The translations under genes were made by a program, and so were the position numbers. DNA of 64,000 nt, taken from assembly GCF_013366925.1 (NCBI RefSeq), contig NZ_JAALDK010000001.1, positions 1,867,089 to 1,931,088 on the forward strand, written 5' to 3'. Below the pieces are notes generated by a model. It did no database searches. It was given only the letters and a program-made list of their open reading frames with translations, and was not told the origin of the DNA. Shown here piece after piece: positions 1 to 64,000 of this stretch. Position 1 is the first letter of the stretch. Each line of letters begins with the position of its first letter. The DNA is from Paraburkholderia youngii (GTDB taxonomy: Bacteria > Pseudomonadota > Gammaproteobacteria > Burkholderiales > Burkholderiaceae).

Positions 1-237
1 TCGGGGCTAGCAGCCAATCTGTTCGATGATGCGAGCATCGACTGCGTGTTTATAGATGCATGCCATGAAACGTCCACCGTGCTCCTCGATATCGACGTCT
101 GGAGGCCTAAGCTCAGGCCAGGAGGATTGATCTGCGGCGACGATTACGGGTGGGACTCGGTCCGTGAGGCCGTCCAACAACGCTTTACGCGCGTGGAGGT
201 GAGTCCTTCCGGGGCCGTGTGGTGGACGACGCCCTGA
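1..237 (+). CDS. class I SAM-dependent methyltransferase, C-terminal fragment (cut by window edge)
   Basis: The open frame runs in from base 1 without a start, so only the last 78 residues are visible. The fragment has the end of a Rossmann methyltransferase: a hydrophobic strand ending in FIDACHE, an acidic helix LLDIDVWRPKLRPGG, then GGLICGDDY. This pattern fits the Methyltransf_24 type that often acts on sugars or small molecules. The neighbour on the opposite strand is a GT9-like glycosyltransferase, so a role in surface polysaccharide is possible but is an inference. The true start lies left of the window. Confidence 0.7.
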   Translation, partial: SGLAANLFDDASIDCVFIDACHETSTVLLDIDVWRPKLRPGGLICGDDYGWDSVREAVQQRFTRVEVSPSGAVWWTTP

Positions 238-398
238 TGTTCTGCGTGGCGGCCTAGTGGCCGGAGTTTCTCTCCGTTACTTAGATCCGCTGACGGGCTC
301 TGGCGTAGCTACGACGCACCGGTGGATTACGCGCATCACGCGGCTCTACGGGCTACTGTTTCTTGACAGAAGGATGCGAACCACGGACGGAGCGTTCC

Positions 399-1427
399 TT
401 AACGGCTATGCGACGCGTGCGCGTTCTCGGCGCGCCCGTGCGTCAGCGCGCTCAACCATTGGCCCGGATGCGCCAGATACGAAACGGCACCCCCCTCGAA
501 GTAAAGCTCGATGGCGCGAATCACATCGGATGCTGTCACCATGTCAAGACAGCGCGGCAGGTGGCCGACAACATCAACGCAGAGATTCTGGGGCAGGTCT
601 TTCTCGTCACCGTCGCCGATCGGTGTGACGCGCGACCTCCAGCAGCCGCCGTCTGCGCAGCACTGCAACGCGCCCGCGCGATGTATGAACTGATGCGTCG
701 GGTACGCCTCCCAATGCGTGGGCTCACGGCCGCCCGCGACAACCACGCACGGTCGCGACGGCGGCATGCCCGGCTTCGTTTCGACGGCCGCGGCGAGATG
801 CATCAGTAACGTCACCGGGCACAAGACGCCCTGAGCGTGATAGACGAGCCTGACCAGCTGTCGAAGATCGGTGCGCCCCCGCAGGTCGATAATGTTGCGC
901 AAGGGCGGGTGCCGGTGTCCGCCTTCGCCGACCTGCACGAACAAGATGCGACCGCGAAAATGATCGACTACCTGCTGATAGCGTTCGCGATCCCACCACT
1001 TCGCTGTGTAATCGGGCTTGCCGCCTGAAACGACGATCCAGAAAGGCAACGCCTCGCCGACGATCTCCTCGACTTGCGAGTACCACCGCTTTTCCTGGTC
1101 AGACACGTGGATATCGCCATGGAAACAAGCCGGCCGGATGTCGAGTCCGAGCCTCGCGTTGAGAAACTGGCTGAAACCGTGGATGAAGTGATAGGGAAGC
1201 TGATTACTCCGGTGGATCAGCGGATACTCGCAATCGATCACTTCGACATCCGGATCGTCCTCGTTGAGCGGCGTAATCCAGGGATTGTGTTCCCACAGCG
1301 CCGGACATGGCGTGCGCGTGTCGGTAAGAAACTGGCCCGGATAGCAAAGATGCAGGTCACGCAGGGCGGCTGTCAGCATCACGATGTCGCCGGGAGACTG
1401 CATGTTGCGCAGGATCAGTCGGCGCAT
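399..1427 (-). CDS. glycosyltransferase family 9 (heptosyltransferase-like)
   Basis: This 342-residue protein begins with a strand-loop motif MRRLILRNMQSPGDIVM, the nucleotide-sugar acceptor start typical of ADP-heptose:LPS heptosyltransferases. Its C-terminal half has the GT-B features of the family: IVVSGGKPDYTAKWW for the inter-domain strand, then a LMHLAAAV segment where GT9 proteins bind the donor. A Cys-rich stretch LQCCADGGCW near residue 275 is seen in a subgroup of these enzymes found outside LPS core operons. It would transfer a sugar at the cytoplasmic face of the inner membrane. It converges with the methyltransferase fragment and has no operon partner in view, so the substrate is unknown. 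Confidence 0.75.
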   Translation of the reverse strand: MRRLILRNMQSPGDIVMLTAALRDLHLCYPGQFLTDTRTPCPALWEHNPWITPLNEDDPDVEVIDCEYPLIHRSNQLPYHFIHGFSQFLNARLGLDIRPACFHGDIHVSDQEKRWYSQVEEIVGEALPFWIVVSGGKPDYTAKWWDRERYQQVVDHFRGRILFVQVGEGGHRHPPLRNIIDLRGRTDLRQLVRLVYHAQGVLCPVTLLMHLAAAVETKPGMPPSRPCVVVAGGREPTHWEAYPTHQFIHRAGALQCCADGGCWRSRVTPIGDGDEKDLPQNLCVDVVGHLPRCLDMVTASDVIRAIELYFEGGAVSYLAHPGQWLSALTHGRAENAHASHSR

Positions 1428-2049
1428 TGGAAGTCCCTCAAAGGCGATGCCGATAGGGTTTGGACATGGCGAGCGTCTAAGCCGTTGCGACCGTCAAGGC
1501 AAGGCGTCACTTGCTCCATGCGGCGGTCCGATCTATTTGCGAAGATCATGACTGACCGACGCCTCCAGACGATCGGCCGACCGATGAAATAGTAGCCTTT
1601 GCCTCGTCAAATGCAAGAGGTAATTCTTGATTGCCGTTCGTGCGGAGCACCCTGAACGCGGCCGTCGATTGTTCCGCAGCCAAATGGCCCGAACCGAGCG
1701 AGAGACGCGTTGCTGGCTACGCGCAGCACGCAGGGCTGCCCGCGATTCTGCCGCTACAGAATCACCATTGCATAGTGGTGGTGCTGTCGAGGGATGGTAG
1801 AGCGCTGACCGTTGGTTACGCGAATCAATGAGGTCGTTAGCATCCGAGCGCTTCCAACGGATGCGCGGTACGGCCCCGGCGGCGCGCGGCGAGATCTCCA
1901 CGTCCTCTCGAAGGCAGGTCTTTCAGTGGATTACACGGTCGAACGCCAAAGAGGGCCATGCGACCTTCTGCGTTGCACGGCGCAGACAGCAATGCTTCTT
2001 CCGAAGGCGGGCGCGACGCCCGCCACCACGGTCACTATCACCAGCTACC
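1428..2049. other. intergenic stretch without a convincing gene
   Basis: Open frames here are short, lack ribosome sites and have unlike codon use. Nothing recognisable was seen on either strand. Confidence 0.6.
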
Positions 2050-2442
2050 TTACTCCTTGGGCGCGTACTGCATCTCGCCATTGCCGAAGGACCAGTTTTC
2101 CTTTGCAACGTCTGTCAGACTGATCCAGATGTCCTCCTTGCGCACCCCCGCCTTCGCATGGATTCCGTCAGCGACCGCCTTGTAAAAGGCTTTCTTGACG
2201 TCGATAGTGCGGCCCGCGTTCCAGGTGACCTGAATGAACACGATTCCAGGAGAGTATGAGATGCCGAGATATCCATCGGCCGGATACACCAGTTCGTCTA
2301 GCGCGTGGCGAGTAATGATCTGGAACTTATCGTGTTGCGGGACGTTGGCGACATTGATCATCGCCTCGTACACGGTATCGCTGATAGCGCGAACAGCCTC
2401 GGGCGAGGCGTCCTTTGTCAGATTGATTCGCACGAGTGGCAT
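2050..2442 (-). CDS. tautomerase family protein
   Basis: The protein is 130 residues and begins MPLVRINL, so removal of Met exposes the catalytic Pro1 used by the 4-oxalocrotonate tautomerase superfamily. The length fits the longer single-chain tautomerases that carry two beta-alpha-beta units, with one unit near residues 1-60 and the second beginning near VFIQVTWNAG. A start further upstream is open, but the Pro1 requirement and a GGAG nine bases before the chosen ATG decide in favour of this start. The physiological substrate cannot be read from the sequence. No operon partner is adjacent; the next gene on the same strand is a broken histidine kinase. Confidence 0.85.
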   Translation of the reverse strand: MPLVRINLTKDASPEAVRAISDTVYEAMINVANVPQHDKFQIITRHALDELVYPADGYLGISYSPGIVFIQVTWNAGRTIDVKKAFYKAVADGIHAKAGVRKEDIWISLTDVAKENWSFGNGEMQYAPKE

Positions 2443-2708
2443 TTCTAGAGCTCCATTGACGAAGTTCGCTCGGTTGCCATGAAGCGCCACTTCGAAGTCG
2501 GCGGCGTTCAGTACAAACGAGGTTAGGCTACTGCATATGTTCCCGCCGAGGAAAGATAAGTCAGTGGTCAAGAGTCGCACGAGCATTACCTCGACGATGG
2601 GGGCGGACGAACTGGTGATCAAACGCCGTCTGCGAGCGTCTTGTCGGCTCTACCTATTTGAGGCGAGTCGTTGTTGCACGTCAGCACATCACGCCGAACC
2701 ACAACGAT

Positions 2709-3412
2709 TCACTTACCATTGGCGCTTGCTTCTATTACCGGCAAACGACACTGAAATGTCGCGCCGTGCCCGGCGTTGTTGGACGCCCATATCATTCCCG
2801 GTGTGCTTCGACGATTAAACGGCAAATCGCCAGACCTATCCCCATGCCGCCGCGCTTCGTCGTGAAAAAGGCATCGAACAGCCGGGATGCATGCTCCGGG
2901 GCAATCCCGGTGCCTGCGTCGCGCACGGAGACGATCACGAATCCGCCGGCGTCCAGACGCGATTCGATCAGAAGCTCGCGCGGGCTGTCGGCGATGTCGG
3001 CCATAGCCTGGATACCGTTTAGGATTAGGTTGAGGAAAACCTGCTGAAGCTGAATCCGATCGCCAAGCAGTGGCGGCAGACCGGGGGCAAGCCGCAGTCG
3101 CAGCGAGACGCCATGATTGGACACCTCCTGACGAACGATAGGCGCCACGTCGTTCACTTCAAGCCGTGTCTGCTGCGGTGCGGATGCAGTCGCGAGGGTG
3201 CGAATGCGCTGGACGATTTCACTCGCGCGCCGCCCATCGTCGATCATGCTCTGCACACAGGCCGCTGCCTTCTCGAATTGCGGTTCCTCGCGCTTGAGCC
3301 AACGGAGGCACACCTCGCCATTCGTGACGATCGCGCCGAGCGGCTGGTTTACCTCATGGACAAAGCACGCAAATAGTTGGCTGGGTGGTTCAGGATGATT
3401 GCCATCTTCCAT
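2709..3412 (-). pseudogene. sensor histidine kinase, frameshifted and lacking its sensor domain
   Basis: The reading frame opens after an AGGAGG and shows an H box FVHEVNQPLGAIVTNG, an N box VFLNLILNGIQAM, and G boxes VRDAGTGI and GMGIGLAICR. This is the LuxR-partnered kinase type common in Burkholderia and rhizobia. The frame stops after IVEAHRE, but the missing tail is present in the next frame as GMIWASNNAGHGATFQCRLP, so one base was lost near position 2797. The usual PAS and transmembrane input domains are absent, and no response regulator is adjacent. It is probably a non-functional relic, although a sequencing error could mimic the frameshift. Confidence 0.75.
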
Positions 3413-3529
3413 ATCGTACAAGCCCTCCTTGGCTGACGGATGACGAGGTGTCGAGAAGCAGAGCAAGCAGACTGGTAGCTGCGCAGGAGAGCGAACGCGC
3501 GGTGAATCGTCACTGCGCGTTCGTCATCT

Positions 3530-4240
3530 TCAACTCGAAACAGACTGCAGAAGCAGGGCGAGCAGCGGCGAAACGGCCACGTTGAGCAGCCCGCTGAAAA
3601 TCATCACCAATCCGGCGACCGATCCTTCCTCTCGTCCAATCTGATACGCCTTCGCGGTTCCCGCTCCGTGCGCGCCCATGCCGAGGAACGCGCCGCGCGC
3701 GAGACTCGAGCGCACCGGGAGCCACGAGACCATCGCGTCTCCAACGATCGCTCCGACGACGCCCGTCGCCACCACGAAGAGCGCCGTAAGGCTCGGAATG
3801 CCGCCGATCTCATTCGATACGGCCATCGCGAAAGGCATCGTGAGCGATCGCGGCAAGAGGCTCAGGCGCAAGGACGGATCGAGCTGAAACAACGCCGCGA
3901 GTCCGTATGACGTCGCCATTGCAGTGATCGATCCGGCGATAGCGCCGATAAGGAGGATCGGCCAGTAAGCGCGGATGATGGACCGCTTCTCATAGATCGG
4001 CGCCGCGAACGCGACGGTGGTCGGACCGAGCAGCGTCACGAGCCAGCCCGTTCCGCCGATATAGTGCCGATATGTTTCATGAAGGCGCACGATCAACGTG
4101 ATGAGCAACAGTGGTGTGACTGCAATGGGCACAACCCAGATGCGCGGTCGGCGTCGGTAGATCTGCTTCGCGATCCAGTAAAGACCGATCGTTGCGATCG
4201 ACCACACGAATACCGCCGGCGCGCGCTCAAGGACGGACAT
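3530..4240 (-). CDS. lrgB: LrgB/CidB family membrane protein
   Basis: The 236-residue protein is strongly hydrophobic, with about six predicted membrane segments. It carries the LrgB core: LLGPTTVAFAAPIYE, the loop RSLTMPFAMAVSNEIGG and GAHGAGTAKAYQIG. The family forms a membrane partner of LrgA/CidA. It has been linked to holin-like control of murein hydrolases and, in plants and some bacteria, to export of small organic acids. Its start overlaps the end of lrgA by 14 bases, so translation is likely coupled. It is the last intact gene of a three-gene operon with a cysteine hydrolase at the front. Confidence 0.9.
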   Translation of the reverse strand: MSVLERAPAVFVWSIATIGLYWIAKQIYRRRPRIWVVPIAVTPLLLITLIVRLHETYRHYIGGTGWLVTLLGPTTVAFAAPIYEKRSIIRAYWPILLIGAIAGSITAMATSYGLAALFQLDPSLRLSLLPRSLTMPFAMAVSNEIGGIPSLTALFVVATGVVGAIVGDAMVSWLPVRSSLARGAFLGMGAHGAGTAKAYQIGREEGSVAGLVMIFSGLLNVAVSPLLALLLQSVSS

Positions 4241-4664
4241 GACGCGTCCTCCAGTGATAGAACAGCTCGACGGTCAACGCCGTGACCGTCATGACCGCAA
4301 GCGTGCTGAGAACGACGATCAGCAACAGTTCCGCGCCCAGGCGTCCGATAAGCTCCGGATGATCGAGTACAGAGACGACGGCCGGCACGAAGAAAAGCAT
4401 CATTTCGCCCACGAACCATTCCGCACCACGACGCAATGCGAACAGGCTGATGCGCCGCGTCGCCAACAGGAGCAGAGCGAACGCCATTCCCACGATCCCG
4501 GCTGGCACAGGGAGCGCTAGCAAGTGCACGACACCAGTCGCCGTCCACCATGTAGCGGAAATCAGCGCAATCTGCATGAGCCGGCTCTGGCGTAGACCGC
4601 GCCTCGCCGCCAACTCGATTGTTCGGGCGCCGATTACCGGCGCCGGCTTGGGAATCGTGGACAT
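4227..4664 (-). CDS. lrgA: LrgA/CidA family membrane protein
   Basis: This 145-residue protein has about four hydrophobic helices and the family segment LPVPAGIVGMAFALLLL, followed by GEMMLFFVPAVVSVLDH, which matches the conserved FFVPA region of CidA/LrgA proteins. It should pair with the LrgB protein encoded just downstream to form an inner-membrane complex. It starts seven bases after the upstream hydrolase gene and overlaps lrgB, so the three genes read as one transcript. The divergent TetR gene about 0.9 kb upstream is the obvious candidate regulator. Confidence 0.9.
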   Translation of the reverse strand: MSTIPKPAPVIGARTIELAARRGLRQSRLMQIALISATWWTATGVVHLLALPVPAGIVGMAFALLLLATRRISLFALRRGAEWFVGEMMLFFVPAVVSVLDHPELIGRLGAELLLIVVLSTLAVMTVTALTVELFYHWRTRHVRP

Positions 4665-4670
4665 GACGGA

Positions 4671-5303
4671 TCACCCCTGCTGATTGCTGCCTTTCATCGC
4701 CGCCACGACTTCGGCGGTGGCGAGAATCTCGTGCGCGTAAGTGGGCCCGTCGATATTCATCGCGGCATGAAGCGCTTCATGCGAGCGCGCGGAAGTCGCA
4801 TCGCGCACCAGCGTGACGTGATAGCCCAGTTCCATCCCGATCCGGGCGGTCGCTTCGAGGCACGTGTTCGCGAGCAAGCCGATCAGGATGATCCTCTCCT
4901 TGCCGTGACGCTTGAGTTGATGATCGAGGTCCGTGTTCGGAAAGCCGCTCGACGCCCAGTGCTCCGTCGCGACGATGTCGCCAGGCTGAACCTGAAAGTC
5001 GTCATGAAACGTTCCGCCCCACGTGCCCTTGGCAAAGGCCTGCCGCTCGGACGCGCCCAGCTGATAAGGCGATGGGTATTTCCAGTTGAGGTAATCGCCC
5101 GGCTCCCATCGATGATGCGGAACGTGATAGATCGCGATCCCTGCTTCACGCGCAGTCCGCACGATGGAGCGAAGGTTCTCGTGCATGTTGTTTTCGCGTG
5201 CGATGTCCTTGACCCAGGGGAAAAGCTTGCCTCCCTCGCTCAGGAAATCGTTGTACAGATCCACGCACAGCACGGCGGTGATACCAGGTTCGTAAGTGGC
5301 CAT
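4671..5303 (-). CDS. isochorismatase-like cysteine hydrolase
   Basis: The start follows AGGAG with good spacing and gives a 210-residue protein. It shows the isochorismatase fold: ITAVLCVDLYNDFL with the catalytic Asp near residue 15, a central WASSGFPNTDLD loop, and LIGLLANTCLEATAR with the nucleophilic Cys. The fold serves isochorismatases, nicotinamidases and N-carbamoyl or biuret-type amidohydrolases. The substrate here is not determined. Placement as the first gene of an operon with lrgA and lrgB is the main clue: the enzyme may release an acid or amine that the membrane pair handles, but this is inference. Confidence 0.85.
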   Translation of the reverse strand: MATYEPGITAVLCVDLYNDFLSEGGKLFPWVKDIARENNMHENLRSIVRTAREAGIAIYHVPHHRWEPGDYLNWKYPSPYQLGASERQAFAKGTWGGTFHDDFQVQPGDIVATEHWASSGFPNTDLDHQLKRHGKERIILIGLLANTCLEATARIGMELGYHVTLVRDATSARSHEALHAAMNIDGPTYAHEILATAEVVAAMKGSNQQG

Positions 5304-5383
5304 TGAATACTCCTTGTCGGATCGGGATGCACCACCGACCCTGCAGCGTTGCATCGCTCGCGCAAAATACATGTTATGCGTAA

Positions 5384-5485
5384 TCTATTCTATGCGTGGC
5401 TCACGGGGTTTAGCAAGGTAGAAGATGATGTTTTCGGCTATCGGATCGTCTGGCCCGCATGTCGGAACGAGTGTATTAGAATAGA
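5384..5485. promoter_or_regulatory. spaced inverted repeat between hydrolase operon and TetR gene
   Basis: TCTATTCTA at 5384-5392 is exactly complementary to TAGAATAGA at 5477-5485. The two sites sit in the 256-base divergent promoter region and could be half-sites or separate operators for the TetR protein encoded at 5560. No direct evidence supports binding. Confidence 0.35.
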
Positions 5486-5559
5486 GGTTGCACAACATCT
5501 AACGCCGTCAGGCGTCCAACTGGTTTTTCCAGATTTTCGCGGTAACAGGAGGTGTTTCG

Positions 5560-6138
5560 ATGGGACGTTCAAACCGGGAGCAGGCGGAACAAAACCGGCA
5601 GCGAATCGTAGATCAGGCAGATGCAGCGGTGCGCGGCGGTGGCGTGGCCGCTATCAGCATCGCCGAGATCATGGCCGGCGTAGGAATGACGCAAGGCGGG
5701 TTCTACAACCACTTCGAATCGAAGGACGCCTTGATTGCCGAGGCCTGCTCGTCTGGCTTTGCGCGCTCTGTGCAGAACTGGAAAGCAAAGGCGATGTCAG
5801 CGAGGCAACCGGTTGCAGGCGCACTAAAACGCCTCATTTCGTATTACTTCACTAGGAAGCCGGTCGAGCAGGGTTGCCCGATGGTGGCGCTCGGACAGGA
5901 TGCCGCGCCCCATCACGCAAGCGCGGCTTTAAACAAGGCGTACCGGCAAGGTGTCGAGGAACTGTTCTCCACCTTCGTGGAGATCGCACGGGCAGACCCG
6001 GCATGTCCGCTCTCGGAGAAAGAGCTGGTTTTCGGATTTGCTGCGATGGTCGGCGCGAACATGCTTTCGCGGGCGACGGGAGACAAGAAGTGGTCTGCCG
6101 GAGTCGAGCAGGGGATCTTCGAGGCGCGGACGCGCTAG
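5560..6138 (+). CDS. TetR/AcrR family regulator
   Basis: The gene has an ideal AGGAGG seven bases before ATG and encodes 192 residues. The N-terminal helix-turn-helix is clear: ISIAEIMAGVGMTQGGFYNH near residues 32-51, the TetR_N signature. The C-terminal part has the VEQGCPMVALGQD segment, seen in a subgroup of TetR proteins near oxidoreductases. It is divergent from the hydrolase-lrgAB operon and probably represses that operon and itself. The ligand cannot be predicted. A second TetR of the same subgroup lies at 10503. Confidence 0.9.
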   Translation: MGRSNREQAEQNRQRIVDQADAAVRGGGVAAISIAEIMAGVGMTQGGFYNHFESKDALIAEACSSGFARSVQNWKAKAMSARQPVAGALKRLISYYFTRKPVEQGCPMVALGQDAAPHHASAALNKAYRQGVEELFSTFVEIARADPACPLSEKELVFGFAAMVGANMLSRATGDKKWSAGVEQGIFEARTR

Positions 6139-6187
6139 CTGATGACGGAGCGTCCTCAGCGTGCGGCGATGGTCCGCCGCCCGCGAG

Positions 6188-6391
6188 TCACACAGGCACG
6201 GCTTTCCGTTTCGGCCGTTTGACTGCCTTCTTCGCGGCGGCCTGCTCCGCTTCCTCCCATGGCACGAATGAGTGGATTGGTTCGGCGAATGACCGCTGTG
6301 CTTCCAAAACGCGACGCCGAGTCACTTGGGATTGAACGGCTCCAACGGGTCGACTACAGCCGACCGCATCGGGCGGCAGTCGGGCCAACAA
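6188..6391 (-). CDS. unrecognised small ORF with basic tail
   Basis: A 67-codon frame ends in an Ala/Lys/Arg-rich tail (AAAKKAVKRPKRKAVPV). The C-terminal half, from EAQRSFAEPIHSFVPWEEAE on, reads like protein, while the first half resembles dispersed non-coding repeat DNA. It may be the end of a lost gene. I do not recognise it and there is no good ribosome site. The rest of 6139-6536 shows nothing further. Confidence 0.2.
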   Translation of the reverse strand: MLARLPPDAVGCSRPVGAVQSQVTRRRVLEAQRSFAEPIHSFVPWEEAEQAAAKKAVKRPKRKAVPV

Positions 6392-6536
6392 GCGTCATTC
6401 GCTCGCGCTTTTGCCCGGACGTTCGGGCGTCGGCTCTGCCCTCTAACCGGCCATCCGATTCTCCATGAGCCTTAACCTGGTCACCCGCGTCTTCAGTCGC
6501 CAGGGCAAGCTCCTGCACAGTCAACCGTTTGGCCAC

Positions 6537-7538
6537 TCACTTGATCTTCACGACGACCTTGCCCTTCGCGCGTCCCTGAGCCAAGTATTCAAGCGCTTCC
6601 TTCGCTTGCTCGAACGAAAAAACCCTGTCGATCACCGGACGAATGTGTTCCGACTCGAGAAGTCCTCCAATTTCGGCGAGTTGGGCGCCGTCGGGACGGA
6701 CGAATAGAAATGAGTAGGTGACGTCCCGTTTTCTTGCAAGGCGCATGATTTTTCGGCTCATCAAGCCGAACACGAACGTTAGAAAGAAATTCAGGCGTCG
6801 TGCGCGTGCGAACGCTGCGTCCAACGGACCGATGAGCGAGACAACCTTGCTCCCTGGTTTGAGAATGCCGATGGCTTTCTCGATCGCATCGCCTCGCAGT
6901 GTACCGAGCACCACGTCGTAGCCCCGCAGCACTTTTTCGAAGTTCTCCTTCTTATAATCAACCACCTCGTCTGCGCCCAGCGTGGTGACCAGTGGGACAT
7001 TACCCGTGCTGGTGGTCGTTCCTACCTTGGCACCGAGGTACTTTGCTAGCTGGATCGCGAAGGTACCGATACCGCCCGACCCCGCAGGTATGAACACCTT
7101 CTGGCCAGATCGAACATTGGCACGCTCCTTCAATGCTTGCCACGAGGTGAGGCCAACCATCGGAACGGAAGCGGCCTGCACAAAGTCGAGCTTGGCCGGC
7201 TTCGGTGCGGCAACGCTTTCCGGCACCGCCGCGAATTCGGCTATCGACCCTCTGCCAAGATCGAAGAGACTGGCAAAAACGGCATCGCCCGCCTTGAAAC
7301 GCGTCACGCGACTGCCAACCTCAACCACCACGCCGGCAATATCGCTGCCTAGCGTGGCTGGTAATTCGAACTTCAGGACGGGCTTGAACGTGCCCGCCGG
7401 AATCATGTTGTCGATTGGGTTCAATCCGGCCGCGTGGACCTGCACCAGCAACTCATCCGCCTTTAACGTGGGGCGTGGAACGTCGGCGAACTCGATCTCA
7501 GGTGATCTGCCATAGCGTTTGAATGTGAGTGCTTGCAT
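6537..7538 (-). CDS. NADP-dependent medium-chain reductase (quinone oxidoreductase-like)
   Basis: The 333-residue protein has the two-domain MDR fold: a GroES-like N-terminus with LVQVHAAGLNPIDNM and LGSDIAGVVVEVGSRV, and a Rossmann domain with VFIPAGSGGIGTFAIQLAK near residue 147. The zinc-binding cysteines of alcohol dehydrogenases are absent, so it belongs with zinc-independent quinone or enone reductases that use NADPH. It is the last gene of a four-gene operon with a hydrolase, an SDR and an Old Yellow Enzyme. That context suggests reduction of electrophilic carbonyl or enone compounds in the cytoplasm. Confidence 0.9.
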   Translation of the reverse strand: MQALTFKRYGRSPEIEFADVPRPTLKADELLVQVHAAGLNPIDNMIPAGTFKPVLKFELPATLGSDIAGVVVEVGSRVTRFKAGDAVFASLFDLGRGSIAEFAAVPESVAAPKPAKLDFVQAASVPMVGLTSWQALKERANVRSGQKVFIPAGSGGIGTFAIQLAKYLGAKVGTTTSTGNVPLVTTLGADEVVDYKKENFEKVLRGYDVVLGTLRGDAIEKAIGILKPGSKVVSLIGPLDAAFARARRLNFFLTFVFGLMSRKIMRLARKRDVTYSFLFVRPDGAQLAEIGGLLESEHIRPVIDRVFSFEQAKEALEYLAQGRAKGKVVVKIK

Positions 7539-7544
7539 GTTGCT

Positions 7545-8408
7545 TTAACCAAGGTAGGGTGCTGCCAGGAACGCCAGCGCCTTCGACACGAAGTCAGCGT
7601 GATATTGAAAGATGCCGCCGTGCCCAGCGTCTTCGTAGATGACCAACTGCGCATGGGGAATGCGGCGAGCCATGTCGAGACTCAGTGAGGTGGGCACCAT
7701 GATGTCGTTGTCGCCATTGGCGATCAGGACTGGCATGCGCAGGCCGGCGAGCTCCTGCGGCACCTGCTGGCCCCAAGCCTTGATCGCCTTGAGCTGGCGC
7801 GAGAACGCGCGAGGTGTCGGTCCCCTGTCGCGATCGGCGCGGCGCTCCTTCAGTCTTTTCAGGAAGGCGCTTGCTGCCTTCCGGCCGATGGCCGTAGCGG
7901 TGAAGAAGAGATAGGTCTTGGGGTCGCGTAGCGTCAGGAGGCCCTTGAGTATCAGCGGCCACGACACCGCACCGACACGATCGATGCCCTGACCGCCCGC
8001 GGGCCCCGTGCCGGTAAGGATGAGCTTGCGCACAAGGGCAGGCGCCTTCAGGGCCACGTCCTGCGCCACGAAACCGCCAAGCGAAAAGCCGAGCAGATTT
8101 ACCTGATCGAAACCCATCGCGCGGATCACCGAGATAGTGTCGCGCGCCATCTCGTCGACGGTCACCGGCGCGGTGCCGCCGGACAAACCGATTCCGCGAT
8201 AGTCGATGGCAAGAATGTGATGCTCACGAGCCAGGCCATCTACGATGCGCGGGTCGAAGTTGTCCAGCACGGCGCCCCAGTGGTTGAGCAGGACTAGCGG
8301 GGTACCGCCATGCTGTCCCAGTTCCCGATAAGCGAACGTGGTTCCGCCCGCCTCTACGAGCTTGGTCTGAGCGTGGGCATAAGACGCCTGCAGCGCTTTG
8401 AAGTTCAT
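7545..8408 (-). CDS. alpha/beta hydrolase
   Basis: This 287-residue protein has a full alpha/beta hydrolase triad: nucleophile Ser in LLGFSLGGFVA, acid in LIANGDNDIMVP, and His in YEDAGHGG. The oxyanion region is VLLNHWGAVLDNFDP, where the family usually has HG, so the NHWG form is a subgroup trait. It ends six bases before the reductase gene and follows the SDR by 42 bases, so it is co-transcribed. Such hydrolases often open lactones or esters made by neighbouring oxidoreductases; the exact substrate is unknown. Confidence 0.9.
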   Translation of the reverse strand: MNFKALQASYAHAQTKLVEAGGTTFAYRELGQHGGTPLVLLNHWGAVLDNFDPRIVDGLAREHHILAIDYRGIGLSGGTAPVTVDEMARDTISVIRAMGFDQVNLLGFSLGGFVAQDVALKAPALVRKLILTGTGPAGGQGIDRVGAVSWPLILKGLLTLRDPKTYLFFTATAIGRKAASAFLKRLKERRADRDRGPTPRAFSRQLKAIKAWGQQVPQELAGLRMPVLIANGDNDIMVPTSLSLDMARRIPHAQLVIYEDAGHGGIFQYHADFVSKALAFLAAPYLG

Positions 8409-8450
8409 GGTCGATTCTCGTCGGGGGTGCCGCCCCGGTCATTGTGGCGG

Positions 8451-9239
8451 TCAGGCTTCGGGCCGATAGCGTTCGGCCGCCTGGGCTTGTCGAATGTCCG
8501 ATATGAGCCCTTGACGCGCGCCATCCAGGGCCTCCCAGCGCCCGGCCACGTGCAGCGGCGGGATAGTCACTAGTTCGCGGCGATCGAAGCCGACCAGTGC
8601 CGCATCAACCAGTTCGCCGACTTCCATCACCTCGGGAAGCGTATTGACGTCGATGCCGGCGCGTCGCCAGATCTCCGTGCGGGTCGCCGCCGGAAGCACC
8701 GCCTGTACGTAGACGCCGTCAGGCGACAACTCCAGGTTCAGTCCCTGCGACAGGAACAGCACGAACGCCTTGGTGGCGCCGTAGATCGACATGCCGAATT
8801 CGGGCGCGAAACCCACCACCGAGCCAATGTTGACGATCGCGCCAGTACCAGACTGCACAAAGCGCGGAGCGACCGCGGCTGCGAGCCGCGTCAGCGCCGT
8901 GGCGTTGAGCGCGATCAGACGCTCGATGCCCTCGGCCGTCTGCTGGACGAAGCCGCCTGACTGGGCCATCCCGGCGTTGTTGATCAGGATACCTATGCGA
9001 GTGTCGTCACGCAGGCGAGTCTCGACCGTAGCCAGGTCAGCGGGCTGGGTGAGATCGGCCTGCAGCACCTGGACGGCCACGCCGCTTTCTTCACGCAGGC
9101 GCGCGGCCAGCGCATCGAGGCGCGCCTTTTCGCGTGCAACCAGCACGAGGTCGTGGCCGCGGCCGGCGAAGCGCTCGGCGTAGATCGCGCCGATGCCAGA
9201 GGAGGCGCCGGTGACGAGCACCGTCGGAAGCGTGGTCAT
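8451..9239 (-). CDS. short-chain dehydrogenase/reductase (SDR)
   Basis: The start preceded by AAAGGAAA gives 262 residues. The classical SDR features are in order: VLVTGASSGIGAIYAERFA for cofactor binding, ILINNAGMAQ, the catalytic Ser in IVNIGSVVGF, and YGATKAF with Tyr and Lys. The segment VLPAATRTEIW follows where substrate loops lie. An alternative upstream start would add 18 residues that lack SDR character. It is the second gene of the TetR-flanked redox operon and probably reduces or oxidises a small carbonyl with NAD(P)H. Confidence 0.9.
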   Translation of the reverse strand: MTTLPTVLVTGASSGIGAIYAERFAGRGHDLVLVAREKARLDALAARLREESGVAVQVLQADLTQPADLATVETRLRDDTRIGILINNAGMAQSGGFVQQTAEGIERLIALNATALTRLAAAVAPRFVQSGTGAIVNIGSVVGFAPEFGMSIYGATKAFVLFLSQGLNLELSPDGVYVQAVLPAATRTEIWRRAGIDVNTLPEVMEVGELVDAALVGFDRRELVTIPPLHVAGRWEALDGARQGLISDIRQAQAAERYRPEA

Positions 9240-9289
9240 GGTTTGTTTCCTTTGTAAAAGAGGTTCGACACGGACGCTGGCAGCGCGCG

Positions 9290-10372
9290 TCAAGCGGTGA
9301 TTGAGGGGTAGTCGGTATAGCCCGCAGCGCCGCCACCATAAAGCGTGGCGAAGTCCGGCTGCGCGAGCTGCGCGCCGGTCTTCAGGCGTTCGACCAGATC
9401 GGGGTTGCTGATAAAGGCGCGGCCGAAGGCGAACAGGTCTGCCTTGCCCTCGTTGAGTCTGGAGGTGGCGAGTTCGAGGTCATAGCCGTTATTGGCCAGA
9501 TAGGTTTGCCTGAACCGGCGGCGCATCGCGTCATAGTCGAACGGTGCGACATCACGCTGGCCGCCGGTCGCACCCTCGACCACGTGCAGATAGACGATGC
9601 CCAGCGCGCTGAGCTGCCCGGCGATGTAGTCGTACTGCGGCTGAGGATCGCTGCAGGAAATGCCGTTTGCCGGCGACACGGGCGAGATGCGCACCCCGGT
9701 GCGGTCGGCGCCGATTTCTTGCATCACGGCGGCGACGACTTCCAGCAACAGGCGCGCGCGATTCTCGATCGAGCCGCCGTAGGCGTCAGTGCGCTGGTTG
9801 GCTCCGTCCTTGATGAACTGCTCCAGCAGATAACCGTTGGCGCCGTGGATCTCCACGCCGTCGAAGCCGGCTGCAATGGCGTTCGCCGCGGCCTGGCGGA
9901 AGTCGTTCACGATGCCCGGCAGTTCGGCGAGTTCCAGAGCGCGCGGTTCGGAGACGTCGGCAAATCCGTTGTTCACGAAGGTCTTGGTCGCTGCACGAAT
10001 GGCTGACGGTGCGACTGGCGCGGCGCCGCCCGGCTGCAGATCGATGTGCGCAACGCGGCCGACGTGCCAGAGTTGCGCGAAGATGCGCCCGCCCCTCGCA
10101 TGCACAGCCTCGGTGACCGTGCGCCAACCGGCGATCTGCTCGGGGGTGTACAAGCCGGGGGTGTCCTGATAGCCCTGCGCCTGCGCCGACACCTGAGTGG
10201 CCTCTGTGATGATCAGGCCGGCCGAGGCGCGCTGCGCGTAATAGGTCGCAGCCAGCTCGCTGGGCACCAGCCCCACGCCGGCGCGGTTGCGGGTCAGCGG
10301 CGCCATGACAAGGCGATTGGCGAGGGTAAGACGGCCCAGGGTGTAGGGCTCGAAAAGCGTCTTGTCGGTCAT
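9290..10372 (-). CDS. nemA: Old Yellow Enzyme family alkene reductase (NemA-like)
   Basis: The 360-residue FMN protein starts MTDKTLFEPYTLG and shows the family order: LTRNRAG, WHVGRVAH, the substrate pair His/Asn in EIHGANGYLLEQF, and SIENRARLLLEV. Known members reduce the C=C bond of enones, N-ethylmaleimide, nitrate esters or nitroaromatics with NADPH. It leads the operon, next to a divergent TetR gene, which matches the nemR-nemA style of control by electrophiles. A longer start 29 codons upstream would run through the operator region and is less likely. Confidence 0.92.
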   Translation of the reverse strand: MTDKTLFEPYTLGRLTLANRLVMAPLTRNRAGVGLVPSELAATYYAQRASAGLIITEATQVSAQAQGYQDTPGLYTPEQIAGWRTVTEAVHARGGRIFAQLWHVGRVAHIDLQPGGAAPVAPSAIRAATKTFVNNGFADVSEPRALELAELPGIVNDFRQAAANAIAAGFDGVEIHGANGYLLEQFIKDGANQRTDAYGGSIENRARLLLEVVAAVMQEIGADRTGVRISPVSPANGISCSDPQPQYDYIAGQLSALGIVYLHVVEGATGGQRDVAPFDYDAMRRRFRQTYLANNGYDLELATSRLNEGKADLFAFGRAFISNPDLVERLKTGAQLAQPDFATLYGGGAAGYTDYPSITA

Positions 10373-10407
10373 GTTTGCGTCAGGTTCGAGGTTGGGAACA
10401 GGACCAA

Positions 10408-10450
10408 TGATGACGATCATAATCAAAACTGTCAAGGTTTTGATGACGAT
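10408..10450. promoter_or_regulatory. palindromic operator between nemA-like operon and TetR gene
   Basis: A perfect inverted repeat ATCAAAAC-N7-GTTTTGAT lies at 10422-10444. It is flanked by direct copies of TGATGACGAT at 10408-10417 and 10441-10450, spaced 33 bases (about three helical turns). It sits in the divergent promoter region and is the likely site of the TetR protein encoded at 10503. Confidence 0.6.
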
Positions 10451-10502
10451 CGACATCAATGTATAATGAAGCCTTCACACATGAACCCATCGTGGCCAGA
10501 CC

Positions 10503-11132
10503 ATGAAGATCACCAAGGCACAAGCACAGGCCAACCGTGAGCACGTTGTCGAGACGGCGTCGCAGCTGTTTCGGGAGCGCGGCTACGATGGGGTCGGCAT
10601 TGCCGATCTGATGGCCGCCGCCGGCTTTACCCACGGCGGCTTTTACAAGCAGTTCGGCTCCAAGGCAGATCTGATGGCGGAATCGGCGGCGTGCGGAATC
10701 GCGCAGACCGTGGCGCTGAGCGTGGGTGTGGACGCGCCTGAGTTTGTGCGGTACTACCTTTCTCGCGAGCACCGGGACACCCGCGCGACCGGTTGCACGA
10801 TGGCCGCACTGGGCGGGGATGCCGCGCGTCAGCCGGAAGCAGTTCGCGCCACCTTCGCGGCCGGCATTGAGAGCCTGCTGACGGTGCTGAATCCCGAGAG
10901 TAGTGCGTTGAACGGTGAGGACACACGCCTGGCGAGGGCCAAGTCCCTCGACATACTGGCGCACGCGGTCGGTGCCATTGTCATGTCGCGCGCCTGCCCG
11001 GACGATTCGCCGCTGGCCGACGAAATTCTTGCGGTTTGCCGCGACCAGATTCTGGCGTCAATGGGCCCGTCGGCGACCGCAGGCGAACCTACGCCCAATC
11101 ACGGCAGCGGCACGTCGGCAAGGCCCGAATAA
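10503..11132 (+). CDS. TetR/AcrR family regulator of the redox operon
   Basis: The protein has 209 residues with a canonical N-terminal HTH: GIADLMAAAGFTHGGFYKQF near residues 31-50. Its C-terminal domain contains RATGCTMAALGGDAARQ, the same subgroup motif as the TetR at 5560. In this position the Cys could sense electrophiles as in NemR-type repressors, which is inference. The gene is divergent from the alkene reductase operon with a strong palindrome between them, so it probably represses both itself and that operon. Confidence 0.9.
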   Translation: MKITKAQAQANREHVVETASQLFRERGYDGVGIADLMAAAGFTHGGFYKQFGSKADLMAESAACGIAQTVALSVGVDAPEFVRYYLSREHRDTRATGCTMAALGGDAARQPEAVRATFAAGIESLLTVLNPESSALNGEDTRLARAKSLDILAHAVGAIVMSRACPDDSPLADEILAVCRDQILASMGPSATAGEPTPNHGSGTSARPE

Positions 11133-11582
11133 CTCCGTTACCGGCGGCAAACCGAATGTCGGGAAGGCCTGCGAAACAACGCACAGCAGCTGGGAGCACA
11201 AGATCGCGAGCAGCGGCGATCCATGTCAACGGGATCAGAAAACTGGCGAACGGGTTGCCGACGCCGCCGCCGAACCTGTCCGTCAGCAAGCGGGCCCAGT
11301 TGATCACCGAAGCACTGGCACTGGACGTCGCGACAGACACGATCGCCCGAACGGCCGTTGTACCTTGGAAGCCGTCGGCATTGAAGTCGACGATGCCCTC
11401 GATATGGCAGAACAGACTAAGGTCTGACCGCAACATGGCCGGCGAGCGGACGCTTGCCTGGGCCACAAGCTGCCGCTCGGGCAATGCACAAAGCCAACAT
11501 TCCAATGGCCGGTTGTATTCGGAATCCGCCAGCTGCGCGAGCTATCAGGACAGAGATCGTTGATTGTTCGGACGGGTGAAAT
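11133..11582. other. non-coding stretch resembling a dispersed repeat
   Basis: No frame here looks coding. Translated on the minus strand it gives Cys/Trp-rich text such as GHWNVGFVHCPSGSLWP, which I associate with recurrent non-coding repeats of Burkholderia genomes. That assignment rests on memory. Confidence 0.35.
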
Positions 11583-11608
11583 AAAAGGGACGCAAGGCGT
11601 CCCTTTTT
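11583..11608. terminator. rho-independent terminator, usable on both strands
   Basis: AAAAGGGACGC, a three-base loop AAG, then GCGTCCCTTTTT form a G+C-rich stem with A and T runs on both sides. It closes the region between the TetR gene and the converging DUF2971 relic. Confidence 0.8.
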
Positions 11609-11750
11609 GCTTTGGTGCGCTTCCTTGTCCCATGCTATGTCGTCCAGCAAAGATCCCAGGATACTTCCAGCCTCCAGGATGTGGGTCCATCGCAGTGTCG
11701 TCTTCCGATACCGGTCGCGCGACCGCTGGTCTATGGCAGCAGATGCCTTG

Positions 11751-12416
11751 CTACTTGGAATTGCCATGACCGGCCAGGAGGACAGGCAGGTTAAGCTGCT
11801 CAGTGATTTTGAACTGCTTGAACGCCAGCCGATCGCGACGTCATGGCCTAAATCCCCGATCCACTCCGCTACTTCCCGTTGAGAAGTTTCGTTGCGCACC
11901 CCAATGACCACTTCCCGCAGCATTAGATCCTTGCCAAAGTCGACGTAGTAATGGCCATCAGTGTCCTGATCTCGCAGTTCTCCCATCACTCGGTATTCGT
12001 TCTCGTATCGCCAGGTTTCAAATTTCGTCAGGAGCATGGCCTTTACTCATGTCATGAGTAACACCGGCATTGGGCACCGAGAGATCGATGTCAAAGTCGA
12101 GGCGGTTCGGCTCATAGCTAACCCGCATAGCCAGACTGTCAGGAACGTCGAACCCGAGACAGACGCCGTAGTGTTTCGCGCCATAGTGCGCCCATATAAC
12201 CGGATTCTGCCAATCAGTCGAAAAGCAGATCACTCCCCGTTGCTTTAACAGATGGTCGCGCAATACCTCGGCGACCCTTCGATGCGCGCGGCTCGGTAGA
12301 ACGTGAGGTAACAACTCGAAAGGATCCTTGAGTTCCTCAAAAAGCGAGATTTTCAACCTGCGTTCGGCGATACTCTTCTTCGCCCGCTTTTCAGCCGTCA
12401 GGTAGTAAAGCCGCAT
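11751..12416 (-). pseudogene. DUF2971 family protein, broken by two frameshifts
   Basis: The first frame (12416 down to about 12030) encodes the DUF2971 N-terminus: YYLTAEKRAKKSI, KDPFELLPHVLP, ICFSTDWQNPVIWAHYGAK and GVCLGFDV. The frame then ends after MSKGHAPDEI, while KFETWRYENEYRVM and VDFGKDLMLREVVIG follow in a second frame. A third frame supplies RLAFKQFKITEQLNLP and ends at 11751. Two single-base shifts are therefore needed to rebuild one protein of about 220 residues. DUF2971 proteins are of unknown function and often lie in variable, phage- or defence-related DNA. This copy is most likely dead unless the shifts are sequencing errors. Confidence 0.75.
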
Positions 12417-12440
12417 AGTTGTTCCGAGCGTAGCAAGTCC

Positions 12441-12944
12441 GTGGATTGTAGCGTGTCAACGATGAACTCTATTCAGATGAACCCCCAGCGGTACATCGCG
12501 ATTCTCAGCGAATACGATGCGATTCTTGCTCACGCACGCGCGATGTCGGATCGTCTGGCGGGACGCTGCGTCAGCGAGAAACATCTGTCGTACGCTGAGA
12601 CCATCTTTACGAAGCTGCTTTGCCATGCGTGCAGTCTGCAGAAGCTGGGGCCCATGCTTCAGCCCACATCGGGGCCAGAACTTTGGGATATCGGCGCTGC
12701 GTGTGTGCTCGCACGCACGTTGATCGAGGCATTTGACGCCTTGACTTACGTTAGCCTTCACCCCGTTCCCCCCGTCGAACGCGAATTACGGATTCTGGCC
12801 TGGGAGCTACATGATCTCACGGACCACTCGACAGCGAGAAGAATGCTTCGATCAATGCCGGTCACGCGGCACCTCTCCGCGGCCGGGCCATTTCCGACGG
12901 ATTCTGCGCGCTCGGCCAGCGCCTTGCGCCACAGCGCGATTTGA
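12441..12944 (+). CDS. hypothetical protein, probably frameshifted near its end
   Basis: The first 125 residues read as a helical protein, with YAETIFTKLLCHACSLQKLG and VLARTLIEAFDALTYVSLHP. The second segment resembles helical hypothetical proteins that begin with a long repeat-like helical bundle, possibly HEPN-like. After AWELHDLTD the text becomes atypical, while neighbouring frames offer REECFDQCRSRG and DGFCALGQRLAPQRDLMA, so a frameshift near 12825 is suspected. A start at 12462 (MNSIQMNPQ) is an alternative. It lies 24 bases from the divergent DUF2971 relic. The function is unknown. Confidence 0.4.
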   Translation: MDCSVSTMNSIQMNPQRYIAILSEYDAILAHARAMSDRLAGRCVSEKHLSYAETIFTKLLCHACSLQKLGPMLQPTSGPELWDIGAACVLARTLIEAFDALTYVSLHPVPPVERELRILAWELHDLTDHSTARRMLRSMPVTRHLSAAGPFPTDSARSASALRHSAI

Positions 12945-12973
12945 TGGCTTGAACCGCCTTTTTCGTCTGTCCC

Positions 12974-13369
12974 GTGGTGTCACAAATGGTCAAAGCGCCA
13001 GTACGCTGGATTTCTTCTCGCGCCGCGGATACCGGTCTGTCCGAAACGCAGCCGTTACGAACACACATGGGCGCTAGCAATCGGCGTACCGTCATACTAC
13101 TGCAATCGACGAGCGTGACCTGGTCCATGTTGACTGAATCCCTGGCAATCCCGACTGTTATCGTTAATGGGACGCCGATCGAAGTAGACAAATATCTGAT
13201 GGCAGCGCTCTGGACCGCCGACGGTGCGCATGCTTCGGTAATGGACGTCGCCCAATGGCGAGAGCGCCTTCGTGAGCGCGGTGATGATTTTGCCTCTCAC
13301 GAAGCCGCCTGCTACTACTGGCTTTGCGAAAATCGGGCCGGTTGCCCGCCGTGGGCATACCCGAAGTAG
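12974..13369 (+). CDS. hypothetical protein
   Basis: The last 80 residues have good codon use and protein-like content: LAIPTVIVNGTPIEVDKYLM, then VMDVAQWRERLRERGDDFA and a Cys/Trp-rich end HEAACYYWLCENRAGCPPW. The first 50 residues are less convincing, so the ATG at 13127 may be the true start. I do not recognise the family. The gene ends 54 bases before the converging SDR gene. The opposite strand also has an open frame but with poorer composition. Confidence 0.4.
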   Translation: MVSQMVKAPVRWISSRAADTGLSETQPLRTHMGASNRRTVILLQSTSVTWSMLTESLAIPTVIVNGTPIEVDKYLMAALWTADGAHASVMDVAQWRERLRERGDDFASHEAACYYWLCENRAGCPPWAYPK

Positions 13370-13422
13370 AAAACGGCGTGTTCCACGCATCGCGCCGCGC
13401 AGCGATCCCTTGGCCCTCACGC

Positions 13423-14532
13423 TCACGGCGGACCCTCGCCGCCCGTCGCGCCATACACCTGCCCCGTCACATAGCTCGCGCGCGCCATCGCCAGCGCCAC
13501 ATAAACCGGCGCGATTTCCGCAGGCTGACCCGGACGTCCCATCGGTGTGTCGGCGCCGAACTTCTCGAGGTTCTTCATCGTCTGGCCGCCGCTGACCTGC
13601 AGCGGCGTCCAGAACGGACCGGGCGCCACCGCGTTCACGCGGATGCCGCGCGAGATCATCTGCTTGGCCAGCGACTTCGTGAAGTTCGCGATCGCGGCCT
13701 TCGTCATCGCGTAGTCGAGCAGGTTCACCGACGGATTGTAGGCATTGACCGAACTCGTGTTGATGATCGCCGCACCTGGTGGCATATGCGGGATCGCAGC
13801 CTTCGTGATCCAGAACATGCCGTACAGATTGGTGCGTAAGGTCCAGTCGAAATCCTCGGTGCTGATGTCGAGAATCGAATCGTGGCTGTGCTGGCGTCCC
13901 GCATTGTTGACGAGGATGTCGAGGCCGCCCATGCCGTTCGCCGCGCGATCGACGGCCTGCTTGCAGAACGCTTCGTCGCGAAGGTCGCCGGGTATCGCGA
14001 GCGCTTTGCGACCCGCGCCGCGAATCAGTGCCACGACCTCGCGCGCGTCCGGCTCCTCGGCGGGCAGATAGATGATGGATACGTCTGCGCCTTCGCGTGC
14101 GAACGCGATCGCCGCCGCGCGACCGATGCCCGAATCGCCGCCGGTGATCAACGCCTTGCGGCCCGCCAGCAGTCCGCTGCCGCGATAGCTGGACTCGCCA
14201 TGATCGGGACGCGGCGTCATGCGGCTCGCAAGGCCGGGCCACGGCTGCTGCTGATCCTGAAACGGCGGGTGCGGATACAGATCGCGCGGATCATTTAGCG
14301 CCGCGTTCGCGTCGGGAACGGCAGGCGCTGCGGGTGCTGCGGGTGCGTCAGCGGCTTGGCTACCCGGCGCGCCGGGATCGGCTGCGAGCGCGTTTCCGGC
14401 GAAGACCGCGGCCAGACCGGCCGCGGCGCTTTGCACGACCTTGCGGCGCCCGTGGGACACCTGGTCTGCGGGCGTGTTGTTTTGCGCTAACGACTCGCGG
14501 CCAGGAGCGCTCGTCGATCGATCGTTGGACAT
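13423..14532 (-). CDS. SDR oxidoreductase with twin-arginine signal
   Basis: The start after AGGAG gives 369 residues. Residues 30-55 hold HGRRKVVQSAAAGLAAVFAG then ALAADP, a Tat-type signal with an AxA cleavage site, followed by an Ala/Pro-rich linker. The SDR domain begins near residue 120: KALITGGDSGIGRAAAIAFA, DILVNNAGRQ, Ser in IINTSSVNAYNPS, YAMTKAAI with Tyr and Lys, and a C-terminal ASYVTGQVYGATGG. This is the YdaD/YhxC-like glucose-dehydrogenase-type family linked to general stress. A Tat signal on an SDR suggests folding with cofactor before export. An extra Tat operon lies about 30 kb away. Confidence 0.88.
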   Translation of the reverse strand: MSNDRSTSAPGRESLAQNNTPADQVSHGRRKVVQSAAAGLAAVFAGNALAADPGAPGSQAADAPAAPAAPAVPDANAALNDPRDLYPHPPFQDQQQPWPGLASRMTPRPDHGESSYRGSGLLAGRKALITGGDSGIGRAAAIAFAREGADVSIIYLPAEEPDAREVVALIRGAGRKALAIPGDLRDEAFCKQAVDRAANGMGGLDILVNNAGRQHSHDSILDISTEDFDWTLRTNLYGMFWITKAAIPHMPPGAAIINTSSVNAYNPSVNLLDYAMTKAAIANFTKSLAKQMISRGIRVNAVAPGPFWTPLQVSGGQTMKNLEKFGADTPMGRPGQPAEIAPVYVALAMARASYVTGQVYGATGGEGPP

Positions 14533-14591
14533 GGGCTTCTCCTTCTTCGATGTGCCGACGATCGAGCAAGCCTTATGCCCTTCCATGTCTT

Positions 14592-15392
14592 TCATTTCCT
14601 ACGCGCGCGTAAGCGGTCGTCACGCGCCGCCTCCCGCGCTGGTCTTTTCACTCGACCTTCGTTTGCGCAATCGACGATCACACCCACCGAGCGATCGTCG
14701 AGAAGCGCCACGTACCTTGCAACCGAATCGGCCACCGCCCGCTTCGCATCGCGCTCGATCTCCGCATTCGCGAAACTGCCGTATACGGCGTCGTACGCTT
14801 CGCCGTCGAGCGCTTGTTCGATCGCGTGCACGCAGTTCGCCGACAAGGGCAAATAGTTTGGATAACTGTACATAAAAGAAACGTGCGAGCGTCCCGGCGT
14901 GACCTGCAGCACATCGCCCGATAGCAGCACACCCGCGCCGTTCGACCAGTGCATCACGGTTGCACCCGGGAAATGTCCGCCAACCCGCAACAGCGTCGCC
15001 TCGTCATTCAATGCGATGCGCTCGCCGGACCAGTACAGCAACGCGGGATCGTCGCGCATCACCCATTGCCTGTCGGCGTCATGCAGCCAGACACGACAGC
15101 CGAAGGCTCGTGCCCATTCGACCATCGTCGCGTAGTAATGCGGATGCGAGATCGCCACTGCGCTGAGACCGCCCAACGCATCGACGATGTCGACCGTGGC
15201 ATCGTCGAGCAGCGTAACGCAGTCCCATAGCACGTTGCCGGCAGCGGTGGTGGCCAGCAGCGCACGCTGTCCGATCGCGAATGGCGGTTGCGTGCGAACC
15301 TCGTACAGGCCAGCGCGTAGCCGCTTGAAAGCGTTTGCGTGCTTGACGCGCAGGCTCGCGAGATCGGTCCAGGTCTGGCCTTCGCGCGGCAC
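14592..15392 (-). CDS. MBL-fold metallo-hydrolase, N-terminal zinc ribbon probably lost
   Basis: The core fold is visible: AISHPHYYATMVEWA (metal loop of the HxH type), VGGHFPGATVMHW, and VLLSGDVLQVTPG. Family members usually begin with a small Cys-rich ribbon followed by a GQTWTTL motif. Here GQTWTDLASLRVKH is the start of the readable frame (GTG), and an out-of-frame CPTCGTQ lies just upstream near 15410. The gene has therefore probably lost part of its ribbon and its proper start through a deletion with frameshift. The substrate is unknown. The tail VKRPAREAARDDRLRARRK is atypically basic. Confidence 0.65.
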   Translation of the reverse strand: MPREGQTWTDLASLRVKHANAFKRLRAGLYEVRTQPPFAIGQRALLATTAAGNVLWDCVTLLDDATVDIVDALGGLSAVAISHPHYYATMVEWARAFGCRVWLHDADRQWVMRDDPALLYWSGERIALNDEATLLRVGGHFPGATVMHWSNGAGVLLSGDVLQVTPGRSHVSFMYSYPNYLPLSANCVHAIEQALDGEAYDAVYGSFANAEIERDAKRAVADSVARYVALLDDRSVGVIVDCANEGRVKRPAREAARDDRLRARRK

Positions 15393-15670
15393 TGCGTGCC
15401 GCAGGTCGGGCAGACGGGGCTCTGCGCGCCGTCAGCCTGGTTGCGTGGATTCCGTTTTACGTTATGCATGACACTGTCTGTGGGCGGCGTGGACTTCGGG
15501 CGCGGCGCTTGACTTGCAGCGGCTGGCACCGAAGCAACACACCTTAGAACCCATTTCTGGCATGACACGAATAGGTCGCCGCAATGCCCATACCCAAACA
15601 ACCAACCGCTTTTCTGGAATGGCCCGTGCTGCGATTGAAACTACAGTTCAACCTCGACGAGGAGCAAACC

Positions 15671-16096
15671 ATGACCTCAGTAGCACAAGTAATGACCCGC
15701 GACGTCGCCACGATCGGCGCAGCGCAAAGTATTCAGCAAGCGGCGAAATTGATGGACGAACTGAACGTCGGCTCCTTGCCGGTTTGCGATGGCGCCAACC
15801 TCCTCGGTATGGTGACGGATCGCGATATCGTCGTGCGCGCGATCGCTGCCGGAATGTCGTCCGACGCGCCGATCGAGGACATTGTGAGCGGCCCGGTCAA
15901 CTGGTGCTTCGAAGACGAGGACCTCGACGTAGCCCAAAAGAAAATGGAGGATGCGCAGATTCGCCGGCTACCCGTGGTGGATCGGGAAAAGCATCTCGTC
16001 GGCATCATCGCGCTCGGGGACCTTGCAACGACTGCGGACGGCGGCACTTCTTCGACGCTTTCCGCCGTGTCCACGCCTTCGACGCCCGACCGCTGA
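15671..16096 (+). CDS. CBS domain protein
   Basis: The 141-residue protein starts after GGAG with [16 protein letters not shown] and is a tandem pair of CBS motifs: residues 8-60 with [19 protein letters not shown] and [13 protein letters not shown], and residues 75-125 with [20 protein letters not shown]. Such Bateman modules bind adenine nucleotides and act as small stand-alone energy or stress sensors. Burkholderia carry many, often near stress proteins. It stands alone, transcribed away from the metallo-hydrolase. An upstream in-frame start exists but adds text without domain character. Confidence 0.9.
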
Positions 16097-16254
16097 CGCG
16101 TCATTTGTCGCCCCGGCAAGTTGCGCGGTACTCACGACTGTCCTGAGTGCCACATGTGTTTGCAAGATGGGCCACGCACGATTCACCCGGCCCTTTGTAA
16201 ATTCGGGAATCGCAGAGTGCACATAGCAGACGATAAAGACAGAGGTGAGCCAAC

Positions 16255-16707
16255 ATGAAATCGAAGCTGCTGGAGACCGACGCCCAGGGTGGCCGCACCT
16301 ACGTGGTCGTCTTCGATACGGGGGAGGAAGCCGTCGGCGGCCTCAAGGCTTTCGCTGGCGACAATGGGATCGAAGGCGCCCGGGTCAGTGCGATAGGCGC
16401 GCTGCAGTGCGGCGTCGTGGCATGGCTCAACTGGGAAACAAAGACCTATGAGCCGATCTCCGTGGACGAGCAGTGCGAGGTGATCTCCATCCTGGGCGAT
16501 GTCGCCAAGGGAGACGATGGCCGGCCATCGCTGCATCTGCACGGACTCCTTGGACTAAAAGGCGGCCGCACCGTCGGCGGCCACATTCAGGAACTGCACG
16601 TGCGTCCGACGCTCGAGGTCATGCTGGTCGAGGCACCGGCCCACCTGCGTCGAACGTCCCACAGCGAGCTCGGCGGGATCGCCTTGATCGCGCTGGATAC
16701 AGGTTGA
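16255..16707 (+). CDS. PPC/DUF296 domain protein
   Basis: This 150-residue protein is a single PPC (PCC/DUF296) domain. It has TYVVVFDTGEEAVGGLKAFA, a conserved GARVSAIGALQCGVVAW strand, LHLHGLLGLKGGRTVGGHI with the metal-binding HLHG motif, and VEVML-like LEVMLVEAP. In plants the domain is attached to AT-hooks; in bacteria it stands alone and its role is unsettled. It is followed by a strong terminator at 16795, so it is monocistronic. Confidence 0.9.
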   Translation: MKSKLLETDAQGGRTYVVVFDTGEEAVGGLKAFAGDNGIEGARVSAIGALQCGVVAWLNWETKTYEPISVDEQCEVISILGDVAKGDDGRPSLHLHGLLGLKGGRTVGGHIQELHVRPTLEVMLVEAPAHLRRTSHSELGGIALIALDTG

Positions 16708-16794
16708 TCGCTATGGCACGAATAGAATCGCCATAGGGGCCGTCGAAGGGGTGTCTACGACCGCGATGTTTTAGTGCGAAGGAGACGGAGGGAG

Positions 16795-16826
16795 GAAGCG
16801 GCGAGCAACATTCGCCGCTTCTTTAT
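16795..16826 (+). terminator. rho-independent terminator after the PPC gene
   Basis: GAAGCGGCGA, loop GCAACAT and TCGCCGCTTC form a ten-base-pair stem followed by TTTATT. It lies 88 bases after the DUF296 stop. Confidence 0.88.
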
Positions 16827-17107
16827 TGCAAATTGCCCCAGCGGGCGACCGCCGGCTCGGCCGTCGCCCACTTCCAGCCCTTGTCCTGCTGGCACGCGCT
16901 CGCCGTGAACCACCTCTCGGGCGCGTTCGGGCCGTCGCCGTCCTGCACCGAGAACACGAAGTCTTTGCACAGCGCGAGCGCCGAATTGACCGCGCGCGTC
17001 ACGCGCACCTGGCCGTGACCGTTTTCGATCGGCAACGTGTGCTTGACCGACCACGGTTTCGTTTCGCCGACCGCCATCGGGCCAACCAGCGCGATCGTTG
17101 AAGCATG
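16823..17107 (-). pseudogene. C-terminal fragment of an unrecognised protein
   Basis: Read on the minus strand, about 95 codons look like genuine protein: STIALVGPMAVGETKPW, HGQVRVTRAVNSALALC, FSVQDGDGPNAPERWF and KGWKWATAEP. The frame loses sense above position 17107, where the text turns repeat-like, so the N-terminus is missing. I do not recognise the family. The stop overlaps the terminator of the converging PPC gene. Confidence 0.4.
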
Positions 17108-17296
17108 CGAGTGTCGCTGATCGGGCCCTGAAGGGACATTCAATCATCGATAGTGAAAGGCCGATCGACTACCAGGAGCAGACGAAGGCGGCCACGCCAG
17201 AGTTGCGTCGTCGCCGGTACGGCAACGTACCGGCCAACGTGATCGCAGCGAAACCGCACACGGCGATCACGTCACCCGGCAATCAATGCGCGGCCG

Positions 17297-18385
17297 TTAT
17301 TGCTGGTCGCCTGTCGGTACAAAGACCATGCCGTGCGGATTGGCCAAATTGGTGACCAGCGGTAGAAGCGCTCCGCTCCGCAGATCGAGTTGGCCAACAT
17401 AAGCCGGCACTGCCGGCGTGCTACCCGTAGCGGCCACTCCCGTCGAGGCGGAGAAAGCTGCGTCACGCTGCCAGACATTGGCGCTGATCTTGTACACCAT
17501 GTTGGCTTTCGTATCGGACACCAGCAGGTAGCCCCGTCGCGCAGTGGCGAATACCGTGTCGTCAACCTGCACGTTGCCGAGAAGTGGCAGATATTGCACG
17601 CGCGGTTCATCGCCCGACGTGCGTAATAGGACAAGCTGGCCATCTCCTTGATCATCGAGCAGTACATCGCCCGACGGCGTTAGCGTCATTGAATCCGGAT
17701 CGGTCAGGTTGAGGGTCGCCACCGTGCCAAACGGAATGTTCCTGGCGTCGAGCGAGCCGCTCATAACCGGCGTGACGTCGATCCTGTAGCTGTTTGCGTC
17801 AAGGTGCACAACGCGAACAATCGCGGGCCCCGTATTCTTGCCACTAGCGTTAAGGGTGGGATTGGACGCACTGAAGTAGGCCTGGCCGTCCTTGAACACG
17901 ATGTCGTCATAGCCGCCACCGTGCAGCGTTTTGGCGAAGGAATACGGCTTGGAGGCCTGGCCGGTCGCGGGATTGATGATGACGAGGTTCGGATTCGCAT
18001 CCTCGTTCTGCATCGCCCAGATCTCGCGCGTGTACGGATTGACCTTCAGGCCATCGTTGTGTCCCGCGACTTGATACGTTTTCACGACGCTGCCGTCCAG
18101 CGTGTATTCGACAATCACGCTCATTGCGCCATTCGAGCCATCCGGTGCGCCGTTGTTTGCATAGCCGACCCAAACGTGATCATCAAGCACGGCCAGTGAG
18201 TCAGGTGCGCTCATCAGCCCGCCTCAACCCGTCGCGAACACGGCCATGCTAAAACCCGGAGTGACGAGCGGCTTCGCCGAGGTCTGCGCGTCGGCGGCAC
18301 CAGCCGCGAAGCAGAATGCGGTGAACACTAGCGCGGTGCGGCCGAAAATGCGGCTTGTTGCGTAAAGGGGGTGAATGCTTCGCAT
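17297..18385 (-). pseudogene. secreted beta-propeller-like protein interrupted by an in-frame TGA
   Basis: A start after AGGAG at 18385 gives a signal peptide (FGRTALVFTAFCFAAGAADA, cleavage near ADA-QT) and PGFSMAVFATG, then TGA at 18224-18226 in the same frame. Four codons later the frame resumes with MSAPDSLAVLDDHVWVGYAN and stays open for 305 residues: SNGAMSVIVEYTLDGSVVK, GGGYDDIVFKDGQAYFSAS, LTDPDSMTLTPSGDVLLDD and LANPHGMVFVP. The repeated strand pattern fits an NHL/SMP-30-like propeller acting in the periplasm. A single base change explains the stop. Internal re-initiation would give a protein without signal peptide. Confidence 0.75.
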
Positions 18386-18910
18386 GCTCATCTCCTGAGG
18401 CAGGTATGCAGTCGGGAAAGTCGGGGCACCGTCGTTTCCGAGGCGGCCGGTAACAAACCGAAATAGATGGAAACATGGGCGCGTGACTTAAGCGTGACGG
18501 CGCATGAGACGCCGGTTGATATGGCATCCGTTTCGACTTTCTTTCCGCGAGCGTAGGGCGAGTTGCCGTGATGGTTAGCGGCGGCGTGACAACGACAACA
18601 GTCAATCATGCAGTCGCTGATGGGAGCCGGCTCTGGAATCGATCCATCCTGCCGTCAAGCGCGTGGCGAGTGCAATCAGCGACATCGTTTGGCTCATTCG
18701 CCACCATGAACGGACATTGGCCGATCAGACGCGGCCGACCGGTCATGGCCGGCTGCCGCCCGACGGGATCGGCCGAAACCGACCGACAAGAGACCCTCAG
18801 TTTCCCTAATAGCCGTCACTCACCTTTACAGTGCGGTCCTGTGTAATCAACTCGGGTCCTGCGCCTTGATTCATGCGGCGTGACGTGAACGCTGCATCAT
18901 GTTGATTTCA
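18386..18910. other. intergenic stretch, no gene seen
   Basis: The part near 18700-18790 is repeat-like (GGCCG-rich, NGHWPIRRGRP when translated). No promoter or gene stands out. Confidence 0.5.
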
Positions 18911-19162
18911 TCATAGGCGGCGTAGCCGTCGCAACTGGATTGGCAGACAACGGACCATCAAATGCAATGCCAGCGGAACTAGCACACCGTCGTCCACAAT
19001 CCCGACGAATGGAACAGCAACATTGAAAGGATCGACCGCGTACAGAGCCACCAGAGCGGTCGCGGGCATCAGCCATCTTGGACGGTCGGGTTGCCGCAGC
19101 GCATATAAGAGCACGCGCAAATCGTCCCTGACCACCTTCCATAAAAATGCGATTTTTTTCAT
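18911..19162 (-). CDS. DUF1232/YkvA-like small membrane protein
   Basis: The 83-residue protein starts MKKIAFLWKVVRDDLRVLL and has the YkvA pattern: a basic helix, RWLMPATALVALYAVDPFNV, and FVGIVDDGVLVPLALHLMV, matching the family core of SPID-x-IPD plus DDxxLVPL. Members are small membrane-associated proteins of unknown function. The last ten residues are Arg/Leu-rich; another frame offers AAYDEINMMQRSRHAA, so a late frameshift is possible. It stands alone. Confidence 0.7.
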   Translation of the reverse strand: MKKIAFLWKVVRDDLRVLLYALRQPDRPRWLMPATALVALYAVDPFNVAVPFVGIVDDGVLVPLALHLMVRCLPIQLRRLRRL

Positions 19163-19576
19163 TCCGACAGCTCCGCGCCCTTCATTTCCTTAGACGGCCG
19201 TTTCTCACAGATCACATCCTACCCCTGGATACTTGGTCGGTGATGGCCGATACAAGTCAACCAAATTCGGCCCCTTTTCTTTTGATTGTTGGCGAGCTGC
19301 CGGCGCTCAGAAGCCAGGAACGTGGAAACCGCGACATAAGCGAGACTGAAATCAGCAGTGGAAGCACCGAGGTTCGCCGGATCGACGTGCGGTTCGATTT
19401 CGATGCCTGGATAATCTCACCTTCCACTTCGTTCGGGGGGTGAGGGACGTCGAGCGGGGTACTGATCGTTCAGTTCGCGACAATGAATCACTGATCGGAG
19501 CGGACCCGACCTGCAAGATCTGGCGTCGTGAGGTTGAGTTCGCTGTCCCGGATCAACGCTGTTTGCCTGAGGCCAG
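19163..19576. other. intergenic stretch, no gene seen
   Basis: Only short frames without ribosome sites were seen. It separates the YkvA-like gene from the end of the Rieske-P450 gene. Confidence 0.5.
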
Positions 19577-21385
19577 TCAGTGACGTTGTTCCAGCCTCAC
19601 AAAGAGGCCTTCCGGGAACATCGTGAACTCAAATATCTCGTCCACAGCGGCGGTTCGGTCAGTTGCCTGGGATATGTTGAAATTGCGGCACATCATTGCG
19701 AGCGCCGATTTAACTTCCATCAGGGCGAGCTTGCGACCCGGACACAACCGGGGTCCTGAGCCGAATGGAACGAAACCTACCTGATGGCTGCTCGTCGCAC
19801 CGGACGCGCCGAGCCAACGGTCAGGGTCAAATGTTCGCATTGGGGAAACGCTACCTGGTTGCAGCGCGGGCTGTCGCGTCAAGAGCGTCAGCACCGTACC
19901 CTTGGGAATTGCGATGCCATTTAACTGGACATCGAAATTCGGCTCGAAACTGGTAACCGGGGAAACCGGCTTCAGACGCATGGTCTCTTTGGTTACCGCG
20001 TCAAGATACACGAGATCATCAAGTGCATCCGCGTCTTCGAGTATTGCGCCCTCCCCGATGACAGAATCGACCTCAGCTTGCATTTTGTTCTGGACTTCGG
20101 GGTGAGTGCACATGTGATACGCGATCCAGGCGATCGTATTGGCGGTCGTGTCCTCGCCGGCCAGCAGTATCGTGAAAACATTTGCCATCACTTCTTCGTC
20201 CGTTAGCGGTGCCTCTCCTTCCTCTTGCGCCGTGAGCAACGCCTCAAGGAGGTTCGAAGGAAGCGCGTCAGTGATCGCGTCTTGCATCAATCGGGCGCGA
20301 TTGCGTGTGATGAGAACCTGTGTCAGAGCCCGCACGGCCACCAGAGCCCGGTCAAGTTGCCTGTCCGGTGCCAGTTTGAAGTAGTGCCAATAGGGGAACG
20401 GGGCAATTATCCGTCGCTGAATCATTGGAAACATCACTGCGAGGTGCTGCTGGATGATTTCGCCATCACTCTGGAGGGTGTCCATGTCATAGCCGAACGC
20501 AAGATTCGTCGCCACGTCCACTGTGTAGCGCATGAGCTCCTGGCGAATGTTTACGGATTGACGATTACGCGCGACTGTCTCCCATCGACTAAGTAGCCGC
20601 GAGGTCATCATGCGCATCGAGGGAAAGAATGCGCGAAGGTGGACCGGGTCAAGTGCCTTGACGACGAGTTGTCGCTGTCTCCTCCAGGTATCGCCCTCTG
20701 CCGAAAACACGCCATCAACACCAATTTCATGCGCGACGCGCTGGATTACGTCCCAGCGGCGATAGGTGCCCGGCCGGTCGTGGAGGACCTGATTGACGAG
20801 AACCGGATCTGCAATCGCAACGAATCTCCGACCCATTAGCGTGTAGGTGTACATGCTGCCGAACTCTCTACACCAGTTCTCGAGCAGCAAATGCAACTGG
20901 CGGGTCCTGAAGTCCAGAAGGTTGCCAAGGAGCGGAACACCCTTCGGTCCCGGAAGCTGCTTAACGCTACGAACCGGTGATGGGCGGGCGGCCTGCTCGA
21001 CAGCAGCCGCGCAGGAGGATTGTTGCGCCTTCCATGCAAGCACTTCATTTCGATCAACCTTTATTTCCCCGTTTTCGATAATTGCTTCGAATCGCTTCAG
21101 ATCTGAAGTGCTGATACCGCGCCTCTGTCCCGATAGACAGGCGAATTGCCAACCGTGCCCCCTGCAAGTAAGTACGTCGTCCTTTAATGCGCCCTCTGAC
21201 AACAGGGTACCCTCGTGCGGACATCGGCCCTGGTAAATGCAGACGCCTTGGGCGTGCCTGATAACAACCAGATCAATTCCGTCGAGGTGAGCCGCCTGGA
21301 CGTTTTCGTCCTCCAGGTCTTTCGTCCGTGCGACGACTACCGAATCTTCCGGGGCCGGCTTTACGATCTGAAGAGTTGAACTCAT
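19577..21385 (-). CDS. Rieske [2Fe-2S]-cytochrome P450 fusion protein
   Basis: From MSSTLQIVKP the protein has 602 residues. Residues 1-120 form a Rieske ferredoxin domain with CPH at 55-57 and CRGH at 74-77, the four cluster ligands. A linker leads to a complete P450 starting LPGPKGVPLLGN near 142, with the I-helix LAGEDTTANTIAW, the ExxR helix KETMRLKPV, FDPDRWLG, and the heme loop FGSGPRLCPGRK with Cys548. Electrons would pass from a reductase to the tethered Rieske cluster and on to heme. Most bacterial P450s use separate ferredoxins, so the fusion is notable. A longer frame upstream lacks protein character. No dedicated reductase is adjacent. Confidence 0.92.
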   Translation of the reverse strand: MSSTLQIVKPAPEDSVVVARTKDLEDENVQAAHLDGIDLVVIRHAQGVCIYQGRCPHEGTLLSEGALKDDVLTCRGHGWQFACLSGQRRGISTSDLKRFEAIIENGEIKVDRNEVLAWKAQQSSCAAAVEQAARPSPVRSVKQLPGPKGVPLLGNLLDFRTRQLHLLLENWCREFGSMYTYTLMGRRFVAIADPVLVNQVLHDRPGTYRRWDVIQRVAHEIGVDGVFSAEGDTWRRQRQLVVKALDPVHLRAFFPSMRMMTSRLLSRWETVARNRQSVNIRQELMRYTVDVATNLAFGYDMDTLQSDGEIIQQHLAVMFPMIQRRIIAPFPYWHYFKLAPDRQLDRALVAVRALTQVLITRNRARLMQDAITDALPSNLLEALLTAQEEGEAPLTDEEVMANVFTILLAGEDTTANTIAWIAYHMCTHPEVQNKMQAEVDSVIGEGAILEDADALDDLVYLDAVTKETMRLKPVSPVTSFEPNFDVQLNGIAIPKGTVLTLLTRQPALQPGSVSPMRTFDPDRWLGASGATSSHQVGFVPFGSGPRLCPGRKLALMEVKSALAMMCRNFNISQATDRTAAVDEIFEFTMFPEGLFVRLEQRH

Positions 21386-21820
21386 GTTCGCGCTCGTTCC
21401 CAATGAAGCGCCCTCATCACGGGCAGGAGGGCGCGAAAGACCGTTTGGCTTTGTCGCGGTCCCGCTCGGGAAGGGTCGAACCAGCTGCCAGAAAGGTGCG
21501 GGACCGCGACGCGGGAGGAGTATGGCAGCAACCGCGAGCGCCAGAAGTTCGGCGGACGGCCTTAACTGCATGAACCCCTGCACCGGCATCGCGTGTGAAT
21601 CTTCGAGCGCACCAGGATGCGCTCTGTGACTGCATGATAGCTGTCCCATGCTACCAGCCAAGTGAACTTTCTAGTTTCACGCCGCCCTTCTAAAGCTGTC
21701 ACCGACAGATCCTGGAACTCCGCCCACAGCCCCTTGTTGCGGTGCTTTGACGGAGTGTGGTGGCACCAGCGTGCGAAAGGGGACACCGCCATTTGATCAG
21801 CTTGTGCTCTGGCCACATAT
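21386..21820. other. upstream region of the Rieske-P450 gene, no gene seen
   Basis: The frame of the P450 stays open for 92 codons here but reads as non-coding. Part of 21640-21820 may be insertion-sequence debris. Confidence 0.45.
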
Positions 21821-22123
21821 TTGCCCACCCGATTGCTCCCTTGTCGCCGGCCAGACGACGCTGAAAGTATCGGACGCAGTCCAACAACCGTTTCACGAGA
21901 GCTCACGCGCAATGCGGCGACACGTGGTGGGTGCCTCGCGTATCGTGCTTCGGTCGCGCAGTGGAAGGCGGCACGGTTCGCCAAACGACCAAAGCCAGCG
22001 AAGCTGTCGACTAATGGACGGCTGCGCCAATATGTAACTGCGGATTCAACCGGTCGATGTAACACTATCGACCGCGTGAGCAGTGAGTCAGCGGACCGCC
22101 TGAAACAGAAACATTCCCTATGA
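21821..22123 (+). pseudogene. IS30-family transposase fragment
   Basis: The translated segment IGRSPTTVSRELTRNAATR followed by YRASVAQWKAARFAKRPK and PAKLSTNGRLRQYV matches the N-terminal helix-turn-helix and linker of IS30 transposases. The DDE catalytic domain is missing and the upstream HTH half is out of frame. It is a dead remnant of about 200 bases. Confidence 0.6.
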
Positions 22124-22278
22124 GCGTGACGAGTTCACCGGCGTAGCTTATTGCAGTTACGGGTCAATCCGGTTTGCTAACGTTTGGTCAATAGCATTAG
22201 CAATGATCTCCGTTAATTGATTACGACACGCCCATCCATATACTCCACGCACCTGCGAGAGGCCGAAGTGAGTTAAGC

Positions 22279-22791
22279 GTGAACGTGAGTGCCGCACAAC
22301 GAGCACTCATGCCGCTCGCCGACGTTCACTACTGGAGGCAAGCGATTAACAACACCTTGAAGCACTTCGGCACATGCGGACTTTTTGCGCTGCCAGCGCT
22401 CTTCACTATGCATCCCGCGCTTGCCCAGAACAAGCTCGTCACGGATGCGAATGCAACATGGAACAAAGGCGACGCTCACGGGCTCGCCGCGCTATACGAC
22501 GAAAAGGCGATCGTATCGCGGGGTAACGGCAAGATCGTTCAAGGGCGCGACGAAATAGAGAAGCTCTTCAAGAGCCACTTCGATGCCGGCGTTCACGATT
22601 ACGCGATCGACGTGGTGCGCGCGAGCCAGGTCGGCAACGTGATGTACGAAACGGCCGACTGGACTGCGGTGCAGGAGAAGGATGGCAAGAAGCCGCAATA
22701 CAAAGGCGTATTGCTAAAGGTGATGACGAGGAGCACGGACGGCAAGTGGCGCACGATCGCGCACACGTGGAATGCGGAAGAGAACAAGTGA
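22279..22791 (+). CDS. secreted SnoaL/NTF2-like protein (DUF4440 type)
   Basis: The C-terminal 120 residues have the NTF2-like cone fold pattern: VTDANATWNKGDAHGLAALY, DEKAIVSRGNGKIVQGRDEI, and TRSTDGKWRTIAHTWN. A hydrophobic stretch TCGLFALPALFTMHPALAQ ends in an AxA-like site, so the protein is probably exported. The GTG start used here puts 30 residues before this stretch; a later start is likely. Such proteins bind or turn over small molecules; the ligand is unknown. It lies between the P450 and the acyl-CoA ligase, transcribed away from the P450. Confidence 0.8.
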   Translation: MNVSAAQRALMPLADVHYWRQAINNTLKHFGTCGLFALPALFTMHPALAQNKLVTDANATWNKGDAHGLAALYDEKAIVSRGNGKIVQGRDEIEKLFKSHFDAGVHDYAIDVVRASQVGNVMYETADWTAVQEKDGKKPQYKGVLLKVMTRSTDGKWRTIAHTWNAEENK

Positions 22792-23091
22792 AGGGCATCT
22801 CGCACGTTCAGGAAGTAGACGAGGCATTCGAATGGCTGCTTTCTAAGCTACCTGAGCGGCAACTATTGGGCCGGCTACCGTCTGACATGCGCATGGCTAG
22901 TCTCAGCGTGCGGATTGCGGGTGCTACAGACGCGAGACATTAGCAATATCCATCTTATCTATTTGCAACACTCGCAGGCCTCAACTATGTTGAATAACCG
23001 GAAGGCTTGGCTACCGGGCGGGTGCCGTGTCCGATATTTCTAGCACTCTTACGCGATTCCGGGCTCGCGGCAATAGCAGGGAGACTCGGCT

Positions 23092-24798
23092 ATGACGACA
23101 CCGCTGCTCGGACAGATGATGGACGTGCCGCTGACGGTTTCCTCACTGCTGGCCCATGCGTCACGGCACTTCGGCACTACCGAGATCGTGTCAAAGCGCA
23201 TCGAAGGCGACGTACATCGCTACACGTATCGCGACTGCGAAAAGCGCGCGAAGCAACTGGCGCAGGCGCTTATCGCGCTGGATGTGCAGCCGGGCGAACG
23301 GATCGGCACGCTGGCATGGAACGGTTACCGCCATCTGGAAGCCTATTACGGCACGACGGGCTTCGGGGCTGTGTGTCATACCATCAACCCCCGGCTCTTC
23401 CCCGAGCAGATCGCATGGATCATCAACGACGCCGATGACAGCTACGTGCTGTTCGATACGACGTTCTCGCAGCTGATTGAATACCTTGCGCCCCTCTGTC
23501 CCAAGGTGTGTGGGTGGATCGCGCTTGCCGACGACGCGCATCTACCTGCGGTGCAGACGCCCATACCGCTCATCAGCTATGAGACGTTTCTCAAGCCGCA
23601 CGACGGCGCATTCGACTGGCCGCTCCTCGACGAGCGCCAGGCATCGTACCTTTGTTACACCTCGGGCACGACGGGCAATCCAAAGGGCGCGCTGTATTCG
23701 CATCGCTCCACGGTGCTGCACGCGTACGCCGGTGCGCTGCCGGATGCGATGTGTCTATCGGCGCACGACTCGGCGTTGCCTGTCGTGCCGATGTTTCATG
23801 CGAACGCATGGGGCATTCCGCATGCCGCGCCGCTCACGGGCGCGAAACTCGTCCTTCCGGGCAAAGATCTCGACGGTAAATCCCTTTTCGAGCTGATGCA
23901 GGCGGAGCGCGTCACGTATTCCGCCGGCGTGCCAACCGTCTGGCTTGGCCTGCTCAACTACATGAAGGAAGCGGGCGTGCGGTTGTCGTCACTGCAACGC
24001 GCGGTGATCGGCGGGTCCGCGTGCCCGCCGGCGATGCTGCGCACCTTCGAGGAATACGGCGTCGAAGCCATTCACGGATGGGGCATGACCGAGATGTCAC
24101 CGCTCGGCACGCTCGCAAAACTCAACTGGGAACAATCACAGCGGCCGCCGGAAGAGCAGCGCAGGCTGCGCGAAAAGCAGGGGCACGTGATCTACGGCGT
24201 GGACATGAAGATCGTCGGCGACGATGGGCGCGACCTGCCGTGGGACGGCATCGCGTTCGGCGAACTGCACACGCGCGGTCCGTGGGTGATCAAGCGGTAT
24301 TTCCAGAAGGATGACTCGCCGCTCGTCGACGGCTGGTTTCCGACCGGCGACGTGGCCACGATCGACGGGGACGGTTTTATGCGGATCACCGACCGCAGCA
24401 AGGATGTGATCAAGTCGGGAGGCGAGTGGATCAGTTCGATCGAAATCGAGAACATCGCGATCGCGCATCCGGGCGTCGCAGAGGCAGCCTGCATCGCCTG
24501 CGCCCATCCGAAGTGGCTGCAGCGGCCGCTGCTCGTCGTCGTCAAACGCAAGGACGCGGAGGTCACGCGCGACGAACTGCTCGCGTTCTACGAGGGCAAG
24601 GTCGCGAAGTGGTGGATGCCCGATGACGTTATCTTCGTCACCGAATTGCCGCATACGGCCGTTGGAAAGCTGCACAAACTGAAGCTGCGCGAGCAGTTCA
24701 GCGACCACCTGCTGGCGTCGGCGCTCGAAGTTGAGCCCTGTCCCCTTGCCGACGAGCGCGCAATGGAAGGCGCCGGGTCAAAACCTGCGGCGGAATAA
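23092..24798 (+). CDS. acyl-CoA synthetase (AMP-forming, AlkK/FadD-like)
   Basis: A GGGAGA precedes the ATG. The 568-residue protein has the ANL-superfamily motifs in order: [19 protein letters not shown] near residue 187 for ATP binding, the adenylation loop [12 protein letters not shown], and [20 protein letters not shown] then [15 protein letters not shown] at the hinge. It ends with [12 protein letters not shown], holding the catalytic Lys. It activates a medium- or long-chain carboxylic acid to its CoA thioester. It has no adjacent beta-oxidation genes. The preceding P450 and following binding protein might belong to the same catabolic programme, but this is not shown. Confidence 0.93.
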
Positions 24799-25340
24799 TC
24801 GAAAAGGAGGCTGTCAAAGGGACCGCCACCGCACCGCCATTTGGTGCAGCCGGCCGTGGGTGACCCCAACCCGCCACAGACAGACAGCGACATGCACGGC
24901 CGCTATCAGCAGCAAACAAGACGCCAGCAAAGATTGAATGCTCAGTGCAGGCGCTCAGCCCGTCGTGAGAGCGACACACGACTCAGCCCTGCCAGACTCG
25001 TGGGCGCCCACGTCCGACGGACAATCTTGCAGCCGTCGGCTGTCGGAGGCGAGCTTCCGGCCGGCACAGAAGCAGGCGTACGCTACCATTTCCTCATCAC
25101 CGCCGCACATTCGGCGCGGCCGTCGCCGCGTTTCATCGCATGTTTGCGCGAGCGGTCGAATATTCACTACATCGCATCTTTACCTGGCATTTTGCGCAGT
25201 CCGGACTAGCATCGAATATAGCCGCGATGTGCAGGTTCGACGGGCTTCGAATCTCGTTCAGATGCTTTTCTTCGCGGGCGCGGGACGAGAAGCAGAAACC
25301 GCGCGCAGGTAGAGGCACGTGGAAGTACGTGGAGGTAGCG
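24799..25340. other. intergenic stretch, no gene seen
   Basis: No convincing frame or terminator was found between the ligase and the binding-protein gene. The GGAGGTAGCG at its end is the ribosome site of the latter. Confidence 0.5.
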
Positions 25341-26552
25341 ATGTACATGAGATCACCTATGCTTCGCCTGCTGGGGGTCGCGACGACTGTCAGCGCAATG
25401 GTGATGTACAGCGACGCGCGCGCAACTGGCGATGCAGTGACCATCGCATTCATCACGGATTTTTCCGGACTGTATTCCGAAGGTGATGGGCAGGGCGGCC
25501 TCGAGGCAATTCGAATGGCCATTGCGGATTTCGGAGGCCAGGTCAACGGCAAGCCGATCAAGGTGCTCTATGCGGACCATCAGAACAAGGCCGATATAGC
25601 AGCATCGGTCGCGCGGGAATGGATCGACCGCGAGAGTGTCAATGTGATTATCGGCGGGACGAATTCTGCAACCGCGCTTTCCACCAATCAGATTGCCGGA
25701 GAAAAGAAGATTCCCTACATCAACGTAGGAGCCGGCGCAGATACGCTGACCAATGAGCAATGCACGCCTTATACGGTCCACTATGCGTACGACACGATGG
25801 CCCTTGCAAAGGGAACCGCTTCATCAGTGCTTAAAAGAGGCGGAAAAACATGGTATTTCCTAACCGCCGACTATGCGTTCGGCAAGGCGCTTGAGAAGAA
25901 CGCCTCTGATGTCGTGAAGGCGAATGGCGGCCAAGTGCTGGGATCTGTTCATCATCCGCTCTCCGCGTCGGACTTTTCTTCGTTCCTTCTTCAGGCACAA
26001 CAATCGAAAGCACAGGTCCTTGGACTCGCGAACGCTGGCGGCGACGCCGTCAATGCAATCAAGGCCGCGAACCAGTTCGGCGTAACGAAAACGATGACGC
26101 TGGCCGCGCTGCTTATCTTCATCAACGATATCAACAGTCTGGGTCTCGCGACGGCGCAACATCTCGTGCTGACGGATAGTTGGTATTGGAACAAGAATGC
26201 ACAAACACGCAAGTGGTCGCAGCGCTATTTCGCGAAAATGAACAAGATGCCGTCGAGCCTGCAGGCCGCCGACTATTCCGCAACGATGACCTATCTGAAG
26301 GCAGTGCGGACTGTCGGCTCGACCGAACCAGCCGCGGTCATGTCGCAGCTAAAGAAACAAAAGATCGACGACGTGTATGCGCAAGGATATATCCGGGAAG
26401 ATGGCAGCATGATTCACAATATGTATCTGATGGAGGTGAAGACGCCGGACGAATCGGAGCAGCCGTGGGACTACTGCAAGATCATCGAAACGATTCCTGG
26501 TGAACAGGCGTTCGGCAGTAAAGCTGAGTCTCGCTGCGCGTTATGGAAATGA
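25341..26552 (+). CDS. ABC transporter substrate-binding protein (branched-chain amino acid type)
   Basis: GGAGG sits directly before the chosen ATG. The 403-residue protein has an N-terminal signal (MLRLLGVATTVSAMVMYSDA, cleavage near ARA) and a type I periplasmic binding fold: VTIAFITDFSGLYSEGDGQ, VKVLYADHQNKAD-like strands, and VNVIIGGTNSATALSTNQIA. It ends with QPWDYCKIIETIPGEQAF, a tail found in the Peripla_BP_6 group that binds amides, urea, aromatic or short-chain acids. No permease or ATPase gene follows, so it is an orphan or serves a system elsewhere. The stop is next to a decayed RidA gene on the other strand. Confidence 0.88.
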   Translation: MYMRSPMLRLLGVATTVSAMVMYSDARATGDAVTIAFITDFSGLYSEGDGQGGLEAIRMAIADFGGQVNGKPIKVLYADHQNKADIAASVAREWIDRESVNVIIGGTNSATALSTNQIAGEKKIPYINVGAGADTLTNEQCTPYTVHYAYDTMALAKGTASSVLKRGGKTWYFLTADYAFGKALEKNASDVVKANGGQVLGSVHHPLSASDFSSFLLQAQQSKAQVLGLANAGGDAVNAIKAANQFGVTKTMTLAALLIFINDINSLGLATAQHLVLTDSWYWNKNAQTRKWSQRYFAKMNKMPSSLQAADYSATMTYLKAVRTVGSTEPAAVMSQLKKQKIDDVYAQGYIREDGSMIHNMYLMEVKTPDESEQPWDYCKIIETIPGEQAFGSKAESRCALWK

Positions 26553-26798
26553 AGCCGTTGGCGCGGGTCGGTCTCGTGCTCGGTAAGCCTTCGTCCGGCG
26601 AAACCTCTGCGCCAACCTTGCCGACCGGTTGCGCAATGGTCCCGTCCGCGTTCAGCGGCACGTGACCCGAGACAAATGCTTTTTTTCCTCTGACACGCAC
26701 CCATTCAAATGGCAACGCATACGTACATTCGCCGGAATTTGTAGCGGCTGTGGTAGCGCCAATCCCATTTTCGCTAACTTCGCTTCGATTCTGCCCAT
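26553..26798 (-). pseudogene. RidA family protein, decayed copy 1
   Basis: Read on the minus strand from an ATG at 26798, MGRIEAKLAKMGLALPQPLQ matches the start of the second copy at 30876. A frameshift follows, then FEWVRVRGKKAFVSGHVPLN and GTIAQPVGKVGAEVSPDE match the copy in another frame. After that only scrambled residues (AYRARDRPAP) remain before the converging binding-protein gene. RidA proteins deaminate reactive enamines. This copy lacks the second half and is dead. Confidence 0.75.
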
Positions 26799-27087
26799 AT
26801 CTCTCTATATGAACGCGTCCCGTTTGCAACAGCTTTCGTGAGTTTCAGACAGACAAGGATGGGCTGCATCTCTATATCCGGGCTTGTTGCAGACGATACT
26901 GCCGTCGCGGCCCCCTATGAAATCCGCTGACCCACGCCTCATTCTCCTAGCGAGCTCAAGGCTCTCGATGATATTCAGGTTTCGTGAGTCCCGGTCCTAC
27001 CTGGCTTGTCATCACACTCGATTGCTGCGCAACCTTTCGACGTTCATCCCTGTGTTAAACGTTGAACTGCTACATGGCGCGGTTCGC
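26799..27087. other. flank of IS110 element, no gene seen
   Basis: It probably includes the left end of the IS110 element; the exact end was not resolved. Confidence 0.4.
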
Positions 27088-28161
27088 TCAAACAGGTTTC
27101 GCGCTCACATATCCCTTTTGGTACGGCCGGTCATGGGCTAGCACCGCCCAGATCGTCCGCGCCATCTTGTTGGCTAGCGCGACGATCACCACATTCTTCG
27201 GCCTGCGCTTCTGCATCCGCTCGACCCACCGGTCGGGCTCCTTCGCATGCGTCAATACTGCTAGTGCGCCGTGAATTAGTAGTGTGCGTAGATAGGTATC
27301 GCCGCGCTTCGATATACCGTGCAGGTTCACCTTGCCGTCGGAGCCGGTCTGCTTCGGTACAAGACCGGCCCATGCCGCAAACTCGCGGCCAGACCGGAAT
27401 GCCTTCGCATCACCCATCGTCGCCACGGCTGCGGTTGCCGTGAGCAATCCAACTCCAGGAATCTCGCTGATCGCCTTCACCGCCTTGTCTTCCTTTTTCC
27501 ACTCGCGCATGCGCCGGTCGATCTCTGCAATCTGCTCGTCCAGCTTTGCCAAGCCGCTCCACTGTTCGCGAAATGTATCGATCAATGAAGCAGGCAGACG
27601 CGCAGCAATCCGCTCAAACACGGTGGGTATTTCCTTGTCCAGCTTGTCCCGACTCTTGCTCATGACTTCGCCGTATTCCGTCAGCAATCCTCTCAGTCCG
27701 TTGCTCTGCATCGTGCGAAACTTGATCAATTGCTGCCGCATCCGGTGCAGTGCCAGCATGGCCTGCTGCATCTCGGTCTTCACCGCCACCGGCTTGCCGG
27801 GTTGTTGCGCAGCCATCCAGATCGCCCTGGCATCCGCCGCATCATTCTTATTCCTGATGTTGAACGCCTTCACGAACTCCGCCGCCATCAGCTTTACCTG
27901 ATGGCCCATCTTCGTCAGTTGCCGGGCCCAGTGGTGCGCTCCGCCGCACGCTTCCATCCCGATCACGCACGGCGCACGGTTCGCAAAGAATTCGAGAAAC
28001 TTCGCCCGCTTGACCGGCTTGTTCACGATCTCGCCGGTTTCCTGATCGACGTAATGCACCTGAAACACCGACTTCGCGATATCGACGCCGACTGCCGTAC
28101 CATTGATCACTGGATCCTCCGGTTGCCTTGGAAAACTTCGCATTTTCCACCTTGGGTACAT
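27088..28161 (-). CDS. IS110/IS1111-family transposase
   Basis: The protein shows the DEDD nuclease domain at its N-terminus: VGVDIAKSVFQVHYVD, IGMEACGGAHHWARQL and KNDAADARAIWMAAQ. The C-terminal Transposase_20 domain follows: ISEIPGVGLLTATAAVATMG and HGISKRGDTYLRTLLIHGA with the conserved Ser region. A GTG at 28110 (VINGTAVG) is the more typical start. The element is intact and could be active. It belongs to the same family as the copy at 54601 and lies just downstream of the nitrile hydratase operon. Confidence 0.93.
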   Translation of the reverse strand: MYPRWKMRSFPRQPEDPVINGTAVGVDIAKSVFQVHYVDQETGEIVNKPVKRAKFLEFFANRAPCVIGMEACGGAHHWARQLTKMGHQVKLMAAEFVKAFNIRNKNDAADARAIWMAAQQPGKPVAVKTEMQQAMLALHRMRQQLIKFRTMQSNGLRGLLTEYGEVMSKSRDKLDKEIPTVFERIAARLPASLIDTFREQWSGLAKLDEQIAEIDRRMREWKKEDKAVKAISEIPGVGLLTATAAVATMGDAKAFRSGREFAAWAGLVPKQTGSDGKVNLHGISKRGDTYLRTLLIHGALAVLTHAKEPDRWVERMQKRRPKNVVIVALANKMARTIWAVLAHDRPYQKGYVSAKPV

Positions 28162-28205
28162 CGATGCCGTTGGCCCGTGAGGATCCTCCTTCCTTTGCTC
28201 ACTCG

Positions 28206-28235
28206 GTAACGGGGTGGGACGCGTTCATTTCATTC
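28206..28235 (-). pseudogene. start of a gene cut by the IS110 element (possibly CobW/P47K)
   Basis: After the accessory-gene stop, the minus strand has GAGGAG six bases before ATG and the codons MNASHPVTE, then a stop at the IS junction. The spacing is that of a fourth operon gene. CobW/P47K metallochaperones, which often follow nitrile hydratase genes, commonly begin with a PVTVL-type strand, so this stub may be their first nine codons. The identity is inference from nine residues and context. Confidence 0.4.
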
Positions 28236-28274
28236 TCCTCACCCATCGCTAAGTCAGCGATGCCGGTTTGCCGC

Positions 28275-28631
28275 TCAGTCGAGTTCGATCGGCCGCCCGT
28301 GGGGGGTGCGGCGCGCCGCTACGTCCCATGCGTTTTTCCGCTCTACCAGTGCATCGCGCGTCAGGCAGCCCTTCGCGGTCGCGATCTGTTCGAGCGCGGT
28401 CAGCCAATGAACATAGTAGGTGTCGCCGTGGTCCGGATCGCCTTGCGCCTGCGCGTCGCGGATAGCATCGGCGAGTTGAGCCGCCCATTCGGCCCAGGTG
28501 AACACGCCGCGCTCATGAAGCGAGAGCGCCATCGCAAAGGCCGCCGCCTCCCAGGGCGCGGAGAAGACGGGGCCGGCATCGTCGCGTGGCAAGCCGGGCA
28601 GTGTATCGAGTGACACCGGGGGCGCAGTCAT
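28275..28631 (-). CDS. nitrile hydratase accessory protein
   Basis: The 118-residue protein has PVFSAPWEAAAFAMALSLHE, then FTWAEWAAQLADAI and YYVHWLTALEQIATAKGCLT. This is the pattern of the small activator (P14K/NHase beta N-terminal-like) that delivers cobalt and swaps into the alpha subunit during maturation. It starts 36 bases after the beta-subunit gene on the same strand. The ending ARRTPHGRPIELD matches typical family ends. Without it the alpha subunit would stay cobalt-free. A further gene downstream has been cut by IS110. Confidence 0.9.
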   Translation of the reverse strand: MTAPPVSLDTLPGLPRDDAGPVFSAPWEAAAFAMALSLHERGVFTWAEWAAQLADAIRDAQAQGDPDHGDTYYVHWLTALEQIATAKGCLTRDALVERKNAWDVAARRTPHGRPIELD

Positions 28632-28666
28632 GAAAGTCTTCCTCGATGAGCGAACGCGCATGTCGT

Positions 28667-29323
28667 TCAGCACCTGTCCAGATACGGCTCCCAGCAATCG
28701 GCGCAAACGGAAGCGGCCGTGGTATCCCGGCCCCACAATTCGACGGCATCGAAGCTCACCGTGTACAGCCACTGTGGATCGTCGCCGCGGCCCACCGCGT
28801 TCGAATCAGGAAACACATGCGCGCCGTGCACTGCGACGACCCGGCCGCGCTTGCCACGGCAGTAACGCGGCAAGCGGGTGTGCGTTTGCGGGTTGAGCAG
28901 TCGCGTATGTACCTCGTCGCCGACGGCAAAACGGGCCGGATGCGGCGGCGTGCGCATCACGGGGCTCCCGCTAAAGAGCGCCTGGTTGACCTGGTCATGA
29001 GGCAGCACGCGTGGCACCGGCGCGGCGGGATGCCGTGATACGCCGGAGTCGATCTCGTCGGGCGTGGCGAGGCCCGAGTTGACCAGAAGCTTGCACAAGC
29101 CTGCAAACCAGATCTCGTAATAGCTGCTAGACAGATACTGCGCCGGCGGCAGGCTCTCGCGCGCAGCGCGCGACATATCGAGATTCCATGTGCCCGTCGC
29201 ACCCATCGTGATCGTCAGCGCGAGCACATGGCGCTCCCAGTCGGCGTGGAAGTAAGGTTCGTCGACCTCGGGCACGACCGGCCCGAACGACTGCATCCCG
29301 CCCAGATCCTGCGCGCCGTTCAC
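28667..29323 (-). CDS. nthB: nitrile hydratase beta subunit
   Basis: A GTG start overlaps the alpha-subunit stop in the sequence GTGA, so translation is coupled. The 218-residue protein begins [16 protein letters not shown], the family signature, continues with [19 protein letters not shown] and [14 protein letters not shown], and ends with a beta barrel: [39 protein letters not shown] and [10 protein letters not shown]. Beta forms the cup around the metal site of alpha and holds conserved Arg residues that contact the oxidised cysteines. The enzyme hydrates nitriles to amides in the cytoplasm. Confidence 0.93.
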
Positions 29324-30009
29324 GATGAACCTACGTTGGGGATTGTCGCCTGCTGCGCAGGGAGCGGTAAGCCTGTGCCGATCATCGAGTCGCGCGTGAC
29401 GAGATCGGCGAGTTCGTCTTCGTTCAGTGCGTCGGTGCCGGGCGGACGCATTGGCAGCACCAGATAGCGTACCTCGGCCGTCGAATCCCAAACGCGGATC
29501 TTGATGTCGTCCGGCAACGCTACGCCAAACTCCTCCAGCACGCCACGGGGGTCGATCACTGCGCGCGAGCGGTACGGCGCCGACTTGTACCAGACGGGTG
29601 GCAAGCCGAGCACGGGCCACGGGTAGCACGAGCACAGCGTGCAGACGACCATGTTGTGTATGCCCGGCGTGTTCTCCAGCGCAACCATGTGCTCGCCCTG
29701 ACGCCCCGCGAAGCCAAGTGACGCGATCGCGGCTGTCGCATCATCGAGCAGCCAGTGTCGAAATTCCGGATCGCTCCACGCCTTTGCGATGACGCGAGCG
29801 CCATTGCGCGGACCCACTTTCGTTTCGTAGGTTTCGATCAGTACGTCGAGCGCTTGCGGATCGACGTAGCCCTTCTCGATCAGAAGCGATTCGAGCGCAC
29901 GCACACGCAGATCCATGTCGGGTAGTGCGCTGCCCTCATGTCCTTCATGCACCTGAGGGTGTTGAGTCGCGTGATGCCGCGAAGGGTCATGTACGGGGTC
30001 GTGACTCAC
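29320..30009 (-). CDS. nthA: nitrile hydratase alpha subunit, cobalt type
   Basis: The GTG start at 30009 has AAGGGG before it and gives 229 residues with a His-rich head ([17 protein letters not shown]). The body has [18 protein letters not shown] and [18 protein letters not shown], and the metal motif [14 protein letters not shown] with Cys123, Cys126 and Cys128. Thr in VCTLCSC marks the cobalt form; iron enzymes have Ser there. Two of these cysteines are normally oxidised to sulfinic and sulfenic acid. An ATG ten codons upstream of the GTG lacks a ribosome site. It leads the operon alpha-beta-accessory. No amidase gene is adjacent. Confidence 0.93.
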
Positions 30010-30384
30010 CTGGATCCCCTTCGAGAATGCGACATTCATAGAGTATGGACGGGCAAGACGTTGAATGCAAACGGCCGACGCGCGGTTCCGGGCAGCACCA
30101 TCGATCAGTGCGACGCCCACCGGCGTCAGTTCCTGTCCGAACGTGATAATGCCCTTCTTATGCGTTGAGGCTCGTAAATGACCGTCGAACTCGACCCCGT
30201 GTGAGCCGTACGGACCCGGCAGGCCATCGGCTCGTACCGGGGACCGGTACCGGTCAATCATACCGAGCACCCAACGTTACGACATGCGGCAGTCGATGCT
30301 TACCAGCTCCAATGGTCGCGAGGGCTCATCCGCGCTGGCCGGAGAGGCCATGGCAAAGAACCCAATGACATAGTGAGACGATCG
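30010..30384. other. upstream region of the nitrile hydratase operon
   Basis: It should hold the operon promoter on the minus strand, but no clear -10/-35 pair was seen. It separates the operon from the second RidA relic. Confidence 0.4.
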
Positions 30385-30876
30385 TCACGGTCCGTCGATC
30401 TCGACCTCCGCCTCGCATTCGACGGGCACATTCAAAGGCAACACCATGCCGACTGCCGAGCGAGCGTGTGTCCCGACGTCCGGACCGAATAGGTCAAGGA
30501 TGAGGTCCGAGAAGCCATTCGCGATACGCGGAGTCTGATCGAAAGCCGGCGCGACATTGATCATCGAGAGAACGCGCAATCAGCCTGTAATGCGGTCCAA
30601 GTCGCCGAGCGCCCTCTGGAGACTCGCCAACTGGGCAAGAGCCACGAGGCGTGCTGCCGCATACGCTTCGGCCGGGGACACTTCGGCGCCCACTTTGCCA
30701 ATGGGTTGCGCTATGGTTCCATCCGCGTTCAGTGGTACATGTCCCGAGACAAACGCGCGTTTTCCACTCACACGCACCCATGCGAACGGCAGTGACATGC
30801 GTGCATCAGCTGGCATCTGTAGTGGCCGCGGTAACACCAATCCCATCTCCGCCAACCTTGCTTCAATTTTGGCCAT
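30385..30876 (-). pseudogene. RidA family protein, copy 2, interrupted by an in-frame TGA
   Basis: The frame starts MAKIEARLAEMGLVLPRPLQ and contains WVRVSGKRAFVSGHVPLN, GKVGAEVSPAEAYAAARLVA and LGDLDRITG, then TGA at 30580-30582. The same frame goes on with LRVLSMINVAPAFDQTP, FSDLILDLFGPDVGTHARSA and VPLNVPVECEAEVEI, the full family C-terminus with its Arg105-type and Glu residues. A TGG-to-TGA change of one base (Trp in relatives of type RITGWLRV) explains the stop. The protein would deaminate reactive enamines or iminopropionate. It is the better-preserved partner of the copy at 26553. Confidence 0.85.
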
Positions 30877-31265
30877 GGCAGTCTCCTGAAGACGTACAGA
30901 GCACGTTAGATGCTGGGGATCTACTCTTCCCCATACGGAGGTTAGCGGGATGCCCGGCGCCTTAGCATGGCTGCCCGGAAAATTCCGGGCAATACCGCTT
31001 TTTTGGCGGCAACGACCGTTTGCTCTGCTTGCGCAGTCGTGCCACTGCCGCAGCCTTTTTGCGCTTGCGTTCGGTGGCAGGTTTTTTCACGGGCCGAGCC
31101 CCGCCATCTTTCAGGCCACTATCGGCGGGCCAGAAGGACGGTGGGCCGATAGCCGCGCGTGCCGACGACGTGCCGCTCCAAAACCTGCGGGATGTTTGAG
31201 CGCCTTTGGTTGCAACCGCCCTGGCGCTTCGAATGCGCTGGATGTTTCGAACTGTGGAGTCGCCC
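30877..31265. other. stretch with a Lys/Arg-rich frame of doubtful coding value
   Basis: A minus-strand frame gives KKPATERKRKKAAAVARLRK, which might be the basic tail of a lost protein. No start or ribosome site supports it. Confidence 0.3.
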
Positions 31266-31489
31266 TTAACCGCGGGTGTCGACCCAATTGCGTGCCCATT
31301 GGCTGGAGTACTGCAACGCCTGCTCTTCACTCGTGAAGTAGTCGAGTGAATAGAACCAGTAGCGGCCTTCGGCTCGCGCGTTATCGAGGCGTTCGAGCAA
31401 CAGGTTGGATGGAAGTTACCGTCGGGCAAACGATGCGCCGAGGATTGGACGGCATAGCCGTTGTATTGTTGAACTTGTTTGTTTTGCAT
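31266..31489 (-). pseudogene. small conserved Burkholderia-type protein, frameshifted
   Basis: The first frame reads MQNKQVQQYNGYAVQSSAHR then LPDGNFH, and the next frame continues SNLLLERLDNARAEGRYWFY, SLDYFTSEEQALQYSSQWAR, NWVDTRG and a stop at 31266. One base shift near 31405 joins them into a protein of about 74 residues. I know it only as a small conserved hypothetical family with a GYxVxxSAHxLPDG head. Its role is unknown. Confidence 0.55.
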
Positions 31490-31730
31490 TTTAGTTTTAA
31501 TGATATTGGAGTGCGCACGTACTGTACGAAAGGGCACGCGTGCGTTGACCCAAAGCCACTCGAGCCGATTCATCAAGCAGTCGGAAGGCGAAAGATGGCG
31601 TTGAGGCCTGAGGAGAGAATGAGGCGCAACAAGGCGTATGGCGCTCGCTAAGCTGCCGAATCAGCAGATGCAGCTAACGGCGATCGCGCCAACTTTGGGA
31701 GACAAAAACTCCGCGAGGGTGTCGCTGCAA

Positions 31731-31753
31731 CCCGGCGTTCGTCGAATGCCGGG
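31731..31753. terminator. hairpin after cspA
   Basis: CCCGGCGTTC-GTC-GAATGCCGGG forms a stem with one G-T pair 12-34 bases past the cspA stop. The T run on the minus strand is weak. Confidence 0.55.
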
Positions 31754-31764
31754 TCCTTCAAACT

Positions 31765-31968
31765 TTACAGCGGCTTGATGTTAGCCGCTTGCGGACCCTT
31801 GGGGCCTTGCTTCGTTTCGAAGCTCACCTTCTGATTTTCAGCCAGCGTCTTGAAGCCGTCGGCCCGGATCTCGGAGAAATGAGCGAACAGGTCGTCGCCG
31901 CCCTTGTCCGGGGTAATGAAGCCAAAGCCTTTGCTGTCGTTAAACCATTTAACGGTACCGGTTTCCAT
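31765..31968 (-). CDS. cspA: cold shock protein CspA family
   Basis: The 67-residue protein is a single OB-fold cold-shock domain. Its RNA-binding motifs are both intact: RNP1 as KGFGFITPD near residues 13-21 and RNP2 as DLFAHFSEI near 27-35. It binds single-stranded RNA or DNA and melts structure during cold or stationary stress. The A+T-rich leader above 31968 is long enough to be a regulated 5' UTR, as is usual for the family. It is monocistronic with a hairpin downstream. Confidence 0.95.
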
Positions 31969-32310
31969 GAAGAATCCTTGAGAAAAAAATGAAGACTTGC
32001 TCTGTCAAAGAGCGCTTGAAGCTTCAAGGAGGGAGAGGACAACGAATACCGCTGAGGAGCGAGCAATTGATGAACAGCAATCGAACTTCTTGAACTTCGA
32101 ACGGCACAGTACCCGCCAGGCGGGTCAGGGTCAACACTTATTTTGCAACCATTTCAGCAGGCGGGCCGCGCTGCTGACGAAGCGATGCGACACCGCTTGG
32201 CTGTGCCCCTTGCCTGGCATGGCATGCCAGGCAGGTTATACACCGCGCGCCTTTGTATCAGATTAGTGGATTGACGTCTGGCTGTTTCCAAAGGGGCAGC
32301 CGACGCTGGA
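31969..32310. other. cspA leader and divergent promoter region with a perfect palindrome
   Basis: TGCCTGGCAT-GGC-ATGCCAGGCA at 32211-32233 is a perfect ten-base inverted repeat. The rest is A+T-richer than the surroundings, as expected for a cold-shock leader. Confidence 0.5.
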
Positions 32311-33132
32311 ATGACCTGGCTACGTGACCAGGTGATGAACGCTTCATCGCCGATTTTTACCGGGATGACCAGGCTGAATCATTACAATGCCTCGACGAAC
32401 TCCCTTCGACAGCATGAAATGAGAAATATGCTGACTTCCTTTTTCTGGAGCGGCGACGCCATCCGCAGTCGACGCGTAAGTGACATCGTTTTATGGACCA
32501 CGCTCGATGTACCTTCACCCCCTGCGCCCGTGGTGGCAGATTGGCAAAGAGAGATATCGACGCGACTCGCTCTGGAACCTGGGGATGTTGAGGCAATGCC
32601 TTTGGCGCGCACGCAAGTGCGCTGGCCGGCCTACAAGCGCTGCGTGCAAGCCATGTCCGATTGGACGTGCGCCCTGGGACTGCCCGCGGTGCTCGCCGAT
32701 AGTGGCATGGCGCTGATGGCCTGTCGTGGCGCGAGATATCACCATGACGGTGAGCAATATGGCAGTGCCGCGTTTTGCAATCTGTTCCTGAGTGAAGACA
32801 AGGGCCTGGACTTGCGGTTTCCCTCTACGGGTCAATGCATTCCCCTCAAGCGCGGAACAGCCGTCATTTTCGATACGGGCCAGCCCCATGGCGTGATTCA
32901 GCGTGGCGGCGAGAGTTTCTCTGCGGCCGACTTCGCGCCCGACCAGGACTTCACCCAGATTTTCTTGACGTGGGAGCTTCCGATCGAAGACGCCAATGTC
33001 GGGCACGCACTCAAGGTGATCTTCGACATCGACCGCCCGTCGTCGCAGCGATTAGAGGAGGAGCAAGTCTGGATGAACGGCGCACCAGCCGCCGTGTGCC
33101 CGGAATCCGGTCGCTGGCACCGCGCTGGCTGA
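32311..33132 (+). CDS. 2-oxoglutarate/Fe(II) oxygenase-like protein
   Basis: The 273-residue protein has a C-terminal double-stranded beta-helix pattern: GARYHHDGEQYGSAAFCNLF with an HxD-type pair, LDLRFPSTGQCIPLKRGTAV, and IFDTGQPHGVIQRG with the distal His. This matches 2OG/Fe(II) dioxygenases such as the PiuC/P4H type, though I cannot place a subfamily. The distal Arg that would bind 2-oxoglutarate may be the Arg in IQRGG. The start is uncertain, with ATGs at 32365 and 32411 also possible. It stands alone between cspA and the CopG gene. Confidence 0.55.
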   Translation: MTWLRDQVMNASSPIFTGMTRLNHYNASTNSLRQHEMRNMLTSFFWSGDAIRSRRVSDIVLWTTLDVPSPPAPVVADWQREISTRLALEPGDVEAMPLARTQVRWPAYKRCVQAMSDWTCALGLPAVLADSGMALMACRGARYHHDGEQYGSAAFCNLFLSEDKGLDLRFPSTGQCIPLKRGTAVIFDTGQPHGVIQRGGESFSAADFAPDQDFTQIFLTWELPIEDANVGHALKVIFDIDRPSSQRLEEEQVWMNGAPAAVCPESGRWHRAG

Positions 33133-33297
33133 TTATCGGCGTAAGGCCCTGGGACCGTGGCACTGGAACACGAAGTACACGACTCGCAATCCATCTCGTC
33201 CTCGCGTCGCCTCGACGCACACCGACATCGCCTGTTATCTCCCTGCCCGCGTCTTTCTGCCGATAGACCGCACACGGGCCAATCGCAGCGATCAGCG

Positions 33298-33342
33298 TTG
33301 ACGCCCTCTTGAAATCATCCTATAACCATCCACATGGATGGT
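33298..33342 (+). promoter_or_regulatory. sigma-70 promoter with overlapping palindromic operator
   Basis: TTGACG (33298-33303), a 17-base spacer and TATAAC (33321-33326) form a near-consensus promoter. The perfect inverted repeat ACCATCC-ACAT-GGATGGT at 33325-33342 overlaps the -10 and start region, 20 bases before the CopG start. It is a natural site for autorepression by the ribbon-helix-helix protein. Confidence 0.7.
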
Positions 33343-33361
33343 GACTGGAGGATTTTCGCAT

Positions 33362-33778
33362 ATGGCAAAAGAAGTGCCGGATCGCTCGCGAGGTAGCGAG
33401 ACCGAAAAAATTACGATCAATCTTGGTCCAGTCGATCTGGGGCAAATCGATTTGCTCGTCGAAGAGGGCTTTTACTCGAACCGCACGGATCTGATCCGTA
33501 CGGCCATCCGCAATCAGCTGTCGATTCATGCTCCTGCCGTCAAGGAAACCGTAACGCGCCGTGAGCTTGTACTGGGTCTCCAGCATTTCTCGAAACAAGA
33601 CCTCGAGGCAGCATGCGCGGCCCGTCAGCGACTCAGAATTCAGGTGCTGGGACTGGCGAGCATTGCTACAGACGTCTCACCCGAACTTGCGCTGGCAGCG
33701 ATCGACTCGATTCTGGTTCGAGGCGCACTCCATGCCTCACCGGCGGTCAAGGCCGCGCTGGCGGATCGAATTCGCTGA
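33362..33778 (+). CDS. CopG family ribbon-helix-helix regulator
   Basis: GGAGG lies ten bases before the ATG. The 138-residue protein has an N-terminal ribbon-helix-helix: EKITINLGPVDLGQIDLLV then EEGFYSNRTDLIRTAIRNQL, the MetJ/Arc fold with an operator-contacting beta strand. The rest (ELVLGLQHFSKQDLEAACAA and LRIQVLGLASIATDVSPELA) is a helical extension found in a Burkholderia-type subgroup next to esterases. It lies 33 bases before the esterase gene, so the two form an operon that it probably represses through the palindrome at 33325. Confidence 0.88.
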   Translation: MAKEVPDRSRGSETEKITINLGPVDLGQIDLLVEEGFYSNRTDLIRTAIRNQLSIHAPAVKETVTRRELVLGLQHFSKQDLEAACAARQRLRIQVLGLASIATDVSPELALAAIDSILVRGALHASPAVKAALADRIR

Positions 33779-33811
33779 CGTCCCTGACTCTTTCCCGCTA
33801 TCGGAAAAAAC

Positions 33812-34915
33812 ATGAAACTCAACGAAGGCTTTCTGGACTCGATGAAAGAGGCGTTCGCCCTCTTTCGCCGCAATGACGCCGCGGCGGCCGCGGAGATCGT
33901 CAAACGCGCCATGCGTGGCGAGCCGACGGACGTGGCAACCGCGCATGCAGACCGGCATGAGAACACGACGACAACGCGCTTCGCCGACCTCCTGCAACCC
34001 CGGCATCGCGCCCATCAGACGCAAACCGAACCGGACGTGCAGGATCGTGCGCACTTCAGCATGCGGCGCTACGTCAACGCCGCGGGCCAGCGTAACTACA
34101 AGGTCTACGTCCCCAGTCAATATCGCAGTGATCCCCTGCCCCTCATCGTCATGCTGCACGGTTGCACGCAGGACGCTGACGATTTCGCAGCCGGCACGCG
34201 GATGAACGCCCTTGCCGAAACGCACGGTTTTATCGTCGCTTATCCGACCCAGCCGCAACGCGCAAATACCTCGAAATGCTGGAACTGGTTCAGGCCTGCC
34301 GATCAGCTGCGCGACCACGGCGAGCCGTCGCTGATCGCGGGCATCACGCGCGAAGTCATGGCAAATTACAACGTCGATCCGAAACGCGTGTTCGTTGCCG
34401 GTCTTTCGGCCGGCGGCGCGATGGCGGCGATCGTCGCGCAAGCCTATCCCGATCTGTACGCAGCAGCGGGTATTCATTCGGGCCTGCCCGTCGGATGCGC
34501 GCACGACTTGCCGTCCGCGCTGGCGGCAATGCGCGGCGGCAAGACCGGCTCCAAAGCGCGCAAACCTGGCCGAGCGGACATTCACGACACGCAGGCGTCT
34601 CAATGCCCGCTCATCGTTTTTCACGGCGACGCGGATGCGACCGTGCATCCTGCCAACGCCAACGGATTGGTACACGGATTCTCCTCAAGTGATCCGATAG
34701 CCGCTCGCCCGTCGGGCGCTAATGGGCAGGCGCGCAAGCATACGGTCCGGCACATGACGTCACGAGCCGGGGTACATGCCGAACTATGGATCATCCACGG
34801 CGCGCCTCATGCGTGGGCCGGAGGCTCTTCAAGCGGGAGCTATACCGATCCATCCGGCCCCGACGCCAGTGCGGAGATGGTGCGATTTTTTCTCGAGCAT
34901 CCTCGTCGTCAGTGA
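33812..34915 (+). CDS. PHB depolymerase family esterase
   Basis: The 367-residue protein has a leader helix region, then the catalytic domain from residue 90: PLIVMLHGCTQDADDFAAGT as oxyanion region, the lipase box VFVAGLSAGGAMAA with Ser, LIVFHGDADATVHP with Asp, and IIHGAPHAWAGGS with His. This is the Esterase_phb family of polyhydroxybutyrate depolymerases and feruloyl-type esterases. No signal peptide is seen, which argues for an intracellular enzyme. The first 25 residues (MKLNEGFLDSMKEAFALFRR) are a conserved helical head. It follows the CopG gene in the same operon. Confidence 0.92.
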   Translation: MKLNEGFLDSMKEAFALFRRNDAAAAAEIVKRAMRGEPTDVATAHADRHENTTTTRFADLLQPRHRAHQTQTEPDVQDRAHFSMRRYVNAAGQRNYKVYVPSQYRSDPLPLIVMLHGCTQDADDFAAGTRMNALAETHGFIVAYPTQPQRANTSKCWNWFRPADQLRDHGEPSLIAGITREVMANYNVDPKRVFVAGLSAGGAMAAIVAQAYPDLYAAAGIHSGLPVGCAHDLPSALAAMRGGKTGSKARKPGRADIHDTQASQCPLIVFHGDADATVHPANANGLVHGFSSSDPIAARPSGANGQARKHTVRHMTSRAGVHAELWIIHGAPHAWAGGSSSGSYTDPSGPDASAEMVRFFLEHPRRQ

Positions 34916-35573
34916 GCGTCCAGCGCGCCGCGCTGCTGTATCCGGTGCAAGGAGGGCGCGCAACGGAGGCGCAGGTTGCCATGCTCCTTTCCCGAACGCG
35001 CCTGCCAACCAATCTTGCGATCATTGCCGTCGAACTGGCAATCGGTCTGGCGCTCCTTGTCGGTTGAGCGAAAGGGCTTATTCGCGGTGTTGAAGGCGGG
35101 TTGCAGGTACTCGGTGTGTCTGCCCTCCTGTTGTCACCCATCATCATGCGAAGAAGGCACAAACGGAGCAGTCACTTCGTGCGACGAACGAGCGGTTGTG
35201 TTGATCGATCGGAGGGCCGATCACGGGGCGGAGCCGACGCACGAATGTCCGATCGAAAACGCAGGTGAACGGCGGTTCGTGGCCGACTCCGGCCCGACGT
35301 AGACCGGCGGCCATGGTCGGCCATAGATCGGCCGCGTCGGGCAGCAGTCGACCCATAGCTGCCGGTCAGCGCGTCGTGCCCGCTGGCGCATGTTGGCTGG
35401 ATACCGGCCACTCGATTTTGTAACCGATACTGGCGAGTCTCCGCCGTCGACACGGCTAGTTCGACCGGAACTGCTTCGCTGCAGACGAAATCAGACAGCT
35501 GCCATGCCGACGTGGCGATGGGACGCACGGAGTTGCACAGCTCAATATCGATGCGTCCGCGCCTCACCCCGCG
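34916..35573. other. non-coding stretch with dispersed repeat-like DNA
   Basis: A short frame near 34930-35067 ends with a hydrophobic stretch (LAIIAVELAIGLALLVG) and might be a relic. From 35150 on the sequence is GGCCG-rich and resembles the repeats seen near 18700, 39400 and 55750. Confidence 0.45.
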
Positions 35574-36863
35574 TTATCCCGCAAGCCGGCTTGTGATCGC
35601 AATCTCCTCAGTTACTGCCAGGAACCTCGCAACATCATGCGGCGCATGGCAATGCAACGGAGAGATACGTACCGCACCGTCGAGGTTAAACGATTTCAAC
35701 ATCCGCCCCGAGTAGAGGCTGGTCGCAATCCGCTCATAGACGATCACGCCGCGCTCTTCATAGGCGCGCACGGCGGCGGTCGGATCCAGACCATCGAAGC
35801 CGATGCCTGCAATCAGATCCCGGCGCGTCAGATCGTCGTGATCCCAGAACACGTGCACGCCGTCGATCGCTCGCAGCCCGCGCTGTCCATCAACGCCATT
35901 GAGCATTAACGAAAGCAGCGCGCGCTCGTGTTCTTCGATGCGGTGCATGCCCTGCACGAAGAGTTCGCGCCGGTCTTCGGCGTCGCTGAACTGCGCGCCG
36001 ATCCACGCGACGTAGTCGACGATTGCGCTCACCACGGCGAACTGCGCCGGCGCGGGACTGCCGAGTTCCCAGACACCTTTCTTTTTTGCGGCGAGCCGAT
36101 GATGAGGAAGTTCCGCGAGCCGTTCCGACAGCCACGCCACGCCTGCTCCCCGGCAACCAAAGAACTTGTATGGCGCGAAGTTGATGCCGTCGACGGGCGT
36201 CTTCTGCAAGTCGATGACCGCGTGCGGCGCATGCTGGACCGCATCGACGATGATGAACAGATCCGGCTTGCGCGCACGCGCACGTTCGACGATTGCCGCG
36301 ATGTCCAGCTTCGCACCAGAGATATTCGACGCGTACATCACGCTCAACAGCGCTGTGTCGTCGTCGATGAGCGAGACGATGGCATCGACATCGACGCCGC
36401 CAGTTTCGGCGTTGCTTGGCGCGACGCGCAGCGTCTTGCTGGTGCGCTGGCAGTACAGCGACATCGCATCGAAGGACGACGGATGCTCGAGAATGGTCGT
36501 CACGACATTCGTGCCAGGCACGTTCTCCATCACCGCGCGCACCATTTCGAACATCGCCGCCGATGCCGTCAGCGAGAGATATACGCTGCCATCGCGCGCG
36601 TTGAGAATGCGCCGGATGTCGTCTTCGCCACGCGTCTGAATGTCCTGCAATACCAGCGCGCGTTCGTGGATGCGCTCCGGGCAATCCGGCAACGCGTCGA
36701 TCTGCGCGAACGCATCCAGTGCCGATTTCAGTCTGAACGAACCGCCGGCGTTGTCAAAGAAGAGGCGTACACGGCCGTCGACGTCGTGATCGACGTAATG
36801 AAAGTGACGCTTGATCTGTCGCATGACCGATTCGGAAAACAACTGCCCGCGACTACTACTCAT
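35574..36863 (-). CDS. PLP-dependent class V aminotransferase (cysteine desulfurase-like)
   Basis: AGGAG lies eight bases before the ATG. The 429-residue protein has the class V fold: FFDNAGGSFRLKSALDAFAQ, TASAAMFEMVRAVMENVPGT, LEHPSSFDAMSLYCQ, IIVDAVQHAPHAVIDL with the PLP Asp and His, and FAPYKFFGCRGAGVAWLS with the Schiff-base Lys. It lacks the Cys-bearing loop of true IscS/NifS proteins. It may be a selenocysteine-lyase-like or amino acid lyase. It starts 48 bases after a dicarboxylate/amino acid symporter gene, so it probably acts on the imported amino acid. Confidence 0.87.
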   Translation of the reverse strand: MSSSRGQLFSESVMRQIKRHFHYVDHDVDGRVRLFFDNAGGSFRLKSALDAFAQIDALPDCPERIHERALVLQDIQTRGEDDIRRILNARDGSVYLSLTASAAMFEMVRAVMENVPGTNVVTTILEHPSSFDAMSLYCQRTSKTLRVAPSNAETGGVDVDAIVSLIDDDTALLSVMYASNISGAKLDIAAIVERARARKPDLFIIVDAVQHAPHAVIDLQKTPVDGINFAPYKFFGCRGAGVAWLSERLAELPHHRLAAKKKGVWELGSPAPAQFAVVSAIVDYVAWIGAQFSDAEDRRELFVQGMHRIEEHERALLSLMLNGVDGQRGLRAIDGVHVFWDHDDLTRRDLIAGIGFDGLDPTAAVRAYEERGVIVYERIATSLYSGRMLKSFNLDGAVRISPLHCHAPHDVARFLAVTEEIAITSRLAG

Positions 36864-36911
36864 CTTACTTGCTCCTCGTTCCATGATTGCCTTTCCTGCT
36901 TTTACCTGTTC

Positions 36912-38237
36912 TCATGCGTCCAGCGACGCGATATAAGCCTTGCCCTTCTCCGCGTCGTACTGGCCTTCCCATCTGGCAATGACGAGCGGCGCGAGCGCGT
37001 TACCGACCACATTCAGCGCGGTGCGCCCCATATCCATGATCCGGTCGACCCCCGCGATGAACGCGAGCCCTTCGAGCGGCAATCCCGCGCTCGCGAGCGT
37101 CGTCAGCAGAATAACGAACATGAAGCCAGGCACGCCTGCCGCGCCCTTGGATGTGACGACCATGGTAAGTACGAGCACAATCTGCTCTTGCAGGCCGAGA
37201 TGCACGCCATAGAGTTGCGCGACGAACAGCGTGCCGATGCCGAGATAGATCGACGCGCCATCGAGATTGAATGTGTAGCCCGTCGGCACCACGAACGTGG
37301 TGATGCTTTTGGGCACACCGAAGTCCTCCATCTTCTTCATGAGTTGCGGTAGTACCGTCGCGGAACTGCATGTCGAGAACGCAATGACCAGTTCGTCCTT
37401 GATGACGCGCAGCAGAGTGAAGATGCTGAAGCCGAAGAGCCGCGCCGTGACGCCGAGTACCAACACCGCGAACACGATGATCGCGAGGTAAGTCACCGCG
37501 ACGAGCTTGATGAGCGGCAACAGCGAACCGAACCCGAAGCTCGCGACGGTCACCGCGATCAGCGCGCAGACGCCGAACGGGGCATAACGCATTACCATGC
37601 CGGTGACCTTGAACATGGCATCGCTGATGCCTTTGAACGTCGCAAGCACAGGCTTGCGATATTCGGAAGGCACGGATTGCAGGCCGAGCCCGAACAGCAC
37701 AGAGAAGAAGATCACCGGCAGCAGATCGCCACGCCCCATCGCCATCACTATGTTGTCGGGAATAATGCTCAGCAGCAGCGCCATGAACCCGTGATGTCCC
37801 TGCGTCTGCTGCGAGGTCTGCTGATAGCGCGAAATATCGGTGTGGCCGAGCTGGGACAGATCCGTGCCCAGACCCGGATGCAGCACATTGCCGAGCACCA
37901 GACCCAGCACGATAGCGATCGTCGTAACGATTTCGAAGTACACGAGCGTCTTCAGACCGATGCGCCCGAGTGAGCGCCCGTCGCCCACGCCTGCAATACC
38001 CATCACCATGCTGGTGAAGACGATGGGCACGACGACCATCTTGATCAGGCGGATGAAGACATCGCCCGCCGGTTGCAGGAAGCCGTTGATCGCGGATTCG
38101 CGAAACTCCGGGAAGCGGTTGAGCACCAGTCCCACTGCGATGCCGACGACGAGGCCAATGACAATTTGCCACGCGAGCCCGACGCGGGACTTGTGTTCCA
38201 CGCGAACCGGTTGCGGTGTTTCCATGACGGATTCCAT
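36912..38237 (-). CDS. dicarboxylate/amino acid:cation symporter (DAACS family)
   Basis: The ATG after GGAGAACGC gives 441 residues. The protein has eight membrane helices plus two hairpin loops, with FIRLIKMVVVPIVFTSMVMG early, the serine-rich hairpin FSTCSSATVLPQLMKK, the cation-binding PTGYTFNLDGASIYLGIG, and SKGAAGVPGFMFVILLTTL. These are the GltP/DctA signature sites for Na+ or H+ coupled uptake of glutamate, aspartate or C4-dicarboxylates. It leads a two-gene operon with the class V aminotransferase, which favours an amino acid as substrate. A LysR gene is divergent. Confidence 0.93.
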   Translation of the reverse strand: MESVMETPQPVRVEHKSRVGLAWQIVIGLVVGIAVGLVLNRFPEFRESAINGFLQPAGDVFIRLIKMVVVPIVFTSMVMGIAGVGDGRSLGRIGLKTLVYFEIVTTIAIVLGLVLGNVLHPGLGTDLSQLGHTDISRYQQTSQQTQGHHGFMALLLSIIPDNIVMAMGRGDLLPVIFFSVLFGLGLQSVPSEYRKPVLATFKGISDAMFKVTGMVMRYAPFGVCALIAVTVASFGFGSLLPLIKLVAVTYLAIIVFAVLVLGVTARLFGFSIFTLLRVIKDELVIAFSTCSSATVLPQLMKKMEDFGVPKSITTFVVPTGYTFNLDGASIYLGIGTLFVAQLYGVHLGLQEQIVLVLTMVVTSKGAAGVPGFMFVILLTTLASAGLPLEGLAFIAGVDRIMDMGRTALNVVGNALAPLVIARWEGQYDAEKGKAYIASLDA

Positions 38238-38328
38238 GCGTTCTCCAGAATCGTATTGGTTGAGCGGATAAGTTGAGCCTCCCCCGGACTCGTTAAGGGC
38301 CAAGGTAATCAGCCAAAAAGAACTAAAA

Positions 38329-38360
38329 AAGCGATTTTTTTCTATGAGAAACTATCGCTT
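38329..38360. promoter_or_regulatory. inverted repeat in the symporter-LysR divergent region
   Basis: AAGCGAT at 38329-38335 pairs with ATCGCTT at 38354-38360 in an A/T-rich context. It lies 24 bases before the LysR start and about 90 bases before the symporter start, a likely LysR site. Confidence 0.5.
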
Positions 38361-38383
38361 TTGGTGATCAAAAGACGCAAACC

Positions 38384-39301
38384 ATGCTGACGTTCAAGCA
38401 GATGGAAGCCTTGTACTGGATCGTACAGCTCGGTTCGTTCGAGGCGGCCGCGGCGCGGCTGAACACCACGCAATCGGCAATCTCCAAGCGCGTGCAGGAG
38501 CTGGAACGCGCATTCGACCTGTCGGTGTTCGACCGCGCAAATCGCAGCGCGCGTCTCACGGAGAAAGGGACAGAATTCTTCGAGCACGCTAAAGAACTGC
38601 TCGAACGGCGCGACCAGATCGTCGAGCGCATGAGCTCGAAGGAGGCGCTGGTACGCCAGATCCGCATCGGCGTGACAGAACTCACGGCGCTGACGTGGCT
38701 GCCGCGCCTCATCGCCGCGATTCAGGCCGAATATCCGAAGGTTAAGGTCGAAGCAGAAGTGGATCTGAACGCGACGTTGCGCGAACGGCTGGCAGCGGCG
38801 ACTGTGGACGTCATCATCGTGCCGCAGACGCATGAGGTCGAGCCGTATGCGTCGACGCTCGTCGGTCAGGTTAAGAATGCGTGGATGTGCGCGGCCAGTC
38901 TCGCGCCGGGAAAGCGTGCGATTCCGATTGCCGACATCGCGAAGTTTCCGCTGATCTTGCAGGGCGGCCTATCGGGTACGGGTTACGTGTACAGCCGGTT
39001 TCTGGAGGAGCAAGGCGTGGCGTTGCAGAAAGTGCTGGCGAGCAACAGCCTTATTGCGCAGATCGGGCTCACACTGTCGGGGCTTGGCGTCAGTTACTTA
39101 CCCGAAGCATGTCTTGCGCGCATGCTCAAGCGGCGGGCGCTTGTCGTGCTGCCGACCTCCCCAGCGCTGCCCGCCGTCAGATACGTCGCTATGCATCGGG
39201 CAGAGCAGTCGCATTCGCTCAGTGCTGCCGTGGCGAGGCTTGCAGCGCAATCGTGCGACTTCTCCTCGAATCTGCTTGACCGGGAAGTTAAGCGAGATTA
39301 A
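38384..39301 (+). CDS. LysR family transcriptional regulator
   Basis: The 305-residue protein starts MLTFKQMEALYWIVQLGSFE with the LysR winged HTH: AAAARLNTTQSAISKRVQEL near residues 22-41. The effector domain begins near residue 90 (IRIGVTELTALTWLPRLIAA) and has the usual periplasmic-binding fold. It is divergent from the symporter-aminotransferase operon and most likely activates it in response to the transported compound. The ending CDFSSNLLDREVKRD is ordinary. Confidence 0.92.
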   Translation: MLTFKQMEALYWIVQLGSFEAAAARLNTTQSAISKRVQELERAFDLSVFDRANRSARLTEKGTEFFEHAKELLERRDQIVERMSSKEALVRQIRIGVTELTALTWLPRLIAAIQAEYPKVKVEAEVDLNATLRERLAAATVDVIIVPQTHEVEPYASTLVGQVKNAWMCAASLAPGKRAIPIADIAKFPLILQGGLSGTGYVYSRFLEEQGVALQKVLASNSLIAQIGLTLSGLGVSYLPEACLARMLKRRALVVLPTSPALPAVRYVAMHRAEQSHSLSAAVARLAAQSCDFSSNLLDREVKRD

Positions 39302-39957
39302 AGGCGAAAGAAGTCCCTGACTCGCTGAGCCGCATGCACGTGGTGGCTTGCGCGGCCATCGAGAGGGAGCGCTTGATCTAGAGTCGGAAGCCATCGCTCG
39401 CCAACCTGGCGGAGCTAGCTGCTTTCTTGTGCCCGCCCTTGAAATCTGCCGGATGCCTATTAGCGCGCGGTCCAGAGCCATTAGCGCATAGACGCGCGCA
39501 GACGGACGTCTCCATCAGCGCATGGCCCCGGAAAGATTTTGCGAAGAGGCGGCCAACTGCCGCCTCTGTGAGTGTCGCGTACGTGAACGGTGAGACGTCA
39601 GTCACGTGCGCAGCAGTTCGCATTTCGACACTTCGGTGAGTTCCTGCACCAAAGTTGAATACCGGCCGGTCGCCAAAGTCTTTGGTAGACGGATCAAATA
39701 CTCGCTTTCATTTGCTTCTACCTCCGTTGAATGTCAACCGCGAGAGGTTCATTCGTAAGCGTCGATACTGCCCGTGGCCATCACTAACCTGACACGACAA
39801 TGCATTTGTTAATCGATGACGTCAAACGTGTTTCATTTGAAAATCGGAAGGGATAGACGGCGCGCCGCTCGGGGACAACAATGATCCAGAAGGCAGGCAA
39901 GGACCAACCGGCGCTTGCCTGGGAAATACGTCAGACACATTCACGGAGTCAATTGTT
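39302..39957. other. non-coding stretch with dispersed repeat-like DNA
   Basis: Part of 39360-39630, read on the minus strand, gives CARLCANGSGPRANRHPADF, a text I associate with recurrent Burkholderia repeats. No gene was recognised. Confidence 0.45.
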
Positions 39958-40290
39958 GTGAAATCACTCACCTTCGCCTTGGCGTTCGCCACTGCTCTCA
40001 TCGTCCCGATCACCTCGTTCGCGCAATCCGAGGCCCCGATGACTCGCGCGCGGGCGCGCGCCGAACTTGTTCAACTCGAGCATGCCGGATGGCGCCCAAG
40101 CGCCGGGGACGACGCGCAATACCCGGACGATATTCAAGCTGCAGAAGCAACGGTAGCGAAAACACACCGTGCGCCAAGCGGGACCGTCGACAGTGCCAGC
40201 GCGACGCGAAGCACGGGACGAGCGCGGACGGAGCAAATTGGCGATGATGAAGCGTCATCGTACTCTCCCCCCACATACATTTTCCACTAG
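39958..40290 (+). CDS. DUF4148 secreted small protein, copy 1
   Basis: A GTG start follows GGAG by nine bases. The 110-residue protein has a signal peptide (SLTFALAFATALIVPITSFA, then QSEAP) and the DUF4148 core TRARARAELVQLEHAGWRPS then YPDDIQAAEATVA. The family is small, periplasmic or secreted, nearly limited to Burkholderiales, and of unknown role. The C-terminal tail after residue 80 is longer and more polar than in the copy at 49177. Confidence 0.85.
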   Translation: MKSLTFALAFATALIVPITSFAQSEAPMTRARARAELVQLEHAGWRPSAGDDAQYPDDIQAAEATVAKTHRAPSGTVDSASATRSTGRARTEQIGDDEASSYSPPTYIFH

Positions 40291-40970
40291 GCCTGGAGTG
40301 TCGCTCGGCGCGGGTGGCAAACAGGACTCTTATGACCGGTTCCTGTATCGCAGTCCGCCCGAAACTGGGCTCACTATGTTCCCCCGATAGCTTGAGCAAC
40401 GTCGCCCCGACTTGAAGAGCCGGCCATGACTGGCCAGACCTCTTCGACAAATCGAGATCCTGACTAATAGATGCAGTTATAGGAACGCCGCATCGCCGCG
40501 CCGTGAGCGCAGCGGGCACCCCTGTGAAGCTATGAAACGGCGTGGCTCTCCGGCTGGCTTTGACGGTGCCTCGCGGGCTCGCAACCCTGCGGCGCGTGTT
40601 CGCGCGCGCCGACCCGGCTTAACGCGCGATGTCGTATCTGGCCTGGACTGGCACTGAGTGACGACCTTGCTCCCTTACCTGCACAGGGCAAGTCGTCAAA
40701 TACGGCGTACGGCACTGAGCAGTTGGAACTACAAGCCAACGACTTCTCTTGGCGCTTCACTTAAGGCAGCGATGTGCACGTGTAGTCCGCGAGCGCGCCG
40801 ACCTACCGCCTAACGCTTGTCGCTTCGCTGCCACTTCCGTCGAGAGCAGCTAGAATCCAAGTACAGTCGGAATCGATACGCTTGCGTTTTCCTTACGAAA
40901 CGTTGCCCGCACCAACCCGACATCGCTTAAGCTGACTTGCCAGACTTTCACTGTCTCGAGCTTCCAATTC
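40291..40970. other. intergenic stretch, no gene seen
   Basis: No frame here has coding character. The promoter of the response regulator gene is expected near its right end. Confidence 0.5.
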
Positions 40971-41723
40971 ATGGTCGACGTCAAGTTGCCTCACATCCTC
41001 ATAGTCGATGACGACCCCGCCATTCGCGACGTCACGACCGAATACCTTGGACAGAACGATTTCCGTGTGTCCGCTGCGGCGAACGGAGCAGAAATGGCGG
41101 CCACGCTCAGGGGCGGTGCCGTTGATCTGGTCATTCTCGATCTGCGCATGCCGGGCGAAGACGGTATGCAAATCGCGAGCCGCATTCGTGACAAGTCCAC
41201 ACTGCCAATCTTGATTCTTTCAGGCCGTCAGGAAGAGGCCGACCGCGTGATGGCGCTGGAACTGGGCGCGGACGACTACATGACCAAGCCGTTCAGTTGC
41301 CGCGAACTGCTGGCGCGTGTTCGCGCCCTGCTGCGACGATCGAAGACGGCCCAGGTCGCGACCGGGCGGCAGGCGAATGCGCGGGGCTACCGTTTCGCGG
41401 GTTGGGAGCTGAACATCAACACGCGACGTCTTCGCTCGCCAGCCGGACAGGCGGTCTCATTGACCAACGGTGAGTTTTCGCTGCTCGCCGCGTTTCTCGC
41501 TTCGCCCGGCAGGGTGTTGACGCGTGATCAGCTGCTCGAATCGAGCCGGCTTTACGATGAGGTCTACGACCGCGCAATCGATGTGCAAATCCTGCGGCTG
41601 CGCCGAAAAATCGAGGAAGACCCGTCGAACCCGCGTTACATCAAGACCGAACGCGGCGCGGGCTACATATTTACTGCGCAGGTGGACACGCTGGCCGCCC
41701 TGGTGGAGTGGGAAATGCGCTGA
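40971..41723 (+). CDS. OmpR-family response regulator
   Basis: The 250-residue protein has an N-terminal receiver domain: ILIVDDDPAIRDVTTEYLG with the acidic pair, phosphoacceptor Asp in LVILDLRMPGEDG, Ser in LILSGR, and Lys in DYMTKPFSCRELLAR. The C-terminal winged helix has SLTNGEFSLLAAFLASPGRV and VLTRDQLLESSRLYDEVYDR, then VQILRLRRKIEEDPSNPRYI. It is a DNA-binding output protein of the OmpR/PhoB class. The hybrid kinase gene follows 0.2 kb downstream on the same strand and is the likely partner. Confidence 0.93.
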   Translation: MVDVKLPHILIVDDDPAIRDVTTEYLGQNDFRVSAAANGAEMAATLRGGAVDLVILDLRMPGEDGMQIASRIRDKSTLPILILSGRQEEADRVMALELGADDYMTKPFSCRELLARVRALLRRSKTAQVATGRQANARGYRFAGWELNINTRRLRSPAGQAVSLTNGEFSLLAAFLASPGRVLTRDQLLESSRLYDEVYDRAIDVQILRLRRKIEEDPSNPRYIKTERGAGYIFTAQVDTLAALVEWEMR

Positions 41724-41921
41724 CCGGCAGCTTTCTCGCCGCGTCCCCTCGCTTTACACGCAGTACGGGTTCGCGGGACTTTTCGGTCGCAATTGATCTA
41801 GCCCGAAACCGAAACGGCCGAATCATCGCCGGTCATTGAATTGTCCCCATCGAATGATGCTTGCGGCGATACCGGGTGCTCACGTTTGTCCAACCATTGC
41901 GAACTGAACATCAAAGCCTCG

Positions 41922-44375
41922 ATGAGCACGGAAAGAATCAGGCGCAGGTTTGCGTGGCCGCACCAGTACGGGTTGTTGGCAGCGGGATGCCTGTTCGTAG
42001 TCCTTTTGTGGATCGGCGCGGTAACGGAAAGCTTCCGATCGCGCCAACTGGTGCTCCAGTCCAACGACAGGGAACTGTCGAGCCTCGCGAGCGCGCTGGC
42101 AGAGCAAACCGCCCGATCCCTGCAGGGCGTCGAATTCATTCTCCGGCGCACCTCCGGCTGGTCGCGCGACGCAAATAACGCAGCGGACGCCGGGGAGGCG
42201 GTGAACCGCTTTCTTCGCGAGGAAATCGCCGGCGTACCCCAGGTCAGGCAACTCGACATTGTCGATGCCACTGGCCAGCGGATAGCAACGACCCTCCCCG
42301 GCGGCCCCGCCGCCAATGTTTCACAAAGGGCCTACTTCAAGGCCGTGCAGCGCGCATCGGGCAACGCGCTGGTGGTGAGCGACCCGCTCGTCAGCATGGT
42401 CGACGGCCGCCCCACGTTTGCGATGGCTAGCCGTCTCGAGGACGAAGATGGCCGTTTCAAGGGCGCCGTTGTCGCGCTGATCGAAGACGGCTACTTTCGC
42501 GACTTCTACAGGCGGGTCGATGCAGACGAACGCACCGGCATCACGCTCCGGCGTGAGGACGGCGCGCCGGTCGTGGCGTCCACAAGCGGGAAGCAACCAG
42601 GCGAGCGCGGGCGGCCGTTACTCTCCGCCCGCAAACCGGTGCCCGGTTTCCAGTTGACGGTCGACGTCACCCGCGACGAAGCGCTCGCGCTTCAGACATG
42701 GCGCATAACTACGATCTACGACTTCATCGGCACCAGTGCGCTTTCGCTACTCGTGGTGGCGCTCGGCCTCGCGCTGATGAGGAGGCTGCAGCAACTCGGA
42801 CGCTTCACGCGCCGGCTCCAGTCGAGCCAGCGACGCTGGAGAGCCGTGTTCGACAACGCGCCGGCGGGAATCATGCTGTTGCGGCCGCGCGGGCGCTACC
42901 TCGGCGCCAACCCCGCGTTTCAACGCATGGTCGGTTACTCGTCAACGGAGCTCAAGAATCTGACCGACACCGACATCACCCATCCCGAGGACGTCGAACT
43001 CACCCGGCAGCATGTCGAGCGGCTGTTGCGGGACGGCTCGCAAAGCATTCGCTTTGAGAAACGCTACCAGCACCGCGACGGATACACTGTCTGGACAGAC
43101 GTGCGGCTCGCGCGGGTTACCGTGTCGGAGGAGACGACGGGTAAGGACCCGGCACGCCAGGAAGATGTCATCGTGGCGACCGTGGAAGACGTCACGCAGC
43201 GCCGTGAGGACGAGCAGGCGCGCCGCCAGCTCGAAAGCCAGCTGAGGCAATCGCAGAAGCTGGAAGCGCTAGGCACGTTCGCCGGCGGCATTGCCCATGA
43301 CTTCAACAACATCCTCGGCGCGATCGTCGGATATGGGGAGCTCGCGCTCCAGGCACTCGCGGACGAGACACCCGAGCAGCGCTATGTCGCGCAGGTGCTC
43401 AAGTCGGCGGACCGCGCACGCTCGCTGGTCGAGCGCATTCTCACCTTTAGCCGCAGCGGACTCACAACCCGGCAGCCCGTACATGTTCAGCCCATTGTTC
43501 ACGACTCGATCGAAATGCTGAAGGTGCGCCTTCCCGCCGGCATCCGGCTGGAAGTCGAACTGAACGCACCCGAGGCCCACATCGAAGGCGATCCGGCGCA
43601 TCTCGACCAGCTGGTCACGAACCTTTGCGTCAATGCGATCCACGCGATGCCGGACGGCGGAACGCTCAGCGTGGTCCTCGACACGCTCGAGCTCGACGCA
43701 GCATGCTCGCTGTCGCACGGCGCCGTGGAAGCGGGGCATTTCGTGAGGCTCGCCGTATCGGATAGCGGTGTGGGCATGACGCCCGATCTGCTCGAACGCA
43801 TTTTCAATCCGTTCTTCACGACGCGCAAAGCCGGTGAGGGAACCGGGTTGGGACTGGCGCTCGTCGACGGGATCGTTCGCGAATATGGCGGCGGCATCGA
43901 CGTGCGGACGGTGGTCGGTGCAGGAAGCCAATTCACGCTTCTGCTTCCAACAATCGATTCGCATACCAGTCAAGCACCCGGGGACAAAGAGGCTTGCCCT
44001 CACGGTGAAGGGCAGACCATCCTGCTCGTCGACGATGAAGAAGCGCTGGTGCGGATCGGCGAGGAGCGCCTCGCGGAGCTGGGCTACGAGCCCGCGGGCT
44101 TCGTCTCCAGCGACGCGGCGTGGCAGGCCTTCCTTGCCGATCCGCAGCGCTTCGACGCGGTCGTTACGGACCAGACGATGCCCGCGATAACCGGCGTCGA
44201 ACTCGCCCGGATGATCCGTTCTGTACGTGCCGAGATACCCATCATTCTTGTCAGCGGGTTCAGCAGCCCCGCGCTGGAAACGCAGGTGCGCGAGGCTGGC
44301 GTCAACGCGCAATTGCGCAAGCCGTTGCCCAAGGCAGAACTTGCGCGCACGCTGAAGCATCTGCTGCCCGACTAG
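41922..44375 (+). CDS. hybrid sensor histidine kinase (Cache-PAS-HK-REC)
   Basis: The 817-residue protein has a first membrane helix (YGLLAAGCLFVVLLWIGAV), a periplasmic Cache-like sensor of about 250 residues, and a second helix (TSALSLLVVALGLALM). A PAS domain follows with FDNAPAGIMLLRPRGRYLG, then the H box LGTFAGGIAHDFNNILGAIV. The ATPase part has N-box TNLCVNAIHAMPDGG and G-box SDSGVGMTPDLLERIF. It ends with a receiver: ILLVDDEEALVRIGEERLAE, phosphoacceptor in VVTDQTMPAITG, and LVSGFSS then RKPLPK. It senses an external small molecule. It pairs in context with the OmpR-type regulator upstream. Confidence 0.92.
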   Translation: MSTERIRRRFAWPHQYGLLAAGCLFVVLLWIGAVTESFRSRQLVLQSNDRELSSLASALAEQTARSLQGVEFILRRTSGWSRDANNAADAGEAVNRFLREEIAGVPQVRQLDIVDATGQRIATTLPGGPAANVSQRAYFKAVQRASGNALVVSDPLVSMVDGRPTFAMASRLEDEDGRFKGAVVALIEDGYFRDFYRRVDADERTGITLRREDGAPVVASTSGKQPGERGRPLLSARKPVPGFQLTVDVTRDEALALQTWRITTIYDFIGTSALSLLVVALGLALMRRLQQLGRFTRRLQSSQRRWRAVFDNAPAGIMLLRPRGRYLGANPAFQRMVGYSSTELKNLTDTDITHPEDVELTRQHVERLLRDGSQSIRFEKRYQHRDGYTVWTDVRLARVTVSEETTGKDPARQEDVIVATVEDVTQRREDEQARRQLESQLRQSQKLEALGTFAGGIAHDFNNILGAIVGYGELALQALADETPEQRYVAQVLKSADRARSLVERILTFSRSGLTTRQPVHVQPIVHDSIEMLKVRLPAGIRLEVELNAPEAHIEGDPAHLDQLVTNLCVNAIHAMPDGGTLSVVLDTLELDAACSLSHGAVEAGHFVRLAVSDSGVGMTPDLLERIFNPFFTTRKAGEGTGLGLALVDGIVREYGGGIDVRTVVGAGSQFTLLLPTIDSHTSQAPGDKEACPHGEGQTILLVDDEEALVRIGEERLAELGYEPAGFVSSDAAWQAFLADPQRFDAVVTDQTMPAITGVELARMIRSVRAEIPIILVSGFSSPALETQVREAGVNAQLRKPLPKAELARTLKHLLPD

Positions 44376-44415
44376 GCGCTCGCATCGCCACAGCCGTCTA
44401 CGGCGCCACGCCTCG

Positions 44416-44805
44416 TCACCCCGAGCCATTCGCGACCCGCCCGACCAATGCCGCAGCGGCTTGTAACAACGCTTCGCGCCTGAACGGCTTTGCCAGCGCC
44501 CGTTCTACGCCCAACCGGCTGGCAAGCATCGACATGGCATGAGCCTGTGTCGGAAAATAGCCCGAAATCGCGATCACGGGCACCGAGGGAAAGACAGTCC
44601 GAACGAGAGCGATCCGCTCAGGATCCATCGCCTTCGGCTGATTGATATCGACCACCGCAAGATCAATCTGGCCTACTACGAAATCCGGAACGCTCGCACC
44701 CGTTGACTCCAGCACGTCATAGCCCGCATCCCGGAAGGCGAGGGAGAGCAGCGCCCGCATTGACGTGTCGTCCTCCATCACCAACACCCTTTTTCGATCT
44801 TCCAC
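44416..44805 (-). CDS. single-domain response regulator (receiver only)
   Basis: The GTG start at 44805 has AAAGGA six bases before it and gives 129 residues. The receiver fold is clear: RVLVMEDDTSMRALLSLAFR with acidic pair, phosphoacceptor Asp in LAVVDINQPKAMDP, Ser in IAISGYFP and Lys in ALAKPFRRE. An alternative GTG at 44868 overlaps the tatC stop as GTGA and would add 21 residues without fold. It has no output domain, so it probably acts in a phosphorelay, perhaps with the hybrid kinase that converges on it. Confidence 0.87.
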   Translation of the reverse strand: MEDRKRVLVMEDDTSMRALLSLAFRDAGYDVLESTGASVPDFVVGQIDLAVVDINQPKAMDPERIALVRTVFPSVPVIAISGYFPTQAHAMSMLASRLGVERALAKPFRREALLQAAAALVGRVANGSG

Positions 44806-44864
44806 AATCGATCCTTTACGGTTTTCACGAATTGGCCTGAGTGCGCCATCGACCTGCCTGCGCG

Positions 44865-45644
44865 TCACTGGTCAGCCGATTTCCCGATGCTGCCAAACAT
44901 CCTTGCTGCCACGATCCCGAGCTCGTAAAGGAGCACGAGTGGGCCGGCAAGGAGCAACTGCGATACGACATCGGGCGGTGTCACGACTGCGGCGACGACG
45001 AACGCGCCGACGATTATGTAAGGACGAATCTGCTCCAATTTGGCGATATCCACGAGCGCACTGCGGACCAGCACGACGATGACGACCGGCACCTCGAAAG
45101 CCACGCCGAACGCGATGAACAAGCGAACGGTAAAGCGCAGGTAATGGTCGATGTCCGTCATCATCTGAGCGCCGAGCGGCGCGTTATAGTGCGCCATCAG
45201 ATGAAGGATCGCGGGAGATACGAGGAAATATGAAAAGGCCATCCCGGCGAGAAACAGTACATAGCTGCAGACCACGAGCGGCGCGATGAGCTTCCTTTCA
45301 TGCCTGTAGAGGCCCGGCGCCGCAAACGACCACAACTCGTGCAACACGACCGGCAACGCGACGACGAATGCCACCATCATCGTGACTTTCATCGGCACAA
45401 AGAACGAGCCCGTCACGTCCGTGACGATGAGCTTGCCGTTTTGTGGCAGGTTGTCGGCCAGAGGCCGCACCACGAGGCGGAAGATCTCCGGCGCCCAGTA
45501 GACGAGTCCCACGAAAGCCCCGAGGACCGCTGCGGCTGCTCTCATCAAACGCCGGCGCAGCTCCACGATATGGGTCATATACGGCTGGTCGGTTTGGACG
45601 GCTTTCTCATCGGCTCCGTACGGGAGTTTTCGTGTACTGCTCAT
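44865..45644 (-). CDS. tatC: Tat translocase subunit TatC
   Basis: The 259-residue protein has six predicted membrane helices and the TatC signature: THIVELRRRLMRAAAAVLGA at the N-terminus, LWSFAAPGLYRHERK in the first cytoplasmic loop, and later FVVAAVVTPPDVVSQLLLA. TatC recognises the twin-arginine signal peptide. It is the third gene of a tatA-tatB-tatC set, and a response regulator follows. The main Tat operon of Burkholderiaceae lies with hisI genes; this set has no such neighbours, so it is probably an accessory copy. Confidence 0.93.
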   Translation of the reverse strand: MSSTRKLPYGADEKAVQTDQPYMTHIVELRRRLMRAAAAVLGAFVGLVYWAPEIFRLVVRPLADNLPQNGKLIVTDVTGSFFVPMKVTMMVAFVVALPVVLHELWSFAAPGLYRHERKLIAPLVVCSYVLFLAGMAFSYFLVSPAILHLMAHYNAPLGAQMMTDIDHYLRFTVRLFIAFGVAFEVPVVIVVLVRSALVDIAKLEQIRPYIIVGAFVVAAVVTPPDVVSQLLLAGPLVLLYELGIVAARMFGSIGKSADQ

Positions 45645-45672
45645 CGTGTGTCACCTTTTGCGTTTCCCGCTG

Positions 45673-46185
45673 TCACCGGGCGATTCCCATCAGGATGCGG
45701 TTCCTTCTTCTGGCGGCCGCATGGCGTAGCGGACGCGGCTGCGCAGCACCGATGTGTCGGCGGTTCCGGCGCGGAGGGTGCCCATCGCCTGCGCCTGTCG
45801 TAGGTGCATTCGCACGCCATGATTCCGTTGCACGACGTGATAGCCGCGCGCGCCTAACCGCTTGATCGTGCTCGGGTAGAGCGGCCATCGGGGTCTCTGA
45901 CGTGTCCGCGTCCAGCAAAGTCACGGCGTTGCGCGCGAGCGACCCACCTCGGTCCGCGAGCGCGGCGAATTCCTGTACGCCCGACTCGATCTGCGATTTC
46001 ATTGCGCGCAGTTGCCCGAGCTCGAGATCCTCGGTGACCTGCGACCTGAGATCGTCGAGGTATCGCCGCGAACGCCCAATGAGGACACCCAACGCGCGCG
46101 CAGCAAGCGGCAGGCGTTCGGGCCCAAGCACGACGACTGCGACCGCCGCGATCAACAGCAATTTCGAAAAATCTACGTCTAACAT
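45673..46185 (-). CDS. tatB: Tat translocase subunit TatB
   Basis: The 170-residue protein starts MLDVDFSKLLLIAAVAVVV with LGPERLP, the conserved N-terminal membrane helix and hinge of TatB. An amphipathic helix (ARALGVLIGRSRRYLDDLRS) and a coiled acidic stretch follow. The last 70 residues are Arg-rich and poorly conserved, as is common in TatB. It sits between tatA and tatC with short gaps and acts with TatC as the receptor for folded substrates. Confidence 0.9.
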   Translation of the reverse strand: MLDVDFSKLLLIAAVAVVVLGPERLPLAARALGVLIGRSRRYLDDLRSQVTEDLELGQLRAMKSQIESGVQEFAALADRGGSLARNAVTLLDADTSETPMAALPEHDQAVRRARLSRRATESWRANAPTTGAGDGHPPRRNRRHIGAAQPRPLRHAAARRRNRILMGIAR

Positions 46186-46236
46186 CGACTGCTCTCCAAA
46201 ATGGTGAAACGGCGGGCAACGAAGCGTCGCCGAAGA

Positions 46237-46437
46237 TCAATGGCCGAGTCCGCCGCGCTCACCTGAGAGCTCCGCGTCTGCGCTTCGCGAAAGTGACTCG
46301 GCTTCTTTGACTCCATCCTTGAAGCCCTTCACCGCAAAGCCAACGTCGGAGCCGATATTTCGCAACTTCGCCGTTCCAAAGACCAGAGAAACGATGACCA
46401 AAACAATCAACCAATGCCAGATACTCAGCGATCCCAT
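46237..46437 (-). CDS. tatA: Tat translocase subunit TatA
   Basis: The 66-residue protein reads [20 protein letters not shown] then [20 protein letters not shown], a typical TatA membrane helix, hinge and amphipathic helix. Relatives usually have FGTKKLRN; here Ala replaces one Lys. TatA forms the pore during transport of folded proteins. It is the first of the three tat genes, 70 bases after the YoaK-like gene on the same strand. Confidence 0.93.
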
Positions 46438-46507
46438 GACAATGCTCCTTAAAAATGCGGTCGTTGTGGCGAACCGGAAATTGGGCTGGTAGCCCGTATA
46501 TGTAACG

Positions 46508-47182
46508 TCAAGCTTCTTGCCTGCAATTGCGGGTTTTCAGCGCGACAAGGCAAATCAGTGCGATGAACGCGAGGGACGAAGGGCCGAGCAACGCGACATC
46601 GTGAAACCGTTGCGTCGCGACGGCACCCGCCGTAGCACCGCAGGCGAAGCAGAAACATATTGTTGCGAGCACAGCTGCGCTGCGTATTCCCGCGAAATCG
46701 CGCCGCGGTATCGTCGATCGAAAGAAACCTTGCAAGGTCCTCAGCAAGTTCCCTGTCGTCATCACCGACGAGTAAGGCTGTGTGCCGGAATGCGTGAAAA
46801 TGGTCGTCTGCAAAGCGGCAACGAATGAGATTCCCGGTATCAGCAATAGCTGCGGCATGCCGACTATTGCGGCGGCGAAGAGGAACACAGCTTCGAGCAG
46901 CAGCGCAACGATGGCTGAAAGCGACTCGTCTCGTGAAGCAGCCAGACGCAACAGGTGCGCGCCAAACACCCCAACAGCAAATCCGCCAAGGGGCACTAGA
47001 TGCGCAAGTGCTGCGCCGCGGTTTTCGGCGGCGAGACTGACCGCCGTCACCACGATGTTTCCCGTCATCGAATTCGCAAATATGCGGCCGTGACCGACAA
47101 ATGTGAACGCATCGAGAAATCCGCCGCACAACGTGAGCAGTATCGCGATTGCCGGATGCGCTTTCACTGATTCCATCTTCAT
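46508..47182 (-). CDS. DUF1275 (YoaK-like) membrane protein
   Basis: The 224-residue protein has about six membrane helices and the YoaK pattern: [37 protein letters not shown], and [20 protein letters not shown]. These conserved polar motifs lie at helix ends. The family has no proven transport substrate; membership is by pattern. It lies between the Tat-exported fumarase gene and tatA, in the same orientation. It may share a transcript with both. Confidence 0.9.
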
Positions 47183-47262
47183 TTCCTGACGGCGGAAGCC
47201 CGAGCATCATCCAGTCCGAGTCGGGCTCCCGCTGGTGAACGACATCGCTGATACGCCGCGCT

Positions 47263-48774
47263 CTATTTGTGCGCAACGTAAGCCGCCACCATCTTGCGCG
47301 GATCGACGATCCGGTCAAAGTCCGCTTCGCTAACGTAATTTAGCTTGAGTGCCGCTTCCTTCAGCGTGAGGTCATTGTCGTACGCGTAGTGCGCGATCTT
47401 CGAAGCCTTGTCGTAACCGATAACCGGCGACAGCGCAGTGACGAGCATCAACGAGCGGTCCACGTACTCCTTGATCTTCTTCAGATTCGGCTTTGTGCCT
47501 TCCACGAGGAACTTGCGAAAGTTCCTGCTGGAGTCCGTCATGATCGTGATCGAGTGCGTGATGTCGAAAATGATCAGCGGTTTGTACACGTTCATTTCCA
47601 GGTATCCGCTTGCGCCGCCGATTCCCGTGGAAACGTCGCTGCCCATCACATGCGCGGCCACCATCGCGAGCGCCTCCGCCTGCGTGGGGTTGACCTTGCC
47701 GGGCATGATCGACGAGCCGGGCTCGTTTTCCGGAATGATCAGTTCTGCGAAGCCGGCACGAGGCCCGCACGACATCAACCGGATGTCGTTAGCGATCTTG
47801 TAAAGCGAAACCGCCAGCGTGCGCATTGTGCCCGACAGGTGAATCAGCGCATCGTGAGCGCCCTGCACGGTGAACTTGTTCGGAGCGGTCACGAACGGCA
47901 GGTTCGTGAGGCGCGCAATCTCCGCTGCGACAGCGGGCGCGAATTGCGGCGTGGTATTCAGGCCGGTGCCTACAGCAGTCCCCCCCAAGGCAAGGCGATA
48001 GGTACCCTTCAGCGCATCGTCGAGCCGTTCGAGGTTGTCGGTCAGCATGCCCTCGTAGCCGGACCACTCCTGACCGAGCGTGATCGGCGTTGCGTCCTGC
48101 ATGTGCGTGCGACCGATTTTGACGATGTCCATCCATTCGTTCGCCTTCGCGCCGATGGAATCCCGCAGGTTCGCTACGGCGGGCATCAGGCGGCGCTTCA
48201 CGTTGATCGCCGCGGCCATGTACATGGCGGTCGGAAAAGAGTCATTGGACGACTGAGACATGTTCACGTGATCGTTCGGATGAACCGGCGTATGACTGCC
48301 GAGCGGCGTGCCCGCGATCTGGCAACAGCGGTTGGAGATCACCTCGTTCACGTTCATGTTGAACTGCGTGCCGCTGCCGGTCATCCATACGTGCAGCGGG
48401 AACATGTCGGCGTGCTGGCCGTCGATGATTTCGTCGCAGACCTTGACGATCAGGTCGTGCTGCTGGTCAGTGAGCCGCTTCTCCGAGTAATTGACGTTGG
48501 CCGCTGCCTTCTTCAGGATCGCATAGGTGGTGACCATCTCCCTAGGCATCAGATCGGGGCCAATGCTGAAGTGCTCAAGGGAGCGTTGGGTTTGCGCACC
48601 CCACAGTTTGTCGGCAGGCACATTGACGATGCCCATACTGTCAGTTTCCTGGCGGAAACCCGCCACCGACGCGGATGCCGATGCACCCGCACCAGCCGAT
48701 TGTGCAAACGCTCTTGTGCCGGCAAGCGCCACCGAGGCAAGAAGGGTGGATTGCATCATTTCCCTGCGATTCAT
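47263..48774 (-). CDS. fumC: class II fumarase with Tat signal peptide
   Basis: AAAGGA six bases before ATG supports the start. The 503-residue protein begins [19 protein letters not shown] and AFAQSAG, a twin-arginine signal with AxA cleavage, about 40 residues longer than normal FumC. The enzyme is complete: [48 protein letters not shown] and the class signature [13 protein letters not shown]. It interconverts fumarate and malate, or acts on a related acid, in the periplasm if the signal is used. FumC is normally cytoplasmic, so an exported form is unusual. A full tat operon follows on the same strand. Confidence 0.93.
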
Positions 48775-49176
48775 CTGCGTTCCTTTAACTATCCAATTGC
48801 GACGCCCTATCCGGCCCGTCGAAAAACTAAACGCCGCTTGACTGCAACGGCACCCGAGTCGGGCGGGCGTCGTTTCCGATTCTCGACAGCCCTGCCCAAT
48901 GACTGGTATTTGACCGGCGAGCGGTGATCCGCACATTTCAGATTCGAGCCTTGAGATTGCAACTGAAACGTATTGAGCAGCGCCGGTTTCAGCTGTAACA
49001 AAAGGCGCGATTGGCTGAAACAGAGACATAACGGGCTCGAACAATAATTTCATCCACCCGATCCTCTTGTTGCAACGTTGAAAAGGAAGGGTAACTGGCC
49101 GGTCCTATTCAAAATTTACTGATTACGAACAGCTTTGTTCGTAGCAGGACGAAATGAAACCTTGGAGGTAGCTATC

Positions 49177-49458
49177 ATGAAGCCCCTGATTCAAACCGTT
49201 GTGGTCGCAGCCGCCCTTGCGGCTCCCGTTGCAGTGTTCGCCCAGGCGAACCAGCCCGTTACCCGTGCGCAGGTGCGAGCCGAATTGATCCAGATTGAAA
49301 AGGCTGGCTACAATCCGGCTCGAGGCGACGATCCCTATTACCCAACAGATATCGAGGCTGCTGAAGTTAAGGTGGCTGCGCAGCACGCGGCGACGGGTGT
49401 CGGCGGTGCGGCGAGTGGGTCATCGGACGCGGGTCATCCGTTCGTCAAGGCCGACTAG
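49177..49458 (+). CDS. DUF4148 secreted small protein, copy 2
   Basis: GGAGG lies before the ATG. The 93-residue protein has a signal peptide (MKPLIQTVVVAAALAAPVAV, FAQ cleavage) and the DUF4148 core VTRAQVRAELIQIEKAGYNP followed by YYPTDIEAAEVKVAAQH. It is closer to the family norm than the copy at 39958. The gene is monocistronic. Such genes are numerous in Burkholderia genomes and often respond to stress, but their role is unknown. Confidence 0.9.
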   Translation: MKPLIQTVVVAAALAAPVAVFAQANQPVTRAQVRAELIQIEKAGYNPARGDDPYYPTDIEAAEVKVAAQHAATGVGGAASGSSDAGHPFVKAD

Positions 49459-49552
49459 AACGCGACGTTCAAATTACCCTGATACGCTCGCGCTTGAGTG
49501 GCGGGTGGTATTGGCCGCCTACCGCTCGGCGATCTTGCTTACTTGCACTTAT

Positions 49553-49603
49553 AAGAACTGGCCCACCATTCCGGTCGACAAGATGGTGGGCCAGTTCTTT
49601 TCC
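49553..49603 (+). terminator. 17-base inverted repeat with T-rich tail
   Basis: AAGAACTGGCCCACCAT at 49553-49569 is perfectly complementary to the stretch at 49583-49599, followed by TTTT. It can work as a terminator for the DUF4148 gene 95 bases upstream, but its length also suits an IS end. Confidence 0.5.
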
Positions 49604-49712
49604 ATACCCCAGCCACCCGATTGATGATGGTAACGCACAGACGCTCATAGTCGTCACGCCGTAAGCGACGCGCCTAGAAGGCACTTTCGGCCAGATCCGG
49701 AATCCTGGTGGG

Positions 49713-50237
49713 ATGACAAAACGCAGGCCCTACCCAACGGATGTATCGGATGAACAATGGCACTTCGCTGCTCCTTATGTGACCTTGATGAGCAAAGACG
49801 CACCGCAGCGCCGCTACGGACTGCGCGATATGTCCAACGCGCTGCGCTGGATCGTGCGCGCGGGTGCGCTGTGGCGTTTGTTGCACAATGACTTTCCACC
49901 GTGGGGAATGGGCTACCAGCAGACGCAGCGCTGGATCCATGCGGGCTGTTTCGAGGCCATGGCGAATGACCCACGTTCGATCATCCGGATCGCGCAGGAC
50001 CGCCGCGGTCAAGCCAGCGCGGTCATTCTCGATGGGCGTACCCTGCAGTCGACCTGCGAGAGCGAGCCTCGTGCCGGTTACGACGGCTACAAACGCAAAC
50101 GCGGCAGCAAAGTCCACATGGCGGCCGACACGTTGGGGCAACTGCTTGCTGTGCACGTAACGCCGGCCAACGAACAGGAGCGCGCACTGAGCGTTGGGTG
50201 GATTTCGGAGTGGACCAGCCATTCACGTGACGACTGA
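49713..50237 (+). pseudogene. IS5-family transposase, 3' truncated
   Basis: The frame starts MTKRRPYPTDVSDEQWHFAA and contains YGLRDMSNALRWIVRAGALW, the DDE Asp in SAVILDGRTLQSTCES and KVHMAADTLGQLLAVHVTPA, typical of the IS5 family. After NEQERA the text changes to SVGWISEWTSHSRDD, which is encoded by a dispersed repeat also found at 60366. The second half with the remaining catalytic residues is missing, so the copy is dead. Confidence 0.85.
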
Positions 50238-50268
50238 GTCGCCTTTGCGACCGGCAGAAAGTGGCCGG
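50196..50268. repeat. dispersed repeat, copy A
   Basis: It is about 80% identical to 60366-60438 over roughly 70 bases, sharing GTGGACCAGCC, GTGACGACTG and GGCAGAAAGTGGCCG. It begins exactly where the IS5 transposase loses homology. Confidence 0.7.
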
Positions 50269-50405
50269 TTGCCGAAGTTCATGGTCGGGCGCGGCGCGCC
50301 CCAGCGAATTTTCGGCACCTGACCCTCTTCGGCCCTTCGATTCGCCTCGCAGCGGTCGTTTAGAAACCAACTACGTTAAATCTCTGCGACGCATCGCCTT
50401 CCCCA

Positions 50406-51944
50406 CTATTCGGCGCGATCGAAATGCCCGTAATCGGTCGTGAAGGCATTCGGAACCTTGCTGCCGTCAAAGCCGGTGGCGTGTGGATCGCCTCCCTTGA
50501 AAGCAAACGTGAGGAGGCCCGGCGGTATATCGGGATTCTCAAACGTGATCAGGAACGAGTCAGCGGACCAATGCGTCAACCTCCCTGGAAAATCATGGGC
50601 GCCGATTTTCACTGCAAGGGTTTCGCCGTTGCGTATCACGGCAAGCGACCCATACAGCGGACTGACAAAGAGGCCCGTGAAAGCGTCAAGGTCGCGCGCG
50701 AGCGGCTTGGCATCGGCCGGAGGTTTGGGCACATCGAGAAGCGCAAACCAGCCTTTTTGCTCTTCGTGAATCTGCCTTTGCAAGTCCTGCCCTGACGGCG
50801 CGAGCACGCGCTCGAGAAACTCCGCACGGACGGCCTCCGGAAATACCGTCACCTGCTTGTTGGCAAAGATTGCGATGCCAAGGCGACGCTCCGGAATCAG
50901 CGTGACGATGGTGCGCATGCCATTCAGCGCGCCATTTTTCTCGATTACGCGCCAGCGAAGGAAGTGATAGCTCTCGCAGCCCAGCCCGGACGAGTCATTG
51001 GGATCGTTCAGCGGACCACCAACGCCTTGCACCATGCTCGCCGCGAAGATTTCCGTCACGGTTTCCTTGCTCAGAATCGGCTTGCCGTCGAATGTGCCTT
51101 GCCCGAGCAACATCGTCATCCAGCGTCCGATGTCGCGGCCTGTCGAAACTATGGCGCCCGCACCGCTGAATTTGTCGACGTTCTCGTAGGGCATGATCGA
51201 GCCGTCGATGTTATGAGCCGTGGCGCGATTATCGTCCTTGAAAAGTTCCGCCTGTACCGGACCACTTCGCGTCATGCCTAGCGGCACGAGCATCATGTTC
51301 GACAGCAATTGTGGGGGGCTCATCCCGGCAACCCGCGATGCGCTGTACTGCCCGAGAAAGATGCCGTAGTTCGAATAGGCCCATCGCGACCGGAAGCTAT
51401 GGTCGAATTGCTGGAAGCGCGCGCGGTGCAGCAGTTCGTCAGGGCCGTAGTCGAGTTGGGGAAGCAGGTCGTCTGTGTAGGCCGGCAGCCCGGTACGATG
51501 TGCGAAGAAATCGCGCAATGTGACGTTCTGCGTGGCGTAAGGCTCCGCGAGTACGGTGTCACGCGAAAAAGTCCTGACAGGTGCGTCCCAGGAAACCACG
51601 CCCCGATCGACGAGTGCTCCGACCGACGTCGCGGCGATGAACTTGCTCATGGACGCGAGCTGAAATCGTGTATCCCCGTCGACCGGCGCCGTTTCGCCAC
51701 GACGACGCACGCCGTACCCCTTCAGGAACTCAGTGCCCTCGTCGCTCGCCACGACGACAACCGCCCCAGGTACCCCATAGTCCTCAAGCGTCTTCTGTAT
51801 GAACTGGTCGAACGTAACCCCGTTCACTTCGCGTGCAAGGGGACCCTCAGCGTGAGCGGGCTGCAGCGGCGCCAGCGTCGACGCCAGGAGCAGCAGCATC
51901 GCGAACCAGCGCGATCGGATTACCGTTGACGCGGTCATCACCAT
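50406..51944 (-). CDS. serine hydrolase, class C beta-lactamase family
   Basis: The 512-residue protein has a signal peptide (RSRWFAMLLLLASTLAPLQP, then AHAEG). The catalytic domain has SMSK in FQLASMSKFIAATSVG as the Ser-x-x-Lys motif and YSN in WAYSNYGIFLG as the second motif. The third motif is EKNGALNGM where AmpC has KTG or HxG, so it is probably an esterase or D-aminopeptidase rather than a drug-resistance enzyme. The last 120 residues form a lipocalin-like extension (GLFVSPLYGSLAVIRNGETL) common in this group. It would act in the periplasm. It stands alone. Confidence 0.9.
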   Translation of the reverse strand: MVMTASTVIRSRWFAMLLLLASTLAPLQPAHAEGPLAREVNGVTFDQFIQKTLEDYGVPGAVVVVASDEGTEFLKGYGVRRRGETAPVDGDTRFQLASMSKFIAATSVGALVDRGVVSWDAPVRTFSRDTVLAEPYATQNVTLRDFFAHRTGLPAYTDDLLPQLDYGPDELLHRARFQQFDHSFRSRWAYSNYGIFLGQYSASRVAGMSPPQLLSNMMLVPLGMTRSGPVQAELFKDDNRATAHNIDGSIMPYENVDKFSGAGAIVSTGRDIGRWMTMLLGQGTFDGKPILSKETVTEIFAASMVQGVGGPLNDPNDSSGLGCESYHFLRWRVIEKNGALNGMRTIVTLIPERRLGIAIFANKQVTVFPEAVRAEFLERVLAPSGQDLQRQIHEEQKGWFALLDVPKPPADAKPLARDLDAFTGLFVSPLYGSLAVIRNGETLAVKIGAHDFPGRLTHWSADSFLITFENPDIPPGLLTFAFKGGDPHATGFDGSKVPNAFTTDYGHFDRAE

Positions 51945-52346
51945 CTCCCGAGTCGACTGCGCTCTTCCTTATGTTAGCGGAACCTTTCGTCGCGTTAGGA
52001 TACCGCGGCGTTCAGGTTGAAATTAATTTAGGAATCGGCGGACGTCGAAAAAGTTAGGGTATTCCGCGATTCAGCAGCGCCGATCAAGCGCAACACCGAT
52101 CACCCATGATCCGACGAGACGCGCCGTACAGGACGCTGCCAGTCTCGAGAAGAGCAAAAATTCAGTTCGCTGCATCTGCTCGCGCTCATAAAAGCGCGAC
52201 GAAGAGGCGTTCGACATTTGGTCTATGGCCGGGAGGAAGGCGCGATCCTCGTCGCTTGTTTAGTTCACGCGGTCACGTCAATGAAGACGGAGCCGTTGCG
52301 TTTGTCGACGACCTGGTGGGTGAGGCCGACAGTCGGCTCCTGGCCG
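51945..52346. other. intergenic stretch, no gene seen
   Basis: No recognisable gene. Its right end holds the left end of the inverted-repeat element. Confidence 0.45.
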
Positions 52347-52484
52347 AGGCCGTGTGAAAACGCAGGCTAAACGCGGAGTTCGGGAAAGACGACCCTCCAG
52401 ATCGCGCTGTGTTGGCTTGGCGGTGCGTTGAGAAGGGTAAAGCGACACTCGAAAACCGAGTACTTTTACGTTTTCACACGGCCT
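52347..52484. mobile_element. 138-bp inverted-repeat (MITE-like) element
   Basis: AGGCCGTGTGAAAACG at 52347-52362 is exactly inverted at 52469-52484. The 106 bases between carry no gene. The size and perfect ends fit a miniature or internally deleted transposon of an unknown parent. No clear target duplication is visible, and the right end touches the end of the group II intron. Confidence 0.6.
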
Positions 52485-52485
52485 T

Positions 52486-54560
52486 AGGTGAGTAGCCCGC
52501 GGGAATCGCACCCGCAGGCCCTCTCAGAACCGGACGTGAATCTCTCAATTCATCCGGCTCCTATTGCCCACCGTTCTGCGCCAGAATCCAGTGAGCAAAC
52601 AGACCCGGCCGCTGATGTCTTATCTTGACCACCAGTTCCCGTGCCCGAGTCACTTTATCCTTTAGGCGCTTGTATTTCCTGCGCACCCACCGCACCGGGT
52701 ACTGATCCAACGAATCGAACACCGCGTACAGCGCCGAACGATAGAAGCGGCCATAATATTGCAGCCACCCTTTGAGCACAGGGTTGATCTCCTGCGCCAG
52801 GTCCGGCAATTCCACGGTGTGTCGGCAATGCAGTCGCCATCGACGCACTGTCTGGCGAATGGCTTTGGCAGCTTTTCGGCTGATCGCGGGCAGGAAGCTC
52901 ACGAACACCGTACCGGTGCGCGATCTTGCGAAGCGCGGTCGGAAGCAGAAGCCCAGGAAGTCAAACTGATGAACGCTAAAGCGCTCCCTCCGATTGTCAT
53001 CGCGACAGTAGACGACTTTCGTCTTCTGCGGATGCAAGGCAAGTGAGAACTGCGCCATCCGCTGCTCCAAGGCTGCCTTAAGCGCCTCTGCCTCCGCCAT
53101 GGTGCGACAGTGGCAAACTACATCATCGGCATAACGTTCGAACGGCACGCCCGGATAGGTGCGGCGCATCCATTCGTCGAACACGTAGTGCAGAAACAAA
53201 TTGGCCAACAACGGACTGATGACTCCGCCTTGCGGTGTGCCAGCGTCCCGCGGCTGCGTAGTGCCGTCTGCCAGACTGACCGGAGCCCGAAGCCACCGCT
53301 CAATGTACAGAAGCGTCACCCTGCACTTCGTGTGATGCCGTATCGCCTTCATCAGCAAGGCGTGATCGATGGAATCGAAGAACCCCTTGATGTCGAGATC
53401 AAGCACCCAGTCGTATTGCCAACAACGCACACGCGCCATGGCCACTGCCTGATGTGCCGACCGGCCCGGCCGGTAGCCGTAAGAGTCGGGATGGAAGCGC
53501 GGTTCCAGTTGTGGCTCAAGACGCTGTTTGACCACCATCTGAGCCACCCGGTCCGCGACGGTCGGTCTCCCCAACGGTCGCACACCGCCACCTGCCTTCG
53601 GAATCTCCACACGTCTAACCGGTGGAGGTTGATAACTTCCCGAGGCCAGTCGATTCCAGAGTTTATAAAGGTTGTCAGCCAACCTCGAATCGAACTCCTC
53701 GATCGTCTGCCGATCGACTCCAGCAGCGCCCCGGTTGGCCTTGACCTTCTTGTAGGCCTCCCACACTTCACGCTTGGAAATATCAAACGGTTTGGCATGC
53801 CGAGACAGATCCTCCCGTTGCCGGTTGTCTGCCTCGTCTTGCCGGGCAACGTCGCCCCTTCGGTCCAGCCCCATTACAGGGCCTTCCTCCCTACTACGGA
53901 CGACTCCGCCCCTGTGCCGCGCATCGGTACTCAGGCTCTTGCAGGGGCTGCCTGCTTGAGCTTCTCCCTTCGCATCGCGACGACAGGTTCCTGCGTTCCT
54001 CATTGAAGCCTGCGCTGGCGTCACGCCACCTTCATGCCGGACGCCAGACAGCCCGTCAACAGGCTCCGTCTGCCCTTGTCCCGGGGCATCCGTACCCCCC
54101 GGTTTTGGCGTCATCATGGGGTTTCGACACGTCATCAGTGGTTCACTCGCATTCGTCTCACCAGCACTCATCTGACAGAATTTCTCTCTGCCTTTTTCTC
54201 AACGCTTACCACGCGGACTCTTTACCCGCGCAGCTTGAGGTGATTTGAAGCCAACTCCTGCAAGCCGACTTCGAGGGGTCCGCCCTCATCTTCAACAAAG
54301 CATTGCTCACGCAACCGCTGCGCTTGCATTCGTAGCACACTATGGACACCGCCCGGTTTGCCAAGTCGATCTTGATGTGATGCCGTAACGAGGTATCGGC
54401 TGCGGTCTTATATCCGGCTTTACGCAGGCCGAAGCCGCGAGCCCTGATGGAATGCGCCAGGAGTGTCCTCATCTCGGCCGCGTGCTTCAGGCACAAGGCT
54501 GTGTTCAGGTTTGCACTCCTGCGGTCCGACCTGTTTTGCCATCACGGAGAATCAACCATA
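52486..54560 (-). mobile_element. group II intron (5' end not resolved)
   Basis: On the minus strand, directly after the maturase stop, lie domain V at 52527-52560 (GAGCCGGATGAA, loop, then ACGTCCGGTTC, with the AGC triad) and a domain VI hairpin with GCGGGTGCGATTCCCGCGGG, ending in GCTACTCAC near 52486. The upstream RNA domains must extend above 54171, probably to about 54500, but I could not fix the 5' end. Confidence 0.7.
52561..54171 (-). CDS. ltrA: group II intron reverse transcriptase/maturase
   Basis: The protein has an RT domain: FDISKREVWEAYKKVKANRG, then DLDIKGFFDSIDHALLMKAI, QGGVISPLLANLFLHYVFDE and the catalytic YADD in FERYADDVVCHC. A maturase domain X follows: LAQEINPVLKGWLQYYGRFY and RWVRRKYKRLKDK. 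No HNH endonuclease is present. The usual motif RPLGIPT reads RPLGRPT, a possible damaging change. The N-terminal 130 residues up to MGLDRRGD are low-complexity, so a later start is likely. The stop codon abuts intron domain V. Confidence 0.9.
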   Translation of the reverse strand: MSAGETNASEPLMTCRNPMMTPKPGGTDAPGQGQTEPVDGLSGVRHEGGVTPAQASMRNAGTCRRDAKGEAQAGSPCKSLSTDARHRGGVVRSREEGPVMGLDRRGDVARQDEADNRQREDLSRHAKPFDISKREVWEAYKKVKANRGAAGVDRQTIEEFDSRLADNLYKLWNRLASGSYQPPPVRRVEIPKAGGGVRPLGRPTVADRVAQMVVKQRLEPQLEPRFHPDSYGYRPGRSAHQAVAMARVRCWQYDWVLDLDIKGFFDSIDHALLMKAIRHHTKCRVTLLYIERWLRAPVSLADGTTQPRDAGTPQGGVISPLLANLFLHYVFDEWMRRTYPGVPFERYADDVVCHCRTMAEAEALKAALEQRMAQFSLALHPQKTKVVYCRDDNRRERFSVHQFDFLGFCFRPRFARSRTGTVFVSFLPAISRKAAKAIRQTVRRWRLHCRHTVELPDLAQEINPVLKGWLQYYGRFYRSALYAVFDSLDQYPVRWVRRKYKRLKDKVTRARELVVKIRHQRPGLFAHWILAQNGGQ

Positions 54561-54600
54561 GCAACCTACTGGTTCATCAAGGTCTCAAAGTCTCATACGG
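54561..54600. other. junction between intron and IS110 copy 2
   Basis: No feature resolved; the intron 5' end or the IS end may lie here. Confidence 0.3.
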
Positions 54601-55623
54601 TCAAGCTGGTCTTACACTGACGTGATTCGCTTCGTAATTGCTCTCGTGGGCCAGTATGGCCCAGGCAGTTCGTGCGATCTTGTTCGCCAGAGCGACGGCT
54701 GCCACGTTGGCGGGTCGCCGCTCCTGAATTCCTTTCTGCCACGCTGTGGGTGCCTTCGTGTGACACAGGACGGAGCGCGCTCCGTGCATCAGCAGCGTGC
54801 GCAGATAGGGATCGCCTCGCTTCGAGATGGAGCCCAATCGAATCTTCCCGCCCGTACCGCTTTGCCGCGGAACAAGACCGAGGAACGCAGCGAATTCACG
54901 TCCTGACCTGAAGGTCCTCGCGTCTCCGATTGTTGCTACCAGGGCCGTTGCGGTGAGCCTGCCGATGCCGGGCACGCCGGAAATCGCGCGACATGCCACT
55001 TCCTGTTTCTGCCAGGCACCAATGCGCTTCTCGAGTTGATCGATATCATCCTCAAGCGCGTTGATGCGTCGTAACTGGTCTTGCAGATCAAGCATGATCG
55101 ATGCTGGAAGTGCATCTTCCAATTCCGCCATGCGCTGCCTTACCTCGGCAAGCCCTGCCGCACGTCCTGTCCGAAACGTCACGCCAAATTCGTAGAGAAA
55201 CCCACGGAGTTGGTTCACCTGCATTGTTCGAAACTTGATGAGTTTCGAACGCATTCGGTGCAAGCTCAGCATCGCTTGCTGGTCTTCTGTCTTCGCTGCG
55301 ACGGTGCGCATTCCAGGTTGTTGAACGGCAGTCCATATCGCCTTCGCATCCGCCGCGTCGGTCTTGTTCGTTTGCACAAAGGGCCGGATAAACTGCGCGT
55401 GCAACAACACGACCTCGTGTCCCAGTGCCTGAATTTTACGTGCCCACCAGTGAGCGCTCCCGCACGCTTCAAGAGCGACACGCCCGGCGGGACGCTGAGC
55501 CAGAAACGCGATCAGATCATCGCGGCCAAAACGCCGATTCGCAATCTCGCCGGTTTGGGCGTCGACCCAGTACAACTGGAACACCCGCTTTGCAACATCC
55601 AGTCCGTACGTCGTAGCATTCAT
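54601..55623 (-). CDS. IS110/IS1111-family transposase, second copy
   Basis: The start MNATTYGLDVAKRVFQLYW gives 340 residues. The DEDD domain has VALEACGSAHWWARKIQ and NKTDAADAKAIWTAVQQ. The C-terminal domain has ISGVPGIGRLTATALVATIG and GSISKRGDPYLRTLLMHGAR. It is related to, but clearly different from, the copy at 27088. The frame is intact. Sequence above 55640 (GATGCCGTTCGG and a run ending TTGAGG) resembles the matching flank of the first copy, fitting subterminal ends of IS1111-type elements. Confidence 0.93.
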   Translation of the reverse strand: MNATTYGLDVAKRVFQLYWVDAQTGEIANRRFGRDDLIAFLAQRPAGRVALEACGSAHWWARKIQALGHEVVLLHAQFIRPFVQTNKTDAADAKAIWTAVQQPGMRTVAAKTEDQQAMLSLHRMRSKLIKFRTMQVNQLRGFLYEFGVTFRTGRAAGLAEVRQRMAELEDALPASIMLDLQDQLRRINALEDDIDQLEKRIGAWQKQEVACRAISGVPGIGRLTATALVATIGDARTFRSGREFAAFLGLVPRQSGTGGKIRLGSISKRGDPYLRTLLMHGARSVLCHTKAPTAWQKGIQERRPANVAAVALANKIARTAWAILAHESNYEANHVSVRPA

Positions 55624-55952
55624 TTGGGGCCTCCGTTCCTCAAGTGGTTGTGTCGCAACTCCACTTTGGCACATTGATGCCGTTCGGTTCTTGAGGCCCT
55701 CATTCATGCCCACCTCCCCGAAGGGAGGGCGGTGTCCATTCCATCTCGGCCGATCGGCGACTCATGCGAATCGCATATCCAGATCGTGCAGCGGGCGAAC
55801 GATGGTCGGCGGCACGCGACCCACAACGGCCCTTCTAGCCAATGCAAGGGTACGACCGGTTGCAGGCCGGAACGGCCATTCGCACGCTCTCCCCGCTGGC
55901 AAGTCCTCGGCCATTCCCTGTCAAGACGTTGCGGGTCACAGCCCACGCCGCC
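55624..55952. other. IS flank and dispersed repeat-like DNA
   Basis: From 55740 to 55940 the text is GGCCG-rich and, on the minus strand, yields RSGLQPVVPLHWLEGPLW, a repeat-like signature. No gene seen. Confidence 0.45.
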
Positions 55953-57272
55953 TCAAACGACGGCCCTATCGTCGACCAGCCCCTGGCGACGTGCAGCACC
56001 GCGTGCCCCAACAAAAAGAAGGGCCGCCAGTAGCGCAACGACGCTCAGCACAATGAGCCCGGCGACATTCGATCCAAAGCTTGCATCGGCCCAAGCTTTG
56101 ATATTCGGCGACACAAAGTTGCCGACGTTGCCGATTGTGTTCACCATAGCGACGCCCGACACGGCAGCGATTCCACCGACGCAGTTCGTGAGCATCGTCC
56201 AGAAAATCGGTTGCACGGCCCAAAGTCCCGCGACGGCGATGCACAGCGCGACTACCGAGATGACCGGCGAGGCGCCGGCCGACGCGAACATCGCGAAAGC
56301 GGCGACAGCGAGGCTTACACAGCCGAAGAGCGTCAAACGACCGGTACGTCCGGCGGCCTTTGGCACGGCGTAGGTTGCGACAAGCGCACATGCCCAGGGA
56401 ATCGCAACCACCAGACCGACCAGTGTGTTCGGACCCGTGCCCAGCAATTTGCCGATGAAGGTTGGCAGATAGAACACCACCACCGACACGCCCATCTGGA
56501 TCAGGAAAAACACCAGACCGAAATAAAGCACGGTGCGATTAGCGAGAGCAGCGCCCAGACTATGCGGACTGTGCAACGCCTTCGCGGCGTCTTCGGCAGC
56601 TAGCGTGGCGATGAGTTCGCGCTTTTCGTCGACGTCCAGCCATGTTGCATCGGCGGGTTTGTCGTCGAGATAGAAATACGCCCACACGCCGACAGCTGCT
56701 GCTGCGAGGCCTTCGAGCATGAACATCCATTGGTGGCCGTGCAGGCCGAGCACGCCGTCGAAGCGCAACAAAAAACCGGACAACGGTGAGCCGAACATAA
56801 ACGCGAGCGGCGCGCCAAAGTAGAACAGACCCATTGCCTTCGCGCGACGCGCATCCGGGAACCAGTAGGTCAGGTAGAGGATCACGCCCGGGAAAAAGCC
56901 TGCTTCACATGCGCCGAGCAGAAAGCGCAGCACCACGAAGCTCGTCGGGCCTTTGACGAACATCGTCGCCGCCGACACGAGCCCCCATGTCACCATGATG
57001 CGGCACATCCACAGGCGAGCGCCGACCTTGTGAAGCGCGAGATTACTCGGCACTTCGAGCAACACGTAAGCGACAAAGAAGATACTTGCGCCGAACGCGA
57101 ACGCTGCATCGGAGATGCCGACGACATCGTGCAGCGCCTGCTTCGCAAATCCGACGTTCGCGCGATCAAGAAATGCGAGCACGTACATCAACAGCAGAAA
57201 GGGGATCAGGCGGCGCGTCGCCTTGTCGGCCGCGCGATCGGCGGCCGCATTGCCGAGGGAATCAGCTTGCAT
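55953..57272 (-). CDS. MFS transporter, ACS (anion:cation symporter) type
   Basis: GGAGGAG precedes the ATG. The 439-residue protein has twelve predicted helices, with FLLLMYVLAFLDRANVGFAK at the start, the motif LRFLLGACEAGFFPGVILYL and TYWFPDARRAKAMGLFYFGA, which mark the ACS/phthalate-permease group. These import organic acids with protons. It is the last gene of an operon with a TIM-barrel isomerase and shikimate dehydrogenase, so shikimate, quinate or a related hydroxy acid is the likely cargo. Confidence 0.92.
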   Translation of the reverse strand: MQADSLGNAAADRAADKATRRLIPFLLLMYVLAFLDRANVGFAKQALHDVVGISDAAFAFGASIFFVAYVLLEVPSNLALHKVGARLWMCRIMVTWGLVSAATMFVKGPTSFVVLRFLLGACEAGFFPGVILYLTYWFPDARRAKAMGLFYFGAPLAFMFGSPLSGFLLRFDGVLGLHGHQWMFMLEGLAAAAVGVWAYFYLDDKPADATWLDVDEKRELIATLAAEDAAKALHSPHSLGAALANRTVLYFGLVFFLIQMGVSVVVFYLPTFIGKLLGTGPNTLVGLVVAIPWACALVATYAVPKAAGRTGRLTLFGCVSLAVAAFAMFASAGASPVISVVALCIAVAGLWAVQPIFWTMLTNCVGGIAAVSGVAMVNTIGNVGNFVSPNIKAWADASFGSNVAGLIVLSVVALLAALLFVGARGAARRQGLVDDRAVV

Positions 57273-57336
57273 GGTGTGTCTCCTCCTTCGAGGGTTGCGG
57301 GCCTGTACCGGCCCCTTCGATGATTTGATGAAATGC

Positions 57337-58119
57337 TCAGGCGTCGTTCCACGCACGCCGCATGAACGCAACGCTCTCGCGCATCGATGCGAGCGGTTCT
57401 CCTTTGAAGCCGCATTCGGCGCTCAGCAGTCGGTCGTATCCGCACGCCTTGAGGTTGCCGAAGAACGTCGGATAGTCGTAGGTGCCAGTACCGGGATTCA
57501 GACGACCCGTGTCCGCGAGATGGATATGCGCGAGCCATTCGCCGTGCGCCTGAAGCTCATCGAGCGGCTCGCTTTCTTCATCCATGTGATAGAAATCCGC
57601 GAGACCGCGCACTTCGCCGCGCCCCAGCAGCTTTGCGAGCCGCGCGCCGTCGCCGACGCTGTTCACCAGATTCGATTCCTTGCGATTCAGTGGCTCGATG
57701 ACAAGCGTCGCGCCCGTGCCTCGCAACGCATCGGCGCACCATGAAAGCGTCGTCAGGAATTCGTCTTCCGCCTGGGCTCGCGACCAGCCATCGGGCATGT
57801 TGCGCGTCCAACCGCTACCGAGCACGACGATCCGTGCGCGTGCCATCGTCATCAATTCGACGACGCGATCGAAATACGCGCGATTGCGCCGCTCGTCCTT
57901 TTCGGGCCCGACGATGCGCGCATCGTGCGGAAACAGGTAGCTGAACGCCAGCGCAGGCAACGGTAAATCGCCGATGCGTGCTTTGGCATCCTCGAACGCC
58001 GCATCGTCTTCGAGCTTCATCGGCACGAGTTGCGCCTCGATGTAATCGAGCCCGGCCTCTTTCATCAGTGCGGCGTTCTGAAGTGGTCCACACCAGCCGA
58101 ATCGGGGTATCGTCGTCAT
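57337..58119 (-). CDS. TIM-barrel sugar phosphate isomerase/epimerase-like protein
   Basis: The 260-residue protein has the xylose-isomerase-like barrel: FGWCGPLQNAALMKEAGLDY, IVVLGSGWTRNMPDGWSRAQ, LVIEPLNRKESNLVNSVGDG with the metal Glu, FYHMDEESEPLDEL and AHIHLADTGRLNPGTGTYDY. Metal ligands Glu, Asp/His and His are in place. In shikimate or quinate catabolic loci such barrels can be 3-dehydroshikimate dehydratases; others are inosose or hydroxypyruvate isomerases. The operon context favours the first, but this is inference. Confidence 0.82.
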   Translation of the reverse strand: MTTIPRFGWCGPLQNAALMKEAGLDYIEAQLVPMKLEDDAAFEDAKARIGDLPLPALAFSYLFPHDARIVGPEKDERRNRAYFDRVVELMTMARARIVVLGSGWTRNMPDGWSRAQAEDEFLTTLSWCADALRGTGATLVIEPLNRKESNLVNSVGDGARLAKLLGRGEVRGLADFYHMDEESEPLDELQAHGEWLAHIHLADTGRLNPGTGTYDYPTFFGNLKACGYDRLLSAECGFKGEPLASMRESVAFMRRAWNDA

Positions 58120-58144
58120 ACCATCTCCTTGCTTTTAATGGGGT

Positions 58145-58978
58145 TCAGTAGCTCAGCTTCGCGACAGAACGCAGCACTTCCGGAGTTGTCGTCGGAAAGC
58201 CGAAGAATTCGAGGTAAGCAGGAATCTGCTCGAACAGCATGTCCGAGCCAACCTGGAAGCGGCAGCCGCGGGCCTGTACGGCCTTCAGAAATGCCGTCAT
58301 TTCGTTCTTCATCACGACTTCGCCGACGAAGGTGTCCGGCGCGATGCGCTCTACATCTACCGGTAGTGGATCACCGTCGCTCATGCCCATCGGCGTTGCA
58401 TTCACGACGAGGTCGTAACCTGCCGGATCGTTGCTGCCCGTCGTGACTTCGAGCCGCGGGTAATGCGTTGTGAGACGCTCTTTCAGGCCCTGCGCCGATT
58501 CGGCCCGCGCATCGAAGAGGCCCAGCCATGCCACGCCCGCCGCGGCCAGAGATGCGGCGATCGCAGATCCCACTCCACCGCAGCCCACGACGAGCACGCG
58601 CGCGCCTTCGAGCTCGCACCCCTTGCGTCGGACTCCCCGCACGAACCCTTCACCATCGAACATGTCACCCACGAGGCGTCCGTCGTCCGCCCGTCGCACC
58701 GCGTTGCACGATCCGGCGATCTTCACCGTGGGCGTGACGTCGTCGAGCAAGCCAACGGTCGTCACCTTGTGCGGCATCGTGACGAGCGCGCCGCGGATGT
58801 TCTCGAGCGTGAAGATCGAACGGAGGAAGGTCGGGTAATGCTCCGGCGTGCAGCCCATCGGTACGACGACGGCATTCATGCCGGCTTGTTCGAAGTAAGG
58901 GTTGTAGATCATCGGCGACTTGAAGGCGTGCGTCGGATAGCCGATGTGGGCGACGAGCCCGGTATTCCCATTGATCAT
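58145..58978 (-). CDS. aroE: shikimate dehydrogenase-like protein
   Basis: GGAGA lies just before the ATG. The 277-residue protein has the AroE fold: GLVAHIGYPTHAFKSPMIYN with the SPxxYN-like substrate loop, TMPHKVTTVGLLDDVTP with the catalytic Lys, VGDMFDGEGFVRGVRRKG with Asp, and the NAD(P) strand VLVVGCGGVGSAIAASLAAA. It ends with a loop VVNATPMGMSDGDPLP. The sequence differs from biosynthetic AroE at several loops, matching the catabolic (quinate/shikimate, YdiB-like) group. It leads an operon with a barrel enzyme and MFS transporter. Confidence 0.88.
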   Translation of the reverse strand: MINGNTGLVAHIGYPTHAFKSPMIYNPYFEQAGMNAVVVPMGCTPEHYPTFLRSIFTLENIRGALVTMPHKVTTVGLLDDVTPTVKIAGSCNAVRRADDGRLVGDMFDGEGFVRGVRRKGCELEGARVLVVGCGGVGSAIAASLAAAGVAWLGLFDARAESAQGLKERLTTHYPRLEVTTGSNDPAGYDLVVNATPMGMSDGDPLPVDVERIAPDTFVGEVVMKNEMTAFLKAVQARGCRFQVGSDMLFEQIPAYLEFFGFPTTTPEVLRSVAKLSY

Positions 58979-59068
58979 GCTTGTCTCCGTTTTCAAAGCA
59001 TGATCGAAGGTTACTATCGCACATTCGAACTATTATTATCCGATCTTGCACTCCATAATCACCACATC

Positions 59069-59986
59069 ATGCTTAATGAACCGATGCTCGGAGATCTCCG
59101 CCTGTTTTGCGAAGTCGCGCGGCGACTGAGTTTCGTCGCAGCGGCCCACGAGTTCGGCAATTCGCAGACCCACGTCAGCAAGCGCATCGCTTTGCTGGAA
59201 AAGACCCTCGGGGTGAAACTGCTCCACCGCACGACACGCCGGGTGTCGCTCACGACCGATGGCGAAACGGTCAATCGCTGGGCGCGCGCGATCCTCCAGG
59301 ACGTCGATGCGATGCGCGACGATCTGTCCAGTCTGCGGGTAAATCCCAGGGGGGCGCTGCGTATCAGTTCGAGCCAGCGGCTCGGGCGCAGTCACATTGC
59401 GCCGATTGTGTCGCTGATGAAGAAGCGCTATCCCGAACTCGAAATCTGGCTGGAACTGGTCGATCGACGCGTCAATATCGTCGACGAGGGTTTTGATCTT
59501 GACATCCGCGTAGGCGCGGCACAGGAACCGGGGCTGATCGCGCATCACATTGCCGTCAGTCCCCGTGTGCTGTGCGCGGCGCCCGGCTACCTCGACGCGC
59601 ATGGCCGGCCGAAGAGCGTCGACGAACTCGCCCAGCACGACTGCCTCGTCTTTCGTGAACGTGACGAGCCATTCGGCGTGTGGCGTCTTCTCGGGCCAGG
59701 GGGCTGGAGCACGGTAAAAGTCACTGGTCCGCTCGCTTCGAATCACAGCGACGTCGTCTTGGGATGGGCCCGCGATGGTCACGGCATCGTTATGGTCGGG
59801 CAGTCGTATGTGGCTCAAGCATTTGCGCAAGGCACGCTCGAGCGCGTGCTGCCCGCATGGGAACAACCGGCGGACGTATGGGCGATGTCGGCCGCGCGCG
59901 CGGCGCAATCGGCGAAGGTGCGCGTGTGCATCGATTTTCTCAAGCAGGAGCTCGCGCACGGCGAGTTCGCGCTCTGGAAACCCTGA
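59069..59986 (+). CDS. LysR family transcriptional regulator
   Basis: The 305-residue protein starts MLNEPMLGDLRLFCEVARRL and has the HTH FVAAAHEFGNSQTHVSKRIA near residues 22-41. The effector domain begins near 92 (GALRISSSQRLGRSHIAPIV) and contains VNIVDEGFDLDIRVG, typical of the CrgA/AaeR-like subgroup. It is divergent from the shikimate dehydrogenase operon by 90 bases and likely controls it. An in-frame open stretch upstream to 58463 is antisense to that gene and is not part of the protein. Confidence 0.9.
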   Translation: MLNEPMLGDLRLFCEVARRLSFVAAAHEFGNSQTHVSKRIALLEKTLGVKLLHRTTRRVSLTTDGETVNRWARAILQDVDAMRDDLSSLRVNPRGALRISSSQRLGRSHIAPIVSLMKKRYPELEIWLELVDRRVNIVDEGFDLDIRVGAAQEPGLIAHHIAVSPRVLCAAPGYLDAHGRPKSVDELAQHDCLVFRERDEPFGVWRLLGPGGWSTVKVTGPLASNHSDVVLGWARDGHGIVMVGQSYVAQAFAQGTLERVLPAWEQPADVWAMSAARAAQSAKVRVCIDFLKQELAHGEFALWKP

Positions 59987-60308
59987 GCGACGTCTCAGCG
60001 GCGAACTGCGCGAACAACTGGGCCACTGTCTCACGCAACCAGCGATTGCCTGCTTTGTGGTGATATCTCGTGTGCCAGTGCTGCCGCCCGGCAAAACCCT
60101 CCACCGGAATCGAAGACGAATGAATCGCAAGGTCATTGACGTGTGCGAGTGTATTGCCGATATGCCGGGGAAGAGTGGCAATAAGATCAGTTGTTGTCTG
60201 GATGACCGCACTCTGTCCGAGAAATCCCGGCAACTTGGGCACAATGTCCCGCTGAATCTGTTCCCGTGCGGGTCGGAAAAACCATTCATTGATAGCGATA
60301 GTCGACAT
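59987..60308 (-). pseudogene. LysR C-terminal fragment
   Basis: On the minus strand the text reads RDIVPKLPGFLGQSAVIQTT, DLIATLPRHIGNTLAHVNDL and WHTRYHHKAGNRWLRETVAQ, the end of a LysR effector domain. The N-terminal HTH and most of the effector domain are missing, and the right side breaks into repeat DNA at 60366. It is a remnant. Confidence 0.65.
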
Positions 60309-60365
60309 CGACGGGCGTCGGTGTGTGAATGTCGGCAAAGCGACGGCAGCCGCCGCACGCGCATC

Positions 60366-60438
60366 GGGCGGGTTTCGAAGTGGACCAGCCGTTCGAGTGA
60401 CGACTGCATTGCTCAGGCGAGTGGCAGAAAGTGGCCGA
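60366..60438. repeat. dispersed repeat, copy B
   Basis: It matches 50196-50268 at about 80% over roughly 70 bases. It lies directly beside the LysR fragment, as copy A lies beside the truncated IS5 gene. Confidence 0.7.
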
Positions 60439-60609
60439 AGCCAGCCGGACATGTCCGGCTCCGCCTCGAAGCGGCTGCTGCGTGTCGCATCTTTGGACAG
60501 TTCGGCGAATGGCCGTGCGCTTCTGCAGCGCCTTGACTTTGCGCGCTGCTCCGTAGGCTGGGTTGTGCCGGATCATCCCGACCGGCGCAACCTTCGAGCG
60601 GAGCGTGGC

Positions 60610-61077
60610 ATGCCCTACCGGACAGCATTTTTAGATCTGACCTATCCCGACGAATCTGCGCGGCCATGTGCCCTTCAATTCCGGATCGCATTCACTGAAG
60701 CGCCCGAACGATTTGGGATCATTCAACTGCGCCACGTCAACCCGGACCATCAAAGTCCGCTGAATTCTTCGATCGTTCGGGACCGCGTGCTGAACCGCAT
60801 CCTGGATGTCTATCTACGCGGCGTGGCGCTAAACGCAATCAGGCTCGTCGTTGAGGACGGCGAGACGTTGGCCCTATTCGCCATTGAAGTCGACATCCAT
60901 GACTACATCGCGCGCGGCAATCCGTACGACGCCACCCATGTCGCGACGGGCCGATGCAGGTTCTCAGAACGCGTTGCAATCCGCACGGACTCCGTCATCG
61001 CCGGGCGGGCACGCGTCCATACCGCACACGCGAAACCTGTTCCTGTCCCGAAGGAAATAGCTGCGGCTCTGCGATAG
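60610..61077 (+). CDS. hypothetical protein
   Basis: GGAG lies six bases before the ATG. The 155-residue protein starts MPYRTAFLDLTYPDESARPC and has alternating strands: LQFRIAFTEAPERFGIIQLR, VLNRILDVYLRGVALNAIRL and LALFAIEVDIHDYIARG. Codon use is coherent. I do not recognise the family. An upstream in-frame extension to 60289 crosses the dispersed repeat and is unlikely to be real. It converges with the DpdA-like gene, with a terminator between. Confidence 0.55.
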   Translation: MPYRTAFLDLTYPDESARPCALQFRIAFTEAPERFGIIQLRHVNPDHQSPLNSSIVRDRVLNRILDVYLRGVALNAIRLVVEDGETLALFAIEVDIHDYIARGNPYDATHVATGRCRFSERVAIRTDSVIAGRARVHTAHAKPVPVPKEIAAALR

Positions 61078-61149
61078 CAAGGAAGTGTTGCAGCCAGCTA
61101 TCTATCGAGAAAGCATGCAACAAGCACGGCGCAATAATGCCGATGCCCA

Positions 61150-61189
61150 AAAAGAAAGAAAGCCCGCGGTTCGTGAGAACGCGCGGGCT
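61150..61189 (-). terminator. rho-independent terminator of the DpdA-like gene
   Basis: AGCCCGCG at 61161-61168 pairs with CGCGGGCT at 61182-61189. On the minus strand it is followed by TTCTTTCTTTTT. It lies 26 bases past the gene's stop. Confidence 0.8.
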
Positions 61190-61214
61190 GGTATCGAGAA
61201 AATGGATGCTGCCT

Positions 61215-62192
61215 TCAGACGTTGAAGCCAAGACGGAACTGGTCGCCAGTGGCAGGTGCAGCATGCCGTGAGGCGGCCGCCATCCAGCGATTCACTTCTG
61301 CCGCGCGGTGCGCAATCGTGTTGGAGATCCCAGCCTGTCGGGCCTTCACCCGCGCCGAATAGTCGGCGGCCATCGAGTCTACACTCGCCACCCAGGGATA
61401 CATTTTGACCCTCGATAAGGCCTGCCCCTTGACGCCGAAGCAGTGGACGCGCGCCCCAACTGGAAGATGCCCCTCCAGCCCCTCCAGTATCGCAAACAGC
61501 CCGTGCCGGGGATCGGTCAGGTGGCGTCGACAGACGGAGCCGAGGCCAATCAGAACGGGGGGAGCGATCCAGGGCATCCATCGCTCCCACACCTGCATCA
61601 TGAGATCGATGCTGCGCCTCTAGTCGTCGACCGTCCAGCCTTGGGCCACACCTACGGGAATGCGAACGGCATTTTGGACCGCGGCCGCGCTCATTGTCTT
61701 CGACAGTTCATCCTGCCACGCATACACGACACGCAGCGTCGCCTCCAGGAGCGTTGCCGTCGCGTTAATGCGATAGTCGATTGCTTCCTGGTCAGGTGCA
61801 ATAGCCGGTTCGCAGCAAAGGTCTGGCTGTGCATACCATGCTGCACCGGAAAAGGCTGCAAGTTCCACGAACTGCTCCAAGCTCCAAGGATATACGTTAG
61901 CGATTCCCTGCTGGCGTCCTTTCAGTTGAAAGTGCCGCATTGCGGTAAATCCCGCGCTATCCAGCGCGAAATCGATTTCCGTGAGGTCCGTCGCTTCAGG
62001 GATGCGGAAGCGACCGGTTTTGGGATCCCAGAAGGCAGAAGCGGAGACCATACCCGCGTAGCCTTCATTGAACGCGTGGTATGCGAGTCGGCCGCCGCTG
62101 TGCGGGATACCGACACGGACGAGCAGGCCTTCGTCCACATGAGCGTTGCGCTGGTGAACCGGCATGCCGGGTTCAGCTGCTTCAAGGTACAT
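61215..62192 (-). pseudogene. DpdA/Tgt-like base-exchange family protein split by an in-frame TAG
   Basis: The first part starts MYLEAAEPGMPVHQRNAHVD, has LSYHAF-like GGRLAYHAFNEGYAGM, DFALDSAGFTAMRHFQ and VGVAQGWTVDD, then TAG at 61620-61622. The same frame goes on: RRSIDLMMQVWERWMPWI, VLIGLGSVCRRHL, RVHCFGVKGQALSR and VASVDSMAADYSARV. The pattern (VQGWTxDDY, GLGSVCRR, HGFGVKxxxL, xSxDSMAW) is that of the tRNA-guanine transglycosylase-like DpdA family of 7-deazapurine DNA modification and relatives on mobile elements. TAC-to-TAG at a conserved Tyr explains the break. Function is inferred from motif memory. Confidence 0.65.
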
Positions 62193-62267
62193 AAGCTACT
62201 CCAGATGGATGCGCGGAGCAGCCCCTTGCGAGGGCGTGCCCCGCAAGGGTGAATGAGATGAGACCGT

Positions 62268-62795
62268 TCACGCGGCCATCGAGAAGAGATCGAGCTGCTG
62301 CACTTCCTTGACCGCATGGCTAATCAGGTACTGATCCACTTCCGCCGGCGTCAGGTTCAGACGCTCGGCGAGGCGCGCGAAATACTGCCCGCGCACTGCC
62401 ATCTCCTGATATCGCTGGGACTTCCCGGTAGGCAGTGTCAGGATCGTTTCGTTGAGCCAGAAACGCGCCGATTCGATCCCTGCATGGGCCTGCACGCGCG
62501 CATACCGGTCGTAGTCAAACGAACAGGTTACGAACTCACAGGCTCTTTCGGCATCGACGTCGAGGTGGTCGCTTTGTTCGAAATACACAACGCGTTCGCC
62601 AGCAGTCGTTTGCGCATAGGTGGACAAGCGACCCGGATGCCGGTAGCGATTCCACTGCTCGGCGCCAAAATCACGAAGCTGCCGTTCTATTGTGAAAATG
62701 GACAGGCTTGAGGCCCAACAATCAATGGTTCGACAGATCAAGTCGCGTCCATTAGATTTTCGCCTAGATGGACAGTTTCCTTGCCGTCTGTCCAT
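62268..62795 (-). CDS. hypothetical protein upstream of the DpdA-like gene
   Basis: The C-terminal 140 residues read as protein: FTIERQLRDFGAEQWNRYRH, VVYFEQSDHLDVDAERACEF, SARFWLNETILTLPTGKSQR and FARLAERLNLTPAEVDQYLI. The start is uncertain: the text before FTIERQ is poor and lacks a ribosome site. It lies 75 bases before the DpdA-like gene on the same strand and probably shares its transcript. I do not recognise it. It might bind nucleic acid as partner of the base-exchange enzyme, which is a guess from position. Confidence 0.5.
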   Translation of the reverse strand: MDRRQGNCPSRRKSNGRDLICRTIDCWASSLSIFTIERQLRDFGAEQWNRYRHPGRLSTYAQTTAGERVVYFEQSDHLDVDAERACEFVTCSFDYDRYARVQAHAGIESARFWLNETILTLPTGKSQRYQEMAVRGQYFARLAERLNLTPAEVDQYLISHAVKEVQQLDLFSMAA

Positions 62796-62929
62796 TTCAT
62801 TCCGCATGTCACGAGCGGAATGACAGTCGTCGACGACATCCGCCGGCAATACAGGTGTCATTGTGCCGCTCCCGCCTGCCGTCAATCGATCTTCTGAGCG
62901 GTCGCTTTAGCCATCTGCGGACGCTCACG

Positions 62930-64000
62930 TCAATGGATCGAGCGGCTCAGGCGATACCATGCGCAACCGTCGGACCGAAGTTCCATCTCAGCTTCGCCGC
63001 GGTGCAACAGGTAATTCAGGTGTGCGATGCTCTCGCCGGTGGCCATGCCGAGCAAGCCCGGCTCCGCCGAGCTGATCGGACGTGAGAAAAGCTGCGGGAA
63101 TACATCCACTGCGCGCTTCGGCTGAACCAGAGCCTGCCTTAGCCGGTCGAGCGTCGCATGGTGGCTTCGTCTCAAATAGTCAAGGCGCTCGTGAAGTCCC
63201 CTGAACGGCTCGTTGTGTGCGGGCAGCACGACCACGTCGTCGGGGATCATTTTCTGCAGTTTGTCGAGGGATGCTAACCAGTCCTCCATCGGGTTGGCGT
63301 CCGGTTCGGTCGGGAAGACCGAGACATTGGATGAGATCCGCGGCAATACCTGGTCGCCGGAGATCAATAGTTTCGATTCGGCGCAGTAGAAGCATGCATG
63401 TTCCGGCGAGTGCCCATTGCCGGTTACAACACGCCAGGAATGCTCACCAATGTTCAGGGTCTCGCCGTCGCCAAGCCGACGGAAGCTATCCGGAAACGCG
63501 TGCACGAACTTGCCAAAGCCGCCGAAGCGCATCTTGTAGAGCTCGATCGCGTCGTCGTCCCAGCCCGCCTGCCGGTAGAAGCGCACGCCGTCGTCCGGTG
63601 CGGCTCGTCCGCTATCGGCGGCCAAGACCCGGCACATCAGATATTCCATGCGGGTCATCCAAAGCCGGCAGTCGAACTTCCGCGTGAGCCACCCTGCCAT
63701 GCCGATATGGTCCGGGTGCATGTGCGTGGCGAAGACGCGCGTCAGTCTTACTTGCGCCAAAGCACCGCCGTCGGCAAACAGTTTGTGCCAAGCCGCTGCC
63801 GTGTCGCTGGTTTGCAGGCCGGTATCGACGACTGCCCATCCGTTGCCGTCACGCAATGCCCATAGATTGATGTGGTTGAGCGCGAGCGGCATCGGCATGC
63901 GCAACCAGAGCACGCCCGGCGCAATTTCGCTGACCGTCCCGGCTGCGGGCGCTTCGCCACAAGGGTAGTGAAGAACGGGCTTATCGTCTCGAGGAGGAAT
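62930..64000 (-). CDS. MBL-fold metallo-hydrolase (cut by window edge)
   Basis: The frame runs through base 64000, so the start lies outside; the visible upstream residues are DDKPVLHYPCGEAPAAGTVS. The fold is complete otherwise: LNHINLWALRDGNGWAVVDT, the metal motif FATHMHPDHIGMAGWLTRKF, VVTGNGHSPEHACFY, LLISGDQVLPRISSNVSV and VLPAHNEPFRGLHERLDYL. This is the glyoxalase II-like MBL group with a C-terminal helical extension. Known relatives are thioesterases or lactonases; the substrate is unknown. Confidence 0.9.
   Translation of the reverse strand: MPPRDDKPVLHYPCGEAPAAGTVSEIAPGVLWLRMPMPLALNHINLWALRDGNGWAVVDTGLQTSDTAAAWHKLFADGGALAQVRLTRVFATHMHPDHIGMAGWLTRKFDCRLWMTRMEYLMCRVLAADSGRAAPDDGVRFYRQAGWDDDAIELYKMRFGGFGKFVHAFPDSFRRLGDGETLNIGEHSWRVVTGNGHSPEHACFYCAESKLLISGDQVLPRISSNVSVFPTEPDANPMEDWLASLDKLQKMIPDDVVVLPAHNEPFRGLHERLDYLRRSHHATLDRLRQALVQPKRAVDVFPQLFSRPISSAEPGLLGMATGESIAHLNYLLHRGEAEMELRSDGCAWYRLSRSIH

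Follow-up and report, generated by a model that had tools for sequence, protein, structure and literature searches.

A redox partner is fused to the P450 in CYP102 (P450 BM3) and CYP116B, whose chains include the reductase as well, at the C-terminal end. T4moC, the ferredoxin subunit of toluene-4-monooxygenase, is a free protein of 111 residues and serves a diiron oxygenase. According to passages of PMC9519919, the CYP51-ferredoxin of Methylococcus capsulatus consists of a P450 and a C-terminal ferredoxin in one chain, with no reductase domain. In XplA, as described in part of PMC8081977, an N-terminal flavodoxin is fused to the P450, and the reductase XplB is a separate protein. For DoxA, passages of PMC12979805 report two natural redox partners, a Rieske ferredoxin (SpFdx4) and a reductase (SpFdR3).

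Here, we analyzed a 64,000-nucleotide stretch of Paraburkholderia youngii DNA (the window), in which a single gene encodes a Rieske-P450 fusion. This protein falls among the known fusions of P450 with a redox partner. It resembles CYP51-ferredoxin in that a P450 and a one-electron ferredoxin share a single chain from which a reductase domain is absent (passages of PMC9519919). The carrier of CYP51-ferredoxin, however, is C-terminal and was modelled in the same passages on adrenodoxin/putidaredoxin-like ferredoxins, whereas here it is a Rieske domain at the N-terminus. Moreover, CYP51-ferredoxin is a sterol demethylase, whereas the P450 half of the window protein is nearest by sequence to CYP3A and CYP97 chains, and CYP51 chains score below both. 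The N-terminal position of the carrier is shared with the XplA/XplB system; the carrier of XplA is a flavodoxin, and the Asp/Glu-Thr pair reported as lost there in part of PMC8081977 is kept here. Pfam finds Rieske as the N-terminal domain, so the N-terminal flavodoxin of the XplA type is not present. With DoxA/SpFdx4/SpFdR3 the protein would share a Rieske-type Cys2His2 [2Fe-2S] donor to a P450 and an unlinked reductase, the DoxA system being made of three separate proteins (passages of PMC12979805). The comparison with CYP102 and CYP116B differs in that only a carrier is attached here, and N-terminally. The original prediction described this tether as an uncommon electron entry route. Uncommon it is, but not unprecedented, since XplA and CYP51-ferredoxin also fuse carriers without a reductase (parts of PMC8081977 and PMC9519919). 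Databases hold such proteins under automatic names, for example 'cytochrome P450/nitrite reductase/ring-hydroxylating ferredoxin subunit'. No paper on a Rieske-P450 fusion was found among the matches listed from open-access PMC full text, a scope from which subscription journals and preprints may differ, and the passages of PMC12445004 and PMC12117332 hold nothing on it.

The frame running from 21385 to 19577 on the minus strand, a strand that the original prediction did not give, was translated into 602 residues free of stops (Table 1). The mechanical open reading frame extends upstream to a TTG at 21661; the ATG at 21385 coincides with the start of the 602-residue database copy P0002 from Paraburkholderia sp. 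BR13439, which differs from the window protein at 7 of 602 residues. Pfam placed a Rieske domain at residues 16-91 (50.5 bits, cut-off 20.3) in front of a p450 domain at residues 145-573 (273 bits, cut-off 22.8). No further Pfam family was found in the chain at E 0.001, and a flavin reductase domain is absent, Rieske and p450 being the only Pfam domains. The original prediction was thus right in its coordinates, length and motifs: a complete Rieske domain stands N-terminal to a complete P450 in one chain, and the ligands predicted as CPH and CRGH were found as C55-P-H57 and C74-R-G-H77. Judged by its CxH...CxxH ligands and Rieske domain, the protein is a member of the Rieske ferredoxins; judged by its heme-loop cysteine, ExxR and P450 fold, it is also a member of the P450 superfamily.

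Table 1. Positions in the window of the fusion gene, its parts and the genes upstream of it
Feature	Position	Strand	Basis
Rieske-P450 fusion protein P0001, 602 aa	19577..21385	minus	Open frame; Pfam Rieske and p450; database copy P0002
Rieske [2Fe-2S] domain with flanks, residues 1-112, ligands C55/H57/C74/H77	21050..21385	minus	Pfam PF00355, alignment, T4moC match
Linker, residues 113-143, predicted helix 112-132	20957..21049	minus	AlphaFold2 model; dN/dS
P450 domain, residues 144-602; D412-T413, E467xxR470, C548	19580..20956	minus	Pfam PF00067, invariant residues, fold
Divergent DUF4440/SnoaL-like gene, upstream of the fusion gene	22279..22791	plus	Pfam
AMP-binding ligase, upstream of the fusion gene	23092-24798		Pfam

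In the search for relatives, 7999 candidates were scored, of which 2049 passed E 1e-3. Both Pfam domains occur in 113 of the best 120 of these 2049, so the domain order is conserved in protein databases, as the original prediction had proposed to check. That prediction had also considered that the close homologues might always be separate genes; this is not the case among these best relatives, and P450-only proteins are common further out. The other seven of the 120 contain a P450 only (P0003, P0030, P0069, P0115, P0118, P0119 and P0121), and the start of P0069 is probably mis-set because its first residues already fall within a Rieske domain. Of 113 proteins above 550 aa, counting the one from the window, 112 contain the motif with all four Rieske ligands; the sole exception is P0006, in which Gly replaces Cys74. 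Among the 112 proteins with four Rieske ligands, the heme-Cys motif was found in all except P0046 (111/112) and the stricter ExxR[LM] pattern in 97. In alignment A1, composed of 36 sequences hand-chosen from the matches, C55, H57, C74, H77, D412, T413, E467, R470 and C548 are invariant. The spacing from H77 to the PGP at the start of the P450, measurable in 109 of the 113 proteins, is 52-69 residues with a median of 64 and a 5-95% range of about 61-67. In ten pairs formed by five congeneric copies, dN/dS was 0.11-0.26 in the Rieske part and 0.04-0.18 in the P450, so that both are under purifying selection, and reached 0.2-0.6 in the linker; this is the pattern to be expected of two working domains with a looser tether between them. 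The AlphaFold2 model (mean pLDDT 82.9, pTM 0.77) has a helix at residues 112-132 between the domains, and the three ten-residue blocks of the linker have pLDDT values of 90, 64 and 65. Among 33 fused proteins, the Rieske distances correlate with those of the P450 (r = 0.74, a value that none of 2000 permutations reached), a correlation that kinship alone could cause.

The protein is probably a monooxygenase in which the N-terminal Rieske-type ferredoxin domain is tethered to the P450 as its electron donor, with an unlinked ferredoxin reductase as the most likely source of electrons, in line with the general ferredoxin reductase suggested in the original prediction. NAD(P)H would reduce such a reductase of the host, which would pass electrons to the tethered Rieske cluster and through it to the P450 heme, where activation of O2 would lead to oxidation of a probably lipophilic substrate. 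We favor this reading because both domains are complete, the ligands are kept, the domains are under purifying selection and diverge in a correlated way, and their order is constant and the linker similar in length. It is further favored because, among solved structures, the Rieske half is closest by sequence to the ferredoxin T4moC (PDB 4p1c, 1vm9; E 1.4e-10). DoxA with SpFdx4 and CYP51-ferredoxin provide precedents, and DoxA is, by analogy, the strongest outside support for the proposed electron path. The genome offers possible reductases as well: it has five places with Reductase_C (PF14759), none of them in the window, and at three of the five a P450 lies within about 5 kb. We take Reductase_C to be the domain of BphA4 and putidaredoxin reductase, and the five proteins are candidate electron donors to the fusion. 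The original prediction stated that no reductase is adjacent, and none of the 40 window ORFs scanned with Pfam, taken from 98 frames of at least 150 aa of which many are not genes, matched as a ferredoxin reductase. An NADH:flavin oxidoreductase-family protein is encoded at 9290-10459; it is presumably of a different kind. Elsewhere in the genome, at C1:1266354-1267850 (L144, L155), a 580-residue frame with an apparent Rieske domain and Reductase_C may be a Rieske-reductase fusion.

Several observations speak against a tethered carrier. P450-only genes are abundant (66 of the best 80 of at least 578 loci), and only one of the 66 has an adjoining free Rieske gene. In addition, P0006 lost Cys74, one relative is apparently split between the domains, and the Rieske half also matches oxygenases. 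Rieske potentials of +100 to +400 mV are given in part of PMC6237146, and values in this range would be unfavourable for P450 reduction unless the Rieske domain of the window is of the low-potential ferredoxin type. The resemblance to T4moC suggests, by analogy, that it is of this type. BphF is reportedly a low-potential Rieske ferredoxin, according to the title of one paper.

The fusion is rare and patchy across the genomes sampled. Within the genus (144 genomes), 66 genomes gave a match at E 1e-40, ten of them at fused length, including the genome of the window, and 56 of the 144 had P450-only matches alone. Among these P450-only matches, identity is 63% for the one in G108 and 38-43% for the remaining full-length ones. 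Three candidates were scored per genome in the family and phylum-wide draws. In the family draw, 13 of 398 genomes matched at E 1e-130, in 3 of 25 genera, and three of these 13 are among the ten of the genus; all 13 matches start at query residue 1-31 and hence cover the Rieske ligands. The phylum-wide draw at E 1e-100 gave the fusion in one of 398 genomes, that of the window itself, and a P450-only match in two others. Among the species genomes, the best 80 of at least 578 confirmed loci comprised 14 fused and 66 P450-only loci. The fused ones in this best-80 set come from Burkholderia, Paraburkholderia, Cupriavidus, Luteimonas and other Pseudomonadota including Porticoccaceae and Rhodoblastus, and, beyond Pseudomonadota, from Myxococcota, Acidobacteriota (Sulfidibacter), Planctomycetota (Uabimicrobium) and a Chloroflexota MAG. 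Plasmid records gave five matches at E 1e-90, one of them fused, on a megaplasmid of Methylorubrum extorquens AM1. A 1539-residue frame from Myxococcales (L055) was considered as a longer fusion and rejected, as its first ~950 residues look, by eye, like low-complexity, stop-free sequence.

The 75-row P450 tree mixes fused and P450-only entries, with 10 state changes, of which at least four are forced by well-supported branches. A single fused clade was rejected (AU p ~1e-66, on a quick P450 tree with a simple model). In the Rieske tree, a branch with a modest SH-aLRT support of 90 separates the 33 fused domains from 20 Rieske domains of the genome of the window and from the free Rieske of locus L029. 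The simplest reading of these trees is an old fusion whose Rieske part was repeatedly lost, a picture that unsampled free Rieske proteins could alter. The clearest apparent loss is that of P0030 from G108 (locus L136), which is 63% identical and Rieske-less and sits in a fully supported trio with the window copy and L017. Searched for a Rieske remnant, L136 and 20 further P450-only loci within the genus gave no match better than E 3.3. Some domain exchange is also possible: L023/L031 (Luteimonas saliphila and a MAG) stand beside P0101 on the Rieske tree but are placed well away from it by the P450 tree, and their identity to P0101 is 54-59% in the Rieske part and 45% in the P450. A Rieske-like frame lies in the flanks of three of the 66 P450-only loci in the best-80 set (L029, L071 and L080) and adjoins the P450 only at L029; full flanks were available for 40 of the 66, and in 26 they were shortened by contig ends. 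At L029 (7989-9823), the P450-only gene is followed by a free Rieske gene about 65 bases past its stop and then, by eye, by a methyltransferase-like gene. We considered this free Rieske as a split version of the fusion and rejected it, as it groups with two other Rieske domains of the genome of the window and not with the fused ones.

The P450-only relatives bear on a different role of the Rieske domain, namely that of a regulatory or structural module (a redox or oxygen sensor, or a stabilizing part) on a P450 fed by another ferredoxin or flavodoxin of the host. Such relatives apparently manage without Rieske, and since P0030 is nested in the fused group, the heme domain can be kept where this carrier is missing. 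Similarly, according to passages of PMC9519919, the CYP51 part of a carrier fusion was, once separated, driven by E. coli flavodoxin and flavodoxin reductase. We nevertheless consider this role unlikely, as the best solved relative of the domain is an electron-delivering ferredoxin, the ligands are kept in 112 of 113 proteins and the domain is under purifying selection. Fourteen positions separate 126 fused from 71 P450-only P450 domains. They were examined as a docking surface, and this idea was rejected; the Rieske-less P0030 is fused-like at 13 of the 14, which points to kinship instead.

The heme loop of the P450 half spans F541 to G550 and contains C548; E467 and R470 are present, and the I-helix carries D412-T413. 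By fold, the nearest structures were P450 BM3 (Foldseek E 7.2e-26), CYP505 and CYP97, and no NCBIfam model was matched above its cut-off by this half. The layout of an N-terminal carrier, a P450 and a separate reductase is like that of XplA (part of PMC8081977), so the fusion might carry out reductive instead of oxygenating chemistry. However, the Asp/Glu-Thr motif is apparently lost in XplA according to the same passages, whereas D412-T413 is invariant in the 36 aligned sequences and the (A/G)Gx(D/E)T(T/S) acid-alcohol motif occurs in 112 of 112 proteins with four Rieske ligands. This conserved pair favors oxygen activation, and we regard XplA-like reductive chemistry as improbable.

Among solved structures, the matches of the Rieske half next to T4moC are the oxygenases SxtDIOX (2.5e-8) and SxtT (2.1e-6), followed by two ferredoxins, CarAc and toluene dioxygenase ferredoxin; Rieske domains of oxygenases including 3-ketosteroid 9alpha-hydroxylase are matched too. 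These matches would agree with a Rieske part that belongs to a Rieske non-heme iron oxygenase and with two active sites in the chain. Barring an unrecognised iron site, we find this highly improbable, as Pfam shows only Rieske and p450, and a mononuclear iron domain would find no space in the ~31 residues between them. The fused domain stands apart from 12 longer proteins on the Rieske tree, with a support of 90-91; presumably, these are oxygenase subunits. With no mononuclear-iron catalytic domain in the chain and T4moC as the best match, the Rieske domain is, as far as its sequence indicates, of the carrier type. The net charge of the Rieske part is negative in 101 of 109 proteins, and that of the P450 has a mean of -4.0; these values would be informative only together with a surface model.

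A frameshift between the domains, raised in the original prediction, is not seen in the open frame of the window. In one relative of ~98% identity, the Rieske part (P0122, 139 aa) and the P450 (P0003, 439 aa) are read as two proteins, each listed for a contig of 813,123 bases that they presumably share; this looks like a frameshift, natural or due to a sequencing error, and leaves the window unaffected. It is the one observation in favor of an artefact in which two adjoining genes were joined by a lost stop or a frameshift, an explanation that is scarcely credible when both domains occur in 113 of the best 120 of 2049 relatives and in the same order in independent genomes of several phyla.

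If the Rieske domain does serve as the tethered electron donor, a Rieske centre joins the short list of natural P450-fused electron carriers, placed N-terminally. A Rieske-P450 that takes electrons from a general reductase could then serve as a half-self-sufficient biocatalyst. Since close relatives are both fused and Rieske-less, they form natural matched pairs in which the effect of carrier tethering on a P450 could be compared. Tentatively, and leaning slightly against it ourselves, we put forward that the fusion might represent a new class of electron supply, in which the covalent Rieske lets a P450 gene that stands alone and moves horizontally function in unrelated bacteria by using any ferredoxin reductase of its host, and side branches would repeatedly have lost, or exchanged, the carrier.

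Downstream of the fusion gene lies a frame (17297-18214) without a Pfam match. Two promoter-like sites were found against 1.1 expected, and no terminator-like site against 2.4 expected. A DUF4440 gene 72% identical to the one in Table 1 precedes the Rieske-less P450 of G108 (L136) in the opposite relative orientation, with 76.8% DNA identity over 611 columns, so the DUF4440-P450 pair may have moved together. Clustering of the flanking frames of 80 loci (the best of at least 578) gave no conserved neighbour beyond close kin, although calling by the longest frame is often antisense in G+C-rich DNA and may miss genes. Of 20 frames beside nine of the fused loci, four had no match in Pfam, and the others gave unrelated functions (a kinase, MukB, a TRAP transporter, an aldo-keto reductase, a sulfate permease and others). 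Five of the nine other fused copies in the genus (L128, L129, L130, L132 and L133) have common neighbours, which we take to be genes for bacterioferritin and for acyl-CoA dehydrogenase. The copy in the window is sited elsewhere.

On the M. extorquens AM1 megaplasmid NC_012811 (L156 70-9815), genes for a RhiE-like linker, an acyltransferase, an AMP-binding protein, a thioesterase and a DUF3047 protein lie upstream of the fusion in the same direction, and transposase genes follow. The PLSDB gene table is empty for this interval. The setting hints at an acyl or polyketide tailoring role at that locus; it was seen at no other examined locus and is not carried over to the window. The window itself also contains overlapping frames for the alpha and beta subunits of nitrile hydratase (28667-30270, minus strand), as well as two transposases of the IS110 type and the reverse transcriptase of a group II intron (27088-28161, 52561-54171 and 54601-55713).
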